Source: Rhodopirellula bahusiensis
GTDB taxonomy: Bacteria; Planctomycetota; Planctomycetia; Pirellulales; Pirellulaceae
Direction: 5' to 3'
DNA: 64,000 bases
NCBI RefSeq assembly: GCF_002727185.1
Contig: NZ_NIZW01000006.1
Location: 248,001-312,000, forward strand
Shown here: piece by piece, positions 1 through 64,000 of the stretch
How the letters are laid out: each line of letters opens with the position of its first letter
Position numbering within the stretch: the first letter of the stretch is position 1
Program-made: the position numbers and the translations under genes
Notes under the pieces: model-generated
What the model saw: only the letters and a program-made list of their open reading frames with translations
What the model was told of the DNA's origin: nothing
Database searches by the model: none

Positions 1-359
1 GCCGACAAGGCGAGCGGTTTCTCACAAAGCACCTTCTTGCCGGACGCCAGGATTTTTTGAATCGCATCGACATGCAAATGAGGCGGCAAACACACATCGA
101 TTAGATCAATGGAATCATCCGCCAACAGTCCGTCCAGGCTTTCACTGACGTTCATTCCAGATACGTCGATCTGTTCACCCGGCGGACCGAAGTTGCCCTG
201 AATGCCCCGCCAATCACCAGCACGTTTCTTGGCGTCTCGACTGGCAAAGCCGACCAAGTCCGCTGCCTGACTGCGCTGATAGGCGAGCGTGTGGATCCAG
301 CCCATGAAACCAACGCCCAAGATGGCGGCACGCATGGGAGTTTTCGCGTTCGAAGACAT
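1..359 (-). CDS. Gfo/Idh/MocA family oxidoreductase, N-terminal part (cut by window edge)
   Basis: The minus-strand frame opens with ATG at 359-357 and runs off the left edge, giving about 119 N-terminal residues. It shows the Rossmann start AAILGVGFMGWIH (NAD(P)-binding glycine pattern) and the family motif LCEKPLA just before the edge, which carries the conserved Lys of the EKP signature. These enzymes are usually soluble NAD(P)-dependent dehydrogenases of sugars or sugar derivatives; the substrate cannot be told from this part. An AGGA lies a few bases upstream of the ATG. It lies on the same strand as rph, with a 169-base gap in which I see nothing else. The C-terminal substrate domain is outside the window. 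Confidence 0.85.
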   Translation of the reverse strand, partial: MSSNAKTPMRAAILGVGFMGWIHTLAYQRSQAADLVGFASRDAKKRAGDWRGIQGNFGPPGEQIDVSGMNVSESLDGLLADDSIDLIDVCLPPHLHVDAIQKILASGKKVLCEKPLALS

Positions 360-528
360 TCACTGTCCTGATCAAAGAGGAAGGATGGCGGCATGCGCTG
401 ATCTGCCATCACGTCGAAAGTTGATGGCGATCCTCGCGTTTGCCCCGCCGAAGTTCAACGTATGAATTGCCGCTGCATTCAGTTCGACGATACAACGACC
501 TTTCGAGTTGGGATTTTCGGAGGAGCCG

Positions 529-1269
529 TTAGTGACTGGCAAGTTGAGCGTTTTGCAATTGGGTCAAATCAGCGATTCCAATTTTGCCCAATCGTAGGAG
601 CTCTGCCAATTGAGCGTCATCAAACGTGGCTTCTTCGCCGGTGCCTTGCAGTTCGATGAAACGCCCGGAGCCCGTCATGATCACGTTCATGTCAACATCG
701 GCGGCCGAGTCCAGGCGGTAGTCGAGGTCCAGAACAATGTCTTCGCCGATGACACCGACGCTGATCGCCGCGACGGAATCGCGAAGAACCGCGGACGGGT
801 CGACGGGTGGATCAAGTTCCGTGTCGGCTGCCAATTTTGAAACTGCCAAAGCCAACGCGATGTAGCCGCCGGTGATCGATGCGGTGCGGGTCCCGCCATC
901 GGCCTGCAGGACGTCACAATCGACCGTGATCGATCGCTCTCCCAAAGCACGAAGATCAACGATGGCTCGCAGACTTCGCCCGATCAGGCGTTGAATTTCA
1001 GTCGTGCGTCCGTCCACTTTGCCGCTGCGGTCACGTCTTTTCCGAGGGCTCGTGCTGCCGGGCAGCATGTTGTACTCAGCTGTCACCCAGCCCTTTCCTC
1101 GACCCTCCATCCACGGAGGCACGCTGGTTTCCACCGAGGCCGTGCACAGCACGATGGTTTTGCCGCTTTTGTATAGGACGCTGGCAGGGTTAGATTCCAA
1201 GTAGCCGCATTCAATTTCGACGGGGCGGATTTGGTCGTGGGGGCGAGCAGAATCGGTGGGGGCGTTCAT
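529..1269 (-). CDS. rph: Ribonuclease PH
   Basis: 246 aa, normal length for RNase PH, a phosphate-dependent 3'-5' exoribonuclease that trims tRNA 3' ends. It carries the family stretches TEIQRLIGRSLRA (around residues 90-102, including the conserved Arg used in catalysis and hexamer assembly) and CDVLQADGGTRTASITGG (phosphate-binding region), and it ends at the usual place after a DLxxLQ segment. A bacterial-type rph with no fused domain. The start gives MNAPTDSARPHDQIRPVEIE, with the conserved RP(x)xIE beginning a few residues in. Family assignment is firm from sequence; function is from family knowledge. Confidence 0.96.
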   Translation of the reverse strand: MNAPTDSARPHDQIRPVEIECGYLESNPASVLYKSGKTIVLCTASVETSVPPWMEGRGKGWVTAEYNMLPGSTSPRKRRDRSGKVDGRTTEIQRLIGRSLRAIVDLRALGERSITVDCDVLQADGGTRTASITGGYIALALAVSKLAADTELDPPVDPSAVLRDSVAAISVGVIGEDIVLDLDYRLDSAADVDMNVIMTGSGRFIELQGTGEEATFDDAQLAELLRLGKIGIADLTQLQNAQLASH

Positions 1270-1583
1270 GCAACAGGTGGGCGGCGCGAGCAGTGGGACA
1301 GTGAAACCGGCAGCCTATCTGACTTTGGACCTGAAATGGATGGGCGTTGCTTAAAAGAAAGTTGGCACGGCAAGTGCATCAGTCGGATTCCCGCAATTGA
1401 AGTTCGATTCCTGGACCTTTCTGCGCAAAAACCAGGCGGTGTCAAGCATCGAAAGTCAATTCAAATGAGAAAGAATGATGAAGCCAAGGTGAAATTGCTG
1501 TTTGCTTGCAAGGTCACCAAACGGCAACGTTAAATTAACGTAAAGTTAACTTCATCCCCGTTGTCGCTCGTCGGAGGTTCCTT
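1270..1583. other. 314-base gap between rph and a membrane protein gene, with a possible sigma-54 promoter
   Basis: I see no convincing gene here; the one open frame of about 100 codons has no recognisable protein character. Two items stand out. Bases 1362-1378 read TTGGCACGGCAAGTGCA, which has GG and GC separated by exactly 10 bases as in -24/-12 promoters. Bases 1528-1540 contain a small AT-rich palindrome, CGTTAA-A-TTAACG, followed by GTTAAC. Both could serve the plus-strand gene starting at 1584. Confidence 0.4.
1362..1378 (+). promoter_or_regulatory. Candidate sigma-54 (-24/-12) promoter
   Basis: TTGGCACGGCAAGTGCA matches the sigma-54 consensus TGGCACG-N4-TTGCW except for one base (G for T before the GCA). 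The GG (1364-1365) and GC (1376-1377) dinucleotides have the required 10-base spacing. Transcription would start near 1389, about 195 bases before the ATG at 1584. No bacterial enhancer-binding protein is encoded nearby, so this is only a sequence match. Confidence 0.3.
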
Positions 1584-2477
1584 ATGGACCTGGAATTCGC
1601 TCGTCCTGATCTCGAACTGGCTTTGGCCGTGGTCGTGGTGACGGTGATGACATTGGGAGCCTACCGCCTGGGATGCCGATTCCAGTCCGCTTCAGAAAGA
1701 TCGGATCGCTGGGTGTTCTTAGGACTGGTCGGGATTTCGTTCTTGTTCGCCTGGAGCTTCTTTGGCCGGCTGGTTTGGGCCGAAGCCATCACATCGTCCG
1801 CGGCTCTCTATTGGTCGAACGTGACCCCCGTGGTCCTGGCCTTTTCCGCGGGCATGGCGGGGCATTCGGTTGATTTGCGGCGAAAGTTCCGCCCGGCGGT
1901 GGCCGGAATCATGATGACATTGGCTGTTGCTTTCGTGATCACGCCGATTGCCCGTCCCGTTTTGTTTCCTTTGGATTGGGACCAACCGAAGGAACCTCAG
2001 TGGATGTCTCAGTGGCACGATGGTGTCTACATCCAAACCAACTCGGCGAGCTGCGCACCCGCGGCGGCCGTCACGCTTTTGGATCGCTCAGGTATCAAAG
2101 CGGATGAACAAGACCTCGCGACTGCTTGCTTGAGCAGTTCGCTGGGGACTGCACCGCTGGGACTGTACCGCGGGTTATCGACTGTTGCGCACGCAAATGC
2201 TCGAAAAGCAAAGGTGGCATCACGGAACCCAAGTCATTGGCTCGAAAGAGGCCAACTGCCCAACGTTGCCTTGGTTCGATTTGGATTGAATGGTGACAAC
2301 CCGCAGGACAATGGTTTTGTTGGCAACGTCACGGTTGGTCACGTCGTCACCGTTCTCGGTCAAACCGACGGAGGACGCTGGTTGATCGGGGATCCCGCGG
2401 TGGGCAAGGTTTCTTGGAGCGATGAAGAGCTGCGGAAACGGTTCACCGGCGAAGCGATCTATCTGGTGAAGCAGTAA
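1584..2477 (+). CDS. Membrane protein with C39-like peptidase domain
   Basis: 297 aa. The first 130 residues hold about four hydrophobic segments (near 10-30, 42-62, 76-95 and 105-127). A C-terminal papain-like C39-type domain follows, with the expected triad: C157 in NSASCAPAAA, H253 in VGHVVTVLG and D270 in WLIGDPAVG. C39 domains usually cut double-glycine leaders as part of an ABC exporter; here there is no ATPase or transporter domain and no neighbouring exporter, so the substrate is unknown. The predicted topology does not fix which side of the membrane the domain faces. The 3' end lies 28 bases from the converging nitrilase gene. The start is an ATG with GGAGG (1574-1578) just upstream, a better ribosome site than most genes here have. 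Confidence 0.75.
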   Translation: MDLEFARPDLELALAVVVVTVMTLGAYRLGCRFQSASERSDRWVFLGLVGISFLFAWSFFGRLVWAEAITSSAALYWSNVTPVVLAFSAGMAGHSVDLRRKFRPAVAGIMMTLAVAFVITPIARPVLFPLDWDQPKEPQWMSQWHDGVYIQTNSASCAPAAAVTLLDRSGIKADEQDLATACLSSSLGTAPLGLYRGLSTVAHANARKAKVASRNPSHWLERGQLPNVALVRFGLNGDNPQDNGFVGNVTVGHVVTVLGQTDGGRWLIGDPAVGKVSWSDEELRKRFTGEAIYLVKQ

Positions 2478-2505
2478 GGCACGAATCAGCAACCCCGACC
2501 ACCAA

Positions 2506-3363
2506 TCAGTCTTGTGCGGGCGATTGAGGTGTCGCGATTGGATCGCCTAAGCGTGAGTACATTTCGGGTCGACGATCGGCGAAACGATCAATGACGTGCT
2601 TTCCCGGCGTCCGTTCGATCCGTTTGTTGCGAGCTTGTTCTAGATCGACGTCAACGAACAGCTCGGTTTCTTCGGCGCCTTCGGCTCGAGCCAACTCGAC
2701 GCCGTCGGGACCACAGATCGAACTCAGTCCGCAATACTCAAAGCCACGCTCTTCGCCGATGCGATTCGCGGCGATGAAGAACAAATGATTCTCCATGCTT
2801 CTCGCGGGAGGAACGATCTCTGCGGTTCGTGATGCGGCCACTGGCCAGTTTGTGCCCAGCGCGATGACATCTGCACCGGCGAGCCCCAATGCTCGCATCG
2901 GTTCGGGGAACGAACTGTCGTAGCAAATTCCCAAACCAACTTTGCAACCTGATTGAGTTGTCAAAATCTGGTCGCACGCTTGTCCGCGATCGACAAACCG
3001 ATCGACACCCAGATGAGGCAAATGGACTTTGTTGTAACGCCCCAGCAAACCCGAGCCGTCCATCATCAACGCCGCGTTGTGAAGCTCGTCTCGGTCCTTC
3101 CGGATCAACGTCCCGATTGTGATGGTCAGATTGTTTGCTCGACAAGCTTCGATCAATCTTTGGATCGCCGGGTCGTCGATGGTCGGTGCAGCGTCGAGTG
3201 CTTCTTCACGACTCTCGTACCCGTATCCCGTCAGTGCGCACTCGGGAAAAACAGCGAGTTCGACACCTTGTTTGCCCAGCCGATCGATCTTGGCGCAAGC
3301 GTCATCGACGTTCTGATCTACAGCGGCAAAATGGACACCGGTCTGGACGCAAGCAATCAACAT
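2506..3363 (-). CDS. Carbon-nitrogen hydrolase (nitrilase superfamily)
   Basis: 285 aa from the chosen ATG at 3363-3361, which gives the typical beginning MLIACVQTGVHF. The Glu-Lys-Cys triad is visible: Glu in LAVFPECALTGYG, Lys in YNKVHLPHLG and Cys in GLGICYDSSFPEP. The superfamily hydrolyses amides, carbamoyl groups or nitriles in the cytoplasm; the exact substrate (for example omega-amides) cannot be read from the sequence. An in-frame ATG at 3411 would add 16 residues that look unlike the family start, so I prefer the shorter form; neither has a clear Shine-Dalgarno sequence. It is divergent from sthA, with about 165 bases between the starts. Confidence 0.85.
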   Translation of the reverse strand: MLIACVQTGVHFAAVDQNVDDACAKIDRLGKQGVELAVFPECALTGYGYESREEALDAAPTIDDPAIQRLIEACRANNLTITIGTLIRKDRDELHNAALMMDGSGLLGRYNKVHLPHLGVDRFVDRGQACDQILTTQSGCKVGLGICYDSSFPEPMRALGLAGADVIALGTNWPVAASRTAEIVPPARSMENHLFFIAANRIGEERGFEYCGLSSICGPDGVELARAEGAEETELFVDVDLEQARNKRIERTPGKHVIDRFADRRPEMYSRLGDPIATPQSPAQD

Positions 3364-3528
3364 CGTACAAACAAGACTTATTCGACGGGGTGACGGAATC
3401 TTTCGAGCCATGATTCGAACAGAATTCGACGTTCCGTGGTACCCAATCACGTCGAGACACGAAGCGATCGGTGAGGCGGCCGACGCAGAATTGACTCGCG
3501 ATTCATTGCAATTTTCAGGGAATGAGGC

Positions 3529-5022
3529 ATGTCATCAGCGACCGAATCCTCCTCGGCAAACGGGGCGGCGTCGTCCACCGAAGCGCCAGACGTCAATTTG
3601 CCCGCCCACGAAGCAAAGCCGGCCGCCAAGCCAGCTCCCGAAAAATTTGATTTCGATTTATTCGTGATCGGCACCGGACCGGGCGGCGAAGGCGCCGCGA
3701 TGCAAGCGGCAAAAGGTGGGTTGCGGGTCGGAGTCGCGGAAAGATACCGACAAATTGGCGGCGGATGCACTCACTGGGGCACAATCCCCAGCAAAGCACT
3801 GCGTTACGCGGTGACGAGCACGATGAAATCGCTGAAGAATCCCGTGATGCGTGAGATGGGATTTGCCGCTAGTCCCAGCATGGAACAACTCAATCGTGGC
3901 ACGCAGGCGATCATCGGCCGGCAAGTCACGATGCGACAATCATTCTACGATCGCAATGCTGTTCCAATTTCTCGCGGACAAGCTCGTTTTATCGATGAGC
4001 ATACGATCACGATCGACAACGGCGAGGCAATCACCGCCGCGTCATTTGTGATCTCAACAGGATCACGCCCCTTCCGTCCCAAAGGTGTCGACTTTTCGCA
4101 TCCCAGAATTTTCGACAGCGACACGATTCTGGAAATGAAGGACAAGCCGACATCGATCACGGTGTATGGCGCCGGCGTGATTGGAACCGAATACGCTTCG
4201 ATGTTTCGCAACCTGGGGATCAAGGTCAACTTGATCAACACGCGCGACAAACTACTGGAGTTCCTCGACGACGAAATCATTGATGCGTTGTCGTATCACC
4301 TTCGTGATCAAGGCGTCATCATTCGTCACAACGAAACGATGGAAAGCATCGAAGGACTGGACGATGGTGTGATCCTGCGGCTCAAAAGCGGCAAGGTACT
4401 CAAGACCGACGTTTTCTTGTGGGCCAATGGTCGACAAGGCAACACGGACGACTTGGGACTGAAGAACCTTCCGATCGAAGCCAACAGTCGCGGCCAGATT
4501 GTGGTGGACGAACATTTCCAAACTTGTTTGCCGCACATCTATGCCGTTGGCGACGTGATTGGAATCCCCTCGCTAGCCAGCGCGGCTTACACGCAGGGAC
4601 GCGCGGCGGGGATGCACCTGCTCGGACGAGTCGATGGCAATCTGCGTCTCAACGACATTCCAGCGGGGATCTACACCAGTCCCGAAATCAGCTCAGTCGG
4701 TTCCACCGAACGAGAACTGACGGAACGATGTGTTCCCTATGAAGTCGGCCAAGCTCAGTTCCGGTCCTTGGCGCGAGCTCAGATCACGGGGGAAACCACT
4801 GGGATGCTGAAGTTGCTCTTCCACCGCGAGACCAAAGAGATTCTCGGTGTGCATTGCTTTGGTGCGAACGCTTCGGAGATCGTGCACATCGGTCAAGCGA
4901 TCATGAACCAACCAGGTAAACAGAACACGATCGATTATTTCATCGAAACGACGTTCAATTACCCGACGATGGCGGAAGCGTACCGGGTCGCCGCACTGAA
5001 TGGGCTCAATCGGCTTTTTTAA
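3529..5022 (+). CDS. sthA: Soluble pyridine nucleotide transhydrogenase (Si-specific)
   Basis: 497 aa flavoprotein that transfers hydride between NADPH and NAD+ in the cytoplasm. After a 40-residue Ser/Ala/Pro-rich N-terminal extension come the FAD-binding motif [15 protein letters not shown] and the active-site region [16 protein letters not shown]. The latter has a single Cys in place of the CxxxxC of lipoamide dehydrogenases, as expected for SthA/UdhA. Then follow an NAD(P) Rossmann motif [15 protein letters not shown], the second FAD motif IYAVGDVIG and a dimerisation domain ending in [14 protein letters not shown]. The ATG follows GAGG at 3524-3527 closely. The N-terminal extension is longer than in E. 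coli SthA. The DUF202 gene starts two bases after the stop, so the two are probably co-translated. Confidence 0.93.
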
Positions 5023-5024
5023 CC

Positions 5025-5321
5025 ATGAGCGAATCTGACACGGAAACCCAACCCGAATCAGTCGGCGATTCGCTCGCGCAGAAACGCAATGACTTGGCAG
5101 TGATCCGAACGGACCTCGCCAACGAACGAACGTTGCTGGCGTACTTGCGAACGTCACTGATGATGGTTGGAACCGGTGGGACGTTGATCAAGTTCTTCGG
5201 CGAGTCTCGCGAATTATTGCTTGCGGGCTACGCCGCGATTGGGATCGGCGCGATCGTGCTCTTCGCCGGGTGTCTTCGTTTTCTTCAAACGATGCGTCGG
5301 GTGCGTCGCGATTGCGAATGA
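5025..5321 (+). CDS. DUF202 family small membrane protein
   Basis: 98 aa. A polar N-terminus is followed by the DUF202 signature LAVIRTDLANERTLLAYLRT (around residues 24-43) and then two hydrophobic segments (near 43-60 and 66-85), a YidH-like arrangement in the inner membrane. Biochemical function of the family is unknown. It begins two bases after the sthA stop codon, which suggests translational coupling. The next gene converges from the other strand about 50 bases away; I see no clear terminator between them. Confidence 0.85.
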   Translation: MSESDTETQPESVGDSLAQKRNDLAVIRTDLANERTLLAYLRTSLMMVGTGGTLIKFFGESRELLLAGYAAIGIGAIVLFAGCLRFLQTMRRVRRDCE

Positions 5322-5373
5322 ACTGGTAGCGAGGCCACAAGTCCTAGTTCTTCTTACGGCGTTGCGGATAATA

Positions 5374-6006
5374 CTAGACGCCGGCATACATCAACGAATC
5401 TTCGATGACCGCTTCGAACTCGGTCTCCGTCAACTCGAGCAGGTCCTTCAGCCGACTGAGTTGTCGAATTTTCGCTTCGGAGACCACATCCTCGCAGGAC
5501 GATGCAGCTAAGAACATCGCCTGAAGGGCGAGTAAACGCTGTTGCATGTTCCAGCGTTTCGAGACGGTCATCACGTAGTTTTGGGTTTCGATGCCAGAAT
5601 GCATGGCAACTGAACAAAGTCGCCCCAACTCTTCTCGCGTGATTGGATTGTTGAGGACCACCCGGCTGATTCGCAGCAACGATTGAATTTCCGGTTCGGA
5701 AATTTCTTCGTCTTCCAGCGTCATCAAAACGCACGATCGAATCGCTTCGTTGCGAAATTGATTTTCGCGAACTTGTTCGTGGGTGCGTTGATCGATGTGC
5801 AGCACGCTGAGGTCCCAAGGCGACTTGCAATTGTCACACTGGATGAAGGGCTCGGGGGCGCTGATCGGAATAACCGGGATGAAATACAGCGTCAGAAACG
5901 TACGTTTGCTTCGATGCCGGAACCCCTGGATTGACTCACAGGTGGGACAAAAGAAATCCCCCCGTTCCAGGGTCCGAGTCAACTGCATGGTGCTGATGAA
6001 AATCAT
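5374..6006 (-). CDS. Zinc-ribbon protein with TerB-like helical domain
   Basis: 210 aa. Near the N-terminus CPTC (around residue 20) and CDNC (around residue 57) form a split treble-clef or zinc-ribbon pair, with a hydrophobic stretch (TLYFIPVIPIS) between them. The C-terminal 130 residues are helical and resemble TerB-type domains (acidic LEDEEISEPEIQSLLRI, then repeated helices). This architecture is common in planctomycetes and has no assigned role. I do not call it tellurite resistance, since no other ter gene is present. Monocistronic on the minus strand; its upstream region (6007-6176) is shared with flgL in divergent orientation. Confidence 0.7.
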   Translation of the reverse strand: MIFISTMQLTRTLERGDFFCPTCESIQGFRHRSKRTFLTLYFIPVIPISAPEPFIQCDNCKSPWDLSVLHIDQRTHEQVRENQFRNEAIRSCVLMTLEDEEISEPEIQSLLRISRVVLNNPITREELGRLCSVAMHSGIETQNYVMTVSKRWNMQQRLLALQAMFLAASSCEDVVSEAKIRQLSRLKDLLELTETEFEAVIEDSLMYAGV

Positions 6007-6099
6007 GTTCTCTCTCGGTCCGGTGGCGTCTCAACTGGTTCGTCGGCGGCGCTGGCGACAATCGCGAATGGATTGATCTACAGTCTGGATGTCGATCGT

Positions 6100-6107
6100 G
6101 CCGATTA
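6100..6107 (+). promoter_or_regulatory. Possible FliA-type (sigma-28) -10 element upstream of flgL
   Basis: GCCGATTA differs from the sigma-28 -10 consensus GCCGATAA at one base and lies 70 bases before the flgL ATG. I cannot find a good TAAA at the right spacing upstream, so the case rests on the -10 alone. A similar octamer lies 84 bases upstream of fliG. Confidence 0.25.
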
Positions 6108-6176
6108 CAACGATACCGAAAATACTTCCCACGTGCTTTCGGACGGTGTTTTCGAACCATATCGCATCGTTGAAAC

Positions 6177-8132
6177 ATGTCACTGCTACCCGTCGCCACC
6201 AATCGAACGAGCACGCCGCTGCAAAATCAGCGGTTGATGTTCCAGCTCAACAGCGACCAATTGGCGATTCAACGTCAATACGATCAGCTGAGCACGGGCC
6301 GTCGTGTGCTGAGCATCAGCGACGATCCAGCGTCGGCGGCACGAGCAATCGGGCTTCAGCGACAAGTTTCACGAACCGACCAATTGGTTCGAAACGCGGA
6401 CGCATCCGAAGCGTTCTACCAATCCGCTGACGTGACGCTGAACAAAGTCGACTCAGCCATCATCGAAGCCCGCGGCGTCGCTGTCGAAGCCGCTCAAAGC
6501 ATTTTGTCCGATGACGAGCGTGAAGCGTTGGCGATGACGATCCGCCAGCAAATGGAATCGATCGTGAGTGCTGGAAACGGCATGTTCACTGACCACCAAC
6601 TGCTCGGCGGGGTCCTGCAGACCGAATCCGCGCTCGAACACATCAGCGGAACGGTTCGATTCAACGGGAACCAGGCGACCGGCCAGACCAAACTCGGCGA
6701 CGGAACTCGCACCGAGTTCACCGTCACGGCTGCTTCCGCGATCGGATTGGGCGAACCGTTCATCGAGGGAAGTTCCTTGGGTGCGGGTTTGAACGAAAAC
6801 ACCCGCCTGATCGACATGAAACAGGGCGATGGCGTCCAGCCCGGCGTGCTGACGGTGTCAGACGGCAACAACTTCGTGGAACTGGATCTCCGGCAAGCCG
6901 CAACGATTGGCGATGTGGCCGACATTCTGCGTACCGCTGATTTGGACGGTCGTTCATTGTCGGTGACGTTGGGTGCGGATTCCATCACAGTTCAATACGC
7001 GGACGGTTTGCCCGGCACGCTGGCAATCAAAGACGCAGCCGGAAGTCGACTAGCGTCGGATTTGTTGATTTCCAACCCAGATGGTTTTCGACCTCCGCCC
7101 TTGGTGGGAGACCGGTTGTCACCCCAGGTGACCGCGGGGACTCCGTTATCGGATCTGAACAACGGTGCCGGATTGGATTTATCCGACGGGTTGGTCATCG
7201 ATCGTGGAGATGATCGCTACACGATCGACTTTTCAGGAGCCGAAACAGTCGGCGATGTCATCATCGCGATCAACCGAAGTGACGCCGAAGTCCAGGCGGT
7301 GCTGAACGAAACGCAAGGCAGAATCGAGCTGCATGCCTTGCGATCGGGAGTCGACTACAGCGTCGGTGAGAATGGTGGCACCGCGGCCACGGAGCTGGGG
7401 ATTCGCACCGCAACGGAAGACACGGCGATCAGTGAACTTGCACGCGGACGCGGGTTGAATTTCAATCCCGAAGGTCCCGATTTGGTGATCACTCGGCCGG
7501 ACGGCGTTGAACTGGAATTGGAACTGGAAGATGTGGCGACGGTGGGCGACATCATCGACTTGGTTCGCGATCACCCGGACAACCAAGACACACTTCGCGT
7601 TCAGATTGCATTGAACGATGTGGGCAATGGGCTGCGTCTGACAGCACCTCCGGGTGCCGACCCGATTCGAGTCACGCAGCCTGGACTCAGCGACGCGGGC
7701 ACCTATTTGGGGTGGATCCCCGAGGATGCCACGGCGGCCGAAGGCGAGATCGACGGTAGTTTCGCAGTTTTGAACGGAAGCGATTTCCAGCCACGTGACG
7801 CCGGCGGCGCGATCGACACGCTTTTGCGACTCGAGCAAGCAGTTCGTGACGGTGACATCTCGGAAATCGGACGCTTGCAGGCTCGACTGGACGAGGATCT
7901 CGACGACAGCACCCGCACACGAGGCCGTGTCGGGGTTTGGCACTCGGCGTTGCAGGATTCCCGCACCGCGGTCGAGAACGAAAACGTTCTGCTGCAGTCG
8001 CAATTGTCTGACGCGATGGATGCTGACTTAGCGGTCGTGATCAGCGAACTGCAGGCTCGTCAGGTCGCGTTGGAAGCGTCCATGCGTTTCGTTGGACAAA
8101 CGTCAGGCATCACGGTCCTCAACTACTTGTAG
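6177..8132 (+). CDS. flgL: Flagellar hook-filament junction protein FlgL, enlarged
   Basis: 651 aa, about twice the length of enterobacterial FlgL (about 317 aa). The flagellin-like ends are clear: N-terminal LSTGRRVLSISDDPASAARA with coiled-coil helices to about residue 135, and a C-terminal helix pair (about 575-651) ending in TSGITVLNYL. Between them lie three units of about 90 residues (roughly 203-300, 323-410, 418-510), each with an (A)T(I/V)GD(V/I) core like the flagellin hook IN motif. The protein joins hook and filament and is exported by the flagellar type III system, so it has no signal peptide. fliW and csrA follow on the same strand, the usual flgL-fliW-csrA order. Confidence 0.93.
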   Translation: MSLLPVATNRTSTPLQNQRLMFQLNSDQLAIQRQYDQLSTGRRVLSISDDPASAARAIGLQRQVSRTDQLVRNADASEAFYQSADVTLNKVDSAIIEARGVAVEAAQSILSDDEREALAMTIRQQMESIVSAGNGMFTDHQLLGGVLQTESALEHISGTVRFNGNQATGQTKLGDGTRTEFTVTAASAIGLGEPFIEGSSLGAGLNENTRLIDMKQGDGVQPGVLTVSDGNNFVELDLRQAATIGDVADILRTADLDGRSLSVTLGADSITVQYADGLPGTLAIKDAAGSRLASDLLISNPDGFRPPPLVGDRLSPQVTAGTPLSDLNNGAGLDLSDGLVIDRGDDRYTIDFSGAETVGDVIIAINRSDAEVQAVLNETQGRIELHALRSGVDYSVGENGGTAATELGIRTATEDTAISELARGRGLNFNPEGPDLVITRPDGVELELELEDVATVGDIIDLVRDHPDNQDTLRVQIALNDVGNGLRLTAPPGADPIRVTQPGLSDAGTYLGWIPEDATAAEGEIDGSFAVLNGSDFQPRDAGGAIDTLLRLEQAVRDGDISEIGRLQARLDEDLDDSTRTRGRVGVWHSALQDSRTAVENENVLLQSQLSDAMDADLAVVISELQARQVALEASMRFVGQTSGITVLNYL

Positions 8133-8275
8133 TCGATGGGTTCGAGCCTGGCTCTTGTTTTTCAACGTGTCAGGAAATTCCGGTTGTAACGGCTGCAGCG
8201 AATTTTCGCGTTTTTTCGATTGTTCAGTGAACTGGCACCATCAAGTGGTCGATGAGAGTATCGACGGAGAACCTG

Positions 8276-8803
8276 ATGGAACCGTCTGGGCCAGAACCGG
8301 CCTCGGATACCAAAAAATTCGACGAGTGGAATCAAGTCATGCGGATCGACAGTCATCGCTTCGGCACGTTGGAACTCAACGCCGATCAGTTGTTTTTGTT
8401 CCCGCAGGGTTTGATCGGAATGGAATCGCTTCATCAGTGGGCGCTCATCCCAGACCCTGACAACGCTTCGGTCGCTTGGCTGCAAAGTGCCGCTCGTGGT
8501 GATCGGGCCCTGGCCGTGATCAGCCCACGTGCGTTCTTCCCTGACTATCGCGTCCACATCGGTCGCCGCGATATGTCGAGCTTGCACCTGACTTCGGGCT
8601 CGGAAGTCTACGTGATGACCACCGTTGCGGGGCACGTTGGGAAACTGACGACCAATCTGCGAGCTCCATTGATGTTGAACTTGGATCGCCGCTTGGGTTG
8701 CCAAGTGATCACCAACGACGATCGTCCCATGCGTCAGCCATTGCCAACCGTGGCGGCTGAGTCGGCCAAACCATTGCCGACGTCGCAGGTTCGAGCTGCC
8801 TGA
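8276..8803 (+). CDS. fliW: Flagellar assembly factor FliW
   Basis: 175 aa from the ATG at 8276, preceded by GGAG at 8266-8269. In-frame alternatives are ATG 8252 (8 residues longer) and ATG 8339, where the FliW domain proper begins ([13 protein letters not shown]). The family core is visible in [19 protein letters not shown] and in the strand-rich middle ending [18 protein letters not shown]. In other bacteria FliW binds flagellin and also CsrA; when flagellin is exported, freed FliW relieves CsrA repression. csrA lies 456 bases downstream, in keeping with that circuit. No flagellin gene is in the window. A stem-loop terminator follows the stop by 28 bases. Confidence 0.92.
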
Positions 8804-8831
8804 GCGGACTCGACACACCAACACAAACGCG

Positions 8832-8864
8832 AATGGCGAGCACTCACTGTGCTCGCCATTTTTC
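8832..8864 (+). terminator. Rho-independent terminator after fliW
   Basis: AATGGCGAGCA (8832-8842) pairs with TGCTCGCCATT (8850-8860) around a 7-base loop, and the right arm runs into a T-rich stretch. It lies 28 bases past the fliW stop and separates fliW from csrA, so csrA probably has its own promoter. Confidence 0.8.
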
Positions 8865-9259
8865 GTTGGTAAGCGAGAGTTGATGACCGGGCGGCGAAAC
8901 AGCCCGCCAGATCCGCTGAATTTTCCGCCAAGACGTCTACTGTGAACCTGAGCCAACGATTCCGTGTCCCGATCCAGTGTTGGGGACCGGTGGGCGTTGC
9001 AAACGGGGTACCAAGTCGAATCGGCACGACCGGCACGTGCCGACCTTCTGACCGATGCGTGAACTATTCCATGCGGTGGGTCGATGAGTGGTGTACGCGA
9101 GGCGAAACAACGGGTGTTGTTTCATCAGGTGAACCTCGTCCGAAACTTTGCGATGGAATGCAACAACTCTCGGCAATGGACTGCCGCCGTGAACTCATTG
9201 AAATTCCTGACGAATTGATTCGAAAGCTCTCCCACTCCGACAACTAAGCCGAGGACACC
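8865..9259. other. Gap between the fliW terminator and csrA
   Basis: About 395 bases. An open frame of 101 codons (8942-9247, plus strand) ends 12 bases before csrA but has no recognisable domain, an uneven composition and no good ribosome site, so I do not call it a gene. The region probably holds the csrA promoter and leader. GAGGA at 9250-9254 is both the csrA Shine-Dalgarno sequence and a GGA that CsrA itself could bind. Confidence 0.45.
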
Positions 9260-9484
9260 ATGCTCGTCCTTTCCCGACACCGCGACGAAAGCATCATGAT
9301 TGGTGACGATGTGGTCGTAACCATCGTTGATATCCGAGGCGACAAAGTGCGTCTGGGGATTGAAGCTCCACAAGCAATTCCAGTGCACCGCCAAGAAGTT
9401 TATGACGCGATCCAGCGAGAAAATCGCCGGGCGTCACAAACAGGTGCGGGAGCCACAAAAGACGTTCGTCCACCTCGCGACTGA
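9260..9484 (+). CDS. csrA: Carbon storage regulator CsrA
   Basis: 74 aa. The start MLVLSRHRDESIMIGDDVVV and the RNA-binding strand region VRLGIEAPQAIPVHRQEVYD are diagnostic. CsrA is a dimeric RNA-binding protein that blocks or stabilises mRNAs at GGA motifs near ribosome sites. The C-terminal tail (after about residue 55) is polar and short. The Shine-Dalgarno GAGGA contains a GGA, which would allow autoregulation (inference). Together with fliW it forms the known FliW-CsrA regulatory pair. A bidirectional stem-loop separates it from the converging moaE. Confidence 0.96.
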   Translation: MLVLSRHRDESIMIGDDVVVTIVDIRGDKVRLGIEAPQAIPVHRQEVYDAIQRENRRASQTGAGATKDVRPPRD

Positions 9485-9499
9485 ACGCCGTCAGAAGTG

Positions 9500-9540
9500 A
9501 TGTTCCGCGAAAATGCCCGATGGGTGTTTTCTAGGAACAT
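9500..9540. terminator. Bidirectional terminator between csrA and moaE
   Basis: Outer arms ATGTTCC (9500-9506) and GGAACAT (9534-9540) enclose an inner stem AAAATGCCC / GGGTGTTTT (with two G-T pairs) around GAT. It lies between the converging ends of csrA and moaE and overlaps the moaE stop by one base. A long U-tract is lacking, so the termination call is moderate. Confidence 0.5.
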
Positions 9541-10046
9541 TAATGAGTCGTTGGATCGTCCGTCGTGGGTGACGGATGAATCCATTGGCGGTCGCCGGAT
9601 TCGAATCGTTCCTGTTTCCAAATCGGAACGTCTCGTTTCAAGCGATCCATGATGGTGGCCACCGCATCGAGTGAGGCGACTCGGTGAGAACTGCTGCATC
9701 CAACGATCACGCTGGCTTGTCCAATCGGGACAACGCCCAGGCGATGCCAAATCACAACGCGGTGCAAGGTGAATTCCTTCACGGCGTCGTGAGCAAGCTC
9801 TCTCAGTTGCTTGGCCGCCATTTCGCGATGTGCTGTGTACGAAAGTTCTTTCGTGACGGTCACGCGATCGCCTTGCACCGTTTTACGGCGAGTCACTCCA
9901 CGGAACCAAAGCATCGCACCCGCGTCGGGGTGTGCTAGCCAAGGTTCTTTGGAGGACGTCTCGGCGACCATCAGCTCCAACGGTTCGTCTGTTAGACAAA
10001 CGTTGATCGACGGGTGCGTTTCATCGGTGATGGTTTGAGTTGCCAT
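9540..10046 (-). CDS. moaE: Molybdopterin synthase catalytic subunit
   Basis: 168 aa. MoaE carries out the sulfur insertion that turns precursor Z (cyclic pyranopterin monophosphate) into molybdopterin, using thiocarboxylated MoaD. Family marks: GAMLWFRGVTRR near residue 43, a central YTAHREMAAKQ, then VIWHRLGVVPIGQASVIVG and the C-terminal LKRDVPIWKQE with the conserved Lys residues. A Ser/Thr-rich extension at each end makes it slightly longer than usual. It lies three bases downstream of the moaD stop and is surely co-transcribed with it. Confidence 0.95.
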   Translation of the reverse strand: MATQTITDETHPSINVCLTDEPLELMVAETSSKEPWLAHPDAGAMLWFRGVTRRKTVQGDRVTVTKELSYTAHREMAAKQLRELAHDAVKEFTLHRVVIWHRLGVVPIGQASVIVGCSSSHRVASLDAVATIMDRLKRDVPIWKQERFESGDRQWIHPSPTTDDPTTH

Positions 10047-10049
10047 GTA

Positions 10050-10310
10050 TCAACCGCCACTGACCGGTGGAATCAACGCGACTTCCGCGTTCATCGGAAT
10101 CACGTGGTCGGACGAAACGTACCTTTGGTCGACTGCTAGACGAGATCGCATCGCCAACGACGCCAGAGAACTGTGTTGCTCGGCGAGCTGCTGCATCAGT
10201 TCGCTGACAGTTGCATTTTCATGCGTTAGAACAATCACGCGATCGGCACCGCCAGCTGCCTCGCTGGCCCCGGCAAACAACAACACTTCGATGGAGTGCG
10301 GCTGGGTCAT
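10050..10310 (-). CDS. moaD: Molybdopterin synthase sulfur-carrier subunit
   Basis: 86 aa ubiquitin-fold protein ending in PPVSGG, the Gly-Gly tail that is adenylated and thiocarboxylated. The start MTQPHSIEVLLFAGASEAAGG fits MoaD. Its ATG overlaps the stop of the upstream oxidoreductase gene by four bases (10307-10310, ATGA), and moaE begins three bases after its stop, so the three genes are translationally linked. The moeB-like activating enzyme and the other moa genes are not in the window. Confidence 0.93.
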   Translation of the reverse strand: MTQPHSIEVLLFAGASEAAGGADRVIVLTHENATVSELMQQLAEQHSSLASLAMRSRLAVDQRYVSSDHVIPMNAEVALIPPVSGG

Positions 10311-13300
10311 GCTTGGCTGCTTTCTGGCGAAGGTGTTTTGCCTCGTAGGTTCAATGCCGGCAGTCGGCCATACGAATGAGCAAGCAACTTCAGCGGATGG
10401 ATTGCTTCGTAGTCACCGCCATGCTCCATCTGCAATTTGCAAGCGCTGCATTCGGTCGACGGTGCGCTGGACGTCGCTTTGCGAACGGTGGACACCATCG
10501 GCCATCCAATTCGCAAGCTGTTGCGGTAGTTCTTTCGCTGCAATCCCCATGTTCCCGCCATCCCACTGCATCCTTTCGCGACGACGTCCACTTCGAGTTC
10601 CGGAATCAATCGCATCAAGTTGGCCGCGGCCGTGTCACTGTGTAGAACACGACTGTGGCAAGGTTGGTGATACAACATCCGATGTCGAACGGGTTCGAAC
10701 TCCAACGTCAGCCGTTTCTCTTGATGCAATGACCAAAGATAATGGCAAGCCTCAAAGCTGTGTTCAGCAACCAAGTGAGCGTCTTCGGTGTCGAGCAGGT
10801 TCGGATACTCGTGTTTCAAACACAACGCTGCGGCTGGTTCGGTCGCGAGAACCGTGTAACCCTGCCGGACCGCATCGGCCAACAAGCGAACGTTACGCTT
10901 GGCCACTCTGCGTGCGCCCTTCAGGTCGCCCGCGGTGATTCGTCCCATTCCGCTCAAACTTTGTCCAGTCGGAACATAGAACCCAATGCGATTGTGTTGC
11001 AGGATCTCCGCCAGTGCACGCCCGATTTCAGGATCGTGATAGTTCGCGAAATGGTCAACGAAGTAAACCACTTTCAATCCGCCGGCCGGTGACGCTCGGT
11101 TCCAACGCCTTCGCACTGCGTATCGGACGAAAGGCTCGCTCGCCAGCAAGGGAATTTCGCGAGAAGCGGACAACCCAAGCGTGCGTTCGGCAAACCAACG
11201 AAGCGACCGTCGGCGAAGCATCCAGTTTGAGAGCCATGCGACCCGAGAACCCAGTGCCGCCAACATGTCGATCCGGCCAATCAACCAGTCCGACAACGTC
11301 AGTCCATTGGTGGCAACGTACTGGGCTTTGATCTCACCAACGACCTTGGGAATGTTCACCGAAGCCGGGCATTCGACTCGACATGAATGGCAGTTGAAGC
11401 ACAGGTCAGCAACCGCCTTGGCTCGTTCTCCGGTGAGTTCCGAAACCGGCAATTGTCCACTCAATACACCGCGAAGCAGGTTGGCCTTTGCTCGTGGCGA
11501 GGCCTCTTCGATGGAGGTGATCCGGAACATCGGGCATTGCCGTTCGTCCGATGCATCCGCCCGGCAACGAGCGCAACCGTTGCAGGCTCGCGTGGTGGTC
11601 GTGATGGGAGCCCCACCCGGCCAATGCTGCAGCACTTCCAATTGCGGTGCGGGTTGGTGCGGCATCATGGACGCACCCCACTTCGTCGGCTGTGGTTCAG
11701 CCGACGACTCGTCTTCCGACGGATTCTGTTCGCCGGTTGGCTCCATCGCCGGTGGGTCTTTGGCGAGTTCATCCGCTACGGTCGTGGTTGGTGCCGCGTC
11801 CGGTTCGTCGGGCGGACTCTCCGACGCCATCTCCAGCGACGATGGAATCACGCTGCGGCCCGAGGCCACGATTTCGATGGTTTGATCCAGCGGGCGTAGA
11901 TTCTCGTCCGGTTTCTGCAGAACGGCGCCGAAGAGCTTTCCAGGATTGAATCGATGATAAGGATCGAACAAACGTTTGACCTGGCCCATCGCTTGCCAGA
12001 GTTCCCCCGATTGTTTGGGCATAAGGTAAGACCGGCTGAGTCCGGCCGCATGCTCCACGCCAATTTGCCCGCCGCGGTCCCAAACCACGCTGGCGATTTC
12101 TTCACTGAGTGGACGGATCTTTCTCCGGTCCTCTTGCTTTTGCAAATCCAGCATCGGACGGACATGCAGTTGCCCATGGCCGGCGTGAGCAAAAATGGTC
12201 GCTGTTGTTTGATGACGTTTGAGAACGTTTTGGACTGCCACCACCATCCCGGGCAATTGCTCCGGTGGGGAATGAATGTCTTCGACAAACGGAAGTGGCA
12301 TTTGCGTGCCGCGAACTCGATATTGTCGCGGGATCACTCGGCGGAACAGCGTCCAGTAGAGATCTCGAATTTCGTCCCGAATTGTGTCTTCGGATTGGAA
12401 CGCTGCATCGTGCCCACTCGAAATCGACTGACGTAAAATCGCCAGTCGATCATACAGGTCGCCAAGCGATTCCCCTTGGATCTCAACCAACATCGCCGCT
12501 TCGGCCTCGCGAGGAACCAGGTCAGCGAACCGTTTCTCGCCTTCGCGTGCGATTTGCAGCAACCGGCGGTCCATCACATCGCAAGCGATCGGCCCATGTT
12601 CCAATGCCAGCACAGCGGCTCGGGTGGCCGAGTCCAGTCGATGGAAGAAAAACAGGACCACGCCGCGATGTGCCGGAATGGCTTCGGTGCGGAGCGTGGC
12701 ATCGACCATCAGCCCCAACGTACCCTGCGAACCGCTGAAGAATTTCGCCAGGTCAACTCGGTTATTGGAATCGTAAAGATCATCCAGCCGATAACCGCCA
12801 CTCGCGGGCGACGCGAAAGCGTTGGAATCGATGTGGTAGTTGAACCGGTTGCGGATCTCGACCAGTCCGCGTGAGACTCGGTTGACGAATCCCGCCTCAC
12901 CGGATCGATCCAAGAGCGAAGAGTTCGGGTCTCGGATCGCGTCGTGGGCGCCAGCGTCGTTGGTTGCCTCGTTGTCACTGGCTGGCAATGGATCGTATTG
13001 CGATAGCTCAACCAGACGTCCGTCGGCGGCAATCATCCGCAACGACAAAACCGTGTTGCGAGCCGAACCGCTTCGCAGATAGTGACTGCCGGATGCGTTG
13101 GTCGCGATGACGCCGCCCATCGTTGTGATCGATCGCGTGGCCGGATCGGGACCAAACCAACGCCGGTGGCCTTTCAAGAATCGGTTGACGCTCGATAGAG
13201 TCGCGCCGCTTTGAACCGTGACCTGCATCCCATCATCCGACGGGGATATCCGTTTCATGTGGGCCGACATGTCCACAACGATTCCGGGCCCGACGGATTC

Positions 13301-13561
13301 ACCGGAAACACCGCTGCCGCTGCCACGGGGATGTATCGGCAGCTCATTTTCGCAGGCGTACTGGACAGTCGCGGAGACATCCGCGGCGGAACGAGGACGA
13401 ACCACCGCCAGCGGACGAATTTGATAAATGCTGGCGTCGGAAGCGTACAACTGCGTCGACACTGCATCGCACAATACGTCACCGGAAATCAATCCGCGGA
13501 GGTCGTCGTGAAGTCGCTGGCTGTCAATGTCTCGTTGCATTGTCCCATTACGACGCCCCAT
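10307..13561 (-). CDS. Large FAD-linked oxidase fused to Fe-S / CCG-domain subunit (glycolate or lactate dehydrogenase type)
   Basis: 1084 aa from ATG 13561; an upstream ATG at 13642 would overlap the preceding gene by 56 bases, so I reject it. Order: PCMH-type FAD-binding domain (about 25-215; HPRGSGSGVSGESVGPG, TTMGGVIATNASGSH), FAD oxidase C-terminal domain (about 270-545), an acidic Pro-rich linker (about 575-655), two ferredoxin motifs (C660/663/666/676 and C721/724/727/731), and a C-terminal CCG-type domain with QPCHSR and later Cys pairs. This unites the roles of GlcD and GlcF/GlpC in one chain; a hydroxy acid such as D-lactate or glycolate is the likely electron donor, but the substrate is not shown. 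It overlaps moaD by 4 bases; a link to molybdopterin is not evident. Confidence 0.88.
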   Translation of the reverse strand: MGRRNGTMQRDIDSQRLHDDLRGLISGDVLCDAVSTQLYASDASIYQIRPLAVVRPRSAADVSATVQYACENELPIHPRGSGSGVSGESVGPGIVVDMSAHMKRISPSDDGMQVTVQSGATLSSVNRFLKGHRRWFGPDPATRSITTMGGVIATNASGSHYLRSGSARNTVLSLRMIAADGRLVELSQYDPLPASDNEATNDAGAHDAIRDPNSSLLDRSGEAGFVNRVSRGLVEIRNRFNYHIDSNAFASPASGGYRLDDLYDSNNRVDLAKFFSGSQGTLGLMVDATLRTEAIPAHRGVVLFFFHRLDSATRAAVLALEHGPIACDVMDRRLLQIAREGEKRFADLVPREAEAAMLVEIQGESLGDLYDRLAILRQSISSGHDAAFQSEDTIRDEIRDLYWTLFRRVIPRQYRVRGTQMPLPFVEDIHSPPEQLPGMVVAVQNVLKRHQTTATIFAHAGHGQLHVRPMLDLQKQEDRRKIRPLSEEIASVVWDRGGQIGVEHAAGLSRSYLMPKQSGELWQAMGQVKRLFDPYHRFNPGKLFGAVLQKPDENLRPLDQTIEIVASGRSVIPSSLEMASESPPDEPDAAPTTTVADELAKDPPAMEPTGEQNPSEDESSAEPQPTKWGASMMPHQPAPQLEVLQHWPGGAPITTTTRACNGCARCRADASDERQCPMFRITSIEEASPRAKANLLRGVLSGQLPVSELTGERAKAVADLCFNCHSCRVECPASVNIPKVVGEIKAQYVATNGLTLSDWLIGRIDMLAALGSRVAWLSNWMLRRRSLRWFAERTLGLSASREIPLLASEPFVRYAVRRRWNRASPAGGLKVVYFVDHFANYHDPEIGRALAEILQHNRIGFYVPTGQSLSGMGRITAGDLKGARRVAKRNVRLLADAVRQGYTVLATEPAAALCLKHEYPNLLDTEDAHLVAEHSFEACHYLWSLHQEKRLTLEFEPVRHRMLYHQPCHSRVLHSDTAAANLMRLIPELEVDVVAKGCSGMAGTWGLQRKNYRNSLRIGWPMVSTVRKATSSAPSTECSACKLQMEHGGDYEAIHPLKLLAHSYGRLPALNLRGKTPSPESSQA

Positions 13562-13586
13562 GACCGGTTCCGTCAAGACGACAGGT

Positions 13587-14231
13587 TCAGTCGCGGCGAA
13601 ATTCCGACCAGATCCAGTGGATTCCGATGGCCAGCAGTCCACCCATTCCCGCTAGGCAAAGGTCCTTTTGAGCGTCCCAAACATCGCCTTGTTGACCGTT
13701 GTAGGCTTCGGCCTGAGCAGGCGAAAAGAACATGGCGATCTGCCATTCCAAGACTTCGTACGCGGCTCCCACGGCCATCACAACACAAAGTGACAGAAAC
13801 CATCCCCAGCGTTTCGGGAAAGAATCGTTTGAATGAGAGGCATCCCAAGTTTGCTTCAGCCAATCCAATGCGACGGGGACGCCGAAGCATCCCGAGGCGA
13901 AATGAACCAACCGATCATAGTGGTTGCGTTGCCAGCCAAACTGATCCGAAAGAGACATTCCAGTCAGTGACTCGCACCACGCGTCATAGGGCACGTTGGA
14001 GTAAATCCAGCGTGCCCCAATGATGTGCAGAACAACAAACGAGATCGCGCAGGCGAAGGAAATTGACGACAGCCGCGCTTGGCTGGTCGACCAAAGCAGC
14101 CCCAACAACATGAGCACCGTCGGCGTGTGTTGCAGCCACTGCTCTGCAGGAAACAAAGCATTGCGAAGCGACACGACCATCAGCAACAGCGTCGCGAGCA
14201 GAGCGAGCTTCTGTCGATCAAACGAAGTCAC
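13587..14231 (-). CDS. DUF2238 integral membrane protein (YjdF-like)
   Basis: 214 aa with about five to six hydrophobic segments. The family pattern is clear: IIGARWIYSNVPYD, RNHYDRLVHFASGCFGVPV, YEVLEWQIAMF and GQQGDVWDAQKDLCLAG. The conserved Tyr, Asp, His and Glu residues at membrane edges suggest a catalytic or transport role, but the family has no known function. Its start lies two bases after the stop of the TlpA-like gene, and the FAD oxidoreductase starts 25 bases after its stop, so it is the second gene of a minus-strand operon. Confidence 0.85.
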   Translation of the reverse strand: MTSFDRQKLALLATLLLMVVSLRNALFPAEQWLQHTPTVLMLLGLLWSTSQARLSSISFACAISFVVLHIIGARWIYSNVPYDAWCESLTGMSLSDQFGWQRNHYDRLVHFASGCFGVPVALDWLKQTWDASHSNDSFPKRWGWFLSLCVVMAVGAAYEVLEWQIAMFFSPAQAEAYNGQQGDVWDAQKDLCLAGMGGLLAIGIHWIWSEFRRD

Positions 14232-14233
14232 AA

Positions 14234-15577
14234 TCAGTCTTGTGTGGTTTCTTCGTCTGCGTCTTCCAAATCCTCAGTGACCTCCGGTTCAACGCCCGTT
14301 AGCTCGCTCAGATAGGCCCCCAGGTTTTCCTTCTCGTCATCTGGTGCCGCTTCGATCGCGCGAAGCTGCCACTCGATCGCTGACTCCTTGTCACCCGCCA
14401 ATGCCTTCAAGTGTGCAAGCGTGTCGTAGGCGGGCCACATCTCATCATTGGACTCATTTTCTTCCGAAGCCAAGGCTGACTCCATCGCACCAATGGTGGT
14501 GCTCAGTATTTCGTCACTGTCTTTCCATCCGGACTCAACAGCTTCGTAGACTTCCCATGCCCAACGGTTCATCGACACAGCATCTTCAGGGCTGGCTTCG
14601 ACTCTCTCTTGGATGATTTCCAACGCGATGTCGCTCTGTTGAGTCGCCAAGGCAGTCGGGAACCAAATCGACTTCAAAGCCGTTTCGTACCGAGTCCCCT
14701 CGAACAGGCCAGCGTTGTCTCGCAGGAGTTCCAAAGTGGTGTCATGCAGCCCAGCTCGATGAGCCATGATGATTTTTTGAAAGGCCAACTTGATCTGTTG
14801 GTCGCGATCAAACTTCTCTTTCGCCGCGGCACGGTCCCAATCGCCGTTGACGATGGCTTCTAGCGGCTTGTCCATCGACATGGGGTGACCAATCCATTCA
14901 ACATGTCCATCCTTGCCAACGATGAACGCGGTCGGAATGCCGTTTTGACTTGCGGCCTTCATGTAGTCTTCGTGAACCGACTTGTCTGGGTCAGTGGTCA
15001 GGCTGTAAGCGGAAGTCAATTCGCCAAACGTAATCGACTTGGGCTCCTCTTTTTCCTCCTCGGCTGATTCCTCTCCTTCGTCGCCTGGTTCCTCCTTGGG
15101 AACCTCGATACCCAGAATTCGTGGACTGACAGTTCGCTTCAAGAACTCGGTGACTGTTTCGAGGTCCTCTGTGCTGACACTCACAACACGAACGCCTTGG
15201 TCCTCGTACTTGCTCTGCATTTCGGCCAGGTGAGGCATGCTGTAGAGGCACGGGCCGCACCAAGTCGCCCAGAATTCCACAACGTAAACCTTGCCCGGCT
15301 CAAAATTTGACATCGGCGAAGGGGAGTCGCCGACCCAATGTTCGATGTCCAGTGCAGGAGCCAGCGAACCAATCGACATCGCCTTCGGCTCTTCTTCTGC
15401 TTCTGTTTTCTCAGCCTTGGCTCCCGCCGCATTGTCGTTTTCAGGACTGGCTTTCGCGGCGGTAATTTTCTTCGCCTCGACAGATGGGGCGGTCGTGCGA
15501 TCGTCCCCCTTGGCAATCCCGCCGGCACCAATCACAAAACAGCAAACAAACACACGAGCGGTCGAAAAGATTTTCAC
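14234..15577 (-). CDS. Secreted TlpA/ResA-like thioredoxin-fold protein with C-terminal helical repeats
   Basis: 447 aa. A signal peptide (MKIFSTARVFVCCFVIGAGG, cleaved near residue 24) is followed by an Ala/Lys/Glu-rich linker and a thioredoxin-fold domain with WATWCGPC (C107, C110), the cis-Pro region GIPTAFIVGKDG and a Glu-rich insertion of about 25 residues (near 159-185). The last 200 residues are helical and resemble TPR units. It likely acts as a thiol-disulfide oxidoreductase in the periplasm. First gene of the run leading to DUF2238, the FAD oxidoreductase and moaDE; the shared function is not obvious. Confidence 0.82.
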   Translation of the reverse strand: MKIFSTARVFVCCFVIGAGGIAKGDDRTTAPSVEAKKITAAKASPENDNAAGAKAEKTEAEEEPKAMSIGSLAPALDIEHWVGDSPSPMSNFEPGKVYVVEFWATWCGPCLYSMPHLAEMQSKYEDQGVRVVSVSTEDLETVTEFLKRTVSPRILGIEVPKEEPGDEGEESAEEEKEEPKSITFGELTSAYSLTTDPDKSVHEDYMKAASQNGIPTAFIVGKDGHVEWIGHPMSMDKPLEAIVNGDWDRAAAKEKFDRDQQIKLAFQKIIMAHRAGLHDTTLELLRDNAGLFEGTRYETALKSIWFPTALATQQSDIALEIIQERVEASPEDAVSMNRWAWEVYEAVESGWKDSDEILSTTIGAMESALASEENESNDEMWPAYDTLAHLKALAGDKESAIEWQLRAIEAAPDDEKENLGAYLSELTGVEPEVTEDLEDADEETTQD

Positions 15578-15676
15578 GACGAACTTCCTCGTTGGGCAAA
15601 TCGGATGGAGAGTCAGGGGATGACTCCTTCACGATAACAAACTGCCGCCTTCTCCAATTGCCGAAAGATTCGAAAA

Positions 15677-16504
15677 ATGTCCGAGAACAATTTGAGGCGG
15701 TCTGACCTACTCGACACCGCGGTCAGGGCTGCTCAAACCGGCGGTGAAATTCTCCACCGCTATTTCGAAAACGGCGTCACGATGCGGGATAAATCCACGG
15801 ATGGAGGGAAGACTTACGACCTTGTCAGCGACGCTGATTTAGAAAGCGAAAAAGCAGTCGCGGCTCTCATTCGAGAGTCATACCCCGAGCACGAACTATT
15901 GGGCGAAGAGGACCTCAAGGGCGGTGACGCCAGCGCAAAACACTTGTGGGTGATCGACCCACTCGACGGCACTAACAACTTCGCTCATCACCTGCCACAT
16001 TTCGCGGTTTCGATCGCCTATTACGAATCGGGCGTTCCAATCGTCGGAGCCGTCTACAATCCAATTCGCGAAGATTTGTTCACCGCCGTTCAGGGGCAAG
16101 GTGCCTTTGAGAATGGAAAACAAGTCCAGGTCAGCGATTCAAGTTCGCTCAATCAATCCATGATCGGCTGTGGGTTCTACTACGATCGAGGCGACATGAT
16201 GCGTGCCACGCTGGACGCAATCGCGGAGTGCTTCCAAAACGACATCCATGGAATTCGCCGGTTCGGGACCGCATCCCTTGACTTGTGTCAAGTTGGCTGC
16301 GGCGGATTTGATGCATTCTTCGAGTACAAGCTGTCGCCGTGGGACTTCGCCGCCGGAGCACTCTTTATCACGGAAGCAGGCGGAGTGATCACGACCGCGA
16401 CGGGGGAAGTCTTGCCGCTGGAAACAACCAGTGTCTTGGCCAGCAACGGAAAAATTCATGCGGCGATGCAAGACATCACCACGCGACATGCCTTGCCAAA
16501 GTGA
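15677..16504 (+). CDS. Inositol monophosphatase family protein
   Basis: 275 aa. Metal-binding motifs of the IMPase fold are all present: GEED (around residue 75), WVIDPLDGTNNFAHHLP (around 95-111) and LSPWDFAAGALFITEAGG (around 218-235). These Mg-dependent phosphatases act on inositol phosphates, 3'-phosphoadenosine phosphate or sugar phosphates; which one cannot be told. It stands alone, divergent from the thioredoxin gene (99 bases between starts) and converging with aguB. Confidence 0.9.
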   Translation: MSENNLRRSDLLDTAVRAAQTGGEILHRYFENGVTMRDKSTDGGKTYDLVSDADLESEKAVAALIRESYPEHELLGEEDLKGGDASAKHLWVIDPLDGTNNFAHHLPHFAVSIAYYESGVPIVGAVYNPIREDLFTAVQGQGAFENGKQVQVSDSSSLNQSMIGCGFYYDRGDMMRATLDAIAECFQNDIHGIRRFGTASLDLCQVGCGGFDAFFEYKLSPWDFAAGALFITEAGGVITTATGEVLPLETTSVLASNGKIHAAMQDITTRHALPK

Positions 16505-16551
16505 CTTTGTTTGGCGAGCGGCAATGTCGACATGCGAGATGACCTACTCGC

Positions 16552-17418
16552 TCAGTCAATCCAGCGTTTCGTGAGATCACCGTAGGCATCAATGCGACGA
16601 TCACGAAGGAATGGCCAGTGAGTGCGAACGACATCAATATCGGCGAACTGGCAATCGGCGGATACAATCTGATCGCTAGAGCAGTCGCCTTGCGAAAGGA
16701 TTTCTCCTCTCGGCGAGGCGATGAAGGACGAACCCCAGAATTCGACTCGTCCTTCGATTCCGACACGGTTGGGAGCACCCAAATAGACGCCGTTTGCAAT
16801 CGCGTGGGCTCGCATCGCCGTCATCCAGGCATCCCGCTGGCCTTCGCCGAATTCCTCTTTCTCTTCATCGATCCAGCCAATCGCGGTCGGGTACAACAGA
16901 ATCTCGGCGCCCGCCAGTGCGAACAAACGAGCCGCTTCCGGGAACCATTGATCCCAGCAGATTCCCACACCTAGTTTCGCATAGCGGGTGGGGATGACTT
17001 TGAATCCTAAATCACCGGGTATGAAATAGAACTTCTCGTAGTACAACGGGTCATCGGGAATGTGCATCTTTCGATACACTCCCGCGATGCTTCCATCCGC
17101 ATCCAAAACTACGGCACTGTTGTGATACACACCCGGCGCCCGGCGTTCGAAAATCGGAGCCACAATCACCACGCCCAAACGTTCGGCCACGGGCTGCAGG
17201 GCTTCGGTTGTGGGTCCGGGAATTGATTCGGCCAAGTCGAAGTTGTCATGGTCTTCGCTCTGACAGGGGTAACATGTCGCGAACAGTTCTTGCAGACAAA
17301 TGACCTGGGCACCCTCGGCGGCTGCCTTTTCTATCCATCCAATCGATGCTTCGATCGACTTGTCTTTCGACCCCGCATCACGCATTTGAATCAACGACAA
17401 TTTGACCGAAGAACTCAT
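16552..17418 (-). CDS. aguB: N-carbamoylputrescine amidohydrolase
   Basis: 288 aa nitrilase-superfamily enzyme with E44 (CLQELFATCYPCQ), K117 (YRKMHIPDDP) and C154 (GVGICWDQWFPEAAR). The motifs RKMHIPDDPLYYEKFYFIPG and WPFLRDRRIDAYGD are those of AguB, which turns N-carbamoylputrescine into putrescine, CO2 and ammonia in agmatine breakdown. The partner agmatine deiminase (aguA) is not in the window. The ATG (17418-17416) overlaps the ATG of the divergent bioD gene; since VKLSLIQM begins at residue 5, the true start cannot be much later. Confidence 0.92.
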   Translation of the reverse strand: MSSSVKLSLIQMRDAGSKDKSIEASIGWIEKAAAEGAQVICLQELFATCYPCQSEDHDNFDLAESIPGPTTEALQPVAERLGVVIVAPIFERRAPGVYHNSAVVLDADGSIAGVYRKMHIPDDPLYYEKFYFIPGDLGFKVIPTRYAKLGVGICWDQWFPEAARLFALAGAEILLYPTAIGWIDEEKEEFGEGQRDAWMTAMRAHAIANGVYLGAPNRVGIEGRVEFWGSSFIASPRGEILSQGDCSSDQIVSADCQFADIDVVRTHWPFLRDRRIDAYGDLTKRWID

Positions 17419-18187
17419 GGCAAGTCTCTATTACGTAACGGGAACCGATACCGAGGTTGGCAAAACGTACTGCACCGCGAAAACGGTCGAGCGGATGATG
17501 GAGTGCGGGCAGCGGGTCGGGGTCTACAAACCGGTGGCCAGCGGTTGCGTAGTGCGACCCGACGGCGAACGGTATAGTGTCGATGCGACGACGCTCTGGC
17601 AAGCGGCAGGACGTCCCAAAAACATCGACGCGGTTTGCCCTCAACGATTCATCGCCGCTTTGTCGCCACCGCGATCGGCTGCGAAGGAAGGGACCCAAGT
17701 TGATACGCGGCGTCTGCGAGATGGTTTAGCGGTTTGGTGCGATGGCGAATTTGATGTCGTCATGATCGAAGGAGCCGGCGGACTCTTCAGCCCAATCAGT
17801 GACGACTGGTTGAACATCGACTTGGCGATTGAAATGAAACGTTGGAGCGAACAACACGGGCACTCCTTTGAGTTGCTGCTCGTCGCCCCCGACCGGCTGG
17901 GAGTGTTGCATCATGTCATCTCAACCTCGCGAGCCGCGGCGGCAGCAGGGATGCCAATCATTGGCTGGATACTGAATCGAATCGATGATTTCCCGGACGA
18001 GTCAACGCAAACCAATGCCGAAGATCTGCTTCATTGGTGCGCGATACCGATGATCGCATCAGTACAGCATCCAGGTGGCCGTTTGGTCGTGTTTTCCGGG
18101 GCGAACCGCGACAACCCCACGCCGGAAACGTCCCGTGAAACTGCCGGCTGTGTGAATTTTTTCAATCAAACAACGTTTCGGCGTTGA
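17417..18187 (+). CDS. bioD: Dethiobiotin synthetase
   Basis: 256 aa from ATG 17417. The P-loop GTDTEVGKT (residues 9-17), YKPVASGC and VMIEGAGGLFSPI are BioD hallmarks; the enzyme uses ATP and CO2 to close the ureido ring of dethiobiotin. An ATG at 17402 would add five residues and increase the overlap with aguB. No other bio gene is nearby. The chosen start shares two bases with the start codon of aguB on the other strand, so each promoter must lie inside the neighbouring gene or the mRNAs have almost no leader. Confidence 0.9.
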   Translation: MASLYYVTGTDTEVGKTYCTAKTVERMMECGQRVGVYKPVASGCVVRPDGERYSVDATTLWQAAGRPKNIDAVCPQRFIAALSPPRSAAKEGTQVDTRRLRDGLAVWCDGEFDVVMIEGAGGLFSPISDDWLNIDLAIEMKRWSEQHGHSFELLLVAPDRLGVLHHVISTSRAAAAAGMPIIGWILNRIDDFPDESTQTNAEDLLHWCAIPMIASVQHPGGRLVVFSGANRDNPTPETSRETAGCVNFFNQTTFRR

Positions 18188-18286
18188 CACTCATTTGTCG
18201 CCAGTGGTACCCCACTTTCAACGGCAAGGGCATTCCCACCGCCGTCCCACCTTCACCCACGCAAAGTTGGGCTTCACCATCCAAAC

Positions 18287-18418
18287 ATAAGTTTCGTTGA
18301 CAAGAAATCGTTTGCGGGAATGGTTTCTTCGTCGGTTCACTCCGACGGAAGCATTTGCACTCGCTGCGACGGTTACTGGGTCAATCGTCTCAGCGTTTTG
18401 CTTCTCAACGAAACTTAT
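18287..18418. repeat. 132-base segment with 14-bp terminal inverted repeats (MITE-like)
   Basis: ATAAGTTTCGTTGA at 18287-18300 is the exact reverse complement of TCAACGAAACTTAT at 18405-18418; allowing one mismatch the match extends inward to 18 bases. The interior (104 bases) codes for nothing I recognise. I see no clear target-site duplication, so the mobile-element reading is only suggested by shape. Confidence 0.5.
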
Positions 18419-18422
18419 CTGC

Positions 18423-18455
18423 GCACCGGAGCGTCGGTCACCGACGCTCCGGTGC
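18423..18455. repeat. 33-base palindrome, 16-bp arms around one base
   Basis: Left arm GCACCGGAGCGTCGGT (18423-18438) and right arm ACCGACGCTCCGGTGC (18440-18455) are perfectly complementary with a single C between them. It lies just upstream of the ATG at 18475, where it could form a hairpin in the leader or serve as a protein-binding site; no U-tract follows. Confidence 0.8.
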
Positions 18456-18474
18456 CAGGATACAAATCTTCCTC

Positions 18475-19581
18475 ATGTCATCGAACGAACCAACAGACGA
18501 CGACCGAGAGGAAGAAAACGATTCGCCTGAAGAGGAGTCCCCGGTTTCGGAAGACTCAGGCGAATCCACCGCTGAATCGCCGACCGACCAAGACGAGGAT
18601 GAATTGGGCGATGTCGTTGAAACAGACGACGAAGATCAACCGCCCAAGCGAATCAGCCTGAAAGAGCGATTGATCACCCTCTGCACGCCCACGAAGCTCG
18701 GCGTCAGCATCGCTGTGGTCGCGATCATCGGACTGGCCTGGTGGGCGACACGACCGATCGAACCGCCCAAACCGCCGGAGAAGCCGCCCGAACCGGATGA
18801 GCTCTACGCTCAACAGATCGAACAGATTCTCAGCGGCGATTCGACTCAACTGCACGCGACCTCGTATGAAATCGACGATGCCAAGCTGCTCCTGATTCCT
18901 CTGGAAGAATTGGAGAAGGCGGCGGAGCAGCGGCAACTGGACTTGCTCGCCGATGAAGCAAGTTCGGAGGACGACGCCGCGACGGACGAGTCCTCCTCGG
19001 AAGAAGCTCCACTGCCACCTGGAAGCTCATTCACAGGATCCAGCCGCGAGTCCGACGAACCAGAAGTCGCCGAGCTTCCCAAGCTGGACACGGTGCTGAT
19101 TGACGAAGGCGTGATCACCGACGAGGGCATGGTCACCATCGCGAAAATTCCGGAACTCCGGCATTTGAGATTGAGGCTTTCGCCAATCACCGACGAAGGC
19201 TTGAAGCCCTTGCTCGAACGCAAGTCGATTTGGTTTCTAAACCTGCCACACAGCAGACTAACCGAAAAAGGAATCCGCTCGCTATCGGAACTTCCAAAGC
19301 TGCGTCAGCTGCGAATCGGATCAACATTGCTGGGCAACGACATTGGACGTGCCCTTCTGGAAGTGAAGTCGCTGCGGGGTCTGCACTTAATTGGAGTGCC
19401 ACTTTCAGATGAAGGCCTGAAGATTATCGTCGAGCTTCCGCACTTGGAGTCGTTGTACTTGGACGACGCTGCGATCACTGAATCCGGCTGGGATTGGTTG
19501 TTCCAAAACCATCCTCAGTTGCACGTCCATATCAACCAACGCCATCACGACCGAGACCCGCAGCACCACAAGCACGAGTAA
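18475..19581 (+). CDS. Single-pass membrane protein with leucine-rich-repeat-like domain
   Basis: 368 aa from ATG 18475; longer in-frame starts would run through the palindrome and give an unlikely Arg/Ser-rich N-terminus. Order: very acidic N-terminus (1-58), one transmembrane segment (about 74-92), a Pro-rich stretch (PPKPPEKPPEPDE), a helical part, another acidic Ser-rich linker, and about five repeats (about 210-365) of the form ITDEGxxxIxxxPxLRxLxL. These look like RNI/F-box-type LRRs common in planctomycetes. The acidic N-terminus is probably cytoplasmic and the repeats outside the inner membrane. Function unknown. The tail is His-rich (HHDRDPQHHKHE). Confidence 0.7.
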   Translation: MSSNEPTDDDREEENDSPEEESPVSEDSGESTAESPTDQDEDELGDVVETDDEDQPPKRISLKERLITLCTPTKLGVSIAVVAIIGLAWWATRPIEPPKPPEKPPEPDELYAQQIEQILSGDSTQLHATSYEIDDAKLLLIPLEELEKAAEQRQLDLLADEASSEDDAATDESSSEEAPLPPGSSFTGSSRESDEPEVAELPKLDTVLIDEGVITDEGMVTIAKIPELRHLRLRLSPITDEGLKPLLERKSIWFLNLPHSRLTEKGIRSLSELPKLRQLRIGSTLLGNDIGRALLEVKSLRGLHLIGVPLSDEGLKIIVELPHLESLYLDDAAITESGWDWLFQNHPQLHVHINQRHHDRDPQHHKHE

Positions 19582-19639
19582 CGCCCATCGCGGCATCGTG
19601 ACGATCTCAATCAACGTCACTTATTGCCGCGGCCAAGCC

Positions 19640-20914
19640 TCAGGCGTCCGGCTGGGCGGAACCTTCGCACTCAACAAACTCGAGCGGTTGTTGCTCGCTG
19701 GTGTCGGCGACACGGATAGCAAGTTCGCCCCGCAAGATTTTTCGGAACGCGGTTCCAACGATGTCACCGCGCCATCCCTTCAGCAGCGATGGGGTCGGTG
19801 TTCCACGACGCGGATCCAATTCGTACGATAGCAACTCTTTGACATCATCGGAATTGCCAACGATGGCGGGTGCCAGTTTCTGCTGGCGGCTGATGCAAGC
19901 GATCGAGGTGGATAGAAATTGGCTCAACATCGGCGAAGCACTCCGCGAGCGTCCACGAGTTCGACGCGGCAAGTGTTCGTCGGGAACGTCGAGCGCTGCT
20001 GCGATGGCGGCCCCAATTTCGTCGTATTGATCGTTGTACCCACGCCGTTCCATGCCGCGAATGTTGCGGATTTTCTTGACGTCGGGCGATCCTTTTTTGG
20101 CCAATTCGACCATCAAGTCATCCCGCATCACGCGGCGAGGCAAACGGTTCTTGCTGCGAGCGATCTCTTCTCGCCAACGCCACAGGTGGCGAATGATTTC
20201 CAATTGCCGCGGTTTCAAACCAGAACTGCCGCTGACGCGTTGCCAGTTCTCACTTTCTTCCGCGTCGATGACTTTCTTTTGCAGCCGATCCGTTTCTTCA
20301 TCCAACCAAGCGACACGATCGAGTGCTTCGACATCGGCCACCAGTTTGGAATGCATCTCCGCGAGCGTCGTCACGTCGTGCAACGCGTATGTCAATTGAT
20401 CTTTCGTCAGCGGCCGGTGACGCCAATTCGTTCGCGTTTCACCTTTGGGAAGCGTTTGCCCCACCAATTTTTGAACCAGAGTCGCCAACGAAGCGGGGTA
20501 CTCGATCCCAACAAATCCGGCAGCCAACTGAGTGTCGAACAACCCTGAGATAGGCCGGCCTGTGTACCGATACGCGAACCGAATTTCCTCGCGTGCAGCG
20601 TGCGCAATCACGACTCGGCTGCCTGGTTCAATCTGGTCGTCGGTCAGGATGTCCCAAAACGGTTTGGTGTCGCCGACCGTGTACGGATCGATCACCGCGA
20701 GGTGTTTCCCCGCGGCGACTTGGACCAAACAAAGTTCAGGCCGATAGCAATCCTCGGAAACGAATTCTGTGTCGAAGCCGATGACCGGTTCATCCACAAT
20801 GTCATCGCAAAATTGAGCGAACTGCGTGGGCGTTTCGATGGATTCGTAGTTCACCGCGGCAAATCCGGTGTCTTGTTGGGCGACATTGATTTCACGTAAG
20901 TTGCGTCCCTGCAA
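19640..20914 (-). CDS. rnd: Ribonuclease D-like 3'-5' exonuclease
   Basis: 424 aa. The DEDDy nuclease fold is shown by Exo I FDTEF (D48, E50), Exo II at IAHAAREEIRF and Exo III YALHD (Y176, D180), followed by HRDC-type helices (about 215-300 and beyond). RNase D trims tRNA and other small RNA 3' ends. Oddity: in the Exo II position, where E. coli has HAGSED, this protein has HAAREE, so the usual metal-binding Asp is Glu110. The rest, including the WRHRPLTKDQLTYALHDV block, is well kept. Start gives MQGRNLREIN; a later start is possible but would have to lie before residue 30. Confidence 0.87.
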   Translation of the reverse strand: MQGRNLREINVAQQDTGFAAVNYESIETPTQFAQFCDDIVDEPVIGFDTEFVSEDCYRPELCLVQVAAGKHLAVIDPYTVGDTKPFWDILTDDQIEPGSRVVIAHAAREEIRFAYRYTGRPISGLFDTQLAAGFVGIEYPASLATLVQKLVGQTLPKGETRTNWRHRPLTKDQLTYALHDVTTLAEMHSKLVADVEALDRVAWLDEETDRLQKKVIDAEESENWQRVSGSSGLKPRQLEIIRHLWRWREEIARSKNRLPRRVMRDDLMVELAKKGSPDVKKIRNIRGMERRGYNDQYDEIGAAIAAALDVPDEHLPRRTRGRSRSASPMLSQFLSTSIACISRQQKLAPAIVGNSDDVKELLSYELDPRRGTPTPSLLKGWRGDIVGTAFRKILRGELAIRVADTSEQQPLEFVECEGSAQPDA

Positions 20915-21005
20915 CGCTGTTTAGACGATGACTGTAACTTGCCAGCCGCTTCGGGTCGATCGGATGTAGTGGTAGCCCGGATCAGAATGCCACGAAGGAA
21001 TTCGA

Positions 21006-21803
21006 ATGGAGCCGAAGCCCCCCCGCCAAAGATTGGTGCCCTCGACAAACGAGGCTGGCCCCATCCGAGTGGGAGCGTCTGATTCATTCGATCCTGAATT
21101 GCTCGTCAGCGTGCGGGATATAGAGGAGGCCGAAACTGCCGTCTCTGCAGGTGTCAGCATTGTGGATTTCAAAGAACCTTCGCGAGGAGCACTGGCGGCT
21201 TGCGACCCGAAGGTTTGGAACGAGGCAGCCAAGCAATTCGCAGCAGCGATGCCTGAAGACCGCCACATTCGACTGTCGGCGGCACTGGGCGAATCGGACT
21301 CGGGCCCGGAACTGGGCTCGCTCGTTCCACCAGAGTTCTCTTTTGCGAAGGTCGGTCCGAGCGGGTGCTCGACAGCACAAAAACTCAGTTCCCTATGGGG
21401 TTCGATTCGATTGCCACAATCGGTGGAACTGGTGCCGGTCGCTTATGCGGATCACGTTGCCTCAGGAACGATCTGCCCTGAACAAGTTCTTGAGCTGGTG
21501 ATCAAATCAGGGCAGCGTCGAATGCTGGTCGATACGTTCATCAAGGACGGGCGAACACTGATCGACCATTTCGCGATCGAACAAATGAGATCGCTGGTGA
21601 GCATGGCACACTGCCACGGAGTCTGGTTGGCGATGGCGGGGTCGATCCGGCTACGCGAGATGCAGTCGCTGGTCACCACGGGCGTGCGTCCGGATTGCTG
21701 GGGCGTCCGCGGAGACGTTTGCGATCATCGCGATCGATCTGGGCGGCTGGATCCGGAAAGAATCGGATTGTGGCAAAACGCGATGGCTCTTCAAGCGAGC
21801 TGA
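21006..21803 (+). CDS. MfnB-like (5-formylfuran-3-yl)methyl phosphate synthase (DUF556)
   Basis: 265 aa TIM-barrel protein. After a 35-residue extension the family pattern appears: LLVSVRDIEEAETAVSAG, VDFKEPSRGALAA, a central FAKVG, VAYAD, MLVDTFIKDGRTL, WLAMAGSIRL and CWGVRGDVCDHRDRSG. The Lys of DFKEP and the Lys of FIKDG correspond to conserved active-site lysines. In methanogens MfnB condenses two glyceraldehyde-3-phosphates to the furan of methanofuran; bacteria with tetrahydromethanopterin-linked C1 metabolism carry homologues. Planctomycetes are known to have such C1 genes. No other C1 gene is in the window, so the role is inferred from the family. Confidence 0.82.
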   Translation: MEPKPPRQRLVPSTNEAGPIRVGASDSFDPELLVSVRDIEEAETAVSAGVSIVDFKEPSRGALAACDPKVWNEAAKQFAAAMPEDRHIRLSAALGESDSGPELGSLVPPEFSFAKVGPSGCSTAQKLSSLWGSIRLPQSVELVPVAYADHVASGTICPEQVLELVIKSGQRRMLVDTFIKDGRTLIDHFAIEQMRSLVSMAHCHGVWLAMAGSIRLREMQSLVTTGVRPDCWGVRGDVCDHRDRSGRLDPERIGLWQNAMALQAS

Positions 21804-21856
21804 AGACGCAACCGATCACTTGGCGAGCAAAGCTAAATCACAAACGACGATTGAAC

Positions 21857-21892
21857 AAAAAAACGCCCGACTGCGAGAAGCGACCGGGCGTT
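21857..21892 (-). terminator. Rho-independent terminator of tig
   Basis: Read on the minus strand, AACGCCCG (21892-21885) pairs with CGGGCGTT (21869-21862) around a 15-base loop, followed by a run of seven T (21863-21857). It lies 27 bases past the tig stop codon. Confidence 0.85.
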
Positions 21893-21918
21893 GATGCGAT
21901 TGGAAATGGGACTCGAAA

Positions 21919-23439
21919 TCAGTCCTTTTCTTTTTCCTGTTTGTCTTCAGGTTCAGCACCCTTCGGAGTGTTGTCATCGTACTTGGCTGCTGGGATCGCT
22001 TCGTGATCCTTGGTTGGCAACACTTCGTGATCGATGGCGAACTCTTCGTTCTTCTCCTCAGCTTCTTTTTCCACCGGCTCATCGGTGACGGTCGCTGCTT
22101 CGGAGATCATTTCAATGACCTTGCGTTCAACGATCTGATTGCGAAGAGCATCCATTTGACCGGTCTTTTCCAAGCGAGCACGCACACGACGTGGCGATGA
22201 ATCACTTTGCTCGGCGATCAACTGGATTTCAGTCTCGTACTCTTGAGGTTCAGCGTCGACCTTTTCTTCGTCGGCGATTTGCTCAAGGATGAAGTGCTCA
22301 CGCAACGAGGACTCGGTTCCTTGTTGCATGTTTTGCTTGCTGGCGTTGACGAAGCGACGAATCATGTCGTCATCAAAACCGCTGCGACGGAACTCAAGAA
22401 CCTTGCGGTCGAGTTCTCGTTTCATTTGGCGACGAACCAAGGTTGGTGGCAATTCGAAATCTGCTGAATCCAGCAACTTCTCGATGATGCTGCCACGCAT
22501 CGCTTGCTCGGTGCGGAAATTGGCTTGACGCTCCAGCGACGAACGCACGAATTCGCGAAGTTCGCTTTCGTTTTCGAACTCGCCCAACTCGTCGAGGAAT
22601 TCAGCAGTCAGTTCGGGCAACTGCTCTTTCATGACTTCGACAACCGTGAAGGTTGCGTCGACTTCTTTGCCTTGCATTTCTTCGTTGGCGTGACCTTCAC
22701 CCAGTTTGACCTTGGCGGTCACTGAGTCGCCTTCTTTGCAATCCTTCATCAGTTCGCCGAAGTTTTCGCAAACTGCATCGGAAAGACTGAGGCGGCTCGC
22801 CAACGTGACATGCTCTTCTTCCATCTCGGAGATGGTTTTGTCACCGTCGGTGAATTTCGCGGTGATCAACAAACGATCGCCGAGCTCGGCGGGTGCGTCG
22901 CTGGCTTCCAGCGAAGCGTAGCGTGAGAGGACGCGTTGGAGTGCGGCGTCGACGTCTTCTTCGGAGATCGTTTCGACGGGCTTCTTCAGTTCCAGTTTCT
23001 TCCAATCCGGAGTGTCAAACTCAGGTCGGACTTCAATGCTGAACTGATATTTGAATTCACCTTTTTCGGGCAACTCAATCGACTCGTATTCGAAGTCGGG
23101 TTCGCCGATCGCCGAGAACTCAGCGTCCTCGGTGACTTTGGCCAAGCTGTCCATCAACAGCGAACCTTTGACGCGATCTTCGATGCGGTCTTTGAATTGC
23201 TTTTCAACCAACTTGCGTGGTGCACGACCGGCACGGAACCCGGGAACCTGAGCTTCAGGAACCAATTCGTCGTACGCGTCCTTCATGTAGCGATCCACTT
23301 CGCCACGTGGGATGGTGACAACGACCTCCCGCAAACAGGCATGAGGTTTGGTAACCTCCATGTTCAACTGCAGCGGGTCTTTGACGGGAACAGCCGCGTC
23401 TTCGGCGGGCGTGGAATCGGTGTCGAAAGACGTGGACAT
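21919..23439 (-). CDS. tig: Trigger factor
   Basis: 506 aa from ATG 23439, which puts the ribosome-binding domain at the N-terminus as usual; an upstream in-frame start would add 81 residues unlike the family. Ribosome-docking helix region: VPGFRAGRAPRKLVEKQF, close to the GFRxGKxP signature. A PPIase-like domain is followed by the long helical chaperone domain, then an acidic Lys/Glu-rich tail (EEKNEEFAIDHEV and onward) of about 40 residues that is longer than in E. coli. It assists folding of nascent chains at the ribosome exit. The clpP/clpX genes that often follow tig are absent on this side; the gene appears monocistronic with its own terminator. Confidence 0.93.
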   Translation of the reverse strand: MSTSFDTDSTPAEDAAVPVKDPLQLNMEVTKPHACLREVVVTIPRGEVDRYMKDAYDELVPEAQVPGFRAGRAPRKLVEKQFKDRIEDRVKGSLLMDSLAKVTEDAEFSAIGEPDFEYESIELPEKGEFKYQFSIEVRPEFDTPDWKKLELKKPVETISEEDVDAALQRVLSRYASLEASDAPAELGDRLLITAKFTDGDKTISEMEEEHVTLASRLSLSDAVCENFGELMKDCKEGDSVTAKVKLGEGHANEEMQGKEVDATFTVVEVMKEQLPELTAEFLDELGEFENESELREFVRSSLERQANFRTEQAMRGSIIEKLLDSADFELPPTLVRRQMKRELDRKVLEFRRSGFDDDMIRRFVNASKQNMQQGTESSLREHFILEQIADEEKVDAEPQEYETEIQLIAEQSDSSPRRVRARLEKTGQMDALRNQIVERKVIEMISEAATVTDEPVEKEAEEKNEEFAIDHEVLPTKDHEAIPAAKYDDNTPKGAEPEDKQEKEKD

Positions 23440-23645
23440 CCTGATTTTGAACCTTGTGTTAGGAAAACGAATCGATCGAACCGGAACTGGCTCTCGATTA
23501 CTTCGGGAAGCGAAATCGAATGGACCGGGGTGATCGGACGCTTCGACCGGGGGGCCACCTTCTGCAGGGGCCGTTTCATGTAGCGGCAAAGTGTAGTGTT
23601 TTCCGGCGACGATCGACAAGCGGTTAAAAATCCTTTCAAGTCGAC

Positions 23646-23673
23646 TTGCGACAAATCCGATGGTTCCTATACT
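23646..23673 (+). promoter_or_regulatory. Sigma-70-type promoter of tRNA-Gly
   Basis: TTGCGA (23646-23651), 16 bases, then TATACT (23668-23673). The -10 matches the consensus at five of six bases and the -35 at four. It would start transcription about 13 bases before the tRNA 5' end. Confidence 0.5.
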
Positions 23674-23693
23674 GTGCCCCACACAACTGAAAC

Positions 23694-23766
23694 GCGGCTG
23701 TAGCTCAGTTGGCAGAGCATCACGTTGCCAACGTGATTGTCGTCGGTTCGAATCCGATCAGCCGCT
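23694..23766 (+). tRNA. tRNA-Gly (anticodon GCC)
   Basis: A 73-base cloverleaf. Acceptor arms GCGGCTG (23694-23700) and CAGCCGC (23759-23765) pair fully, with T as discriminator. D-arm stem GCTC/GAGC; anticodon stem TCACG/CGTGA around loop TTGCCAA, anticodon GCC; T-arm loop TTCGAAT with stem GTCGG/CCGAT. The CCA end is not encoded and must be added by a nucleotidyltransferase. It stands alone between tig and the fabH-like gene. Confidence 0.95.
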
Positions 23767-23774
23767 CTTCAAGA

Positions 23775-23807
23775 CCACGCCCGAACATAACCGGGCGTGG
23801 TTTTTTT
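23775..23807 (+). terminator. Rho-independent terminator of tRNA-Gly
   Basis: CCACGCCCG (23775-23783) pairs with CGGGCGTGG (23792-23800) around an 8-base loop and is followed by seven T (23801-23807), 9 bases past the tRNA 3' end. Confidence 0.9.
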
Positions 23808-23926
23808 ATGCCCATCGGGTCGGATCCCCGTTTGCGAGTTGCCGTTGATGCGGAATGGCTGGTACGCTTCCGCGTTCTTTCAATTAACACACGTCAGTTT
23901 TCTTTAGCCTCTTCGCCGAGACGAAC

Positions 23927-24937
23927 GTGCCTCACGCCCAGATTGGTCCCATCTCGGTGCATCTTCCAGAACATGTGGAAGACAATGCGACGCTGAAGGA
24001 ACAGTTCCCCTCGTGGGACCTAGACTTGATCGCGGAAAAGACGGGCATCCAGCAACGGCACATTGCGAAGCCGGACGAAACCGCGGCGGATTTGGCAGTT
24101 CATGCGTGCGAGCAATTGTTCGAACGCGAAAATCTGGATCGGTCGACGATCGATTTCGTGCTGCTGTGCACCCAGACACCCGACTACCCACTGCCGACCA
24201 CCGCGTGCTTGCTGCAGGATCGACTTGGGCTTCGGACGCAGTGCGGTGCGATTGACTTCAATCTTGGCTGCAGCGGGTTCGTCTACGGCACCGCGATGGC
24301 AGACGGTTTGATCCGGACTGGCGTCGCGAAGAATGTTTTGCTGGTCACGGCGGAAACCTACAGCAAATACATCGATGAAAATGATCGCAGTCTGCGGACG
24401 ATCTTCGGGGACGCTGCCGCAGCAACCTTGATCACTCCCGCCGACCAGCCTTCCCTGTGGGGATATCAGTTCGGCAGTGATGGCAGCGGCGCCGACATGC
24501 TAATCGTCGGAAACGGCGGCAGCCGTCCGGCGGAAGATGCCATTCCGCCACGTCACCGCAAACGCTGGAAGAGCCGGCTGTACATGGACGGCCCCAGCTT
24601 GATCAACTTCACCGTTGAGGCCATCCCAAGGTTGGTTGACGAAATTTTGGCGGAAAACGGGTTGTCGGACGACAAGATTGGCCATTACCTGTTCCACCAG
24701 GCCACTTGGAAGATGCTGGATCAGCTTCGGAAGCGGATGGACATTTCCCCGGAAAGGCTGCCGGTCGATCTGGAAGATGTTGGAAATACAGTATCCTGCA
24801 CGTTGCCCATTTTGATCGACCGAATGCGACGGCGCGACGAACTGATTCGAGACGCAACCAATGTCCTGGTGGGCTTCGGTGTTGGACTGTCTTGGGGCGG
24901 GTGCCTCTGGCAAGATCAATACCGAGACCAGTCCTGA
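23927..24937 (+). CDS. 3-oxoacyl-ACP synthase III (FabH-like)
   Basis: 336 aa, GTG start. The thiolase-fold triad is C115 (FNLGCSGFVYG), H257 (FHQAT) and N287 (VGNTVSCTLPI), as in FabH. Family blocks IDFVLLCTQTPDYPLP and IFGDAAAATLI are also present. FabH joins acetyl- or another acyl-CoA to malonyl-ACP to start fatty acid synthesis. Since no other fab gene is near, this could instead be a FabH paralogue making a special starter or ketone; the sequence alone does not decide. The yqgE gene starts 40 bases downstream, suggesting a shared transcript. Confidence 0.85.
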   Translation: MPHAQIGPISVHLPEHVEDNATLKEQFPSWDLDLIAEKTGIQQRHIAKPDETAADLAVHACEQLFERENLDRSTIDFVLLCTQTPDYPLPTTACLLQDRLGLRTQCGAIDFNLGCSGFVYGTAMADGLIRTGVAKNVLLVTAETYSKYIDENDRSLRTIFGDAAAATLITPADQPSLWGYQFGSDGSGADMLIVGNGGSRPAEDAIPPRHRKRWKSRLYMDGPSLINFTVEAIPRLVDEILAENGLSDDKIGHYLFHQATWKMLDQLRKRMDISPERLPVDLEDVGNTVSCTLPILIDRMRRRDELIRDATNVLVGFGVGLSWGGCLWQDQYRDQS

Positions 24938-24977
24938 ATTTGTCCACTCAGTTGCCGGCTCACAATCCGGGCTTGAG

Positions 24978-25757
24978 ATGAAAACATCCCAGAATTGCAC
25001 CGGTTGCTTCCTGATCGCGTCACCGTATTTGCACGATGGCAATTTCTTTCGATCCGTGGTGCTGATCATCCGGCACACGCACGAAGGTGCCTTCGGCGTG
25101 GTGATCAACCGTGCCGGGCCCCAACGATTTGGCGACGTCATCGCAATGAGCGATCCGTCATGGCAAGTCGCCAGCGGCGCGGACTCCAGTTCACCGACGG
25201 CTTCGCCAGACAACTCGTCGACGACGAGTGACTCCGGAGACAAAGACGACGCCACGCCGGACCTTCAAATTCACTCGGATCAAATTTACTTGGGCGGACC
25301 AGTCAACGGCCCCGTGCTGGCTTTGCACAACATCGCTGGCATCGGCGATCCTTGCGGCGCCGACGTCAGTGAAGGTGCCGGCAACGATCCTGCTGGCTCA
25401 AAGACTCAGCTTCATGATCATCCTGCGGAACCCTGGGGGTCGATGTCGATCCAGTGGGCGGATGTTCCGGCTTGGGTGACCTCGGACGAGGATCACTTGC
25501 GACTGCTGGCTCGCCGCGATGACGCAAAGTTGCGATTCGTCGTCGGCTACTCCGGTTGGGGACCAATGCAACTGGAAAACGAACTGGATGAAGGTGGCTG
25601 GCTGATCACGCCCGCTGACACGGAATCTATCTTTGGCCCGTGCGAAGAGGTTTGGGAAAAGCTGGTGCACCGTTGTGGCCAAGCGATCATGAAGGACCTG
25701 ACTCCGGACGTCCCGTTTCCCACCGAGCAACAGGGTTTTGACCCGGGTGTGAACTGA
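24978..25757 (+). CDS. YqgE/AlgH family protein (UPF0301)
   Basis: 259 aa from ATG 24978 (earlier in-frame starts lie inside the fabH-like gene). Family blocks: GCFLIASPYLHDGNFFRSVV, HTHEGAFGVVINR, IYLGGPV, VVGYSGWGPMQLENEL and GGWLITPAD. Compared with the typical length of about 185 aa, it has extra segments: a Ser/Thr/Asp-rich stretch (around residues 70-95) and another insertion after LALHNIAG. Function of the family is unknown; AlgH was linked to alginate regulation in Pseudomonas. The next gene starts right at its stop (TGA then ATG). Confidence 0.88.
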   Translation: MKTSQNCTGCFLIASPYLHDGNFFRSVVLIIRHTHEGAFGVVINRAGPQRFGDVIAMSDPSWQVASGADSSSPTASPDNSSTTSDSGDKDDATPDLQIHSDQIYLGGPVNGPVLALHNIAGIGDPCGADVSEGAGNDPAGSKTQLHDHPAEPWGSMSIQWADVPAWVTSDEDHLRLLARRDDAKLRFVVGYSGWGPMQLENELDEGGWLITPADTESIFGPCEEVWEKLVHRCGQAIMKDLTPDVPFPTEQQGFDPGVN

Positions 25758-26471
25758 ATGGCTCGTCACGTGATCGGCGACATCCACGGGTGCGCGAAAG
25801 CGCTCCGATCGATGATCCAAGAACTATCGCCGACCGCCGACGACGAGCTGATTTTCCTGGGCGACTACATCGACCGTGGCCCCGACTCTCGCGACGTCGT
25901 CGAGCAATTGATCACTCTGCAATCGACGTGCAAGGTTGTTCCATTGCGAGGAAACCATGAGTGGATGCTGCAGAGCGTGGTTTCGCGCGGCATGGACGAT
26001 GCCATGTGGCTTCGCAGCGGCGGCAAAGCAACCGTGACCAGTTACGGCGGTTCAATCGGAAGGATCCCGAAGGACCACCTGGCGTTCTTCGAATCGCTGC
26101 TTCCGTGCTACGAAACCGAAAACGAGATTTTCGTCCATGCGATGTACGACCCGAGTTGCGAGGTCGTGTCGCAGAGTGACGAGTTGACCTATTGGACTCA
26201 CCTTCCGCCCAGTCTGCCGGCGCCGCATCAAAGCGGAAAACGCGTTTACGTTGGGCACACGCCGCAACCAACCGGCGAAGTGCTCCGGCACACCCACTTG
26301 GTCTGCATGGACACGTATTGCTTCGGCGGCGGCTACCTCTCCGCGATGGAACTGGAATCCGAAACGGTTCTTCAGGTGGATCGCCACGGCCACATTCGCC
26401 GCGTTCCCATTGAGCGAATCGCGATGCTGATGAAAGGTTGCGTCCAGTGGTTTCAGGGCCGGAAACCTTAG
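25758..26471 (+). CDS. PPP-family serine/threonine protein phosphatase-like metallophosphoesterase
   Basis: 237 aa. Metal-ligand motifs in order: GDIHG (7-11), GDYIDRG (around 35-41), GNHEWM (around 65-70) and VGHTPQ (around 164). This is the bacterial PPP set (PrpA/PrpB and lambda phosphatase type), a two-metal enzyme that removes phosphate from proteins or small molecules. ApaH-type activity is an alternative. It starts immediately after the yqgE stop, so it is translationally coupled to it. Confidence 0.9.
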   Translation: MARHVIGDIHGCAKALRSMIQELSPTADDELIFLGDYIDRGPDSRDVVEQLITLQSTCKVVPLRGNHEWMLQSVVSRGMDDAMWLRSGGKATVTSYGGSIGRIPKDHLAFFESLLPCYETENEIFVHAMYDPSCEVVSQSDELTYWTHLPPSLPAPHQSGKRVYVGHTPQPTGEVLRHTHLVCMDTYCFGGGYLSAMELESETVLQVDRHGHIRRVPIERIAMLMKGCVQWFQGRKP

Positions 26472-26480
26472 GCAGAGGCT

Positions 26481-26489
26481 TGTTATACT
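26481..26489 (+). promoter_or_regulatory. Possible extended -10 promoter element of nadE
   Basis: TGTTATACT fits an extended -10 (TG, one base, TATACT), 10 bases past the phosphatase stop and 67 before the nadE start. No good -35 is seen, as is common with extended -10 promoters. Confidence 0.35.
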
Positions 26490-26555
26490 AGGTGACCGTC
26501 GGCGGATCTTTTACTCTGCTGTTGCTGCGTCCCCGGAATACGAGACAAACGACTT

Positions 26556-28634
26556 TTGACTTCTTCGAACGAATTGAATTTTCCCAAGCAGCGACGACAG
26601 CACGGGTTCTACCGAATCGCGACCGTGTCGCCAAAAGTCGTGGTGGCCGATCCCGCTGCCAATGCAGCGGAGACGATCGCCTGCATGGATGCGATCGCCC
26701 AGCAATCCGATCCGGATCTGATATTGTTCCCGGAACTTGGACAGTCCGCGTACACCTGCGGCGACTTATTCGCTACCCACACATTGCTGGATGCAAGCCT
26801 GGACGCACTTAGGAGAATTGCGACGCACACTCAAACGTGTCGCGCCACCGTGATCGTTGGCTTGCCACTTCGGGTCGGCACCAGCGTCATGAATGTCGCC
26901 GCGGTGGTCCGAGATGGATTCATCCGCGGCTTGGTGCCCAAGTCGTTCTTGCCCAACTACCGCGAATTTTATGAGGCGAGACATTTCCTAGCGGCATCGA
27001 AAACGGACCCAACAACGGTGCGGATCGATTCACAGGACATCCCCTTCGGTACCGACCTGCTTTTTCGCGACGGCTCGGCGACGCTCGCGATTGAGATCTG
27101 CGAAGACCTTTGGGTGCCTGTGCCACCAAGCAGCCATGCAGCAATCGCTGGCGCAAACGTGATTGCAAATCTATCAGCCAGCAACGAATTGGTCGGCAAA
27201 GCCCAATGGCGTCGTGATTTGGTCGTCAGCCAATCCGGCCGATTGATCGCGGCGTATGCTTATGCATCTGCGGGCGGTGGCGAATCGACCAGCGATTTGG
27301 TCTTTGGCGGACACTGCTTGGTCGCCGAAAACGGTGCGCTGATTGGCGAGTCGCGACGGATCGGCGATACCGACGACGAAGACTTGCCAGTGCAAACCGA
27401 ACTGATTCGCGATGTGGATTTGCAGCGACTCGATCATGATCGACGTGTCGTTGGTTCATTCGATGACTTTCAGTCGTCGTTGCCGCGACCGTATCGGACG
27501 GTAGAGCTGGAGCGGCGGCAAACGGAACCGAACGTTGCCTCCACAGCTGACGCGAACACCGGAGTGGCTGAGTCAACTCAACTACTCCGGCGAGTGGATC
27601 CGCACCCGTTTGTTCCTGACGATCGATCCAAACGCGAAGAGCGGTGTGCAGAAATCCTGGCGATCCAAACCGCTGGTTTGGTCAAACGATTGCAGCAACT
27701 GCCTGCTGATTTGCCACTGACGATTGGTATTTCCGGCGGACTCGACAGCACGCTGGCCTTGTTGGTCGCGGTCTCTGCCGTGGACCAACTGAAACGAGAC
27801 CGCAAGGTGATCGATGCGATCATCATGCCTGGATTTGGAACCACCCAGCACACCAACGACAGTGCGACTCAATTGGTCCAAGGATTGGGCGTGACATCGG
27901 AGAGCATCGATATCCGGCCACTCGCGTTGCGAACTTTTCTGGACATCGGCCATTCACCGCTGGGGCTCTCCATCGATGCGTCAACGGATGTGGAAGAGCT
28001 TCAATCGCGACTACAGAGGGTCGATGCTGACGCGACGGATTTGAAGTTTGAAAATGTCCAGGCTCGCCTTCGAACGATGCTGCTAATGAGCCGCGGCTTT
28101 GTGCTTGGCACGGGAGACTTGTCCGAACAGGCGTTGGGGTGGAGCACCTACAACGGCGACCACATGTCGATGTACAACGTCAACGCATCCGTACCAAAAA
28201 CGCTGGTGCGTTACTTGGTTCAATACGCCGCGGACCATCGCTATCGCAAATCGCTGCACGAGACACTTCACAGGATTGCCGACACACCAATTTCACCGGA
28301 GCTTTTGCCTCCGACCGAAGATGGCGAGATCCGGCAAAACACCGAGGCCTCGATCGGGCCTTATGAGCTGCACGATTTTTTCCTCTACCACTTTGTGCGA
28401 GGCGGTTGCGACGTTGCGAAAATGTGTTTCTTGGCAAAGCAAACCGAGTTCAATACTCCGCATTCGGATGATGTGATCGAGGCAACAGCGGAAACCTTTG
28501 TCCGACGTTTTTTCCAGAATCAATTCAAACGCAACTGTGTTCCGGACGGCCCAAAGATCGGCTCAGTCAGTTTGTCGCCTCGAGGCGACTGGCGGATGCC
28601 GGCGGACGCATCGAGCGCCGCATTTCTCGATTGA
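26556..28634 (+). CDS. nadE: Glutamine-dependent NAD+ synthetase
   Basis: 692 aa two-domain enzyme making NAD+ from deamido-NAD+ with glutamine nitrogen. The N-terminal glutaminase (nitrilase fold) shows E60 (LFPELGQSAYTCGD), K129 (VPKSFLPNYREFYE) and C182 (IEICEDLWVP). The C-terminal synthetase shows the PP-loop GISGGLDSTLAL and GTGDLSEQALGW(S)TYNGDHM. Length fits the long glutamine-using type. The start is TTG: no ATG occurs before the conserved FYRIATVSPKVVVADP segment. It lies 84 bases after the phosphatase gene, with a possible promoter of its own. Confidence 0.95.
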   Translation: MTSSNELNFPKQRRQHGFYRIATVSPKVVVADPAANAAETIACMDAIAQQSDPDLILFPELGQSAYTCGDLFATHTLLDASLDALRRIATHTQTCRATVIVGLPLRVGTSVMNVAAVVRDGFIRGLVPKSFLPNYREFYEARHFLAASKTDPTTVRIDSQDIPFGTDLLFRDGSATLAIEICEDLWVPVPPSSHAAIAGANVIANLSASNELVGKAQWRRDLVVSQSGRLIAAYAYASAGGGESTSDLVFGGHCLVAENGALIGESRRIGDTDDEDLPVQTELIRDVDLQRLDHDRRVVGSFDDFQSSLPRPYRTVELERRQTEPNVASTADANTGVAESTQLLRRVDPHPFVPDDRSKREERCAEILAIQTAGLVKRLQQLPADLPLTIGISGGLDSTLALLVAVSAVDQLKRDRKVIDAIIMPGFGTTQHTNDSATQLVQGLGVTSESIDIRPLALRTFLDIGHSPLGLSIDASTDVEELQSRLQRVDADATDLKFENVQARLRTMLLMSRGFVLGTGDLSEQALGWSTYNGDHMSMYNVNASVPKTLVRYLVQYAADHRYRKSLHETLHRIADTPISPELLPPTEDGEIRQNTEASIGPYELHDFFLYHFVRGGCDVAKMCFLAKQTEFNTPHSDDVIEATAETFVRRFFQNQFKRNCVPDGPKIGSVSLSPRGDWRMPADASSAAFLD

Positions 28635-28744
28635 GCTCGCTACCACCCATTCGCTTTGACGCGACGACGTGCACAATGAGGCAATGCCGCTGGCACCACC
28701 GGCCGCCAAATCGATGCTCCTTTTGTTCCCTGAGAACCTGATTC

Positions 28745-29089
28745 ATGTCAAACGATTCCGCCCTGCCGCTTGAAATCACCGTCGCTGATCTGGACGAAAT
28801 GCGAACTCGCGGGGACGACTTCGTGTTGCTGGATGTGCGTGAAACAGCCGAGTACGAAACGGCCCGCATCGAAGGATCAAAGCTCCTGCCGATGAGTGTG
28901 ATCCAAGAACGTTTGGCTGAACTGGACGACCATCGCCAGGACCACATCGTCGTGCAGTGTCATCACGGTGGCCGCAGCATGCAGGTGACTCAGTTCCTGC
29001 AGTCCCAAGGGTTCGAAAAAGTCCAAAACCTGGCCGGCGGAATCGATCAATGGTCCCAGCAGATCGATTCATCGGTTCCTCGGTATTGA
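28745..29089 (+). CDS. Rhodanese-domain protein
   Basis: 114 aa single rhodanese domain. VLLDVRETAEYETARIEGS is the conserved first half, and the active-site loop QCHHGGRS has the persulfide-carrying Cys (C72), followed by AGGIDQWS. Single-domain rhodaneses move sulfane sulfur in the cytoplasm; the partner is not known. It has no signal peptide. The start is an ATG about 110 bases after nadE. Confidence 0.92.
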   Translation: MSNDSALPLEITVADLDEMRTRGDDFVLLDVRETAEYETARIEGSKLLPMSVIQERLAELDDHRQDHIVVQCHHGGRSMQVTQFLQSQGFEKVQNLAGGIDQWSQQIDSSVPRY

Positions 29090-29242
29090 TCGCTGGGTCG
29101 ATCCGAAGTGAATCTTTAACGAGTTGGTAAAGTGCGTGGTTTGAGAACACTTTGCATGTCGTTCGGATTGTTTTAGTCCTGACGATCATTCCTCGTCGAT
29201 AAGCGATGTCAGTCATCCAAAGTTCGACGGAGAAAGTAGCTG

Positions 29243-30373
29243 ATGTCTTGGACCCTTTCAAAAAATCGACGTTCGTCTGATTTGAGTTTCGCTCCCCGCA
29301 ATCAATTCGGCAGGCGAGTGATCGCTGTTCGTTTCTTGGCCGCGTGGGCAATGATCGCCGCTATGGCCTGCGTTGGCGTCAGCGACGCGTCGGCTCAATC
29401 TTGCGGCTGCGGCGAACCCGCCTGCGGACTGGAATCGGCAACTTGCGATTGCGAACCGGCCTGTGGTTTGGAGCCCGCCTGCGGATGCGAAGCTCCCTTG
29501 GCTTTCCCCGCCCTGCGAGCACGCTCGAGTGTTTCCTGCGGCTGCGAAACGGAATGCTCTTGCAGCGTCGAACCGGAATGCGGTGCAGAACCTCTGTGTG
29601 GCGTACAGCCCTTTTTCGCCAGCGAACCGAGCTGCGGTTTCGATGTGGCCTGTGGCTGTGAGTCAGTCGGATGCTCCGGTTGCAGCAAACCCGACAGCGG
29701 CGGTTTCTTGGGACGCCACAAAGTGCAGAAGTGCAACCCGATCTATCAAACGCTGGATCTCGCCGCCTGTGGCGTGGAACGCGTCTTTGAAGTCGGCGCG
29801 TTCTTGGTTCACGGAAAACGTTGTCATCGCGCATGCGAATCGGAATGCCAGACCTGCAGCCACTGCGAATCGTCAGCGGGTGCAATGTATAGCCACGAAG
29901 TTCATGCTTATGGCCATCATCAAGTGATCGAAGCTCCGGTTGTGATGGAATCTCGCGGAATGCCGCCGACGTCGAGCCAAAGCGTGACCGAAGTGACGCC
30001 CTATGCGCAACGAAAACCGAGCATGCAAGGAATCCCAACTCCGGCACCTCAGCACCGGAATGTTCCGCTCACCGACGGGCCGAAGACCACGATTCGCAAA
30101 TCGGCTCCTGGATTGCCATCGATTCCGAAGCCAGTTCCAGCTGAAGCGGCTCCGAGTCGCAACTCGAAGGGACGCGCGGGATCGCTGTTCGACGAAATGC
30201 GAAATCCGTTCGAAGATGATTCGGCCAATCTCAGCAAGCGTCGGGTTCAGGTTCGCCAGACTTCGTTCAATGGCGGGGAACCTGAGGGGCTTCGTCGAAT
30301 CCCACGTCCGGTTCGCAAAGCGGCAACGCAGCCAACCGAAGCGGATGACTTTGCCGACTACTTCCGAAAGTAG
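29243..30373 (+). CDS. Secreted cysteine-rich repeat protein
   Basis: 376 aa; ATG with GGAG (29231-29234) 8 bases upstream. A long signal peptide (basic start, hydrophobic about 27-50) ends in DASA, cleaved before QSCGCG. The next 170 residues hold 26 Cys, largely in short units such as EPACGLEPACGC and SCGCETECSCS, with recurring acidic and Gly/Pro residues. The second half is Cys-free, Pro/Ser-rich and basic, ending in DDFADYFRK. I do not recognise a characterised family; similar Cys-rich secreted proteins are seen in planctomycetes. It might be disulfide cross-linked in the cell wall or bind metal. A TM/signal followed by such Cys density is unlike any neighbour. Confidence 0.75.
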   Translation: MSWTLSKNRRSSDLSFAPRNQFGRRVIAVRFLAAWAMIAAMACVGVSDASAQSCGCGEPACGLESATCDCEPACGLEPACGCEAPLAFPALRARSSVSCGCETECSCSVEPECGAEPLCGVQPFFASEPSCGFDVACGCESVGCSGCSKPDSGGFLGRHKVQKCNPIYQTLDLAACGVERVFEVGAFLVHGKRCHRACESECQTCSHCESSAGAMYSHEVHAYGHHQVIEAPVVMESRGMPPTSSQSVTEVTPYAQRKPSMQGIPTPAPQHRNVPLTDGPKTTIRKSAPGLPSIPKPVPAEAAPSRNSKGRAGSLFDEMRNPFEDDSANLSKRRVQVRQTSFNGGEPEGLRRIPRPVRKAATQPTEADDFADYFRK

Positions 30374-30504
30374 TCGCGACCGGGCGGGCTTGGTCAAGAC
30401 ATGAGTTTGACGAGCCCTTCGGCTGGCAGCCCGCGTCCGATGAACAAACGAGACGCGGTGGATTCGTTGACATGATTTGGATGGTCTACAATGGTGACGG
30501 GTGA

Positions 30505-31686
30505 ATGGCCCGTCGCCATTTTTTTGTGGATTGGCTTGCGAAGTCTCAGCAAGCCAGTCTGCTTAAATCATCGTTCTCGTTGGACTTTTTTGTTGTGGTA
30601 AGACGCACCGTATTGATCCTTTTTGCTTCGCTGATGACTTGGGCTGGCCCGGTCGGTCCGGAAGCGCATGGGGACGTCATCACATTTAATGACGGTGCAG
30701 ACGATTCCGCTCCAACAGAACGAACCATCGACGCGGAGATCTTGGTCGAGGCTGCCGACGGCGGGGTGCTGGCGCGTTGCGACGCCGGCAAGCTGTGGAC
30801 GATCCAGCCGGACATGATCGTCCAACGAACGAAGCAACCCGCGGGTCCGCCGATCGATCAAGAGACGATGGCTCGTCGGATGCTGGATGAGTTGCCAAAG
30901 GGTTTTCAGGTTTACCGGACTGCAAATTACTTGCTGCTTCATCAAGGCAACGAAGCCTACGCGAGAGATTGCGGGGTTCTGTTCGAACAACTGCACCGTG
31001 GCTTCTTCACGTACTGGAAAAACCAACACGTAGATCTTGAGGAACCTCGGTATCCGCTGGTGGCATTGGTGCTCGCCAACCACGATGAATTCCTGAAATA
31101 CGCGAGCCAAGAGATCGGCGAAACGGCGAAAAGCGTCATCGGTTACTACCACTTGGAAAGCAACCGAATGACAACTTTTCGGGTGCCCAACATCGAACGC
31201 AACATCGCGACGATCATTCACGAAGCGACACATCAATTGGCGTACAACTGCGGGTTGCAAACTCGATTCGCAGACAACCCGATGTGGGTCAGCGAAGGTC
31301 TGGCGATGTTTTTCGAATCCCCTGATTTCAGCAACCCGCGCGGATGGCGTGGAATCGGTCGCGTCAACGCAGTCAATCTTGGCCGCTTTCGGCGCTACCT
31401 TTCATCCCGCCCCGCGGATTCTCTCGCGACCCTCCTGTCGGACGATTCACGATTTCGTTCCGTCTCAACGGCGGAAGATGCCTACGGCGAGTCCTGGGCG
31501 CTGACGTATTTCCTATTGAAGACACAGCGAAAAGAGTTTGTGTCTTATCTGCAGAAACTCAGTGAGTCCAAACCGCTCGACGAGCGAACGCCTCGGGAAA
31601 GAATCGAGGACTTTGAAAGTTCCATGGACATGAATCTGGAACAGCTCGATCGCAAGTTTGTTACCTACATGCGACGCGTTCGCTAG
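30505..31686 (+). CDS. DUF1570 metallopeptidase-like secreted protein
   Basis: 393 aa. A hydrophobic export segment lies at about residues 35-55 (VVRRTVLILFASLMTWAGPVG); a GTG start inside the present reading (around residue 31) would make it a standard signal peptide, so the exact start is open. The middle has a zinc motif H239-E-A-T-H243 and a further Glu in WVSEGLAMFFE (E264), a gluzincin-like arrangement. DUF1570 proteins are abundant in planctomycetes and uncharacterised; proteolysis is plausible but unproven. Its 3' end lies about 50 bases from the converging DUF1559 gene. Confidence 0.82.
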   Translation: MARRHFFVDWLAKSQQASLLKSSFSLDFFVVVRRTVLILFASLMTWAGPVGPEAHGDVITFNDGADDSAPTERTIDAEILVEAADGGVLARCDAGKLWTIQPDMIVQRTKQPAGPPIDQETMARRMLDELPKGFQVYRTANYLLLHQGNEAYARDCGVLFEQLHRGFFTYWKNQHVDLEEPRYPLVALVLANHDEFLKYASQEIGETAKSVIGYYHLESNRMTTFRVPNIERNIATIIHEATHQLAYNCGLQTRFADNPMWVSEGLAMFFESPDFSNPRGWRGIGRVNAVNLGRFRRYLSSRPADSLATLLSDDSRFRSVSTAEDAYGESWALTYFLLKTQRKEFVSYLQKLSESKPLDERTPRERIEDFESSMDMNLEQLDRKFVTYMRRVR

Positions 31687-31735
31687 CGAATCGAATTTGC
31701 CAGACAAGCTGGCTAAAACACGAGTCGAGTCGATG

Positions 31736-32974
31736 TCAAAACTCGCCGCTGATCACTTCGCGGGAGGCACGTGTTCCAAGAGCTCCCCACAATCCGTAGG
31801 GGCTTTCTGATCCGGCGGGAGTCACACTGTCAGTTTGCCCTGACAGTGCTTTGCAATAAACGCATGGAATGCGCGAGTTGCCCGCTTCGATCGAGTCGGT
31901 GATGAACTTCACCGCACCGTCGGACATGGCGACATGCACGCCGCCGACGTGATAGCTGCTCGGCGGAGCGATTCCGTATGTGTCCGAATGACCGACCAAA
32001 CACAATTCTGAGTTTGGACCCAGGATCGTGTTGAACTGCGATTGGAGTGTGTGGAAGTCCGCCCACCGCAAACCACGTTGAGAGATCGGTGCGTAGACGC
32101 GAGCGTCTTCAGTCCAGAAATTCGGGCGTTCAGGATCAACGAACCCGAGGTCAAAGCATCGCTTGGGGTTGTTGGCGATTTGAAAGAACCCACCTTTTGC
32201 GTTTGTGAATCCAATCGTTCGATTGTCGCGATCACCCAGCCCCGTTGCGATTTCACCCACCGCAATCGTGTTGCTCAGGCCATCCGTGAAATCACGAAAA
32301 CGCATCGACTTGCGAGGCACGAACGCACCACGAAGTCCACATCGAGCACGTTGTGATGCAAGCGAATCGTTGTAGTCCCATCGGTTCGCACTGCTGTTCC
32401 AAACTGTGATCCCGTGCTCGGCTTCATAGAACCCATCGCCCGTGCAGGCGGCGTAATTTGTGCGTCCAAGTCCGGGCAATCCGTACCCTGGGTCACTCGG
32501 GCATCGGAAAGTTGGAATCTCCGTCGCCCAAGGCGGATACTCGATCGTCCACGGCCGCGGGCCAAAGGCAGGCCAGATATCGCCGTCGGCTTCGATCAAC
32601 GGATTGCTGACCATCGACCAAATGGCCTGTTGCTCCACGTAGGGCAGAAGACCGACCAAATAAGTCAGCTCCATCCGCGTGAACCCAGTGCCATCGTTGG
32701 CACTGCCGCGTCCGGCCGTGTTGTCATTTTCATCGGTCGGTCCAACGCCGTGAATTGGCAACTGGTTGAAAGCGGAGTGGTAGTTGTGCAGGCCCAAGCC
32801 GATCTGCTTCATATTGTTCCCGCAACTCATTCGTCTCGCCGCTTCGCGAGCTGCTTGGACCGCCGGCAAAAGCAAAGCAACCAAAACGCCAATGATGGCG
32901 ATGACGACCAACAGTTCCACGAGCGTGAAGGCTTGCCGTTGAAAAGAGCGTCGTTTTGAACGGTCGAGATGCAT
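31736..32974 (-). CDS. DUF1559 prepilin-like secreted protein
   Basis: 412 aa from ATG 32974. The N-terminus is a type IV prepilin-like signal: short basic leader, then AFTLVELLVVIAIIGVLVAL, with Phe and the Glu five residues into the mature part. The large C-terminal domain has the planctomycete DUF1559 marks: REAARRMSCGNNMKQIGLGLHNYH written here in parts (ARRMSC, LHNYHSAFNQLP), DGLSNTIAVGE and the C-terminal HVGGVHVAMSDGAVKFI (H-x9-DG). The family is greatly expanded in planctomycetes, with unknown role, probably in surface or pseudopilus-like structures. Confidence 0.92.
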   Translation of the reverse strand: MHLDRSKRRSFQRQAFTLVELLVVIAIIGVLVALLLPAVQAAREAARRMSCGNNMKQIGLGLHNYHSAFNQLPIHGVGPTDENDNTAGRGSANDGTGFTRMELTYLVGLLPYVEQQAIWSMVSNPLIEADGDIWPAFGPRPWTIEYPPWATEIPTFRCPSDPGYGLPGLGRTNYAACTGDGFYEAEHGITVWNSSANRWDYNDSLASQRARCGLRGAFVPRKSMRFRDFTDGLSNTIAVGEIATGLGDRDNRTIGFTNAKGGFFQIANNPKRCFDLGFVDPERPNFWTEDARVYAPISQRGLRWADFHTLQSQFNTILGPNSELCLVGHSDTYGIAPPSSYHVGGVHVAMSDGAVKFITDSIEAGNSRIPCVYCKALSGQTDSVTPAGSESPYGLWGALGTRASREVISGEF

Positions 32975-33193
32975 GCCAATTCCACAAGAAACGTGGGAAG
33001 TGATGTCAATGCATCCATGCATGTGCCGAGGTCGTTGTACGCAGGACCTCAGGATGGAACAAGTAAAAATTTGCAACCCAGCGGAGGATGCGAGCTTGTG
33101 CCCCCGTAATCAGCCCATGCACGACTAGCTGACCGTCATCGAAGACGCGACAATGGGCCCTTCGTCCGTTTCCACCACCATCGAGAGAAAGCC

Positions 33194-33589
33194 ATGCGTT
33201 TGTTATTAGGTTTAGGAATCTGTTGCGTTGCCGCCGCGGTTATGCAGTTGTCAGCGACGGGAGCTGAAGAGAAAGCCTCTAAGAAAGTCCTCCGGCACGT
33301 CGTGATGTTTGGGTTCAAAGAGTCCAGCTCGGAAGCCGACGTCAAAACTGTTGTCGATGCTTTTCGCAATCTCCCCAACGAGATCCCCGAAATCGCGGAC
33401 TTCGAATTCGGAACCAACAACTCGCCCGAAGGTCTCAACGATGGCCTGTCGCACTGCTTCCTTGTCTCGTTCGAAAGCGAGGAAGACCGCGAAACGTACC
33501 TGCCTCACCCAGCCCACAAGGCATTCGTGGAAGTGCTGAAGCCTCACCTCGAAAAGGTGGTCGTGATCGATTACTGGGCCGATAAGTAG
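33194..33589 (+). CDS. Exported Dabb (stress-responsive A/B barrel) protein
   Basis: 131 aa. A signal peptide (MRLLLGLGICCVAAAVMQLS, cut near ATGA) precedes one Dabb domain with VLRHVVMFGFKES at its start, SHCFLVSFESEEDRETYLPHPAHKAFV in the middle (in two parts) and VIDYW at the end. Dabb dimers form ferredoxin-like barrels; here the domain would act in the periplasm. Function unknown. A strong terminator follows. Confidence 0.88.
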   Translation: MRLLLGLGICCVAAAVMQLSATGAEEKASKKVLRHVVMFGFKESSSEADVKTVVDAFRNLPNEIPEIADFEFGTNNSPEGLNDGLSHCFLVSFESEEDRETYLPHPAHKAFVEVLKPHLEKVVVIDYWADK

Positions 33590-33672
33590 TCCGGTTGATG
33601 ACGATCCGGACCGGCTGATGAGGCTCCGCCAGCTCAAATTGGCGGAATTGAAGCTGCCCTCCACCTGTCCAG

Positions 33673-33744
33673 GCACCAACGAGAAAAACACAGAAAGCCC
33701 GGCAATTGCGGCCTGAAACCGCTGCCGGGCTTTTTCGTTGGTGC
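33673..33744 (+). terminator. Rho-independent terminator after the Dabb gene, within a longer palindrome
   Basis: AAAGCCCGGCA (33694-33704) pairs with TGCCGGGCTTT (33723-33733), ending in TTTTT. An outer pair GCACCAACGA (33673-33682) and TCGTTGGTGC (33735-33744) makes the whole 72-base structure nearly palindromic, so it could end transcription from either side. Confidence 0.75.
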
Positions 33745-33860
33745 AGCAGCACGGGCGAGATTGGCTGAACGCTTGACCAAATTTGCTTCCGTGGCTATCC
33801 TCCGTCATCAATCCGGCTAAAAGTTGCCGGGAACATCATAAGGAAATTTAATACAGCAGG

Positions 33861-34838
33861 TTGTCATTGCAGTTTCGTACACTTGAATTGTTCTGTCGTG
33901 TCGCAGATCTCCGTAGCTTTTCAAAGGCGGCGGCCGATTGCGGATTGACTCAGAGCGCGGTTAGCCAAGCCATCAGCGGGTTAGAAGAATCCGTCGGGGC
34001 CTGTTTGATCGATCGCTCAAGTCGTCCATTGGGTCTGACCGACGCGGGCGAGATTTACCTGTGCGGCGTTCGTGATGTAATCCGCCAATACAACGAACTG
34101 GAACAACGAGTCCGGTTCCGCGGCGAACGACTGACGGGCAGTGTGACAGTTGGTGCGATCTATTCGGTCGGTCTGAGTTACATGCCCGAAGCCACCAAGG
34201 TCTTCGAGACTCAGCACCCCGACGTCAAAGTCCGCACCGAGTTCGGAAGCAGTCAGCGAGTCGTGCAAATGGTGCTCGACGGCGGCGTCGAATTCGGATT
34301 GGTCAGCTTCCCGCGCACGACGAAAGCGTTGGGCACGATTCCTTGGCAATCCGAACCGATGCGTTTGGTTTGCTCCGACAACCATCCTTTCGCGAAACGC
34401 ACCGAAGTCTCCGCCTCAGAACTCAGCGGCATGGAGATGGTTGGTTTTGAACGAGGGTTGGTGCTTCGTCAGGCCATCGACCAATGTTTGAAACGGGCTG
34501 GCATTTCGGTTGTGACTCAGATGGAGTTCGACAACGCGGATTCGATGGTGCGTGCGATCCAAGCGAACCGAGGGTTGGGGATTGTGCCCGAAGCCGCCGT
34601 GCGTCGAGAAACGGCCAACGGAACCTTACGTGTGGTCGCTTGTCCCGAAATTCAGATGGTCAGACCACTTGGAATCATCTTTCGCCGCAGCAGCAAACTC
34701 AGCCGAGCGGCAATCGAATTGGGGTCGCTTCTCCTGGGTCGGGAGATGGAACCTGAACTGAGAACCAAGTCAGAAGCTGCGAAAGCAGACCGCAAGAAAA
34801 ACCAAACCAAAGACCGGGCGGTCTCGGTCGTCGCATGA
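33861..34838 (+). CDS. LysR-type transcriptional regulator
   Basis: 325 aa with a TTG start; a second TTG two codons later is equally possible and no ATG is available near. Winged helix-turn-helix at about 3-60 (FRTLELFCRVADLRSFSKAA, TQSAVSQAISGLEESVGACL), then a substrate-binding-like effector domain (about 90-295) and a basic tail. The effector is unknown. It lies 67 bases upstream of gltB in the same direction, which suggests it may control glutamate synthase, although LysR genes are more often divergent from their targets. Confidence 0.9.
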   Translation: MSLQFRTLELFCRVADLRSFSKAAADCGLTQSAVSQAISGLEESVGACLIDRSSRPLGLTDAGEIYLCGVRDVIRQYNELEQRVRFRGERLTGSVTVGAIYSVGLSYMPEATKVFETQHPDVKVRTEFGSSQRVVQMVLDGGVEFGLVSFPRTTKALGTIPWQSEPMRLVCSDNHPFAKRTEVSASELSGMEMVGFERGLVLRQAIDQCLKRAGISVVTQMEFDNADSMVRAIQANRGLGIVPEAAVRRETANGTLRVVACPEIQMVRPLGIIFRRSSKLSRAAIELGSLLLGREMEPELRTKSEAAKADRKKNQTKDRAVSVVA

Positions 34839-34905
34839 TCCGCGGCCCAGACTCAAACGCCCTTTCATCATCCACACATTTCCCCATCCCCAAGTTGTTT
34901 CAGTT

Positions 34906-37900
34906 ATGACCAAGCAACCTTTGTATCACCTGCCACCGGCCCAAGGACTGTACGACCCTGAGCACGAAAAGGATGCGTGTGGCGTCGGATTTGTTGCCCA
35001 CATCAAAGGGGCACCCAGCCATCAAATCGTGATCGATGCCGACACGATTTTGCAAAACATGGACCACCGTGGTGCGTGCGGCTGTGAACCCAACACCGGC
35101 GACGGTTCTGGGATCATGTGCGGCTTGCCTCACAAGTTCTTGCAGAAGGTCGCCAAAGCGGACCTCGGTGTTGAACTGCCCGAGGAAGGCAAGTTCTCCG
35201 CCGGTTTGATTTTCTTGCCGACTGACGATGCGGAGCGAAAGACCTGCAAAGAAACGATCGCTCGTTTGATCGAAGAGACCGGTCAGAAGTTGATCGGTTG
35301 GCGAGACGTGCCTCAAGAAACCGATGCCGCTGACGTTGGCCCAACGGCCCGCCAAAGCGAACCTGTCATCGAACAGTTGTTCGTCGGTGCAGCAGATGGC
35401 CTCACCAATGAAGAATTCGAACGCCAGCTTTACTTGATCCGCAAGCAAGCCAGTCACGAACTGCGCGGCGGTACGAAGATCAAGCAAGCGTTGATGTTCT
35501 ACGTTTGTTCCTTGTCGACCAAAGTCATTATCTACAAGGGCATGCTCACGCCGGCCCAAGTGATGCCGTATTTCCCCGATCTGCGTGACGACGATTTCGA
35601 AACGCACTTGGCGATGGTTCACAGCCGTTTTTCGACGAACACGTTCCCCAGCTGGGACCGTGCTCAGCCACTTCGTTTCATGAGCCACAATGGCGAGATC
35701 AACACGCTTCGCGGCAACGCGAACTGGATGCGTGCTCGCGAAGGAACGGCCGCCAGCGAAATCTACGGCGACGAACTGAAGAAGTTGTTCCCCGTTGTCG
35801 AGCCTCATTTGAGTGACTCGGGAACGTTCGACAACGTGCTCGAGTTTTTGTTGATGAACGGCCGCACCTTGCAAGAAGCCATCATGATGATGGTTCCCGA
35901 AGCATGGCAAAAGCATGAAACCATGCCCGAAGAAAAGCGTGCTTTCTACGAATACTTCAGCTGCATGATGGAGCCTTGGGACGGCCCGGCTTCGATCGCG
36001 TTCACCGATGGAAAATGCATCGGCGCGACGCTCGACCGCAACGGCCTGCGTCCAAGTCGTTACTACATCACCCACGACGATCGCGTGATCATGGCCAGCG
36101 AAGTCGGTGTGTTGCCAGTCGACCCATCCATCGTTCGCGAAAAGGGTCGTTTGCAACCTGGCAAGATGTTCTTGATCGACTTCGAAGCGGGACGTTTGAT
36201 TCCCGACGAAGAGCTCAAGGCCGATTTCGCTCGCAAAAAACCTTACGGCAAATGGCTCAAGCAGCAACGGATTCGCTTGGCTGATTTGCACCCCGAAGCC
36301 GAAGGCCACGGGTTTGACGGCGACACTTTGCTGCCTCGCATGCAAGCGTTCGGCTACACCGCCGAAACGATGAACTTCATGCTCCGTCCGTTGGTCGAGC
36401 AACTGCGTGACCCGGTCGGCTCGATGGGCAATGACTCGGCGCTCGCTTGTTTGTCCGACAAGCCGCGGATGATCTATGACTATTTCAAGCAACTGTTTGC
36501 TCAGGTGACCAACCCCGCGATCGATTCGATTCGCGAAGAAGTCATCATGTCACTGGAATGCTACATCGGTCCTGAGCAAAACTTGCTGGCCGCAACGCCA
36601 GAGCACTGCCACCGACTGTTGATCGATCATCCGATTTTGACCAACGAAGAAGTCGCCGCTCTCAAGCATGTCGACCACGAGCGTTGGCACAGCCGCGTAA
36701 TCGACACGACGTTCGATCGTTCCGAAGGCAAGGCTGGTCTGACGAAGACTTTGGATCGAATTTGTGCCGAAGCAGAAGCGGCCGTCGACGAAGGTCTGCA
36801 AATCATCGTCCTGAGCGATCGCGACGTTTCGCACGACCGTGTGCCTGTCAGCATGCTGTTGGCCACCGGTGCGGTTCACCATCACTTGGTTGCCAAGGCC
36901 AAGCGGACTCGCGTGGGGATTGCCGTCGAAACCGGTGAAGCTCGCGAAGTGCATCATCACTGCTTGCTGATTGGTTACGGTGCCGATGCGATCAACCCGT
37001 ACCTCGCATTCGAAGCGTTGTGGCAAGCCCACCGCGACGGCTTGATGTCGCCCACATTGGACGACGACAAGATCGTTGCCGCGTACCGAAAGGGTGTCGC
37101 TAAAGGCATGCTGAAGGTCATGGCCAAGATGGGCATCAGTACTCTGCAAAGCTACAAGGGTGCTCAGATCTTCGAAGCGTTGGGACTCCGCGATGAAGTC
37201 ATCAAACGTTGCTTCGTTGGCACCGCCAGCCGCATCCAAGGCGTGACGTTTGACGTCATTGCCGAAGAAACGCTGCGTCGTCACGAGCTTGGTTTCCCGG
37301 AAAAGGAAGCTGACCGTTTGACTCAATTGCCAAACCTCGGTGAATTCCACTGGCGTGCCGAAGGCGAAAAGCACGCTTGGAGTCCCCAGGCGATCAGCTC
37401 GCTGCAAATCGCAGCTCGCAACAACAACGAAGACGCGTACTGGAAGTTCTCGCACGAAATCAACGAGGACAACCGAACGCGTTGCACGTTGCGTGGATTG
37501 CTGGACTTCAAGGAAGGCGTTGGCGGACCTGCGTTGCCTTTGGACGAAGTTCAATCGGCCAAAGACATTGTCAAACGATTCTGCACCGGTGCCATGAGCC
37601 TCGGCAGCATCAGTGCGGAATCTCACGAGACACTCGCCATCGCGATGAACCGCTTGGGTGGCAAGAGCAATACCGGTGAAGGCGGCGAAGATCCACAACG
37701 ATTCCAGCCGCTTCCCAATGGCGACACCAAGCGATCCGCTATCAAGCAAATCGCTTCGGGACGCTTCGGTGTCACGATCGAATACTTGACCAACGCGGAT
37801 GAGTTGCAAATCAAAGTCTCGCAAGGTGCCAAGCCCGGCGAAGGCGGTGAGTTGCCCGGCAAGAAAGTCGACAACTACATTGCCAACATCCGTTACAGCA

Positions 37901-39471
37901 CGCCGGGTGTGGGACTGATCAGTCCTCCGCCTCACCACGACATTTATTCGATCGAGGATTTGGCTCAGCTGATCCACGATTTGAAAAACAGCAACCCATC
38001 GGCACGCGTCAGCGTGAAGCTGGTTAGCGAAGTGGGCGTCGGTGTGATTGCATCGGGTGTTGCCAAGGCTCATGCCGACCACATCCTGATCTCCGGTGAC
38101 ACCGGTGGAACGGGGGCATCGCCTTTGACCAGCATCAAGCATGCTGGGTTGCCGTGGGAACTCGGGATTGCCGAAACTCACCAAGTCCTAGTGCTCAACG
38201 ATCTTCGTAGCCGCGTTGTGTTGCAAACGGACGGCGGTTTGAAAACCGGACGTGACGTTGTCATCGCAGCATTGCTCGGAGCCGAAGAGTTTGGTTTCTC
38301 AACCGCACCGTTGATCACGCTCGGCTGCATCATGATGCGGAAGTGTCACTTGAATACTTGCCCCGTCGGCATCGCGACTCAGGACCCCGAACTTCGCAAG
38401 ATGTTCTCGGGCAAACCCGAGCACGTGGTGAACTACTTGTTCATGGTCGCCGAGGAAGCTCGCCGGATCATGGCACGACTCGGTTTCCGCACGATCGACG
38501 AAATGGTTGGCCGCAGCGATGTGTTGTCGACCGACGACGCGATCAAACACTGGAAGAGCGATGGGTTGGATTTGACCTCCGTCCTCAGCCCCGCGCAGCG
38601 TCCTCACGACAAGGTCGAAGTGATCTGCACGCGAGGCCAAGACCACGGTTTGGAAAAGTCGCTGGACATGACCAAGTTGGTCGCCGAAGCGATGCCTGCG
38701 ATCGAAAACGGCGAATCCGTTCGCATCACGTCGCCGATCATCAACATCAACCGGACTGTCGGAACGATCTTGTCGCACGAGATCGCCAAACGACACGGAC
38801 AAGCCGGCCTGCCCGACGACACCATCCACATCGATCTGACGGGTTCTGCGGGACAAAGCCTCGGTGCGTTTCTCGCTCACGGTGTCACGATTGAACTGGA
38901 AGGCGACGCGAACGATTACGTCGGCAAAGGTTTGTCCGGCGGACGCATCATGGTCTACCCGCCTCGCGAAAGTACCTTCGATGCTGCCAACGAAATCATC
39001 GTCGGCAACGTTTGCTTGTACGGTGCGACCAGCGGCGAAGCCTACTTCAGCGGCCGGGCTGCAGAGCGATTCTGCGTTCGAAACAGCGGTGCTCGCACCG
39101 TCGTCGAAGGTGTCGGGGACCACGGTTGCGAATACATGACTGGCGGACGTGTGGTGTGTCTCGGTGAAACCGGACGCAACTTCGCCGCGGGTATGTCAGG
39201 CGGTATCGCTTACATCTGGGATCGCAAGGGTGACTTCAACCTTCATTGCAACTTGGCAACCGTCGAGTTGGAAAAAATCGAAGGCGATGAAGAGCTCGCG
39301 GACGTCAAGGGAATGATCCAAAAGCATCACGATTACACCAAGAGTGCGCTGGCCGCCGAAGCATTGGCGGACTTTGACACGTTTGTTTCGCAGTGCGTGA
39401 AGGTTATGCCAACGGACTACAAACGCGTGCTGGCCGAAATGGCTGCCGAGAAAGACGCGGTCAGCGTCTGA
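34906..39471 (+). CDS. gltB: Glutamate synthase (NADPH) large subunit
   Basis: 1521 aa, full length. The class II glutaminase nucleophile is C25 in EKDACGVGFVAHIKG; the first 24 residues are a propeptide to be removed. Then follow the central domain, the FMN/synthase domain (GEGGEDPQRF, ISPPPHHDIYSIEDLAQLIH, SGDTGGTGASPL) with the 3Fe-4S cysteines in CIMMRKCHLNTCPVG, and the C-terminal GXGXG-type beta-helix domain (GLSGGRIMVYPP, GATSGEAYFSG). It moves the amide of glutamine to 2-oxoglutarate, with electrons from GltD. gltD follows after 144 bases that contain hairpins. Confidence 0.97.
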   Translation: MTKQPLYHLPPAQGLYDPEHEKDACGVGFVAHIKGAPSHQIVIDADTILQNMDHRGACGCEPNTGDGSGIMCGLPHKFLQKVAKADLGVELPEEGKFSAGLIFLPTDDAERKTCKETIARLIEETGQKLIGWRDVPQETDAADVGPTARQSEPVIEQLFVGAADGLTNEEFERQLYLIRKQASHELRGGTKIKQALMFYVCSLSTKVIIYKGMLTPAQVMPYFPDLRDDDFETHLAMVHSRFSTNTFPSWDRAQPLRFMSHNGEINTLRGNANWMRAREGTAASEIYGDELKKLFPVVEPHLSDSGTFDNVLEFLLMNGRTLQEAIMMMVPEAWQKHETMPEEKRAFYEYFSCMMEPWDGPASIAFTDGKCIGATLDRNGLRPSRYYITHDDRVIMASEVGVLPVDPSIVREKGRLQPGKMFLIDFEAGRLIPDEELKADFARKKPYGKWLKQQRIRLADLHPEAEGHGFDGDTLLPRMQAFGYTAETMNFMLRPLVEQLRDPVGSMGNDSALACLSDKPRMIYDYFKQLFAQVTNPAIDSIREEVIMSLECYIGPEQNLLAATPEHCHRLLIDHPILTNEEVAALKHVDHERWHSRVIDTTFDRSEGKAGLTKTLDRICAEAEAAVDEGLQIIVLSDRDVSHDRVPVSMLLATGAVHHHLVAKAKRTRVGIAVETGEAREVHHHCLLIGYGADAINPYLAFEALWQAHRDGLMSPTLDDDKIVAAYRKGVAKGMLKVMAKMGISTLQSYKGAQIFEALGLRDEVIKRCFVGTASRIQGVTFDVIAEETLRRHELGFPEKEADRLTQLPNLGEFHWRAEGEKHAWSPQAISSLQIAARNNNEDAYWKFSHEINEDNRTRCTLRGLLDFKEGVGGPALPLDEVQSAKDIVKRFCTGAMSLGSISAESHETLAIAMNRLGGKSNTGEGGEDPQRFQPLPNGDTKRSAIKQIASGRFGVTIEYLTNADELQIKVSQGAKPGEGGELPGKKVDNYIANIRYSTPGVGLISPPPHHDIYSIEDLAQLIHDLKNSNPSARVSVKLVSEVGVGVIASGVAKAHADHILISGDTGGTGASPLTSIKHAGLPWELGIAETHQVLVLNDLRSRVVLQTDGGLKTGRDVVIAALLGAEEFGFSTAPLITLGCIMMRKCHLNTCPVGIATQDPELRKMFSGKPEHVVNYLFMVAEEARRIMARLGFRTIDEMVGRSDVLSTDDAIKHWKSDGLDLTSVLSPAQRPHDKVEVICTRGQDHGLEKSLDMTKLVAEAMPAIENGESVRITSPIININRTVGTILSHEIAKRHGQAGLPDDTIHIDLTGSAGQSLGAFLAHGVTIELEGDANDYVGKGLSGGRIMVYPPRESTFDAANEIIVGNVCLYGATSGEAYFSGRAAERFCVRNSGARTVVEGVGDHGCEYMTGGRVVCLGETGRNFAAGMSGGIAYIWDRKGDFNLHCNLATVELEKIEGDEELADVKGMIQKHHDYTKSALAAEALADFDTFVSQCVKVMPTDYKRVLAEMAAEKDAVSV

Positions 39472-39485
39472 AAATGACGGCGCAC

Positions 39486-39542
39486 ATCGCTTGCTTTGCA
39501 AAGCGATTGAAAACGATCGGGCGAAGCGAATCGCTTCGCCCG
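39486..39542 (+). repeat. Two hairpins between gltB and gltD
   Basis: ATCGCTT (39486-39492) pairs with AAGCGAT (39501-39507), and CGGGCGAAGCGA (39518-39529) pairs perfectly with TCGCTTCGCCCG (39531-39542) around a single A. No U-tract follows, so they are more likely mRNA stability or processing elements than terminators. Confidence 0.6.
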
Positions 39543-39615
39543 GCACGCGTGGCCATCGCCGCGAAAACCCACCCCACATCAACCGTACACATCACCCCAT
39601 TTTGAGGACTCTGCC

Positions 39616-41118
39616 ATGGGCAAGCCCACTGGATTCAAGGAATTCGATCGCGAAAAAGTTGCTTGGCGATTGCCAGTCATCCGGATCAATGACTACGACG
39701 AGATCTACACCGAACCCAAGACCGAGCACCTGCAACGTCAGGGCGCTCGCTGCATGGATTGCGGTGTTCCTTTTTGTCAGTCCGCGACCGGATGCCCGAT
39801 CGACAACTTGATTCCCGAGTGGAACGACCTGGTCTACAACAATCGCTGGAAAGAAGCGATCGAACGTCTGCACAAGACCAACAACTTCCCTGAGTTCACC
39901 GGTCGCGTTTGCCCGGCACCTTGTGAAGGCTCGTGCGTGTTGGGAATCACCAATCCGCCTGTGACGATCAAGAACATCGAAAACGCGATCGTGGATCGTG
40001 CTTGGGAAGAAGGTTGGATCGTTGCCGAACCGCCTGAGCAACGGACCGGAAAGAAAGTCGCTGTCATCGGCAGTGGTCCAGCCGGATTGACCGCCGCGGA
40101 CCAACTCAACAAAGCCGGGCACTTGGTCACCGTTTACGAACGAGCCGATCGCATTGGCGGTTTGTTGCAGTATGGGATTCCCAACATGAAGTTGTCGAAG
40201 AAGGCGATTCAGCGCCGGATCGACAAAATGACCGAAGAAGGCGTGACCTTCAAAACCGGAGTGAATGTCGGCAAGGACATCTCGCCGAAGGACTTGCAAA
40301 GCGAGTTCGACGCCGTCTTGTTGGCGTGTGGTGCAACCAAGCCACGCGATTTGCCAATCTCAGGTCGCGAAGCCAAAGGCGTTCATTTCGCGATGGACTT
40401 CCTCACGTCCAACACTCAGCAACGTGTTCACGGTGACAACCTGGGTGCCGACTTCATCAGCGCAGAAGGCAAGGACGTGATCGTTATCGGCGGTGGTGAC
40501 ACCGGGACCGACTGCATCGGAACCAGCCTCCGTCATGGTTGCCGCAGCATGGTCAACTTCGAGTTGCTGCCTCAGCCGCCCGCCGAACGTGCCGACGACA
40601 ACCCATGGCCAGAATGGCCGCGTATCTTCCGTGTCGATTACGGTCACGAAGAAGCCGAAGCGAAGTTCGGAAAAGACCCTCGCGAATATCAGATCCTCAG
40701 CAAAGAGTATTTGGTCGACGACGAAGGCAAGCTGAAAGGCATCAAGACCGTCAACGTCGAATGGACAAAGAATGACGAAGGCGGCTGGCAAATGGCCGAA
40801 GTCGAAGGCAGCGAAAAAGAATGGCCTGCCCAACTGATCTTGTTGGCGATGGGCTTCTTGGGCCCCGAGCAAACCGTTGCAGAATCGTTGGGGCTCGAGA
40901 CTGACGCTCGCAGCAACTTCCAAGCTGAACACGGCAAGTACGCAACCAACATCGACGGCGTCTTCGCCGCTGGTGACTGCCGCCGTGGACAAAGCCTGGT
41001 CGTTTGGGCCATCAACGAAGGCCGCGGCGCCGCTCGTGCGATCGACATCTTCTTGGAAGGTTCCAGCAACCTACCAGCCCCAGGCCAAACGATGGGCACC
41101 TCCATGTCCGCCGTCTGA
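39616..41118 (+). CDS. gltD: Glutamate synthase (NADPH) small subunit
   Basis: 500 aa. The N-terminal Fe-S part has [16 protein letters not shown] and [13 protein letters not shown], ligands of two 4Fe-4S clusters. It is followed by FAD binding ([17 protein letters not shown]) and NADPH binding ([16 protein letters not shown]), ending with [19 protein letters not shown]. It oxidises NADPH and passes electrons to GltB. ATG is 144 bases after gltB, same strand; the two are most likely one operon despite the spacing. A terminator lies 159 bases downstream. Confidence 0.97.
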
Positions 41119-41160
41119 GCCTAGTGGTCCGTCAAAGTTAATAGTTAGGGTTGATCGTTG

Positions 41161-41218
41161 TGGACGAGGACACGAGTCCTTGGATTTGACGCCGGTTCAG
41201 GACTCGTGGCCTCGTCCA
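41161..41218. repeat. Inverted repeat, 20-bp arms with one mismatch
   Basis: TGGACGAGGACACGAGTCCT (41161-41180) and AGGACTCGTGGCCTCGTCCA (41199-41218) are complementary except at one position, with an 18-base spacer. It could form a strong hairpin in the gltD transcript or be the remains of a small mobile repeat. Confidence 0.75.
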
Positions 41219-41276
41219 CGACCCTAAAAACAAGTCCTGCCGACCTGCTTAGCAAGTTCCAAACAAGACTCCGTCA

Positions 41277-41310
41277 AAGCGACCTTCATTCAATGAGGGT
41301 CGCTTTTTTT
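41277..41310 (+). terminator. Rho-independent terminator after gltD
   Basis: AAGCGACC (41277-41284) pairs with GGTCGCTT (41298-41305) around a 13-base loop and runs into seven T (41304-41310). Confidence 0.85.
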
Positions 41311-41412
41311 GTGTCCGTCATCAGTCGCATCTGCCCTCGCGTTTTGTCAGGCCTTTACCACGACTTGGCGAGCAACGCCGTTCAGGCGTCCTTGACGCAG
41401 TCCCATCATCAC

Positions 41413-41502
41413 CGCCCCGGATGGGGCCGCCGTCGTTAGCTCGGAGCGGAAGCCCCGAGACCATTAGGAAAAACAGAAAGTCGCCCCGGATGGGGCCGTC
41501 GT
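41413..41502. repeat. Two copies of a GC-rich intergenic direct repeat
   Basis: CGCCCCGGATGGGGCCG occurs at 41413-41429 and 41482-41498, followed by (C/T)CGT, with a 69-base period. Each copy has an internal palindrome CCCC-GGAT-GGGG, so it can form a small hairpin. Between the copies lies GGAGCGGAAGCCCCGAGACC. The layout recalls REP-like dispersed repeats. Confidence 0.6.
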
Positions 41503-41596
41503 GGAGATGCTGCGTCGTTCCTGTCTTTTCACTGGGTGTGGTCGGCGGGCTTGGCTACCCGTCTTCGAAGCTCATCGTATGGAAACGTGAAGACGC

Positions 41597-41986
41597 TCAA
41601 GTCCACCGCCAAACCGTCCACAGGTGCACTGCGATCGCAATGATGAAGCAGACGATCGAAATCGCAGTCGGAATCTCGTAGTAGTACTGCAATCGCTTGT
41701 GATTGCCCCAATACCATCGGAAATGAATGAACAGTCCGACGCAGACCAACAGCACTCCAAACGTGATCGCGGGTGTGCCGATGTATTGTTTCCAAAACAT
41801 CGGTGACATCTGCCCGCGGTGGGAAAGGTTGATCGTTGTCGCTCGCTGGACGAGACAGCACCGCAGCCCATACATGCAAACCACCGACGCCGCACCGACG
41901 CCAACCACACGCCTTGTGATGGGACCGCCGTCGGGACCATCTGACAGTCGGTCGGCCAAATCGTAGATCCAATCGTGCTGATACAT
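41597..41986 (-). CDS. Small membrane protein of unknown function
   Basis: 129 aa with three hydrophobic segments (about 27-46, 73-93 and 104-125) separated by short polar loops; ATG at 41986. I do not recognise a family. Aromatic residues cluster at the membrane edges (FRWYWGNHKRLQYYYE). A longer overlapping frame on the same strand (41529-42203) has no such organisation. It is divergent from the radical SAM gene, with 194 bases between starts. Confidence 0.65.
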   Translation of the reverse strand: MYQHDWIYDLADRLSDGPDGGPITRRVVGVGAASVVCMYGLRCCLVQRATTINLSHRGQMSPMFWKQYIGTPAITFGVLLVCVGLFIHFRWYWGNHKRLQYYYEIPTAISIVCFIIAIAVHLWTVWRWT

Positions 41987-42180
41987 GGTCGTGGCAGTGG
42001 AGCGAGGAATGCTCGGTGAGCGTGCGTTCTGTGTCAGGTTGGATCCGACGACGTTCGGGGCGCGAGTGTGACCCCCACACCAGAATTTTCGCGAGAAAGG
42101 AAACCGACCCCCCTAACAGCGGGTCCTGCGGTATGCTGAGGTTCGGAAGACAACTCACCCCGAAACTCAAAGGTGCGAAC

Positions 42181-43884
42181 ATGCCACGGATCGCGATCAT
42201 CAACCCCGCCTTCGAGGTTTCTTATTGGGGGCTGGAGTATTCGCAGCCTTTGTTTGGCAAAAAAGCCAACATGCCCGTGGCCAGCCTCCCGTTGCTGGCC
42301 GCGTTGACACCTCCTGAACATGAAGTCGTCCTGTTCGACGAGAACGTTGAACCATTGGATTTTGATGAACTAGAAACATTTGACATCGTCGCGCTCACGG
42401 GGATGAGCGTGCAACGATTCCGGATGGATTCAATCGTCTCCGAATTGAACGACCGAGGTTGCTTCGTTGTCATCGGCGGCCCATGGGTGACGGTCGAAGA
42501 GGACTACTTCGGCGATCAAGCGGATGTCATTTTCATCGGCGAAGCTGAAAACACTTGGCCGCAGTTTTTGGAAGAGTGGCAACAAGGCTCGCATCAACAT
42601 CGGTATGAGCAAACCGACAAGACGGACATGGCGACCGTCCCCACGCCGCGTCACGACCTCCTGAAAAGCAAACACTACCTCGTTGGCAGCTTGCAGATTT
42701 CGCGGGGTTGCCCGTTTCAATGCGAGTTCTGCGACATCATCGTCACCTTTGGTCGTCGCCCGCGCATCAAGCATGCATCCCAGGTGACCGCTGAACTCGA
42801 CAGCTTGCTTGCCCAGGGGATGCACATTGTTTTCATCGTGGATGACAACCTGATCGGCAATAAAAAGGCAATCAAACCGGTCCTTCGTGAAGTCGCCGCG
42901 TGGCAACAACAACACGGTTACCCCATCGTTTTCAGCACCGAGGCTTCCTTGGATTTGTGCGAAGATGATGAGCTGATGGAGTTGATGGCGGAAGCCAATA
43001 TCCAGTCCGTGTTCATCGGACTGGAAAGTCCTGATGAGGAATCACTCAAAGAGACCAAGAAGTATCAAAACGTCCGCAGTCGCGGTGGCACGATGCTGGA
43101 AAAAGTTCATCGCATTCAGGACTTTGGAATGGAAGTTTGGTGCGGATTGATTGTTGGTTTTGACAACGACACGTCGGAGATCTTCGCGACGCAGCAAAAG
43201 TTCTTGAAGGATTCGCGAATCGCCCATGCGATGGTGGGTCTGCTGCACGCGATTCCAAAGACGCCGCTGTATGCTCGGTTGTTGGAAGAGGGGCGTTTGG
43301 ATCTGGCGGATGAGCATCACTATGGCACCAACGTTATTCCAAAAGGCATGACACGAGACGAGTTGCTTCGCGGGTACCTAGAAACAATGCGAAATGCATA
43401 CGAACCTGACGTCTACTTCGATCGCTTGGATCAATTGTTTGTTCACGATCGATTTCAGTTTCGTGCCTTGAACACAGATTATTTCAAAAAGCATCGGTGG
43501 CAGCGTCGCAAGCAACGCACCATCTTCACGGTTGGTTTCGTCGCCATGTTCATCCGGTTGATGTGGAAGGTTCCAGATGCCGATTTGCGTCGGACGTACC
43601 GGCGTCAGATCTTGGCGGTGGTCCGCGGGAGGTTCACGACCCCGGAGATCTACTTCTTCTACGTGCTGAAGTGTGCGATGCACTATCATCACCACCGTAT
43701 GACAAGCGAAATGATTGACGATCCCTCCAAGTTTGTTTCGACCTATGGAAAGGCGATGCGTTCGGATGAATCCACCGAGGAACAATCAGACTGCCGGTCC
43801 GCGGCTGATCAGCAACTCACAGAAAATCCCATCGCTGTGTCATCACCCAGTTTGCCCGTGGTTGAGACTACGACGTCCACCTGA
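42181..43884 (+). CDS. B12-binding-type radical SAM protein (DUF4070-like, HpnP-like)
   Basis: 567 aa from ATG 42181, with AAAGGTG just upstream; longer starts give an unlikely leader. N-terminal cobalamin-binding-like Rossmann domain (1-150; INPAFEVSYWGLEYSQPLFG, then VVIGGPWVTVEEDYF and IGEAENTWP), though the classical DxHxxG cobalamin motif is not seen. The radical SAM core has CPFQCEFC (C177, C181, C184) for the 4Fe-4S cluster. The C-terminus (about 450-545) resembles DUF4070. Relatives include HpnP, the hopanoid C-2 methylase, so methylation of an unactivated carbon is possible; the substrate is not shown. No hopanoid genes lie nearby. Confidence 0.82.
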   Translation: MPRIAIINPAFEVSYWGLEYSQPLFGKKANMPVASLPLLAALTPPEHEVVLFDENVEPLDFDELETFDIVALTGMSVQRFRMDSIVSELNDRGCFVVIGGPWVTVEEDYFGDQADVIFIGEAENTWPQFLEEWQQGSHQHRYEQTDKTDMATVPTPRHDLLKSKHYLVGSLQISRGCPFQCEFCDIIVTFGRRPRIKHASQVTAELDSLLAQGMHIVFIVDDNLIGNKKAIKPVLREVAAWQQQHGYPIVFSTEASLDLCEDDELMELMAEANIQSVFIGLESPDEESLKETKKYQNVRSRGGTMLEKVHRIQDFGMEVWCGLIVGFDNDTSEIFATQQKFLKDSRIAHAMVGLLHAIPKTPLYARLLEEGRLDLADEHHYGTNVIPKGMTRDELLRGYLETMRNAYEPDVYFDRLDQLFVHDRFQFRALNTDYFKKHRWQRRKQRTIFTVGFVAMFIRLMWKVPDADLRRTYRRQILAVVRGRFTTPEIYFFYVLKCAMHYHHHRMTSEMIDDPSKFVSTYGKAMRSDESTEEQSDCRSAADQQLTENPIAVSSPSLPVVETTTST

Positions 43885-44033
43885 AAATGTCTGTGTCGGT
43901 GACTCAGAAGTTTCACCGTTTCATTGTCACGACTCGGCAGTGAGTCGGAATCCGAGTTGGCGGATCGCGAGGTAGTGGAAATATAGGTAGGTTGTTGGCT
44001 TTTGATCTCCACCGACCTGCGCCGCGAAAACTC

Positions 44034-45563
44034 ATGCGACTTTTTTCGATTGTTCTCTGTGCATTTTTGACTTGGCAAACGTTTTCGCCATCGGTTTCGG
44101 CGGATGAACCGAAGAGGCTCGACCCGAGGTCTCCACGCTGGTCACCGCTGGTGGACGTCATTGCGAAGGTGGAGCCCGCGGTAGTCGGTTTGTTTCTAAG
44201 GGATGAGGAGACCGGCGGATTCAACTCCGGCAGTGGGACGATCATTGAATCGTCCGGGTATGTGTTGACCAACGATCATGTGTTGTCGAGCAACAGCGGC
44301 TACGTGGTTCTGGGCAAAGTTGCTGGCAAATTTGAGGTTGTTGGCAGAATGCCCGAAAAGGACATAGCTATCGTTCGCCTGTTGCACGTGAAGGGTCGCT
44401 TGCCGACCGTTCCTTTGGGACGCAGCAACGATGTGCACAATGGCGAAGCGGTCGTCGTGGCGGGCAACCCTGGTGGTCGCGGAATAACGATCACCTCAGG
44501 AATCGTCAGTTCAAAAAAGACGTACCTGGACATGCCCAACGCTCTGATCGCGACGAACTACAACCTGCTCGCACGTGACGATTTCTTGCGGTTCGATGCG
44601 GCCAGCAATCGCGGAAACTCAGGCGGTCCACTCGTGAACATGGAAGGCAAGATCATTGGCATCGTTTCTCGCGTGAACCCGGAAGAGCAGAACGCCGGAT
44701 TTGCGATTCCAATCGATCGTGTTCGCAAATTGCTTGGTCGAATTGTTGAACCGGAACTGCGACACGATCGATGGGTTGGCATCTCACTCAATCCGCTTGC
44801 CGAGGCAGCCGTTGTCGCCACGGTCGAAGAAGGTTCACCAGCTGCAACAGCGGGGGTACTTGCCGGTGATGTGATTGAGATGGTGGCAGGTAGCCGTGTT
44901 CGCAATGCGGCTCAATACACGCTGGTGTTGGATCAAGTGCTCAGAGAATCGGAAGAGGTTGAGTTGCTGGCGAGCAGACGCGGATCAGCGATCCCGGTTT
45001 CGCTGCAGACCGTTGCGGTGCCTCGGCTGCAAGGCATCGAGCTGGATGAGCATGAACCTGGTCTGGACTATCGAATGTACCTGGGCAAGTTCAAAAAGTT
45101 GCCCGAGTTTGAAGAGATGGAAGTTGCAAGATCAGGGCAAGTGGATTCGCTGAACTTAGAGGAGATCCAGGCTGATCAGCGAGACGATTTTGCGTTGAGG
45201 ATCGACGCGATGTTCCGCGTGCCGGAGGAAGGTTTGTATCGATTCCAAATCACATCCGACGATGGGAGTCGGGTTTTCCTGCATGACAAACTTTTCTTGG
45301 ATCACGATGGCAACCATCCCCCCATGACGGTCAGCCGATTGGTTCGAGCCGGCGCCGGTTTGCATCCGATCCGCATCGAGTATTTCGAAGGTGGAGGCGC
45401 ACAAACGTTGACGGTGGGGCTGACACGCCTAGACGTTTCAAAAGACGTCGACGGCGATGACACGGATCCCGAAACGGAACGAACTCCAGTCGAAATGCAG
45501 TTCTTTCGCGTGCCGGCCTCAGACCCTGAGTCGAAACCCACATCGGGAGCTCCGAGCGAGTAA
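44034..45563 (+). CDS. Exported trypsin-like/PDZ serine protease with C-terminal PA14 domain
   Basis: 509 aa from ATG 44034. Signal peptide 1-23 (ends SVSA). Deg/HtrA-type protease domain with H82 (LTNDHVLS), D110 (EKDIAIV) and S196 (NRGNSGGPLV), all catalytic residues kept. A PDZ domain follows (about 255-340; ATAGVLAGDVIEMVAG). The C-terminal 150 residues form a PA14 module (GLYRFQITSDDGSRVFLHDK, DHDGNHPP, GLHPIRIEYFEGGG), normally a carbohydrate-binding fold. A periplasmic or surface protease steered to glycans is a reasonable inference. The DUF1080 gene follows 85 bases downstream. Confidence 0.87.
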   Translation: MRLFSIVLCAFLTWQTFSPSVSADEPKRLDPRSPRWSPLVDVIAKVEPAVVGLFLRDEETGGFNSGSGTIIESSGYVLTNDHVLSSNSGYVVLGKVAGKFEVVGRMPEKDIAIVRLLHVKGRLPTVPLGRSNDVHNGEAVVVAGNPGGRGITITSGIVSSKKTYLDMPNALIATNYNLLARDDFLRFDAASNRGNSGGPLVNMEGKIIGIVSRVNPEEQNAGFAIPIDRVRKLLGRIVEPELRHDRWVGISLNPLAEAAVVATVEEGSPAATAGVLAGDVIEMVAGSRVRNAAQYTLVLDQVLRESEEVELLASRRGSAIPVSLQTVAVPRLQGIELDEHEPGLDYRMYLGKFKKLPEFEEMEVARSGQVDSLNLEEIQADQRDDFALRIDAMFRVPEEGLYRFQITSDDGSRVFLHDKLFLDHDGNHPPMTVSRLVRAGAGLHPIRIEYFEGGGAQTLTVGLTRLDVSKDVDGDDTDPETERTPVEMQFFRVPASDPESKPTSGAPSE

Positions 45564-45648
45564 AATCTTCGCCTGCTGCTTTGGTTGGCAGCGCGGCGGT
45601 TGTTCCAGCCTGTTTCCCCCACCTCACTTTCCTACCTGCGAATTGCTG

Positions 45649-46347
45649 ATGAAAACGTATTTCTTTGCTGCTGTCACACTGTGTGTTTCGACACTTCTTG
45701 CCCATTCACCCGCCGCAATGGCGGAGGACGCCGCCAAGACCGGAAAGTGGGAAACACTTTTCGACGGCAGCAACTTGGATGCTTGGCGCGAATACAACCG
45801 CGAATCGGTGACGACCGGTTGGAAGATTGATGGCGATGCGTTGACGTGCATCTCACGCAAAGATCAAGGCGAAGGTGCTCGCGGCGAAAACTTGATTACA
45901 AAAGAAAAGTATGCAGCGTTTGAGCTGGAACTCGATTTCAAAGTCACCCCCGCAGCGAACAGCGGTGTGATGTTCCATGTCGTCGAAACAAAGAAGCCGC
46001 CTTACTACACCGGACCTGAGATTCAGATCCAGGATCACAAGGGCGGCCACGATCCACAAAAATGTGGATGGTTGTATCAGCTGTATCCCGCGGAAACGGA
46101 TTCAACCAAACCCGCCGGCGAGTGGAATCACTTGCGAGTGCTGATCACACCTGCGAAGTGCCAGATTGAAGTCAACGGTGTTCTCTACAGTGAGTTCGTC
46201 AAAGGCAGCGATGATTGGAACGAACGTGTTGCCAAGTCAAAGTTTGGCAAGTGGGAAGGCTTTGGCGAACCCACAAACGGTCACATTTGCTTGCAAGATC
46301 ACAACGACGAAGTTTCGTATCGCAACATTCGCGTTCGGCGTCTGTAG
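45649..46347 (+). CDS. Secreted DUF1080 (3-keto-disaccharide hydrolase-type) protein
   Basis: 232 aa from ATG 45649. A signal peptide (MKTYFFAAVTLCVSTLLAHS, cut near AMA) is followed by a single DUF1080 concanavalin-like domain: WETLFDGSNLDAWR, FELELDFKVTPAANSGVMFHV, GPEIQIQDHKGG, WNHLRVLI and the end GHICLQDHNDEVSYRNIRVR. DUF1080 domains act as 3-keto-glycoside hydrolases or sugar-binding modules, and are very frequent in planctomycetes. Its substrate is unknown. It may be co-transcribed with the protease-PA14 gene. Confidence 0.9.
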   Translation: MKTYFFAAVTLCVSTLLAHSPAAMAEDAAKTGKWETLFDGSNLDAWREYNRESVTTGWKIDGDALTCISRKDQGEGARGENLITKEKYAAFELELDFKVTPAANSGVMFHVVETKKPPYYTGPEIQIQDHKGGHDPQKCGWLYQLYPAETDSTKPAGEWNHLRVLITPAKCQIEVNGVLYSEFVKGSDDWNERVAKSKFGKWEGFGEPTNGHICLQDHNDEVSYRNIRVRRL

Positions 46348-46693
46348 GTCGTAACTGACAGCGAGCGGATGGCTTCCCCTAATGTGAAACGATCCGCGTG
46401 AAACACGCTGGGGCAAAGGGAAGGGCCATGGTGAAGCCCTCCCTGCCTCACCATGGCCCTATCATTGCTGGAACGATTTGGCACCGATCGTTCCACCCTC
46501 CCAATCCATGGTACAAGGAGTATCGGACCGCACCGGTCAAATGCTTCAATCGATTTGGTGAGGTGAACCCGTTTTTTCTGGCGGGGCGCATCTTCCTTTG
46601 GCAAAGCAACCGTTTTTGTATCTTTTCGATGCGGTTTGCCGCGAAGGAAGGCTCGGTTCTAAACGAGTCTTCCGGTTGCAAGAACAGGTGACG
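46348..46693. other. 346-base gap between the DUF1080 gene and fliG, with two inverted repeats
   Basis: Converging genes flank this gap. It has a 13-bp perfect inverted repeat (46422-46460) and an 8-bp one (46470-46494), listed separately. I find no gene; several short open frames on both strands look like noise. Confidence 0.6.
46422..46494. repeat. Pair of inverted repeats downstream of fliG and the DUF1080 gene
   Basis: AGGGCCATGGTGA (46422-46434) pairs with TCACCATGGCCCT (46448-46460) around 13 bases; GGAACGAT (46470-46477) pairs with ATCGTTCC (46487-46494) around 9 bases. Neither is followed by a T-run on either strand, so termination would be Rho-assisted if at all. Confidence 0.65.
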
Positions 46694-47701
46694 TCAGGTG
46701 ACGTACTCTTCTTCGGCTTCGCCGGTTGGGCGTGAGATTTCGCCGGTGTCCTCGAGATGCCGGACGATGTCGACAATTTTTTGCTGGACAGCTTCGACTT
46801 CGCTGATGCGAACACTGCCCAAGTACCCCATTTCTTCCTGCAAATTCTCGGCCGCTCGCGAACTCATGTTTCGCAGCACTTTCTGTTGCAGCCCCTCGCT
46901 GGCGCCCTTCAGCGCCATCGCCCACTGAGCCGTTTCGACATTCTTCAGCAACGCTTGGATATCGCGATCACCAAGTTTGGAAATATCCTCAAAGACGAAC
47001 ATCAATCGTCGAATGTCTTCGGATAGCTCGGGATCTTCGCGACCCAGTGATTCCATGATGGTTCTCTCGATGGCACGTTCGACCACGTTGAGGATCTCCG
47101 CGACGCTTTCGACGCCACCGGTGTTGCTGTGTTGTTGGTTGACCATGTTGCTGAGGCGAAGTTCTAGGCCACGTTCAAGTTCGGAAACCGCCGCAGGGCT
47201 GGTTCGCCCGATCGACGCGATGCGCCGGATGACTTCCAGCTGTTTCACGGGATCGAGTCCGGCCAGCACTTCCGCGGCGTAGGACGAGGGAACGTGCGAA
47301 AGCAGCAGAGCAATCGTTTGCGGGTGTTCTTCCCCGATGAATTGCAGCAGAGTTTGCGTGTCGACCTTTTTGACAAAGCCGAACGGCATCGCATCGATGG
47401 TTTGTTGCAGGTTGCCGATCAGTTCTCCGGCATCCCGCCCCAACGCTTCTTTGATCAGTTCCTTGGCTCGTTCCAGGCCACCTGGGCTGGCGTAGATCGA
47501 GCTCGCTTTGCTGGTCAGGAACTCAGCGATCACGACTTCTTGTTCGTCGCCACCGACCGAGTCGATCTGCGCGATTTTGATGCTGATCGTTTCGATCAAT
47601 CGCGGCGGAAGTTGACCGAGGACCTTTGCCGCGACCTTCGTGGGAAGGCTCATCAGCAAGATTGCCGCTTTCGTCAATCCGCGATCGTCAGCGATACTCA
47701 T
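46694..47701 (-). CDS. fliG: Flagellar motor switch protein FliG
   Basis: 335 aa from ATG 47701; an upstream ATG would add 14 residues not typical of the family. FliG sits on the MS-ring in the cytoplasm and couples to MotA for torque and switching. N-terminal LTKAAILLMSLP, middle domain GEEHPQTIALLLSHVP (EHPQ motif), and C-terminal domain MFVFEDISKLGDRDIQALLK and LQEEMGYLGSVRISEVE with the charged torque helix. Length and domain order are normal. It stands alone here, with no fliF or fliH next to it. Confidence 0.95.
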   Translation of the reverse strand: MSIADDRGLTKAAILLMSLPTKVAAKVLGQLPPRLIETISIKIAQIDSVGGDEQEVVIAEFLTSKASSIYASPGGLERAKELIKEALGRDAGELIGNLQQTIDAMPFGFVKKVDTQTLLQFIGEEHPQTIALLLSHVPSSYAAEVLAGLDPVKQLEVIRRIASIGRTSPAAVSELERGLELRLSNMVNQQHSNTGGVESVAEILNVVERAIERTIMESLGREDPELSEDIRRLMFVFEDISKLGDRDIQALLKNVETAQWAMALKGASEGLQQKVLRNMSSRAAENLQEEMGYLGSVRISEVEAVQQKIVDIVRHLEDTGEISRPTGEAEEEYVT

Positions 47702-47784
47702 GGTCGACGAACTATTCACTTCGTTGAGAAACCTGCCATGCAAATGAGAGGAAGCACCGCATGAGTGAGCACTTCACGTATCTT

Positions 47785-47792
47785 TCATCGGC
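47785..47792 (-). promoter_or_regulatory. Possible FliA-type -10 element upstream of fliG
   Basis: On the minus strand GCCGATGA lies 84 bases before the fliG ATG, one base off the sigma-28 -10 consensus. No convincing -35 is seen. Confidence 0.22.
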
Positions 47793-47881
47793 AATCCAAA
47801 GGGCAGGCTCAACCGAACGCCGAAGAGGGAGGCGTCGTGCCGAATTAGGATCGGGATATCTGGCAGAACCAGCAAACTCGG

Positions 47882-49510
47882 CTAGGGTGCTGCGGTTTGG
47901 GGAGGTTTGCCGAGCACGCGAACGATCAACCAGAGCACCGTCGCGGAGATCAGCAGACTGATCCAAGGCGAGATGCCCCAGGATGCAGGCAGTGTCCCAA
48001 AAAGAATACACGTGACGCCGACCACCAACGCGTAAGGCATTTGTGTTCGCACGTGCAGCACGTGATTGCAATCACAAGCTCGGCTGGACAACACCGTCGT
48101 ATCGGATAGCGGGGAGCAATGATCACCGAAGATCGCCCCGGCGAGCACGCTGCTGAACGTGGCGAGGCAGATCGGCGACATCGCGAGAGACGCATTCGCT
48201 GCCGTTGACAAGCCCGACGAGGAAACAGCGTCCGCTGTACCCAGAAGAGCTTGTTGCAGATTGATTGATAGCGCAACGGCCAGCGGGGTCAGAATCGCCA
48301 TGGTGCCCCAACTGGTTCCGGTGGCGAATGCAATGAAGGCGGCCAACAGAAACACGCAGGTGGGAAGCCATTCGACGGGGAGACGTTCATCCAGAATCGA
48401 CGCGAGATAGCCTCCCGTGTCGAGTTGGTCCGCCCCGGTCAGCGACGACAGTCCCCATGCCAACCAAAGCACCGCCATCGCTGGCAACATTTGCAGCATG
48501 CCTTGCAATGATCCCATGACAACCAACTCCCACGACACTTTGCTCAGAAGCATGGCGAGCGTCCCAGCGACGAACAGCCCCGCCCCACCGCCAACGACAA
48601 GTGCTAGATAAGAATTTCCATTCCCGATGACGTGCCCAAAGGTTTGCCAGGTCGACATCTCGCCTTCCATCGGTTCCTGCAGTCCCGTCCAGACCAGAAC
48701 ACCGCTGATCACAATCAAGCACACGACAATCGGCATGACCGAGGCAAGCGTATCTCGCCACGATGTGGATGACGAAGAAAGATGATGATTGATTGGCTGT
48801 CTCGCCGCGGCGTTTTCTTCCGCCCACATTGGCCCGAAGTCTCGTCCCGATCGAGCGATGACAAAGACAAACCACAATGCCAACAGCGGGTAGAAACGAT
48901 AGGGAAGGCTATGCAAGAAGACTGAAAAGGTCATGTTCGTCGCTTCGATTCCGGCGTCAATGAGGCCGGTCTGCAAGTAGCTGAGTTCGGTTGCGACCCA
49001 GGTGCTCACAAGCGTCAGCCCCGCGACGGGAGCGGCCGTGGAATCAACCAGATAGGCCAGCTTGGCTCTCGAGATCCCGTACCGCTGCGCCGTGGTTCGC
49101 ATCGTTCCGCCGACCAGCAGTGTGTTGGCGTAGTCGTCAAAGAAGATCAACAATCCAGTGAAGCCGATCAGTGTTTGCCCACCGCGGCGAGTGGACACGC
49201 GACGAGTCCATCCGGAAATCATCCGGGCCATGCTGCCAGCGGACTCCAGCACGCCCACCATTCCGCCCAAAAGCAATGTGAAGGCGAGGACGTGAAGGTG
49301 ATCCATGTCGCGAACGGACTGTTCAATCGTCACGACAAATTGGGTTGTCGCTCGAACGACCGATTCCAAGGGGCCGGGGCTTTCGCGAGACGACAACAAC
49401 AAGGTGCCAACAAAAATACCGATCGCGAGAGGAAGCAAAACGCGGCGGGTGAGCAGAGCCAAGATGATCGCGACGGCGGGCGGAAATAACGATTCGATGC
49501 CGTCGAACAT
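47882..49510 (-). CDS. NhaC-family Na+/H+ antiporter
   Basis: 542 aa with about 12 hydrophobic segments. Family blocks: FTLLLGGMVGVLESAGSM, GLLIFFDDYANTLLVGGTMR, LAYLVDSTAAPVAGLTLVST, a late GTSWGTMAILTPLAVAL and FGDHCSPLSDTTVLSS. These are found in NhaC-type ion/proton or amino acid antiporters in the inner membrane. The exact ion is inferred only. Monocistronic; the upstream gene ends 40 bases away on the same strand. Confidence 0.87.
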   Translation of the reverse strand: MFDGIESLFPPAVAIILALLTRRVLLPLAIGIFVGTLLLSSRESPGPLESVVRATTQFVVTIEQSVRDMDHLHVLAFTLLLGGMVGVLESAGSMARMISGWTRRVSTRRGGQTLIGFTGLLIFFDDYANTLLVGGTMRTTAQRYGISRAKLAYLVDSTAAPVAGLTLVSTWVATELSYLQTGLIDAGIEATNMTFSVFLHSLPYRFYPLLALWFVFVIARSGRDFGPMWAEENAAARQPINHHLSSSSTSWRDTLASVMPIVVCLIVISGVLVWTGLQEPMEGEMSTWQTFGHVIGNGNSYLALVVGGGAGLFVAGTLAMLLSKVSWELVVMGSLQGMLQMLPAMAVLWLAWGLSSLTGADQLDTGGYLASILDERLPVEWLPTCVFLLAAFIAFATGTSWGTMAILTPLAVALSINLQQALLGTADAVSSSGLSTAANASLAMSPICLATFSSVLAGAIFGDHCSPLSDTTVLSSRACDCNHVLHVRTQMPYALVVGVTCILFGTLPASWGISPWISLLISATVLWLIVRVLGKPPQTAAP

Positions 49511-49549
49511 ACTGGGTTCCGTCAGGGAAATTCAGGGCGGCTGAGACGG

Positions 49550-51775
49550 CTATCGCAACCGCGACAAGCGGACGGGAGCGGACAAGCTTTGTGCGGCCGC
49601 GGCTTCCGATAAGCTGGCGGTCATGTAGCTCGGAAGCAATTCGATGATTTCGGCTCTCTCGTTTGCAAACGATTCCAAGCCATCCAACAAGTCCAACGCG
49701 TGCAAGCGAATGGAAGCGGCATCGCGACCATCATATCGGCCAGCGATCTTTGACCACCTGACCCCGAGCTTTCCTCGAGCTTGTGCCGCCGCGTCGTCTT
49801 GCGAGTCGCCAAATTCCTCACGCCACTGCATCTCCGCCTTTGACAACGATGACAGCCGTGAATCCGAAGCATTGCACATCAGCGACAGGCCGTCATCCCA
49901 GCGTCGAAGTTGCAAGCAAAGCGTTCGCCCCAACACACCAGCCGACGCCTCGGACTGCTCCATACGTGCTAATTCCGAATCGGTGGGCAGCGTCTTGATG
50001 GACGTCAGCAAGTCAGTCAGTTCGGTGCGTGACTGCTCGTTCGTTGCGAAGGCGACCAGTCTTTCGGCATCAAATCCAAACGATGTACACCATTGATTTT
50101 TGTTATTCAGTATCAATTGGTCCAGCAAACCGTTCGCACGAAGCAACAAGTGATTCAGGTGATCGGTGGTGGAAATCGTCAATCGACAATCTCGCCAGCT
50201 TTCGATCAGTTGCCGCACCATCGGATCAGACCAAGTCGATTGAACGTCGCCCGGCAATGATTGCCCGGTTGCTGCGGCGGTCAACGCGACCAGTTCCTCG
50301 GCACGTTGGCAAGTCATATCGACTGGTTCAACCAGCCAACTTGCCCGCAAGCTCAGATGCATTGCAGCGAGGTGCTCGAGAGATCCGTTGCCAGCCAGTT
50401 CGGCGATCAGCTCCCACTGGTCAATCAAGCCGGCCGCCTCGGTCAAACGAAACCGGCGAGTGACCCGCTCGGTCTCATCCCACAACTCCTGTGTTGCTTC
50501 GCTGATTTCCGCTTCGGTGAATCGTGGTTCGATCGGTTTGGGAACCGTTGTCGCAGCAACGCTAGATTCCGTCATCGCGACTTCAGCCACAACCGTCTCT
50601 TCACCGACAGGCTCGGATGTCTCGGCTCCTTCGGCCATTTCGTTCGCGAGTTCCACCACCGCCGGGCCGCTGGGTGAGACCGTTTCCATCGATTCTTCGA
50701 CAGCCGTCTCGGCAACGTTTGTATCGAGACTTGGCTGTGGTTGATTCTCGGAGTTTTCGACAACGGCAGCATCCGCAATCACGGGCTCTGGTAGCGTTGA
50801 CGTGCTCGGCATCTCATCCGAGACCGCTTCAGGGCGCGCCGCGTCTGTCTCGATCGTTGGAATTTCTACCGGCAGTGCCTCCACCAGTTCAGTTGGTTGC
50901 GTTGCGATCGTCGGTTGGTTGGCTTGTCGAGCTCCCAACCAGTACGCCAAATAAAACGTGGCGGAAAGACACAGAATGGAAAGTCCGACCAAGGTACGAA
51001 CTTCCGACATCCAACGCTTCCATCGGCCACGCTGAGATCGCATTTCCTCGAGAACCAATTCGTTCTCGTTGCGCGGCGGCAAATCATCCAGCAACGACCG
51101 CTCGACGGAAGGCTGAACCCACTGACTGGTTAGATCGGTTGCGACTGCGACTGTTTTCGGGTCACTGGCATCGATCGCCAACTCAACCAATTGGTCGCGA
51201 GTGGCGGGAGGATGCCCGGGAACCAGGACGTTGTTTTGAATCGGTGACGATTGGTCGTCCGCTGCGAAAATGGTTTCTTGCGAGAACGCGGTGTGCGATA
51301 CGCTCTCCATCTCAAGCGGAAGGATGCGTCCCAGCTGGACTTGTTGGTGGCGGTCGATTCGATACCGCGGGTCCATCACTCGGTAGGCCGACGTGATGAC
51401 TCGAGCCAGATGACATTCATTGATCGTCGACGGCCTGCTGACCTGGACCGACGCGAGTGCACCGGCGCTGCGTTTGGTGGCCGTCCGGATGATGTGCAGA
51501 CGACTTTCGTTGGTTCGAAGTCCCAATGTCGCGAAATGCAAGTCGTCTAGAAAATCGTTGGCCGAACTCGGATCTGGATGACAGTGGCGGACTTGGTCAA
51601 AGATCGAATCGTTGGATTGATCGTCTCCGTGGTCGCCTGCATCGTCCGATTCCGCGGTCGGCAATCCCGGTCGCGTCAATGCATCTCCATCCGCCGCGTC
51701 GCGATCCGAAACCGGATTCGCGTCGTCGATCGAAGCATCGATCGGTCGGTCGTTGGGGGGAGTGTTTTCGGACAT
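49550..51775 (-). CDS. Large single-pass membrane protein, unknown function
   Basis: 741 aa. An acidic N-terminus (1-60) is followed by a soluble domain (about 60-200, with a DnaJ-like or FHA-like start not resolved), one transmembrane segment at 261-281 (TLVGLSILCLSATFYLAYWL), a Glu/Val/Pro/Thr-rich spacer (about 285-420) and a helical C-terminal domain to 741. I do not recognise any part. The tail segment AEMQWREEFGDSQDDAAAQA and the rest are helix-rich. The spacer suggests that the C-terminal part stands away from the membrane on the far side. Lies between the antiporter and the isomerase-like gene, all on the minus strand. Confidence 0.65.
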   Translation of the reverse strand: MSENTPPNDRPIDASIDDANPVSDRDAADGDALTRPGLPTAESDDAGDHGDDQSNDSIFDQVRHCHPDPSSANDFLDDLHFATLGLRTNESRLHIIRTATKRSAGALASVQVSRPSTINECHLARVITSAYRVMDPRYRIDRHQQVQLGRILPLEMESVSHTAFSQETIFAADDQSSPIQNNVLVPGHPPATRDQLVELAIDASDPKTVAVATDLTSQWVQPSVERSLLDDLPPRNENELVLEEMRSQRGRWKRWMSEVRTLVGLSILCLSATFYLAYWLGARQANQPTIATQPTELVEALPVEIPTIETDAARPEAVSDEMPSTSTLPEPVIADAAVVENSENQPQPSLDTNVAETAVEESMETVSPSGPAVVELANEMAEGAETSEPVGEETVVAEVAMTESSVAATTVPKPIEPRFTEAEISEATQELWDETERVTRRFRLTEAAGLIDQWELIAELAGNGSLEHLAAMHLSLRASWLVEPVDMTCQRAEELVALTAAATGQSLPGDVQSTWSDPMVRQLIESWRDCRLTISTTDHLNHLLLRANGLLDQLILNNKNQWCTSFGFDAERLVAFATNEQSRTELTDLLTSIKTLPTDSELARMEQSEASAGVLGRTLCLQLRRWDDGLSLMCNASDSRLSSLSKAEMQWREEFGDSQDDAAAQARGKLGVRWSKIAGRYDGRDAASIRLHALDLLDGLESFANERAEIIELLPSYMTASLSEAAAAQSLSAPVRLSRLR

Positions 51776-51831
51776 GTGCGAAAGTGCGAACCGAATATCA
51801 GGTGAGATGTCCAGCGGCGGGAGTCCAAGAA

Positions 51832-52686
51832 TCAGACGTTACACAACGTGAAGGCTTGGCGGAGAGAGGCGATCGGGTCCGGGTTGGTAGGAATGAATTC
51901 TTGGGCGAGGTAGCCAGTATAACCGGTCTCCTGAATTGCCCTGATGATAGGTGGATAGTTGATTTCTTGGTTAAAATCCAGCTCTCCCCGGCCTGGATTG
52001 CCGGCGGTGTGATAATGCCCCACAAATTCGTGATAACGGCGTAGTTGACGGATCACGTCCCCGTGCATGATTTGCACGTGATAAATGTCGAAAAGCAGTT
52101 TCATGGCTGGCGAATCGACCGCTCGGATCAAATCCACGCAGCGGTGGATATCATCGCCCCAGTATCCGGGGTGCCCTTTCATCGGATGGGAATCGTCGAC
52201 GCTGTTGAGGTGTTCCAGCACGATCTGGATTCCGTTCTGCTCCGCGTAAGGTGCCACGCGTTTCCAACAGGACACGCAATTTCGGAAGGCGGCTTCTTCA
52301 GTGATGCCGGGTGTCCGCATTCCGGCGAAGGTGATGACGGAAGGAGCACCGAACTTCACCGCGAGGTCGATTCCGTGTCGAAGCGATTTCTCAACGGCTT
52401 GATGATTCGCAGGATCAAGCGGCCCCTTTTGGAATCCATGGCTGCCAACCAACGAGATCTCCAAACCCAATTCTCGAATCGCCGGATAGTGCTCTGCACC
52501 GACACCTTCGAGCGCCACGTAGCCAATCTTCTTCGCTTCGGCGGCCAACGTCATCACCGGCATCGGTTTGAAACACCAGCCCATAATGGATTGCCGAATG
52601 GAAGTCGTCGGCTGATCAGTCGTCGCGTTCTGAGCCCCCGTCGTCGCGTTGGTTGCTTCAGAGGAAGGCGGTGGTTGAGCGGGCAT
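51832..52686 (-). CDS. Hydroxypyruvate isomerase-like TIM-barrel protein
   Basis: 284 aa. A Ser/Thr/Ala-rich N-terminal stretch of about 30 residues precedes the xylose-isomerase-like barrel: SIMGWCFKPM, GYVALEGVG, IQIVLEHLNS, MKLLFDIYHVQIMHGDVI, GHYHTAGNPGRGELD and YTGYLAQEFIP. The Glu, Asp, His and Glu metal ligands of the Hyi/IolE family appear present (E in VLEHL, D in FDIYH, E in AQEF). The reaction could be hydroxypyruvate/tartronate semialdehyde isomerisation or a related sugar-acid step. The genomic neighbours do not help. Confidence 0.85.
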   Translation of the reverse strand: MPAQPPPSSEATNATTGAQNATTDQPTTSIRQSIMGWCFKPMPVMTLAAEAKKIGYVALEGVGAEHYPAIRELGLEISLVGSHGFQKGPLDPANHQAVEKSLRHGIDLAVKFGAPSVITFAGMRTPGITEEAAFRNCVSCWKRVAPYAEQNGIQIVLEHLNSVDDSHPMKGHPGYWGDDIHRCVDLIRAVDSPAMKLLFDIYHVQIMHGDVIRQLRRYHEFVGHYHTAGNPGRGELDFNQEINYPPIIRAIQETGYTGYLAQEFIPTNPDPIASLRQAFTLCNV

Positions 52687-53037
52687 CGCAGAAGTCCGTC
52701 GCGTGGGGGAATTAAGTGGGAACTCACATCATGATCGCTTTGGACTGCACCCTTCAACAAGGAAAGTGATTGCGAAGTGAATCGCAGCGAGTTGATTGGA
52801 CGGATGAGCGAGCGATTTGGTCCCGAAAACAGAGAAATTTGTGAGAGTTTTCGACATCGGGTTCAAGCTTTGTGATTCGCCCGCAAATTTCACTCAAGTT
52901 ACCCAATCGGCACAGTCGATACTTCTTTCACGCGACGCCCTGGCGTCGAACCCGCTTGGCTTGTTACATCCTGATCATCGGGTTGCCAATCTTCGCGGCC
53001 ATGCCAACCGAAACTCTCGTCAATGGAATGACTCTCT
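52687..53037. other. 351-base gap between the isomerase-like gene and a small unknown gene
   Basis: It separates divergent genes and so should hold promoters for both, but I see no strong consensus match. A short hairpin, CGACGCC-CT-GGCGTCG, lies at 52933-52948. Open frames in the gap have no protein-like character. Confidence 0.45.
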
Positions 53038-53313
53038 GTGACATCCCTCACCGCACGTCACCAATCGAAAACGGATTCCACCGACCTGAAGCAAGCTCGC
53101 CGCAATATGGAACTGGACCGAATGGCTGGATTGGGAACGCCCAAAACCGTTTCTCTTCCGCTGTCACAAGTGGCTCGATTGTTGATCGACGCCGCCCAGA
53201 GCAACCGAACTTGGCTGATGGATTTCGCAGATGACGTGGTACGAATCGACTCCGATTTGTACGAAGTCCTTCTGGCATACCAAGAATTGGGCAGCGACCT
53301 TCGCACCGCTTGA
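53038..53313 (+). CDS. Small protein of unknown function upstream of parA-like gene
   Basis: 91 aa with a GTG start; ATG 53107 is an alternative and would give 68 aa. The part after residue 35 has an orderly helical pattern, VSLPLSQVARLLIDAAQ then LMDFADDVVRIDSDLYEVLL, which is why I regard it as real. It has no Cys or transmembrane segment. It lies 74 bases before the ParA-like gene on the same strand and may be its partner. No family recognised. Confidence 0.55.
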   Translation: MTSLTARHQSKTDSTDLKQARRNMELDRMAGLGTPKTVSLPLSQVARLLIDAAQSNRTWLMDFADDVVRIDSDLYEVLLAYQELGSDLRTA

Positions 53314-53387
53314 TTGGTTGTCAGATTTGGATCGGATCCATCTACACGCACGACACTAACCATTTGTAACTCAGGAGCATTGCCATC

Positions 53388-54236
53388 ATGCGATCAATCG
53401 CAGTCATCAATCAAAAAGGTGGTGTGGGCAAAACGACCAGCAGCGTCAATTTGGCCGCCGCTCTCGCTCGATCCGGTCGTCGCGTCTGTGTGATGGATTT
53501 GGATCCACAAGCCCACGCGTCATTGCACCTTGGAATCACCGCGATCGATGGAAGTGTTCCGTCGATGTACGAAGTTCTGTGCAGTGATGTATCGCTCTCA
53601 GAAGCTCGACAACAAGTCGGTGAAAACCTGTTCGTCGTCCCGTCCAACTTGGACTTGGCCGCCGCTGAAATGGAGTTGGCCGGTGAAGTTGGTCGCGAAA
53701 TGATTTTGAGCGACAAGCTCGCCGACGACGAAGAAGACTTCGACTACTTGGTGTTGGATTGCCCGCCCAGCTTGGGCGTGCTCACGTTGAATGCTTTGGT
53801 CGCGGTCGAAGAAGTCTTTTTGCCGCTTCAGCCACACTTTTTGGCGCTGCACGGATTGTCGAAACTACTGCGAACGATCGAAGTCGTTTCGCGACGCATG
53901 AACAACAAACTGCGTCTCAGCGGAGTTGTGTTGTGCATGTACGATGCGAACACACGCCTGGCCGCCGAAGTCAGCACTGATATCGACGAATTCTTTGCCG
54001 CGTCGAAAGACGGCCGCGAATTTTTCACCGGTGCCAAGTTCTTTGACACTCGCATTCGTCGTAACATTCGATTGGCGGAAGCTCCCAGCTTTGGGCAGTC
54101 GATCTTCGATTACTCCAGCGACAGCAACGGAGCGGTTGACTACCAATCGCTCGCCGAAGAGGTACTGGCTCAAGAAACCGCCAGTGCTGGCAGATCGGCC
54201 AAGGCATCGCCTCAGAACGCACGAATGGCGGCTTGA
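53388..54236 (+). CDS. ParA/Soj-family ATPase
   Basis: 282 aa. Deviant Walker A KGGVGKTT (residues 11-18), [11 protein letters not shown] (Walker A') and [15 protein letters not shown] (Walker B). The C-terminal part includes [15 protein letters not shown] and [18 protein letters not shown], as in Soj/ParA. It lacks the N-terminal HTH of plasmid ParA. These ATPases position chromosomes, plasmids or other cargo; no parB or parS-like repeat is seen here, so this may be an orphan ParA for other cargo. ATG with CAGGAG 53371-53376 upstream. Confidence 0.9.
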
Positions 54237-54286
54237 GCCCGCCCGGAAACGTTTGCATTTTGGCCGACTGAACCGACCAATCGAGT

Positions 54287-54880
54287 TCAGTCAGGCCATT
54301 TCAACTCAGCAACCGGTTCTCGCGGTGTGATCACGGCGGAAACCGGGACTGGATGCCCCAGAATCACGAACGTGTTTTGAAACGCGTCGTGAGGTCCATG
54401 ACCACTCGGGTGCACGGTGTTTCTAGCGGTGTCGACGAACAAATCACATCGCACATGGCTGGGCAGATTGATCTCGGTCTTGTCGGTTTTCGACACCGCG
54501 AATTCGGCGAACCACCACACGTGGATGCCTTCTTCTCGGCGGCCCACCCAGCGATACTTCGCAGCGTTTGCAAACGCCGGTGCGGGCAGGCACGCGTCGT
54601 CGTTGCCAAACGTCATGTGCCGACCAAACGCCAGTTGCTGCGGCTTCAACCGTGGAGCCGACTTTTCGCCGGCTGTCTCCTCTGTGCCGCGTTCGCGTGA
54701 TTTTGAAAGAGCCACTTCGGCTTCCTTCATCAAGCGTTCTTCATCGGCAAGCGACAAGCGAAACGCAATTTCGATTCGCTTGGTCTCCTGATTCCACTGA
54801 AGTTCGCACAACGTCTCTTGGGTGGGATGCAGAAGCATCCCACTCAGAGCAAGCCAGCAAGTGGTGACAACCGCGATCAT
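54287..54880 (-). CDS. DUF6702 family exported protein
   Basis: 197 aa. A signal peptide (MIAVVTTCWLALSGMLL) is followed by the family-like start LHPTQETLCELQWNQETKRI and EIAFRLSLADEERLM. The middle is basic with many Glu, then a beta-rich end with YRWVGRREEGIHVWWFAEF. DUF6702 proteins commonly lie next to M1 peptidases, as here: the ATG overlaps the stop of the M1 gene by four bases (54877-54880). Likely a periplasmic partner; role unknown. Confidence 0.7.
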   Translation of the reverse strand: MIAVVTTCWLALSGMLLHPTQETLCELQWNQETKRIEIAFRLSLADEERLMKEAEVALSKSRERGTEETAGEKSAPRLKPQQLAFGRHMTFGNDDACLPAPAFANAAKYRWVGRREEGIHVWWFAEFAVSKTDKTEINLPSHVRCDLFVDTARNTVHPSGHGPHDAFQNTFVILGHPVPVSAVITPREPVAELKWPD

Positions 54881-57549
54881 TCGTCAGACGCCTCCGCCGC
54901 GTCTGCATCGTTAGCTCCCTCACCTGCTTCCTTCGCGGGTTCTTCCTCCGACTCAGGTTTGGCTGGCTTCTCCTTGGCAGCTTCTTTCTTAGCCGATTTC
55001 GGTTCAGCTTCATCGCCTTCGTCCTTTGACTTCTTTTCCTCGCCCGACTTTTTGTCCTCGCCCGACTTCTTCGCGGCCTTTGCAGACGCTTCGTCTTTGG
55101 ACGCGGCTTCCTTCTTTTCTTTCTCAGCCTTTTGCTTCTCTTCGGCCTTCTCTTTCTCGGCTGCCTTCCGCATTGGATTGCTGGATTTGCCGGATTGATA
55201 CAGCTTGAAGCGGCTTGGTTCTAACTTGGGCGGCCAGTGGTTGTTGCCGCCATCGGTGTCGGCAATCTCTCGCTTGGGATCGATCTCCAGACGAACGATT
55301 TCTTTCTCGCTCAGGAACATTCGTTTCACTTCCTTGCTGTTCACACGCCAGATTTCGGCTGGCAACTGAACATCTTCCGAGGTGTTGTCGGCGTAGTGAA
55401 TCCGCATGGGAACGGGCATCACCAACCCACCTTTGTTCGCCAGATGGACCACGTAGAACCGAGTCGTGCGACGAAGCATGGCACGTTGTTCGTCATCGAG
55501 TTTGTCCAAGAACTTCTGATAGTTCTTACGGTCGTTTTCCTCGACTTTGTCTTCGTCGTAGTCCGGTGCGTTGTAGAAATCCTTCAAACCCGGACGCCAT
55601 TCAATACGACGTCGAAGCGGTAATGCACGATTTCGTTCGTCGGAAAGCGTGTCTTCCTGAGCATCCTTCTTTTTGCGTTTTCGCTCGGCGGCTTCGTCGG
55701 GATCGCCACTATCGATCAAATACAGTTCGATGCCTTCGATCGAGACATCGACGTGATCGGTGCTGTAGAACCAGCCTCGCCAGAACCAATCCAGATCTGT
55801 TCCCGATGCGTCTTCCATCGTTCGGAAGAAATCGCTCGGCGTTGGTCGTTTGAATTTCCAACGATTCGCGTATTGCGAGAACGCATAGTCGAATCGCTCC
55901 CGTCCCAAAACAGTTTCGCGAAGAATGTTCAGGGCGGTTGCCGGCTTGCCGTACGCGTTCGAACCGAACTGCAAAATCTCATCGCTGCTGGTCATGATCG
56001 GACGTTGATTGCTGCCTCGCATGTAGGGAACGATCTTTTCCGGCGGCCCACGTCGGGAAGGGTAATTGTCTTCCCACTCTTGTTCGGTCAGGTACTGAAG
56101 GAACGTGTTGAGCCCTTCGTCCATCCACGTCCATTGGCGTTCGTCGCTGTTGACGATCATGGGGAAGAAGTTGTGACCGACTTCGTGAATGATCACGCTG
56201 ATCAATCCGTACTTGGTCGCTTTGCTGTACGTGCCGTCGTCCTCGGGACGGGGGCCATTGAAGCAAATCATCGGGTATTCCATCCCGTAGACCGGGCCGT
56301 TAACGCTGATCGCGACTTCGTAGGGGTATTCGAACGAGTACCGACCGTAGACTTCTAACGTGTGGGCGATCGATTCACTGCTGTACTGGCTCCACAACGG
56401 TTCGGCTTCGTTGGGGTAGTAAGACATCGCCAAAACGGTTTGGTCACCGACTTTGACTGGCATCGCATCCCAGATGAACTTGCGACTGGCGGCGAACGCA
56501 AAGTCACGAACGTTCTTGGCGGTGAAGTTCCATGTCGCACGTTCTTTGGATTTTGATTTCTCGTTCTCTTTGGCTTCTTCTGGCGTGACGATGAATTCAA
56601 GATCTTCGCCCTTCTTCATCTTCGCCAAACGCGTCTTCCATTCCGGTTTGAGAACGTCGTCGGTGTTTTTAAGCGTTCCTGTCGAAGCAACGACCATGTC
56701 AGCGGGTACGTCGATGCGGACGTCGTAGTCGCCTAACTCCAACGTAAATTCGCCAGAGCCTAAAAACTGATGATGCTGCCAACCGGTGTAGTCGGTGTAG
56801 GCCGCCATTCGTGGGAACCACTGGGCGACTTCGTAGATGTAGTTTTTGTCTTCTTCGAAAAACTCGTAACCACCGCGAGCACGGATGACTTTCGCATCGA
56901 CGATGTTGTAGCTGTACTCAATCGCGAGCTGCGTTGACTTTCCGGGAGGAAGTGGTTCGGCCAAGTCCACTCGCATCATCGTGTCGACGATCAAGTGGTC
57001 GATTTCTTCGCCGCTTGGATTCGTCACAGCGCTGATCTTGTACCCGCCATCAAAGGCTTGCTGCGCTAACATGGTTTCGACGAACTTGAACGTCGCTTGC
57101 GAGCTGATTCGAGGCGCAGCCTTGCTGGTGATGGCGACCGAGTCGTTTTTAAATCGGTTCTGATCCAATTGGACCCACAGATAATCCAGCGTGTCCGGAG
57201 ATTGATTGTGATAGGTGATTTCGCAGGTGCCACTCAGAGATTGATTCTCATCGTCCAGTGCGATGTCGATCTTGTAGTCGGCACGTTGTTGCCAGTACTG
57301 CGAACCCGGCGCACCTGAAGCGGTTCGATAAACATTTGGTGTTGGCAGCCATGGTTCCAGTGGATGGAACTTGTCCGTTGGGTCGCCGTGTTTTGGGTTG
57401 GGCAGAGGTTGTGCAGAGGCGTTGCTGGGAGCAAACACGGTTAGCATTCCAGCCAGTCCGACGGCCAAATAAACCATCGCGGCGGCGAAACGAGACTTGG
57501 ATGCGGGAGCAGAAGCACGTGAAAGCAGGATCGATCGAAATCGCATCAC
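54877..57549 (-). CDS. Secreted M1-family zinc aminopeptidase-like protein with Lys/Glu tail
   Basis: 890 aa. Signal peptide to about residue 46 (ends SNASA). The N-terminal beta domain has YKIDIALDDENQSLSGTCEI. The catalytic domain carries H455-E-V-G-H459 and E478 (WMDEGLNTFL), the gluzincin zinc site, and the exopeptidase-type GPVYGMEYPMICF near residue 419-431, where M1 enzymes have GxMEN. The Asn of that motif is replaced (MEYP). The last about 100 residues are Lys/Glu/Ala low complexity. ATGA overlap with the DUF6702 gene shows coupling. Confidence 0.9.
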   Translation of the reverse strand: MMRFRSILLSRASAPASKSRFAAAMVYLAVGLAGMLTVFAPSNASAQPLPNPKHGDPTDKFHPLEPWLPTPNVYRTASGAPGSQYWQQRADYKIDIALDDENQSLSGTCEITYHNQSPDTLDYLWVQLDQNRFKNDSVAITSKAAPRISSQATFKFVETMLAQQAFDGGYKISAVTNPSGEEIDHLIVDTMMRVDLAEPLPPGKSTQLAIEYSYNIVDAKVIRARGGYEFFEEDKNYIYEVAQWFPRMAAYTDYTGWQHHQFLGSGEFTLELGDYDVRIDVPADMVVASTGTLKNTDDVLKPEWKTRLAKMKKGEDLEFIVTPEEAKENEKSKSKERATWNFTAKNVRDFAFAASRKFIWDAMPVKVGDQTVLAMSYYPNEAEPLWSQYSSESIAHTLEVYGRYSFEYPYEVAISVNGPVYGMEYPMICFNGPRPEDDGTYSKATKYGLISVIIHEVGHNFFPMIVNSDERQWTWMDEGLNTFLQYLTEQEWEDNYPSRRGPPEKIVPYMRGSNQRPIMTSSDEILQFGSNAYGKPATALNILRETVLGRERFDYAFSQYANRWKFKRPTPSDFFRTMEDASGTDLDWFWRGWFYSTDHVDVSIEGIELYLIDSGDPDEAAERKRKKKDAQEDTLSDERNRALPLRRRIEWRPGLKDFYNAPDYDEDKVEENDRKNYQKFLDKLDDEQRAMLRRTTRFYVVHLANKGGLVMPVPMRIHYADNTSEDVQLPAEIWRVNSKEVKRMFLSEKEIVRLEIDPKREIADTDGGNNHWPPKLEPSRFKLYQSGKSSNPMRKAAEKEKAEEKQKAEKEKKEAASKDEASAKAAKKSGEDKKSGEEKKSKDEGDEAEPKSAKKEAAKEKPAKPESEEEPAKEAGEGANDADAAEASDE

Positions 57550-57913
57550 TCAAAGACCTAGGGCGGCGAGGTACCAAGCTGGGATCAAACTGAATCCCCA
57601 CAGGATACTTCGCCAGGAAACACGGTTTGTCCACGTCGCCGACTCAATTTCATTAGGGAGGTGATTCTCTCAGCAGCTTTCGATTGGCAAAGGCTCCAAA
57701 CCCATGGATTCCTCGCATGAGGGGATCAATCTGCGCTGTTTGCTCTAGAGAATACGGAACAAACGTCACAAACCGAACGATCGGCATGAATTTCCGCTTC
57801 GGGGGCAAACCAATTCGATATGCCCGGCTCACCTGACAATGCCAGGCTAGGTTTTCGACAGAGTAGGAGCGTGATCCTACCGCATTGATTTGTAACCGAA
57901 TGAAGTCCGTTCC
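57550..57913. other. 364-base gap between divergent M1 peptidase and Flp pilin genes
   Basis: It must hold promoters for both directions. I see no gene: short frames on the minus strand (57653-57922 and others) lack protein character. No clear consensus promoter or operator stands out. Confidence 0.45.
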
Positions 57914-58096
57914 ATGTCCCAACGAACCTTCTTGCGATCGATCCAGCGATTCTTGCTCGAAGAAGATGGCCCGACCGCTGTTGAGTATGCCGTGATGTTG
58001 TCACTGATCATTGTGACAGCGTCGATTGGCATCAGCATTCTGGTCACCGAGACAAGCAATAGCTTGAACAATTCCTCCGATGCCATCGCCAACTGA
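57914..58096 (+). CDS. Flp/Fap-type IVb pilin
   Basis: 60 aa. A basic leader (SQRTFLRSIQRFLLEEDG) is followed by PTAVEYAVMLSLIIVTASIG. The prepilin site lies after G19, with Glu at +5 and Tyr at +6 of the mature protein, the Flp signature (E24-Y25). A short hydrophobic helix and a polar end (SSDAIAN) complete it. Flp pilins make tight-adherence (Tad) pili; the tad secretion genes are not in the window. ATG at 57914; the HAMP gene starts 14 bases after its stop. Confidence 0.9.
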   Translation: MSQRTFLRSIQRFLLEEDGPTAVEYAVMLSLIIVTASIGISILVTETSNSLNNSSDAIAN

Positions 58097-58110
58097 ATTG
58101 GATTGCCCCC

Positions 58111-58623
58111 ATGAAAGCCAAGCGACCTCCACGTCCTCTACGTCAACAGTTGTTGATCGATAACGACGTGCAAGTAGCGTTGATCCTGCGTGCCGTTTTG
58201 TACGGAAGCGCATGTGTCATCTACTTTGTTGTGATTCAATTCTTCACGCAGTCCATGATTCATCCCGGTGTGAACACCGCGGATTTGTTCTTCTCATTGA
58301 CTGACGAAGCGATGTACTGGGTGCCCGGGCTGTTGGTTCTGGGACCGCTGATGATCTATGACGTGTTGAAGGTCAGCAACCGATTTGCCGGTCCGATTTT
58401 CAGCATGCGTCGCGAAATGCAAAATTTGATTGACGGGAAAGAAGGTCGGAACATCACCTTCCGCACCGACGACCATTGGTCAACTCTGGCCATGCAGTTC
58501 AACAACATCCGCGAGGAACTGCTCGAACTGCGAGCCAAGATGGCTGACGAAGCCGAAGAAGAAGAGGAAGACGACAGCTGGATGGATGCGACTCCCGCAG
58601 ACGACGCAGTTCCAGTGGGTTGA
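58111..58623 (+). CDS. Membrane protein with HAMP-like domain
   Basis: 170 aa. Two transmembrane segments (about 22-45 and 68-87), then a HAMP-like linker (about 88-142; RFAGPIFSMRREMQNLIDG, and LAMQFNNIREELLELRAKM) and an acidic tail (EAEEEEEDDSW). There is no kinase, cyclase or methyl-accepting domain, so it is a HAMP module on its own. It directly follows the Flp pilin gene; a role in pilus assembly or signalling is inference from position. Confidence 0.78.
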   Translation: MKAKRPPRPLRQQLLIDNDVQVALILRAVLYGSACVIYFVVIQFFTQSMIHPGVNTADLFFSLTDEAMYWVPGLLVLGPLMIYDVLKVSNRFAGPIFSMRREMQNLIDGKEGRNITFRTDDHWSTLAMQFNNIREELLELRAKMADEAEEEEEDDSWMDATPADDAVPVG

Positions 58624-58675
58624 TTCCAACGGGATCGATCCGCTCAGGCGTTTTCGATTTGGTCCCGTCGGGGAA

Positions 58676-59590
58676 TTACGCTAAACCAGCGTCGCGCATC
58701 AACATCTGAAGGTCGGCCCACGCCGCCTTCTTCGCGTCCGGATTTCTCAGCAAGTAAGCCGGGTGATAAATCACCAGGACTTTGCTTTCGTGGTACTGAT
58801 GAAACCGTTGTCGAAGCCGACCAATCGACAACTTGGTCTTCAGCAACGAGTGAGCACTGACCGCGCCGAGGCACACGATGTATTCGGGACGCAAAATCTG
58901 CAGTTGCTGCTCGAAGTAGTCGCGGCAATTGGCAAGTTCGGTCGGCTCCGGATTTCGGTTCTCTGGCGGCCGGCACTTGACCGTGTTGAGCAAGTAGATG
59001 TCTTCCCGCTGCAGCTTGCAGGCCTGAACCATTTTGTCCAGCAACTGCCCGGCACGACCGATGAAGGGACGCCCCTGCCGATCCTCATCGGCACCCGGTG
59101 CTTCGCCAAAGAACACGATTCTCGCGGCGGGATTCCCTTCACCGAAAACCGTTTGCGTTCGGCACTTGGCCAACAGTTCGCACTTGGTGCACCCCGCAAC
59201 AACGGACGCCAAATTGACCAGCTCCGTTTCGCGTTCCGCAATCGGCAGGTTGCTGCCTGGGTACGGGTCGTCGCTGGCCGAAAACGATTCGACGGGTTTC
59301 AGCCGACCTTCGGGGGCCGGAGGCGGAGTTTTGACTTCGGGGCCAATTGAGGACTTGTTTGCTGGGGCTTTGGGTTGCAATTGGGCATCGGACGCTGCTG
59401 CGACGCCGGTCGACGGATCAGCAGAAACGGCTGGGCCAGCTGCTTGGATCCAACGTGAACTCCATGATTCGACCGATTCGGCGTTCGCTTGGGGGATGAA
59501 CCGAACGCCGCCCCGCTGCAGGTGAGCCAGCAGTTCTCCCGCCGCTTCGAAAGTTTCGCCTGGGTCGAGGTCGTGTTCTGGAGAGGTCAT
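58676..59590 (-). CDS. Uracil-DNA glycosylase, family 4
   Basis: 304 aa from ATG 59590; an earlier in-frame ATG at 59650 would add 20 residues of unknown value. The N-terminal 130 residues are a variable low-complexity region. The Fe-S UDG part has CTKCELLAKC and KCRPPENR with the second Cys 15 residues on (ELANC): together the four-cysteine 4Fe-4S site. Catalytic motifs GEAPGADEDRQGRPF and, near the end, HPAYLLRNP are family 4. It removes uracil from DNA. The extension before the enzyme core is long for the family. Confidence 0.9.
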   Translation of the reverse strand: MTSPEHDLDPGETFEAAGELLAHLQRGGVRFIPQANAESVESWSSRWIQAAGPAVSADPSTGVAAASDAQLQPKAPANKSSIGPEVKTPPPAPEGRLKPVESFSASDDPYPGSNLPIAERETELVNLASVVAGCTKCELLAKCRTQTVFGEGNPAARIVFFGEAPGADEDRQGRPFIGRAGQLLDKMVQACKLQREDIYLLNTVKCRPPENRNPEPTELANCRDYFEQQLQILRPEYIVCLGAVSAHSLLKTKLSIGRLRQRFHQYHESKVLVIYHPAYLLRNPDAKKAAWADLQMLMRDAGLA

Positions 59591-59740
59591 GAGCAACTGA
59601 AGTGGCGTTTTCGCGTCAAAAAAACGGTCATTGCGGGAAAGTTCGAGCAAGGAAGGGATTCTTGAAATGCTCGACGCAGCTTACCATTGGCAGGTTACCA
59701 CCGATTCGTCGATCCTTTTACCCTCTGTTCGATTTTTGTC

Positions 59741-61105
59741 ATGCCTGTCCCTCAAGTCGCCATCGTCGGTCGCCCCAATGTCGGCAAGAGCAGCCTGTTC
59801 AACTGGCTCGCTCGCCGTCGGCTCGCCATCGTCGACAACTTCGAAGGCGTGACCCGCGACCGCATGACCACCCTGATCGAATCCGACGACCAGTTCTTTG
59901 AGCTGGTCGACACGGGCGGAATGGGGGTCGAAGACGCTGACGATCTGACCAGTGATGTGCGCCGGCAAATCGACATGGCCATCGCATCGGCTGATGTGAT
60001 CCTGTTGGTTGTTGATGTTCAAACCGGCCTGATGCCTTTGGACGAAGAAGTCGTCGAGCGTCTCCGAGGAGTCGAACGTCCCGTGATCTTGGTTGCCAAC
60101 AAAGCTGACCAGGAACACCAGGACATCCATGCTGACGAATTTCGTCGACTCGGACGAGGTCACTTGATCACCGTCAGTACGACGCAGAACCGTCACCGCG
60201 ACGATCTGATTCAAGTCATCGTGGATCGACTGCCAGAGAAAGACGAAGACTTGGTCGCACCCGAGTCCTCGATGAAGATCGCGATCGTTGGACGCCGAAA
60301 CGTCGGCAAGAGCACCTTCGTCAATACACTGGCAGAATCCGACCGGATGATCGTCAGCGAAGTGGCCGGAACGACGCGAGACAGTGTCGACGTCCGATTC
60401 GAAATCGACGGGCAGACGTTCTTGGCAATCGACACACCCGGTCTGCGAAAACGCAAATCAATTCGAACGGACTTGGACTTCTACGGAACCCACCGAGCCC
60501 AACGCAGCGTTCGACGTGCCGACGTCGTGCTGATGTTCTTTGATGCTCTTGAGAAGACCAGCAAAGTCGACAAGCAACTGGTGGGCTACATCATGGAGCA
60601 TCACAAACCGGTGATCTTCGTGGTCAACAAATGGGACAAAGTTGATAAAGAAGTCCCGACCGAACGCTGGGTCAAATACCTGCGTCACCAATTCACGACT
60701 CTGTCCTACGCACCGATTGCCTTCATCACGGGGCAAACCGGACGCAACGTCAAAGCGGTGATGAACCACGCCGCGATGCTTTACAAGCAAGCCCAAAGTC
60801 GTGTGTCGACGGGGGAACTGAATCGTATTCTTCGAGCTGCGATCGACCAGCATCCACCAGCGATGTACCAAGGTCGTCGACCGAAGATTTTCTACGCCAC
60901 GCAGGTTTCGACGGAACCGCCAACAGTTGTGGTGATGTGTAGCGATCCCAAAGCTCTGACCCACGACTACCAGCGATACCTGATTGGCTGGATGCGAGAC
61001 CACCTGCCGTTCGGCGAGGTCCCGATCAAGCTCTACATGCAACAACGCAGCCGATCAGAAGCCAAAGCCGAACGCTCCGGCCAAGGTCGTTCGATGGATT
61101 CGTAG
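59741..61105 (+). CDS. der: Ribosome-assembly GTPase Der (EngA)
   Basis: 454 aa from ATG 59741. Two GTPase domains in tandem: GRPNVGKSSLF / DTGGM / NKAD and GRRNVGKSTF / DTPGL / NKWD. A C-terminal KH-like domain follows (about 355-440). Der acts in 50S subunit assembly. A longer start would add 18 residues that do not fit. Divergent from the glycosylase gene, with 150 bases between the starts. Confidence 0.95.
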   Translation: MPVPQVAIVGRPNVGKSSLFNWLARRRLAIVDNFEGVTRDRMTTLIESDDQFFELVDTGGMGVEDADDLTSDVRRQIDMAIASADVILLVVDVQTGLMPLDEEVVERLRGVERPVILVANKADQEHQDIHADEFRRLGRGHLITVSTTQNRHRDDLIQVIVDRLPEKDEDLVAPESSMKIAIVGRRNVGKSTFVNTLAESDRMIVSEVAGTTRDSVDVRFEIDGQTFLAIDTPGLRKRKSIRTDLDFYGTHRAQRSVRRADVVLMFFDALEKTSKVDKQLVGYIMEHHKPVIFVVNKWDKVDKEVPTERWVKYLRHQFTTLSYAPIAFITGQTGRNVKAVMNHAAMLYKQAQSRVSTGELNRILRAAIDQHPPAMYQGRRPKIFYATQVSTEPPTVVVMCSDPKALTHDYQRYLIGWMRDHLPFGEVPIKLYMQQRSRSEAKAERSGQGRSMDS

Positions 61106-61289
61106 GACGCACCGTCGAGTCTTTTTGCTCGCGGCGATGAATCACTTTGTTTTGCAATGGTGAAGTGGCCTCGATTTCGGCGGCACAAAATGGCGCGCCA
61201 CGTGCACCCGTGAATCGTGCCCTTTGAGGGGTAAGAACTCTGTCATCGCGACATTTCGCGATGCCCCCGTCCCACCTCAGCGTAGTGCC

Positions 61290-61739
61290 ATGTCGACATC
61301 CCACGACCATTCCCAGCCGTCACCCTCGCCTGCTCAAGGCTACATGTCCGAGCCCGAAACGCATTCGATTGTCATCGGATACATCGTTTGGATTTTTGGT
61401 TTCTTCGGGGCGCATCGCTTTTACTACGGCAAGCAAATCAGTGGGACGATTTGGTTCTTCACGCTCGGGTTGGTTGGCATCGGCTGGCTAGTTGATTTGC
61501 TTTTGATTCCGGGAATGGACCGGCGTGCTCAACGGCGATACACGACGGGGCCGGTCGACTACACCATTGCGTGGATCTTGTTGACGTTTCTTGGCTTGTT
61601 CGGAATCCACCGGTTCTACCTTGAGAAATGGGTCACCGGAGTCCTCTATCTCCTGACCGGAGGTTTGTTCGGTGTGGGCTGGCTCTACGATCTTTGGACG
61701 CTGAACGAACAAGTCGACCAATACAACCGCCGGGCGTAG
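61290..61739 (+). CDS. Double TM2-domain membrane protein
   Basis: 149 aa from ATG 61290; a TTG further upstream in frame is less likely. After a Ser/Pro/His-rich N-terminus come two TM2 units: the first with GFFGAHRFYYGKQISGTI and the second with GLFGIHRFYLEKWVTGVLYL, each a helix, short turn and helix. The motif G-x-HRFY is repeated. TM2 proteins are poorly understood membrane proteins. The duplication within one chain is clear by eye. Confidence 0.85.
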   Translation: MSTSHDHSQPSPSPAQGYMSEPETHSIVIGYIVWIFGFFGAHRFYYGKQISGTIWFFTLGLVGIGWLVDLLLIPGMDRRAQRRYTTGPVDYTIAWILLTFLGLFGIHRFYLEKWVTGVLYLLTGGLFGVGWLYDLWTLNEQVDQYNRRA

Positions 61740-61889
61740 TTGGTAACGGACCGCGGCAGTGACGGGACTGAATCGCACGGGTCGAGTGAAAACCATTTAC
61801 AATGCGTCCGAGCAGTGCTTGGACCATTCGTCAAATTGGACCGACCGCTCCCCGCCTCACCTCCCACCTTTCGCGATTGAGATCCACTC

Positions 61890-63926
61890 ATGCGCCCCTC
61901 CCTTTTGGTTGCTCTCGCGACCGTTCTTTGTTGGTTGAATTGGATTTCAATTTCGTGCGGCCAGGCTCAGGAACCTCCGACTGACACGACCAACGGTGAT
62001 CGCTTGGTGGCCGAATACTTCGAACTGCAAACCCAAGAGCTGAGCGAAAAGTCTCTGGCAGAAATTGAAACGCTGGAGGACTGGACGAGCCGGAGAGAGA
62101 CTTATCGGCAACAGCTGCTCGACATGCTTGGGCTGGATCCGATGCCAGCCCGAAGCGAGCTGAACACCACCGTGACGGGGGAAGCTCGCAAAGATGACGT
62201 GGTCGTTGAGAAGCTGCACTTTCAGTCGATGCCGGGCTTGTACGTCACCGCGAATTTGTATCGCCCGGCGGAAGTCGACGAGCCTTTGCCGGCGGTCTTG
62301 TACGTCTGTGGTCATGGCCGCGTGGTCGAAGACGGAGTCAGCTACGGGAACAAGGTTTACTACCAGCACCACGGTGCCTGGTTCGCTCGCAACGGCTATG
62401 TGTGTTTGGTCATCGACACGATTCAGCTCGGCGAGATTGAAGGCATCCATCACGGGACCTACCGCGAAAAAATGTGGTGGTGGAACAATCGCGGCTACAC
62501 CCCGGCCGGCGTGGAAGCCTGGAACTGCACGCGAGCGATTGACTTGCTGGAATCTCGTCCGGAAGTCGATCCGAAACGAATCGGCGTGACCGGACGTAGC
62601 GGCGGCGGAGCCTACTCGTGGTGGTTGGCCGCGATCGATGAACGCATCCAAGCGGCTATTCCGGTTGCCGGAATCACCAACCTACAAAACCATGTTGTGG
62701 ATGGCTGCGTCAGCGGTCACTGTGACTGCATGTACATGGTCAACACCTACCGCTGGGACTTTCCGATCGTCGCGGCATTGGTGGCGCCACGTCCGCTGCT
62801 GATTTCCAACACCGATCGCGACTCCATCTTTCCGCTCGATGGCGTGGTCGATGTCCACGCCAAGGTTCGAAAGATTTACGAGCTTTACGGAGCGGACGAG
62901 AACCTAGGATTACAAATCACATCGGGGCCGCACCAAGACACCCAGGAACTGCGGATCCATGCTTTCCGATGGTTGAACCGCCACCTTCGCGGCGACGAAT
63001 CGCTGATCGAGATGGCGGCAACGAAATTGTTCGAACCAGAGCAGTTGAAGGTGTTTGATCAACTGCCCGAAGATGAACGTGTGACGACGATTCACGAAAC
63101 CTTCGTTCCAACTGCCACGCTCGATGGTGAACCCGATACGCCGGAGAAGTTGGCAACCGCCGCGAAGAATTGGAAGGAACAGTTACGTACGAAAACGTTT
63201 GCAGCTTGGCCGGAAGAGACTGCTTCGCCAGAACTGAATGTGGTGTCAAAAGTCCAACATGGCGACGCCCAAGTCACTTTCGCCGAGTACTCGAGCCAGA
63301 CACCTTATCGCCTGCCGCTGATCGTCTGCCGCCCAATTCAAGACTCAACGAACGATCCGAAGGCCGAGCAAGCCGGCAAGAACAATCAGGTCGACGTGGT
63401 CGTCTTGGACCAAGCGAGATGGGAACGAGTTGCGTCTGGATTGGCAGTGGTGGCACCCGAGCGTTTCGCTGGCGTTCAACCGGACGCAGAAGTTTGGAAA
63501 CGACTGACATCCCTCGGACGAACGACCGTGTGGGTTGCTCCTCGAGGCGTGGGGCCAACCGAGTGGTCTCGCGACGAGCGTGATCGGACTCACATTCGTC
63601 GTCGCTTCATGTTGTTGGGACAAACCGCTGCGGGAATGCAAATTTTCGATGTGGTCAGTGCGTTGAAGGCGTTGAACAACCAGCACAACAAGCTTGCTGT
63701 ATCCGGTCCATGGAACCTGAAAGGAAGCGGTGACGCAGCGTTCCTTGCTCTGCATACTTCGCTGTGGTCGGATTCAATCGTCGAGCTTCAATTGACGGAT
63801 CTGCCCGCGTCGAATCGTGAGTCACCCGACTTGCTCAACGTCAGCCGCATCGTTGACCTACCTCAGCTCGTTCAGATGGCGACCGGCCAAGTTTCAACGG
63901 TTGTCATCGATGGCATCACCAAGTGA
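61890..63926 (+). CDS. Secreted alpha/beta hydrolase (acetyl xylan esterase-like)
   Basis: 678 aa. Signal peptide to about residue 26 (SCGQAQ). A hydrolase core contains the nucleophile elbow GRSGGG (S237), an oxyanion-region VCGHGRVVEDG, and a late GPHQD that supplies a candidate His. The family includes acetyl xylan and cephalosporin-C esterases and dipeptidyl-like hydrolases, common in planctomycetes that use sulfated or acetylated glycans. The C-terminal 250 residues are a further, less clear domain. Substrate unknown. A small hairpin, CGACAGC-CAT-GCTGTCG, lies right after the stop (63932-63948). Confidence 0.82.
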   Translation: MRPSLLVALATVLCWLNWISISCGQAQEPPTDTTNGDRLVAEYFELQTQELSEKSLAEIETLEDWTSRRETYRQQLLDMLGLDPMPARSELNTTVTGEARKDDVVVEKLHFQSMPGLYVTANLYRPAEVDEPLPAVLYVCGHGRVVEDGVSYGNKVYYQHHGAWFARNGYVCLVIDTIQLGEIEGIHHGTYREKMWWWNNRGYTPAGVEAWNCTRAIDLLESRPEVDPKRIGVTGRSGGGAYSWWLAAIDERIQAAIPVAGITNLQNHVVDGCVSGHCDCMYMVNTYRWDFPIVAALVAPRPLLISNTDRDSIFPLDGVVDVHAKVRKIYELYGADENLGLQITSGPHQDTQELRIHAFRWLNRHLRGDESLIEMAATKLFEPEQLKVFDQLPEDERVTTIHETFVPTATLDGEPDTPEKLATAAKNWKEQLRTKTFAAWPEETASPELNVVSKVQHGDAQVTFAEYSSQTPYRLPLIVCRPIQDSTNDPKAEQAGKNNQVDVVVLDQARWERVASGLAVVAPERFAGVQPDAEVWKRLTSLGRTTVWVAPRGVGPTEWSRDERDRTHIRRRFMLLGQTAAGMQIFDVVSALKALNNQHNKLAVSGPWNLKGSGDAAFLALHTSLWSDSIVELQLTDLPASNRESPDLLNVSRIVDLPQLVQMATGQVSTVVIDGITK

Positions 63927-63983
63927 TCATGCGACAGCCATGCTGTCGATCGTGTAGGCTGAACGGAAGCAGGAGCCTATCAA

Positions 63984-64000
63984 ATGCGAAAATTTGTGCT
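63984..64000 (+). CDS. Possible start of a next gene (cut by window edge)
   Basis: ATG at 63984 with AGGAG at 63971-63975 (8-base spacing) opens MRKFV... before the edge. The ribosome site is better than average here and a basic start would suit a signal peptide, but only five codons are visible, so this is a weak call. Confidence 0.3.

Follow-up and report, generated by a model that had tools for sequence, protein, structure and literature searches.

EPxCG / LDAVAGGIEK proteins of the Pirellulaceae, a candidate family of disulfide-bonded envelope scaffolds

Disulfide-rich envelopes and the EPxCG gene

The planctomycete wall has long been a disputed subject, and the Pro/Cys/disulfide chemistry of the envelope has so far been ascribed mainly to the YTV proteins. 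These are wall constituents found in SDS-resistant wall preparations (PMC5287468; PMC8567305). The envelopes of the Planctomyces/Pirella group withstand boiling in SDS and consist of Pro- and Cys-rich protein with many disulfides, according to the portion of PMC3035269 that cites Liesack 1986, and SDS-boiling resistance and a Pro/Cys-rich disulfide protein are also described for the envelopes of this group in PMC3422733. In the chlamydial outer membrane complex, Cys-rich exported proteins are disulfide cross-linked with outer-membrane porins (PMC6752827).

We analyzed a gene for a Cys-rich protein (the EPxCG protein) of the marine bacterium Rhodopirellula bahusiensis, located in a stretch of 64,000 nucleotides of contig NZ_NIZW01000006.1 (the window, to whose first letter all positions refer unless another contig is given). 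In the literature we found, apart from gltB, no mention of genes in the R. baltica locus range where it would be expected, and no localisation, proteomic or expression data on the protein. The ORF starts with an ATG at 29243 and ends with a TAG stop at 30371-30373, as initially annotated. The other 12 genus genomes each carry a single orthologue (single-copy in 13/13), among them those of R. europaea, R. sallentina, R. rubra, Aporhodopirellula aestuarii and R. solitaria. It is a real gene under purifying selection: in the closest pairs dN was far below dS in all regions, and when the window copy was compared with the orthologue L002 we obtained a dN of 0.09 with a saturated dS for the Cys domain, 0.02 against 0.79 for the core and 0.03 against 0.49 for the C-terminal region. 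The Cys-rich domain is under tighter constraint than the signal peptide, and the same holds relative to the linker in most pairs. Long overlapping ORFs in other frames were discarded, as those in +1/+2 are broken in relatives, the reverse frames are not consistently open and the main frame is under purifying selection. The gene and the parts of its product are as follows.

29243..30373, + strand: CDS of the EPxCG protein, 376 aa; orthologous frames open in 13/13 genus genomes, dN well below dS
29243..29395, + strand: signal-peptide-like region, residues 1-51 (hydrophobic segment 32-46, then ...ASA|Q); hydropathy, conserved site, predicted helix 22-47
29396..29686, + strand: EPxCG repeat domain, residues 52-148; Cys spacings of 6 and 2 enriched, dN 0.09-0.17, dS large or saturated
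29687..29866, + strand: conserved core, residues 149-208 (SGGFLGRHKVQKCNPIYQTLDLAACGVERV...CQTCSHC); equivalent NPIYRxLDAVAGGIEKLxGLDKC in diverged orthologues, predicted helix 169-181
29867..30151, + strand: Cys-free Pro-rich linker, residues 209-303; almost its whole length at pLDDT below 50
30152..30370, + strand: C-terminal conserved region, residues 304-376, with GSLFDEMRNPFEDDSA and a terminal DFADYFRK; invariant residues, motif kept outside the genus

Protein architecture and family

The initial annotation had described a secreted protein, and the N-terminus agrees with this. The hydrophobic segment LAAWAMIAAMACVGV (residues 32-46, hydropathy 2.17 across 15 residues), followed by ASA|Q, resembles a signal peptide by hydropathy and inspection, and nearly all 13 orthologues of the genus keep a charged start, a hydrophobic stretch and an A-x-A|Q-like site. 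The protein is thus, as judged from these features, very likely exported. It is unlikely to be a lipoprotein, since Cys43 is not conserved.

The protein has 27 Cys, one in the hydrophobic segment of the signal peptide and 26 within residues 52-218, that is 26/167 or 15.6%; the probability of 26 or more Cys in 167 residues is ~7e-20 given the 1.34% mean Cys of the other window ORFs. Together with the seven EPxCG-like units that we counted, these values bear out the earlier description of 26 Cys making up ~15% of the early mature residues in EPxCG-type repeats. Cys-Cys spacings of 6 and 2 predominate among the 13 orthologues, which contain 70 spacing-6 pairs (19 +/- 4 expected under random placement) and 64 spacing-2 (CxC) pairs. 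Such frequent CxC pairs would also suit an exported metal-binding or storage protein in which CxC and CG units act as chelators of soft metals (Cu, Zn, Cd) in the manner of metallothioneins, and one of 18 family members gave a weak, non-significant match to a eukaryotic metallothionein (E 0.098). Nevertheless, we consider this reading unlikely: the window protein has no metallothionein match in Pfam, without protection an exported protein of an aerobe would become oxidised, and the neighbourhoods vary between orthologues and hold no metal-handling gene evident without a directed screen.

Within the core, the CxxC formed by C205 and C208 is invariant in the genus, and the genome encodes two VKOR oxidative-folding genes. 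These observations, along with the many Cys, could be expected of a soluble periplasmic redox buffer or assembly factor that serves a YTV-type wall by thiol-disulfide exchange and is not a structural part of it. However, Pfam detected no thioredoxin-like domain, the Cys number drifts, and the long repeats, the disordered linker and the terminal motifs look structural, all of which makes such a role improbable.

The remaining portion (residues 219-376) has 0 Cys and 21 Pro, so the earlier picture of a Cys-free, Pro-rich half held. Its basic character is only mild, because K+R amount to 23 and D+E to 17, and it is not merely of low complexity, because it ends in the conserved motifs GSLFDEM.NPFEDDSA and ADYFRK. 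Twelve residues of the region, G313, F316, D317, P322, F323, D325, D326, S327, A328, Y373, F374 and R375, are invariant in the 13 orthologues of the genus, and SLFDxLxDPFxDD is retained outside it. The structure prediction for the protein was uninformative (mean pLDDT 39).

Neither Pfam (at E 1 or below) nor NCBIfam returned a family match, in keeping with the initial view that no characterised family resembles the protein. The homologue search proposed at that stage succeeded in other Pirellulaceae: locus reading revealed true orthologues, though diverged ones, in six or more other genera (g14, g76, g80, g81, g82 and g86). With an E cutoff of 0.01, a profile built from the C-terminal half found 29/241 Pirellulaceae genomes, a number that includes chance matches; since most genomes of the group lack a match, the family is not a universal wall component. 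Every diverged orthologue has a Cys-rich segment, a core near NPIYRxLDAVAGGIEKLxGLDKC and a Pro-rich linker, and most of them have SLFDxLxDPFxDD followed by a V/I-R-P-x-x-Y-like stretch. Conservation of the Cys count in homologues, which had been set beforehand as a point on which the first interpretation could fall, was not observed: mature Cys number 16-27 within the genus and mostly 7-14 in other genera, with one orthologue outside the genus (L112) reaching 25 with clear EPACG repeats. By sequence comparison, then, the Cys-rich character is conserved and the Cys number is not, and because the number of Cys and of EPxCG units varies we define the family by its domain order and regard repeat number as labile. 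The signal-peptide-like start, Cys-rich segment, core helix, Pro-rich linker, LFDxLxDPFxDD motif and upstream element (see below) were found in the Pirellulaceae EPxCG / LDAVAGGIEK proteins, which on these sequence features are a previously undescribed family, defined here.

Repeat numbers that differ between species are seen in many surface proteins, and R. baltica has been described as a holdfast producer (PMC2754498). A surface adhesin, holdfast or matrix protein beyond the outer membrane, to which the Cys domain would give rigidity, is nonetheless an explanation to which we give little credence, as Pfam found no adhesin domain and we recognised no outer-membrane secretion signal of a known type.

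Upstream element, terminator and gene neighbourhood

We identified a conserved element ahead of the gene, which ought to be counted as part of the annotated feature, and a likely terminator behind it:

29161..29203, + strand: conserved 43-bp upstream element GTTCGGATTGTTTTAGTCCTGACGATCATTCCTCGTCGATAAG, a candidate promoter/operator or 5' leader; once per genus genome, present before diverged orthologues
30490..30526, + strand: likely intrinsic terminator, a 13-bp stem followed by a T run

The element lies, with no indels, upstream of 13/13 genus orthologues despite their differing neighbourhoods, and its column identity is 88%, compared with about 65% in both flanks. A 34-base pattern of it, allowing up to 3 mismatches, had a single match per genome in all 13, always before the EPxCG gene, while the reversed pattern gave 0 matches in the same genomes. 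The weight matrix built from the genus recovered the element, again with no indels, ahead of each of the 13 diverged orthologues examined, at 9-30 bits, the two lowest scores (about 9-10 bits) being close to the best background values. The element therefore precedes 26/26 of the orthologues checked (13 genus and 13 diverged). Moreover, a family-wide search with the form of the element taken from the diverged copies yielded 11 single matches and 0 control matches; two matches fell in genomes whose orthologue had not been read beforehand, and both precede a clear orthologue.

Judging from this sequence conservation, the element may comprise a promoter plus a regulatory site. The CGTC(GATA) near its end resembles the -10 of some ECF sigma promoters, and we treat it as a candidate only. 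A small leader ORF is disfavoured, as there is no consistent start codon and the coding score was reached in 399/5000 shuffles. A structured RNA was rejected, with a covariation term of only -0.16 and no Rfam match.

Downstream, the 30480-30535 segment folds with an MFE of -28.9 kcal/mol (z -5.95). The neighbourhood seen in the window (NAD synthase, rhodanese, DUF1570, gltB) occurs in six genomes of the genus and is different in the others; an operon or a partner could not be read from it, because the neighbours change between clades. The strong terminator, the upstream element and the changing neighbourhoods suggest that the EPxCG gene is a stand-alone, monocistronic unit. The DUF1570 gene, which adjoins it in the window clade only, spans 30505-31686 (E 1.7e-56), and its product, with a HEATHQ motif and weak Peptidase_MA_2 similarity, is a probable exported zinc metallopeptidase.

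The EPxCG unit elsewhere, the scaffold reading and known systems

The EPxCG unit is also present in other proteins. We sampled the Cys-rich proteins of the R. bahusiensis genome by pattern, so that those described here are not a total count. They include a BBP2 porin (PF07642, E 1e-89; L045 289-1869, - strand, C7:322459) with an N-terminal Cys-rich EPVCGCEP segment, and two secreted-looking EPxCGC proteins with 55 Cys (L053 1204-2106, - strand, C20) and 34 Cys (L047 1270-1881, + strand, C17) in the open frame. Both of the latter have EPxCGCE units with GLLxxLF stretches between them and gave no match in Pfam or NCBIfam searches. Relatives carry EPxCG ahead of DUF6666 domains and also in numerous small proteins, whose Cys number reaches 64. 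A strict two-unit EPxCG DNA pattern is rare (3/392 genomes in the phylum), and the small-protein profile (A5), searched across the phylum with few candidates scored per genome, matched in Pirellulales only. The occurrence of one unit in the EPxCG / LDAVAGGIEK family, in small secreted proteins and in beta-barrel proteins suggests a mixed disulfide network, though the common unit could be convergent low-complexity sequence.

Several further proteins were recorded along the way. A relative's BBP2 copy (L140) has the same N-terminal Cys-rich arrangement, and L131, from another Pirellulaceae genome, is a lipoprotein-like Cys-rich protein (LTGC start) with EPACG units. Pfam Trypan_PARP matched 3/8 proteins related to L053/L047, probably through their Glu-Pro repeats. 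In the R. bahusiensis genome, a YTV-repeat protein (L092, C2:550k) has 58 Cys and a PACGC-rich C-terminal tail.

Our analysis leads us to lean, with some reserve, towards the EPxCG protein being an exported structural protein of the envelope, cross-linked by disulfides of its Cys domain and docked by its C-terminal motifs. Such a scaffold is the simplest account because planctomycete envelopes are Pro/Cys-rich and disulfide-bonded, YTV proteins are wall proteins, export is indicated by the sequence and two VKOR genes are present; a role in the disulfide-rich envelope is plausibly the most economical reading. In the mechanism that we infer, which extends to export, oxidation state, cross-linking partners, location in the wall and the role of the C-terminal motifs, the signal peptide would be cleaved and the EPxCG domain then oxidised, either in the periplasm or on the cell surface. 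The domain would form disulfides, at least some of them with other molecules; the amphipathic helix of the core and the SLFDxLxDPFxDD and DYFR motifs would dock, via the flexible Pro-rich linker, to another envelope component; and the protein would thereby act as a cross-linker or tether. Weighing against the scaffold reading are the variable Cys number, which is low in many orthologues, and the many Pirellulaceae genomes, the majority, in which the C-terminal profile finds no gene.

More tentatively, it is possible that porins, small matrix proteins and the scaffold family all bear the EPxCG unit as a common cross-linking tag and together build a disulfide-bonded layer of the envelope, either distinct from the YTV wall or connected with it, with the scaffold gene under a dedicated, family-wide 43-bp element found once per genome. 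Of our results, the more surprising are that porins carry the unit and that the upstream element is specific to this gene. The family and the Cys unit on porins provide named, testable candidates for how the outer membrane might be joined to the protein layer, and the conserved element offers a handle on the control of such envelope genes.

Compared with described systems, the EPxCG protein shares a high Cys content and CxC motifs with metallothioneins but differs from them in its predicted export, its Glu/Pro/Gly repeats and its large Cys-free half. It has the EPxCG(C) unit in common with the EPxCGC small secreted proteins and the EPxCG-bearing BBP2 and DUF6666 beta-barrel proteins of Pirellulales, several of which are encoded in the same genome, but these lack the LDAVAGGIEK core, the Pro-rich linker and the SLFD motif. 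The YTV proteins (PF07639) are likewise exported, Cys-rich and encoded in the same genome, one with a PACGC-rich tail, whereas the EPxCG protein has another repeat, another core helix and other C-terminal motifs. Membership in the YTV family was rejected, with no PF07639 match at E 1 or below; the test was able to detect members, since the model gives 25 matches elsewhere in the genome. Finally, Pfam (E 1 or below) and NCBIfam gave no sequence homology to chlamydial OmcA/OmcB, and the repeats and the architecture are different; the EPxCG protein would nevertheless work alike, via disulfide cross-links, and the EPxCG unit on a BBP2 porin of the same genome is an indirect hint that porins may be among its partners.
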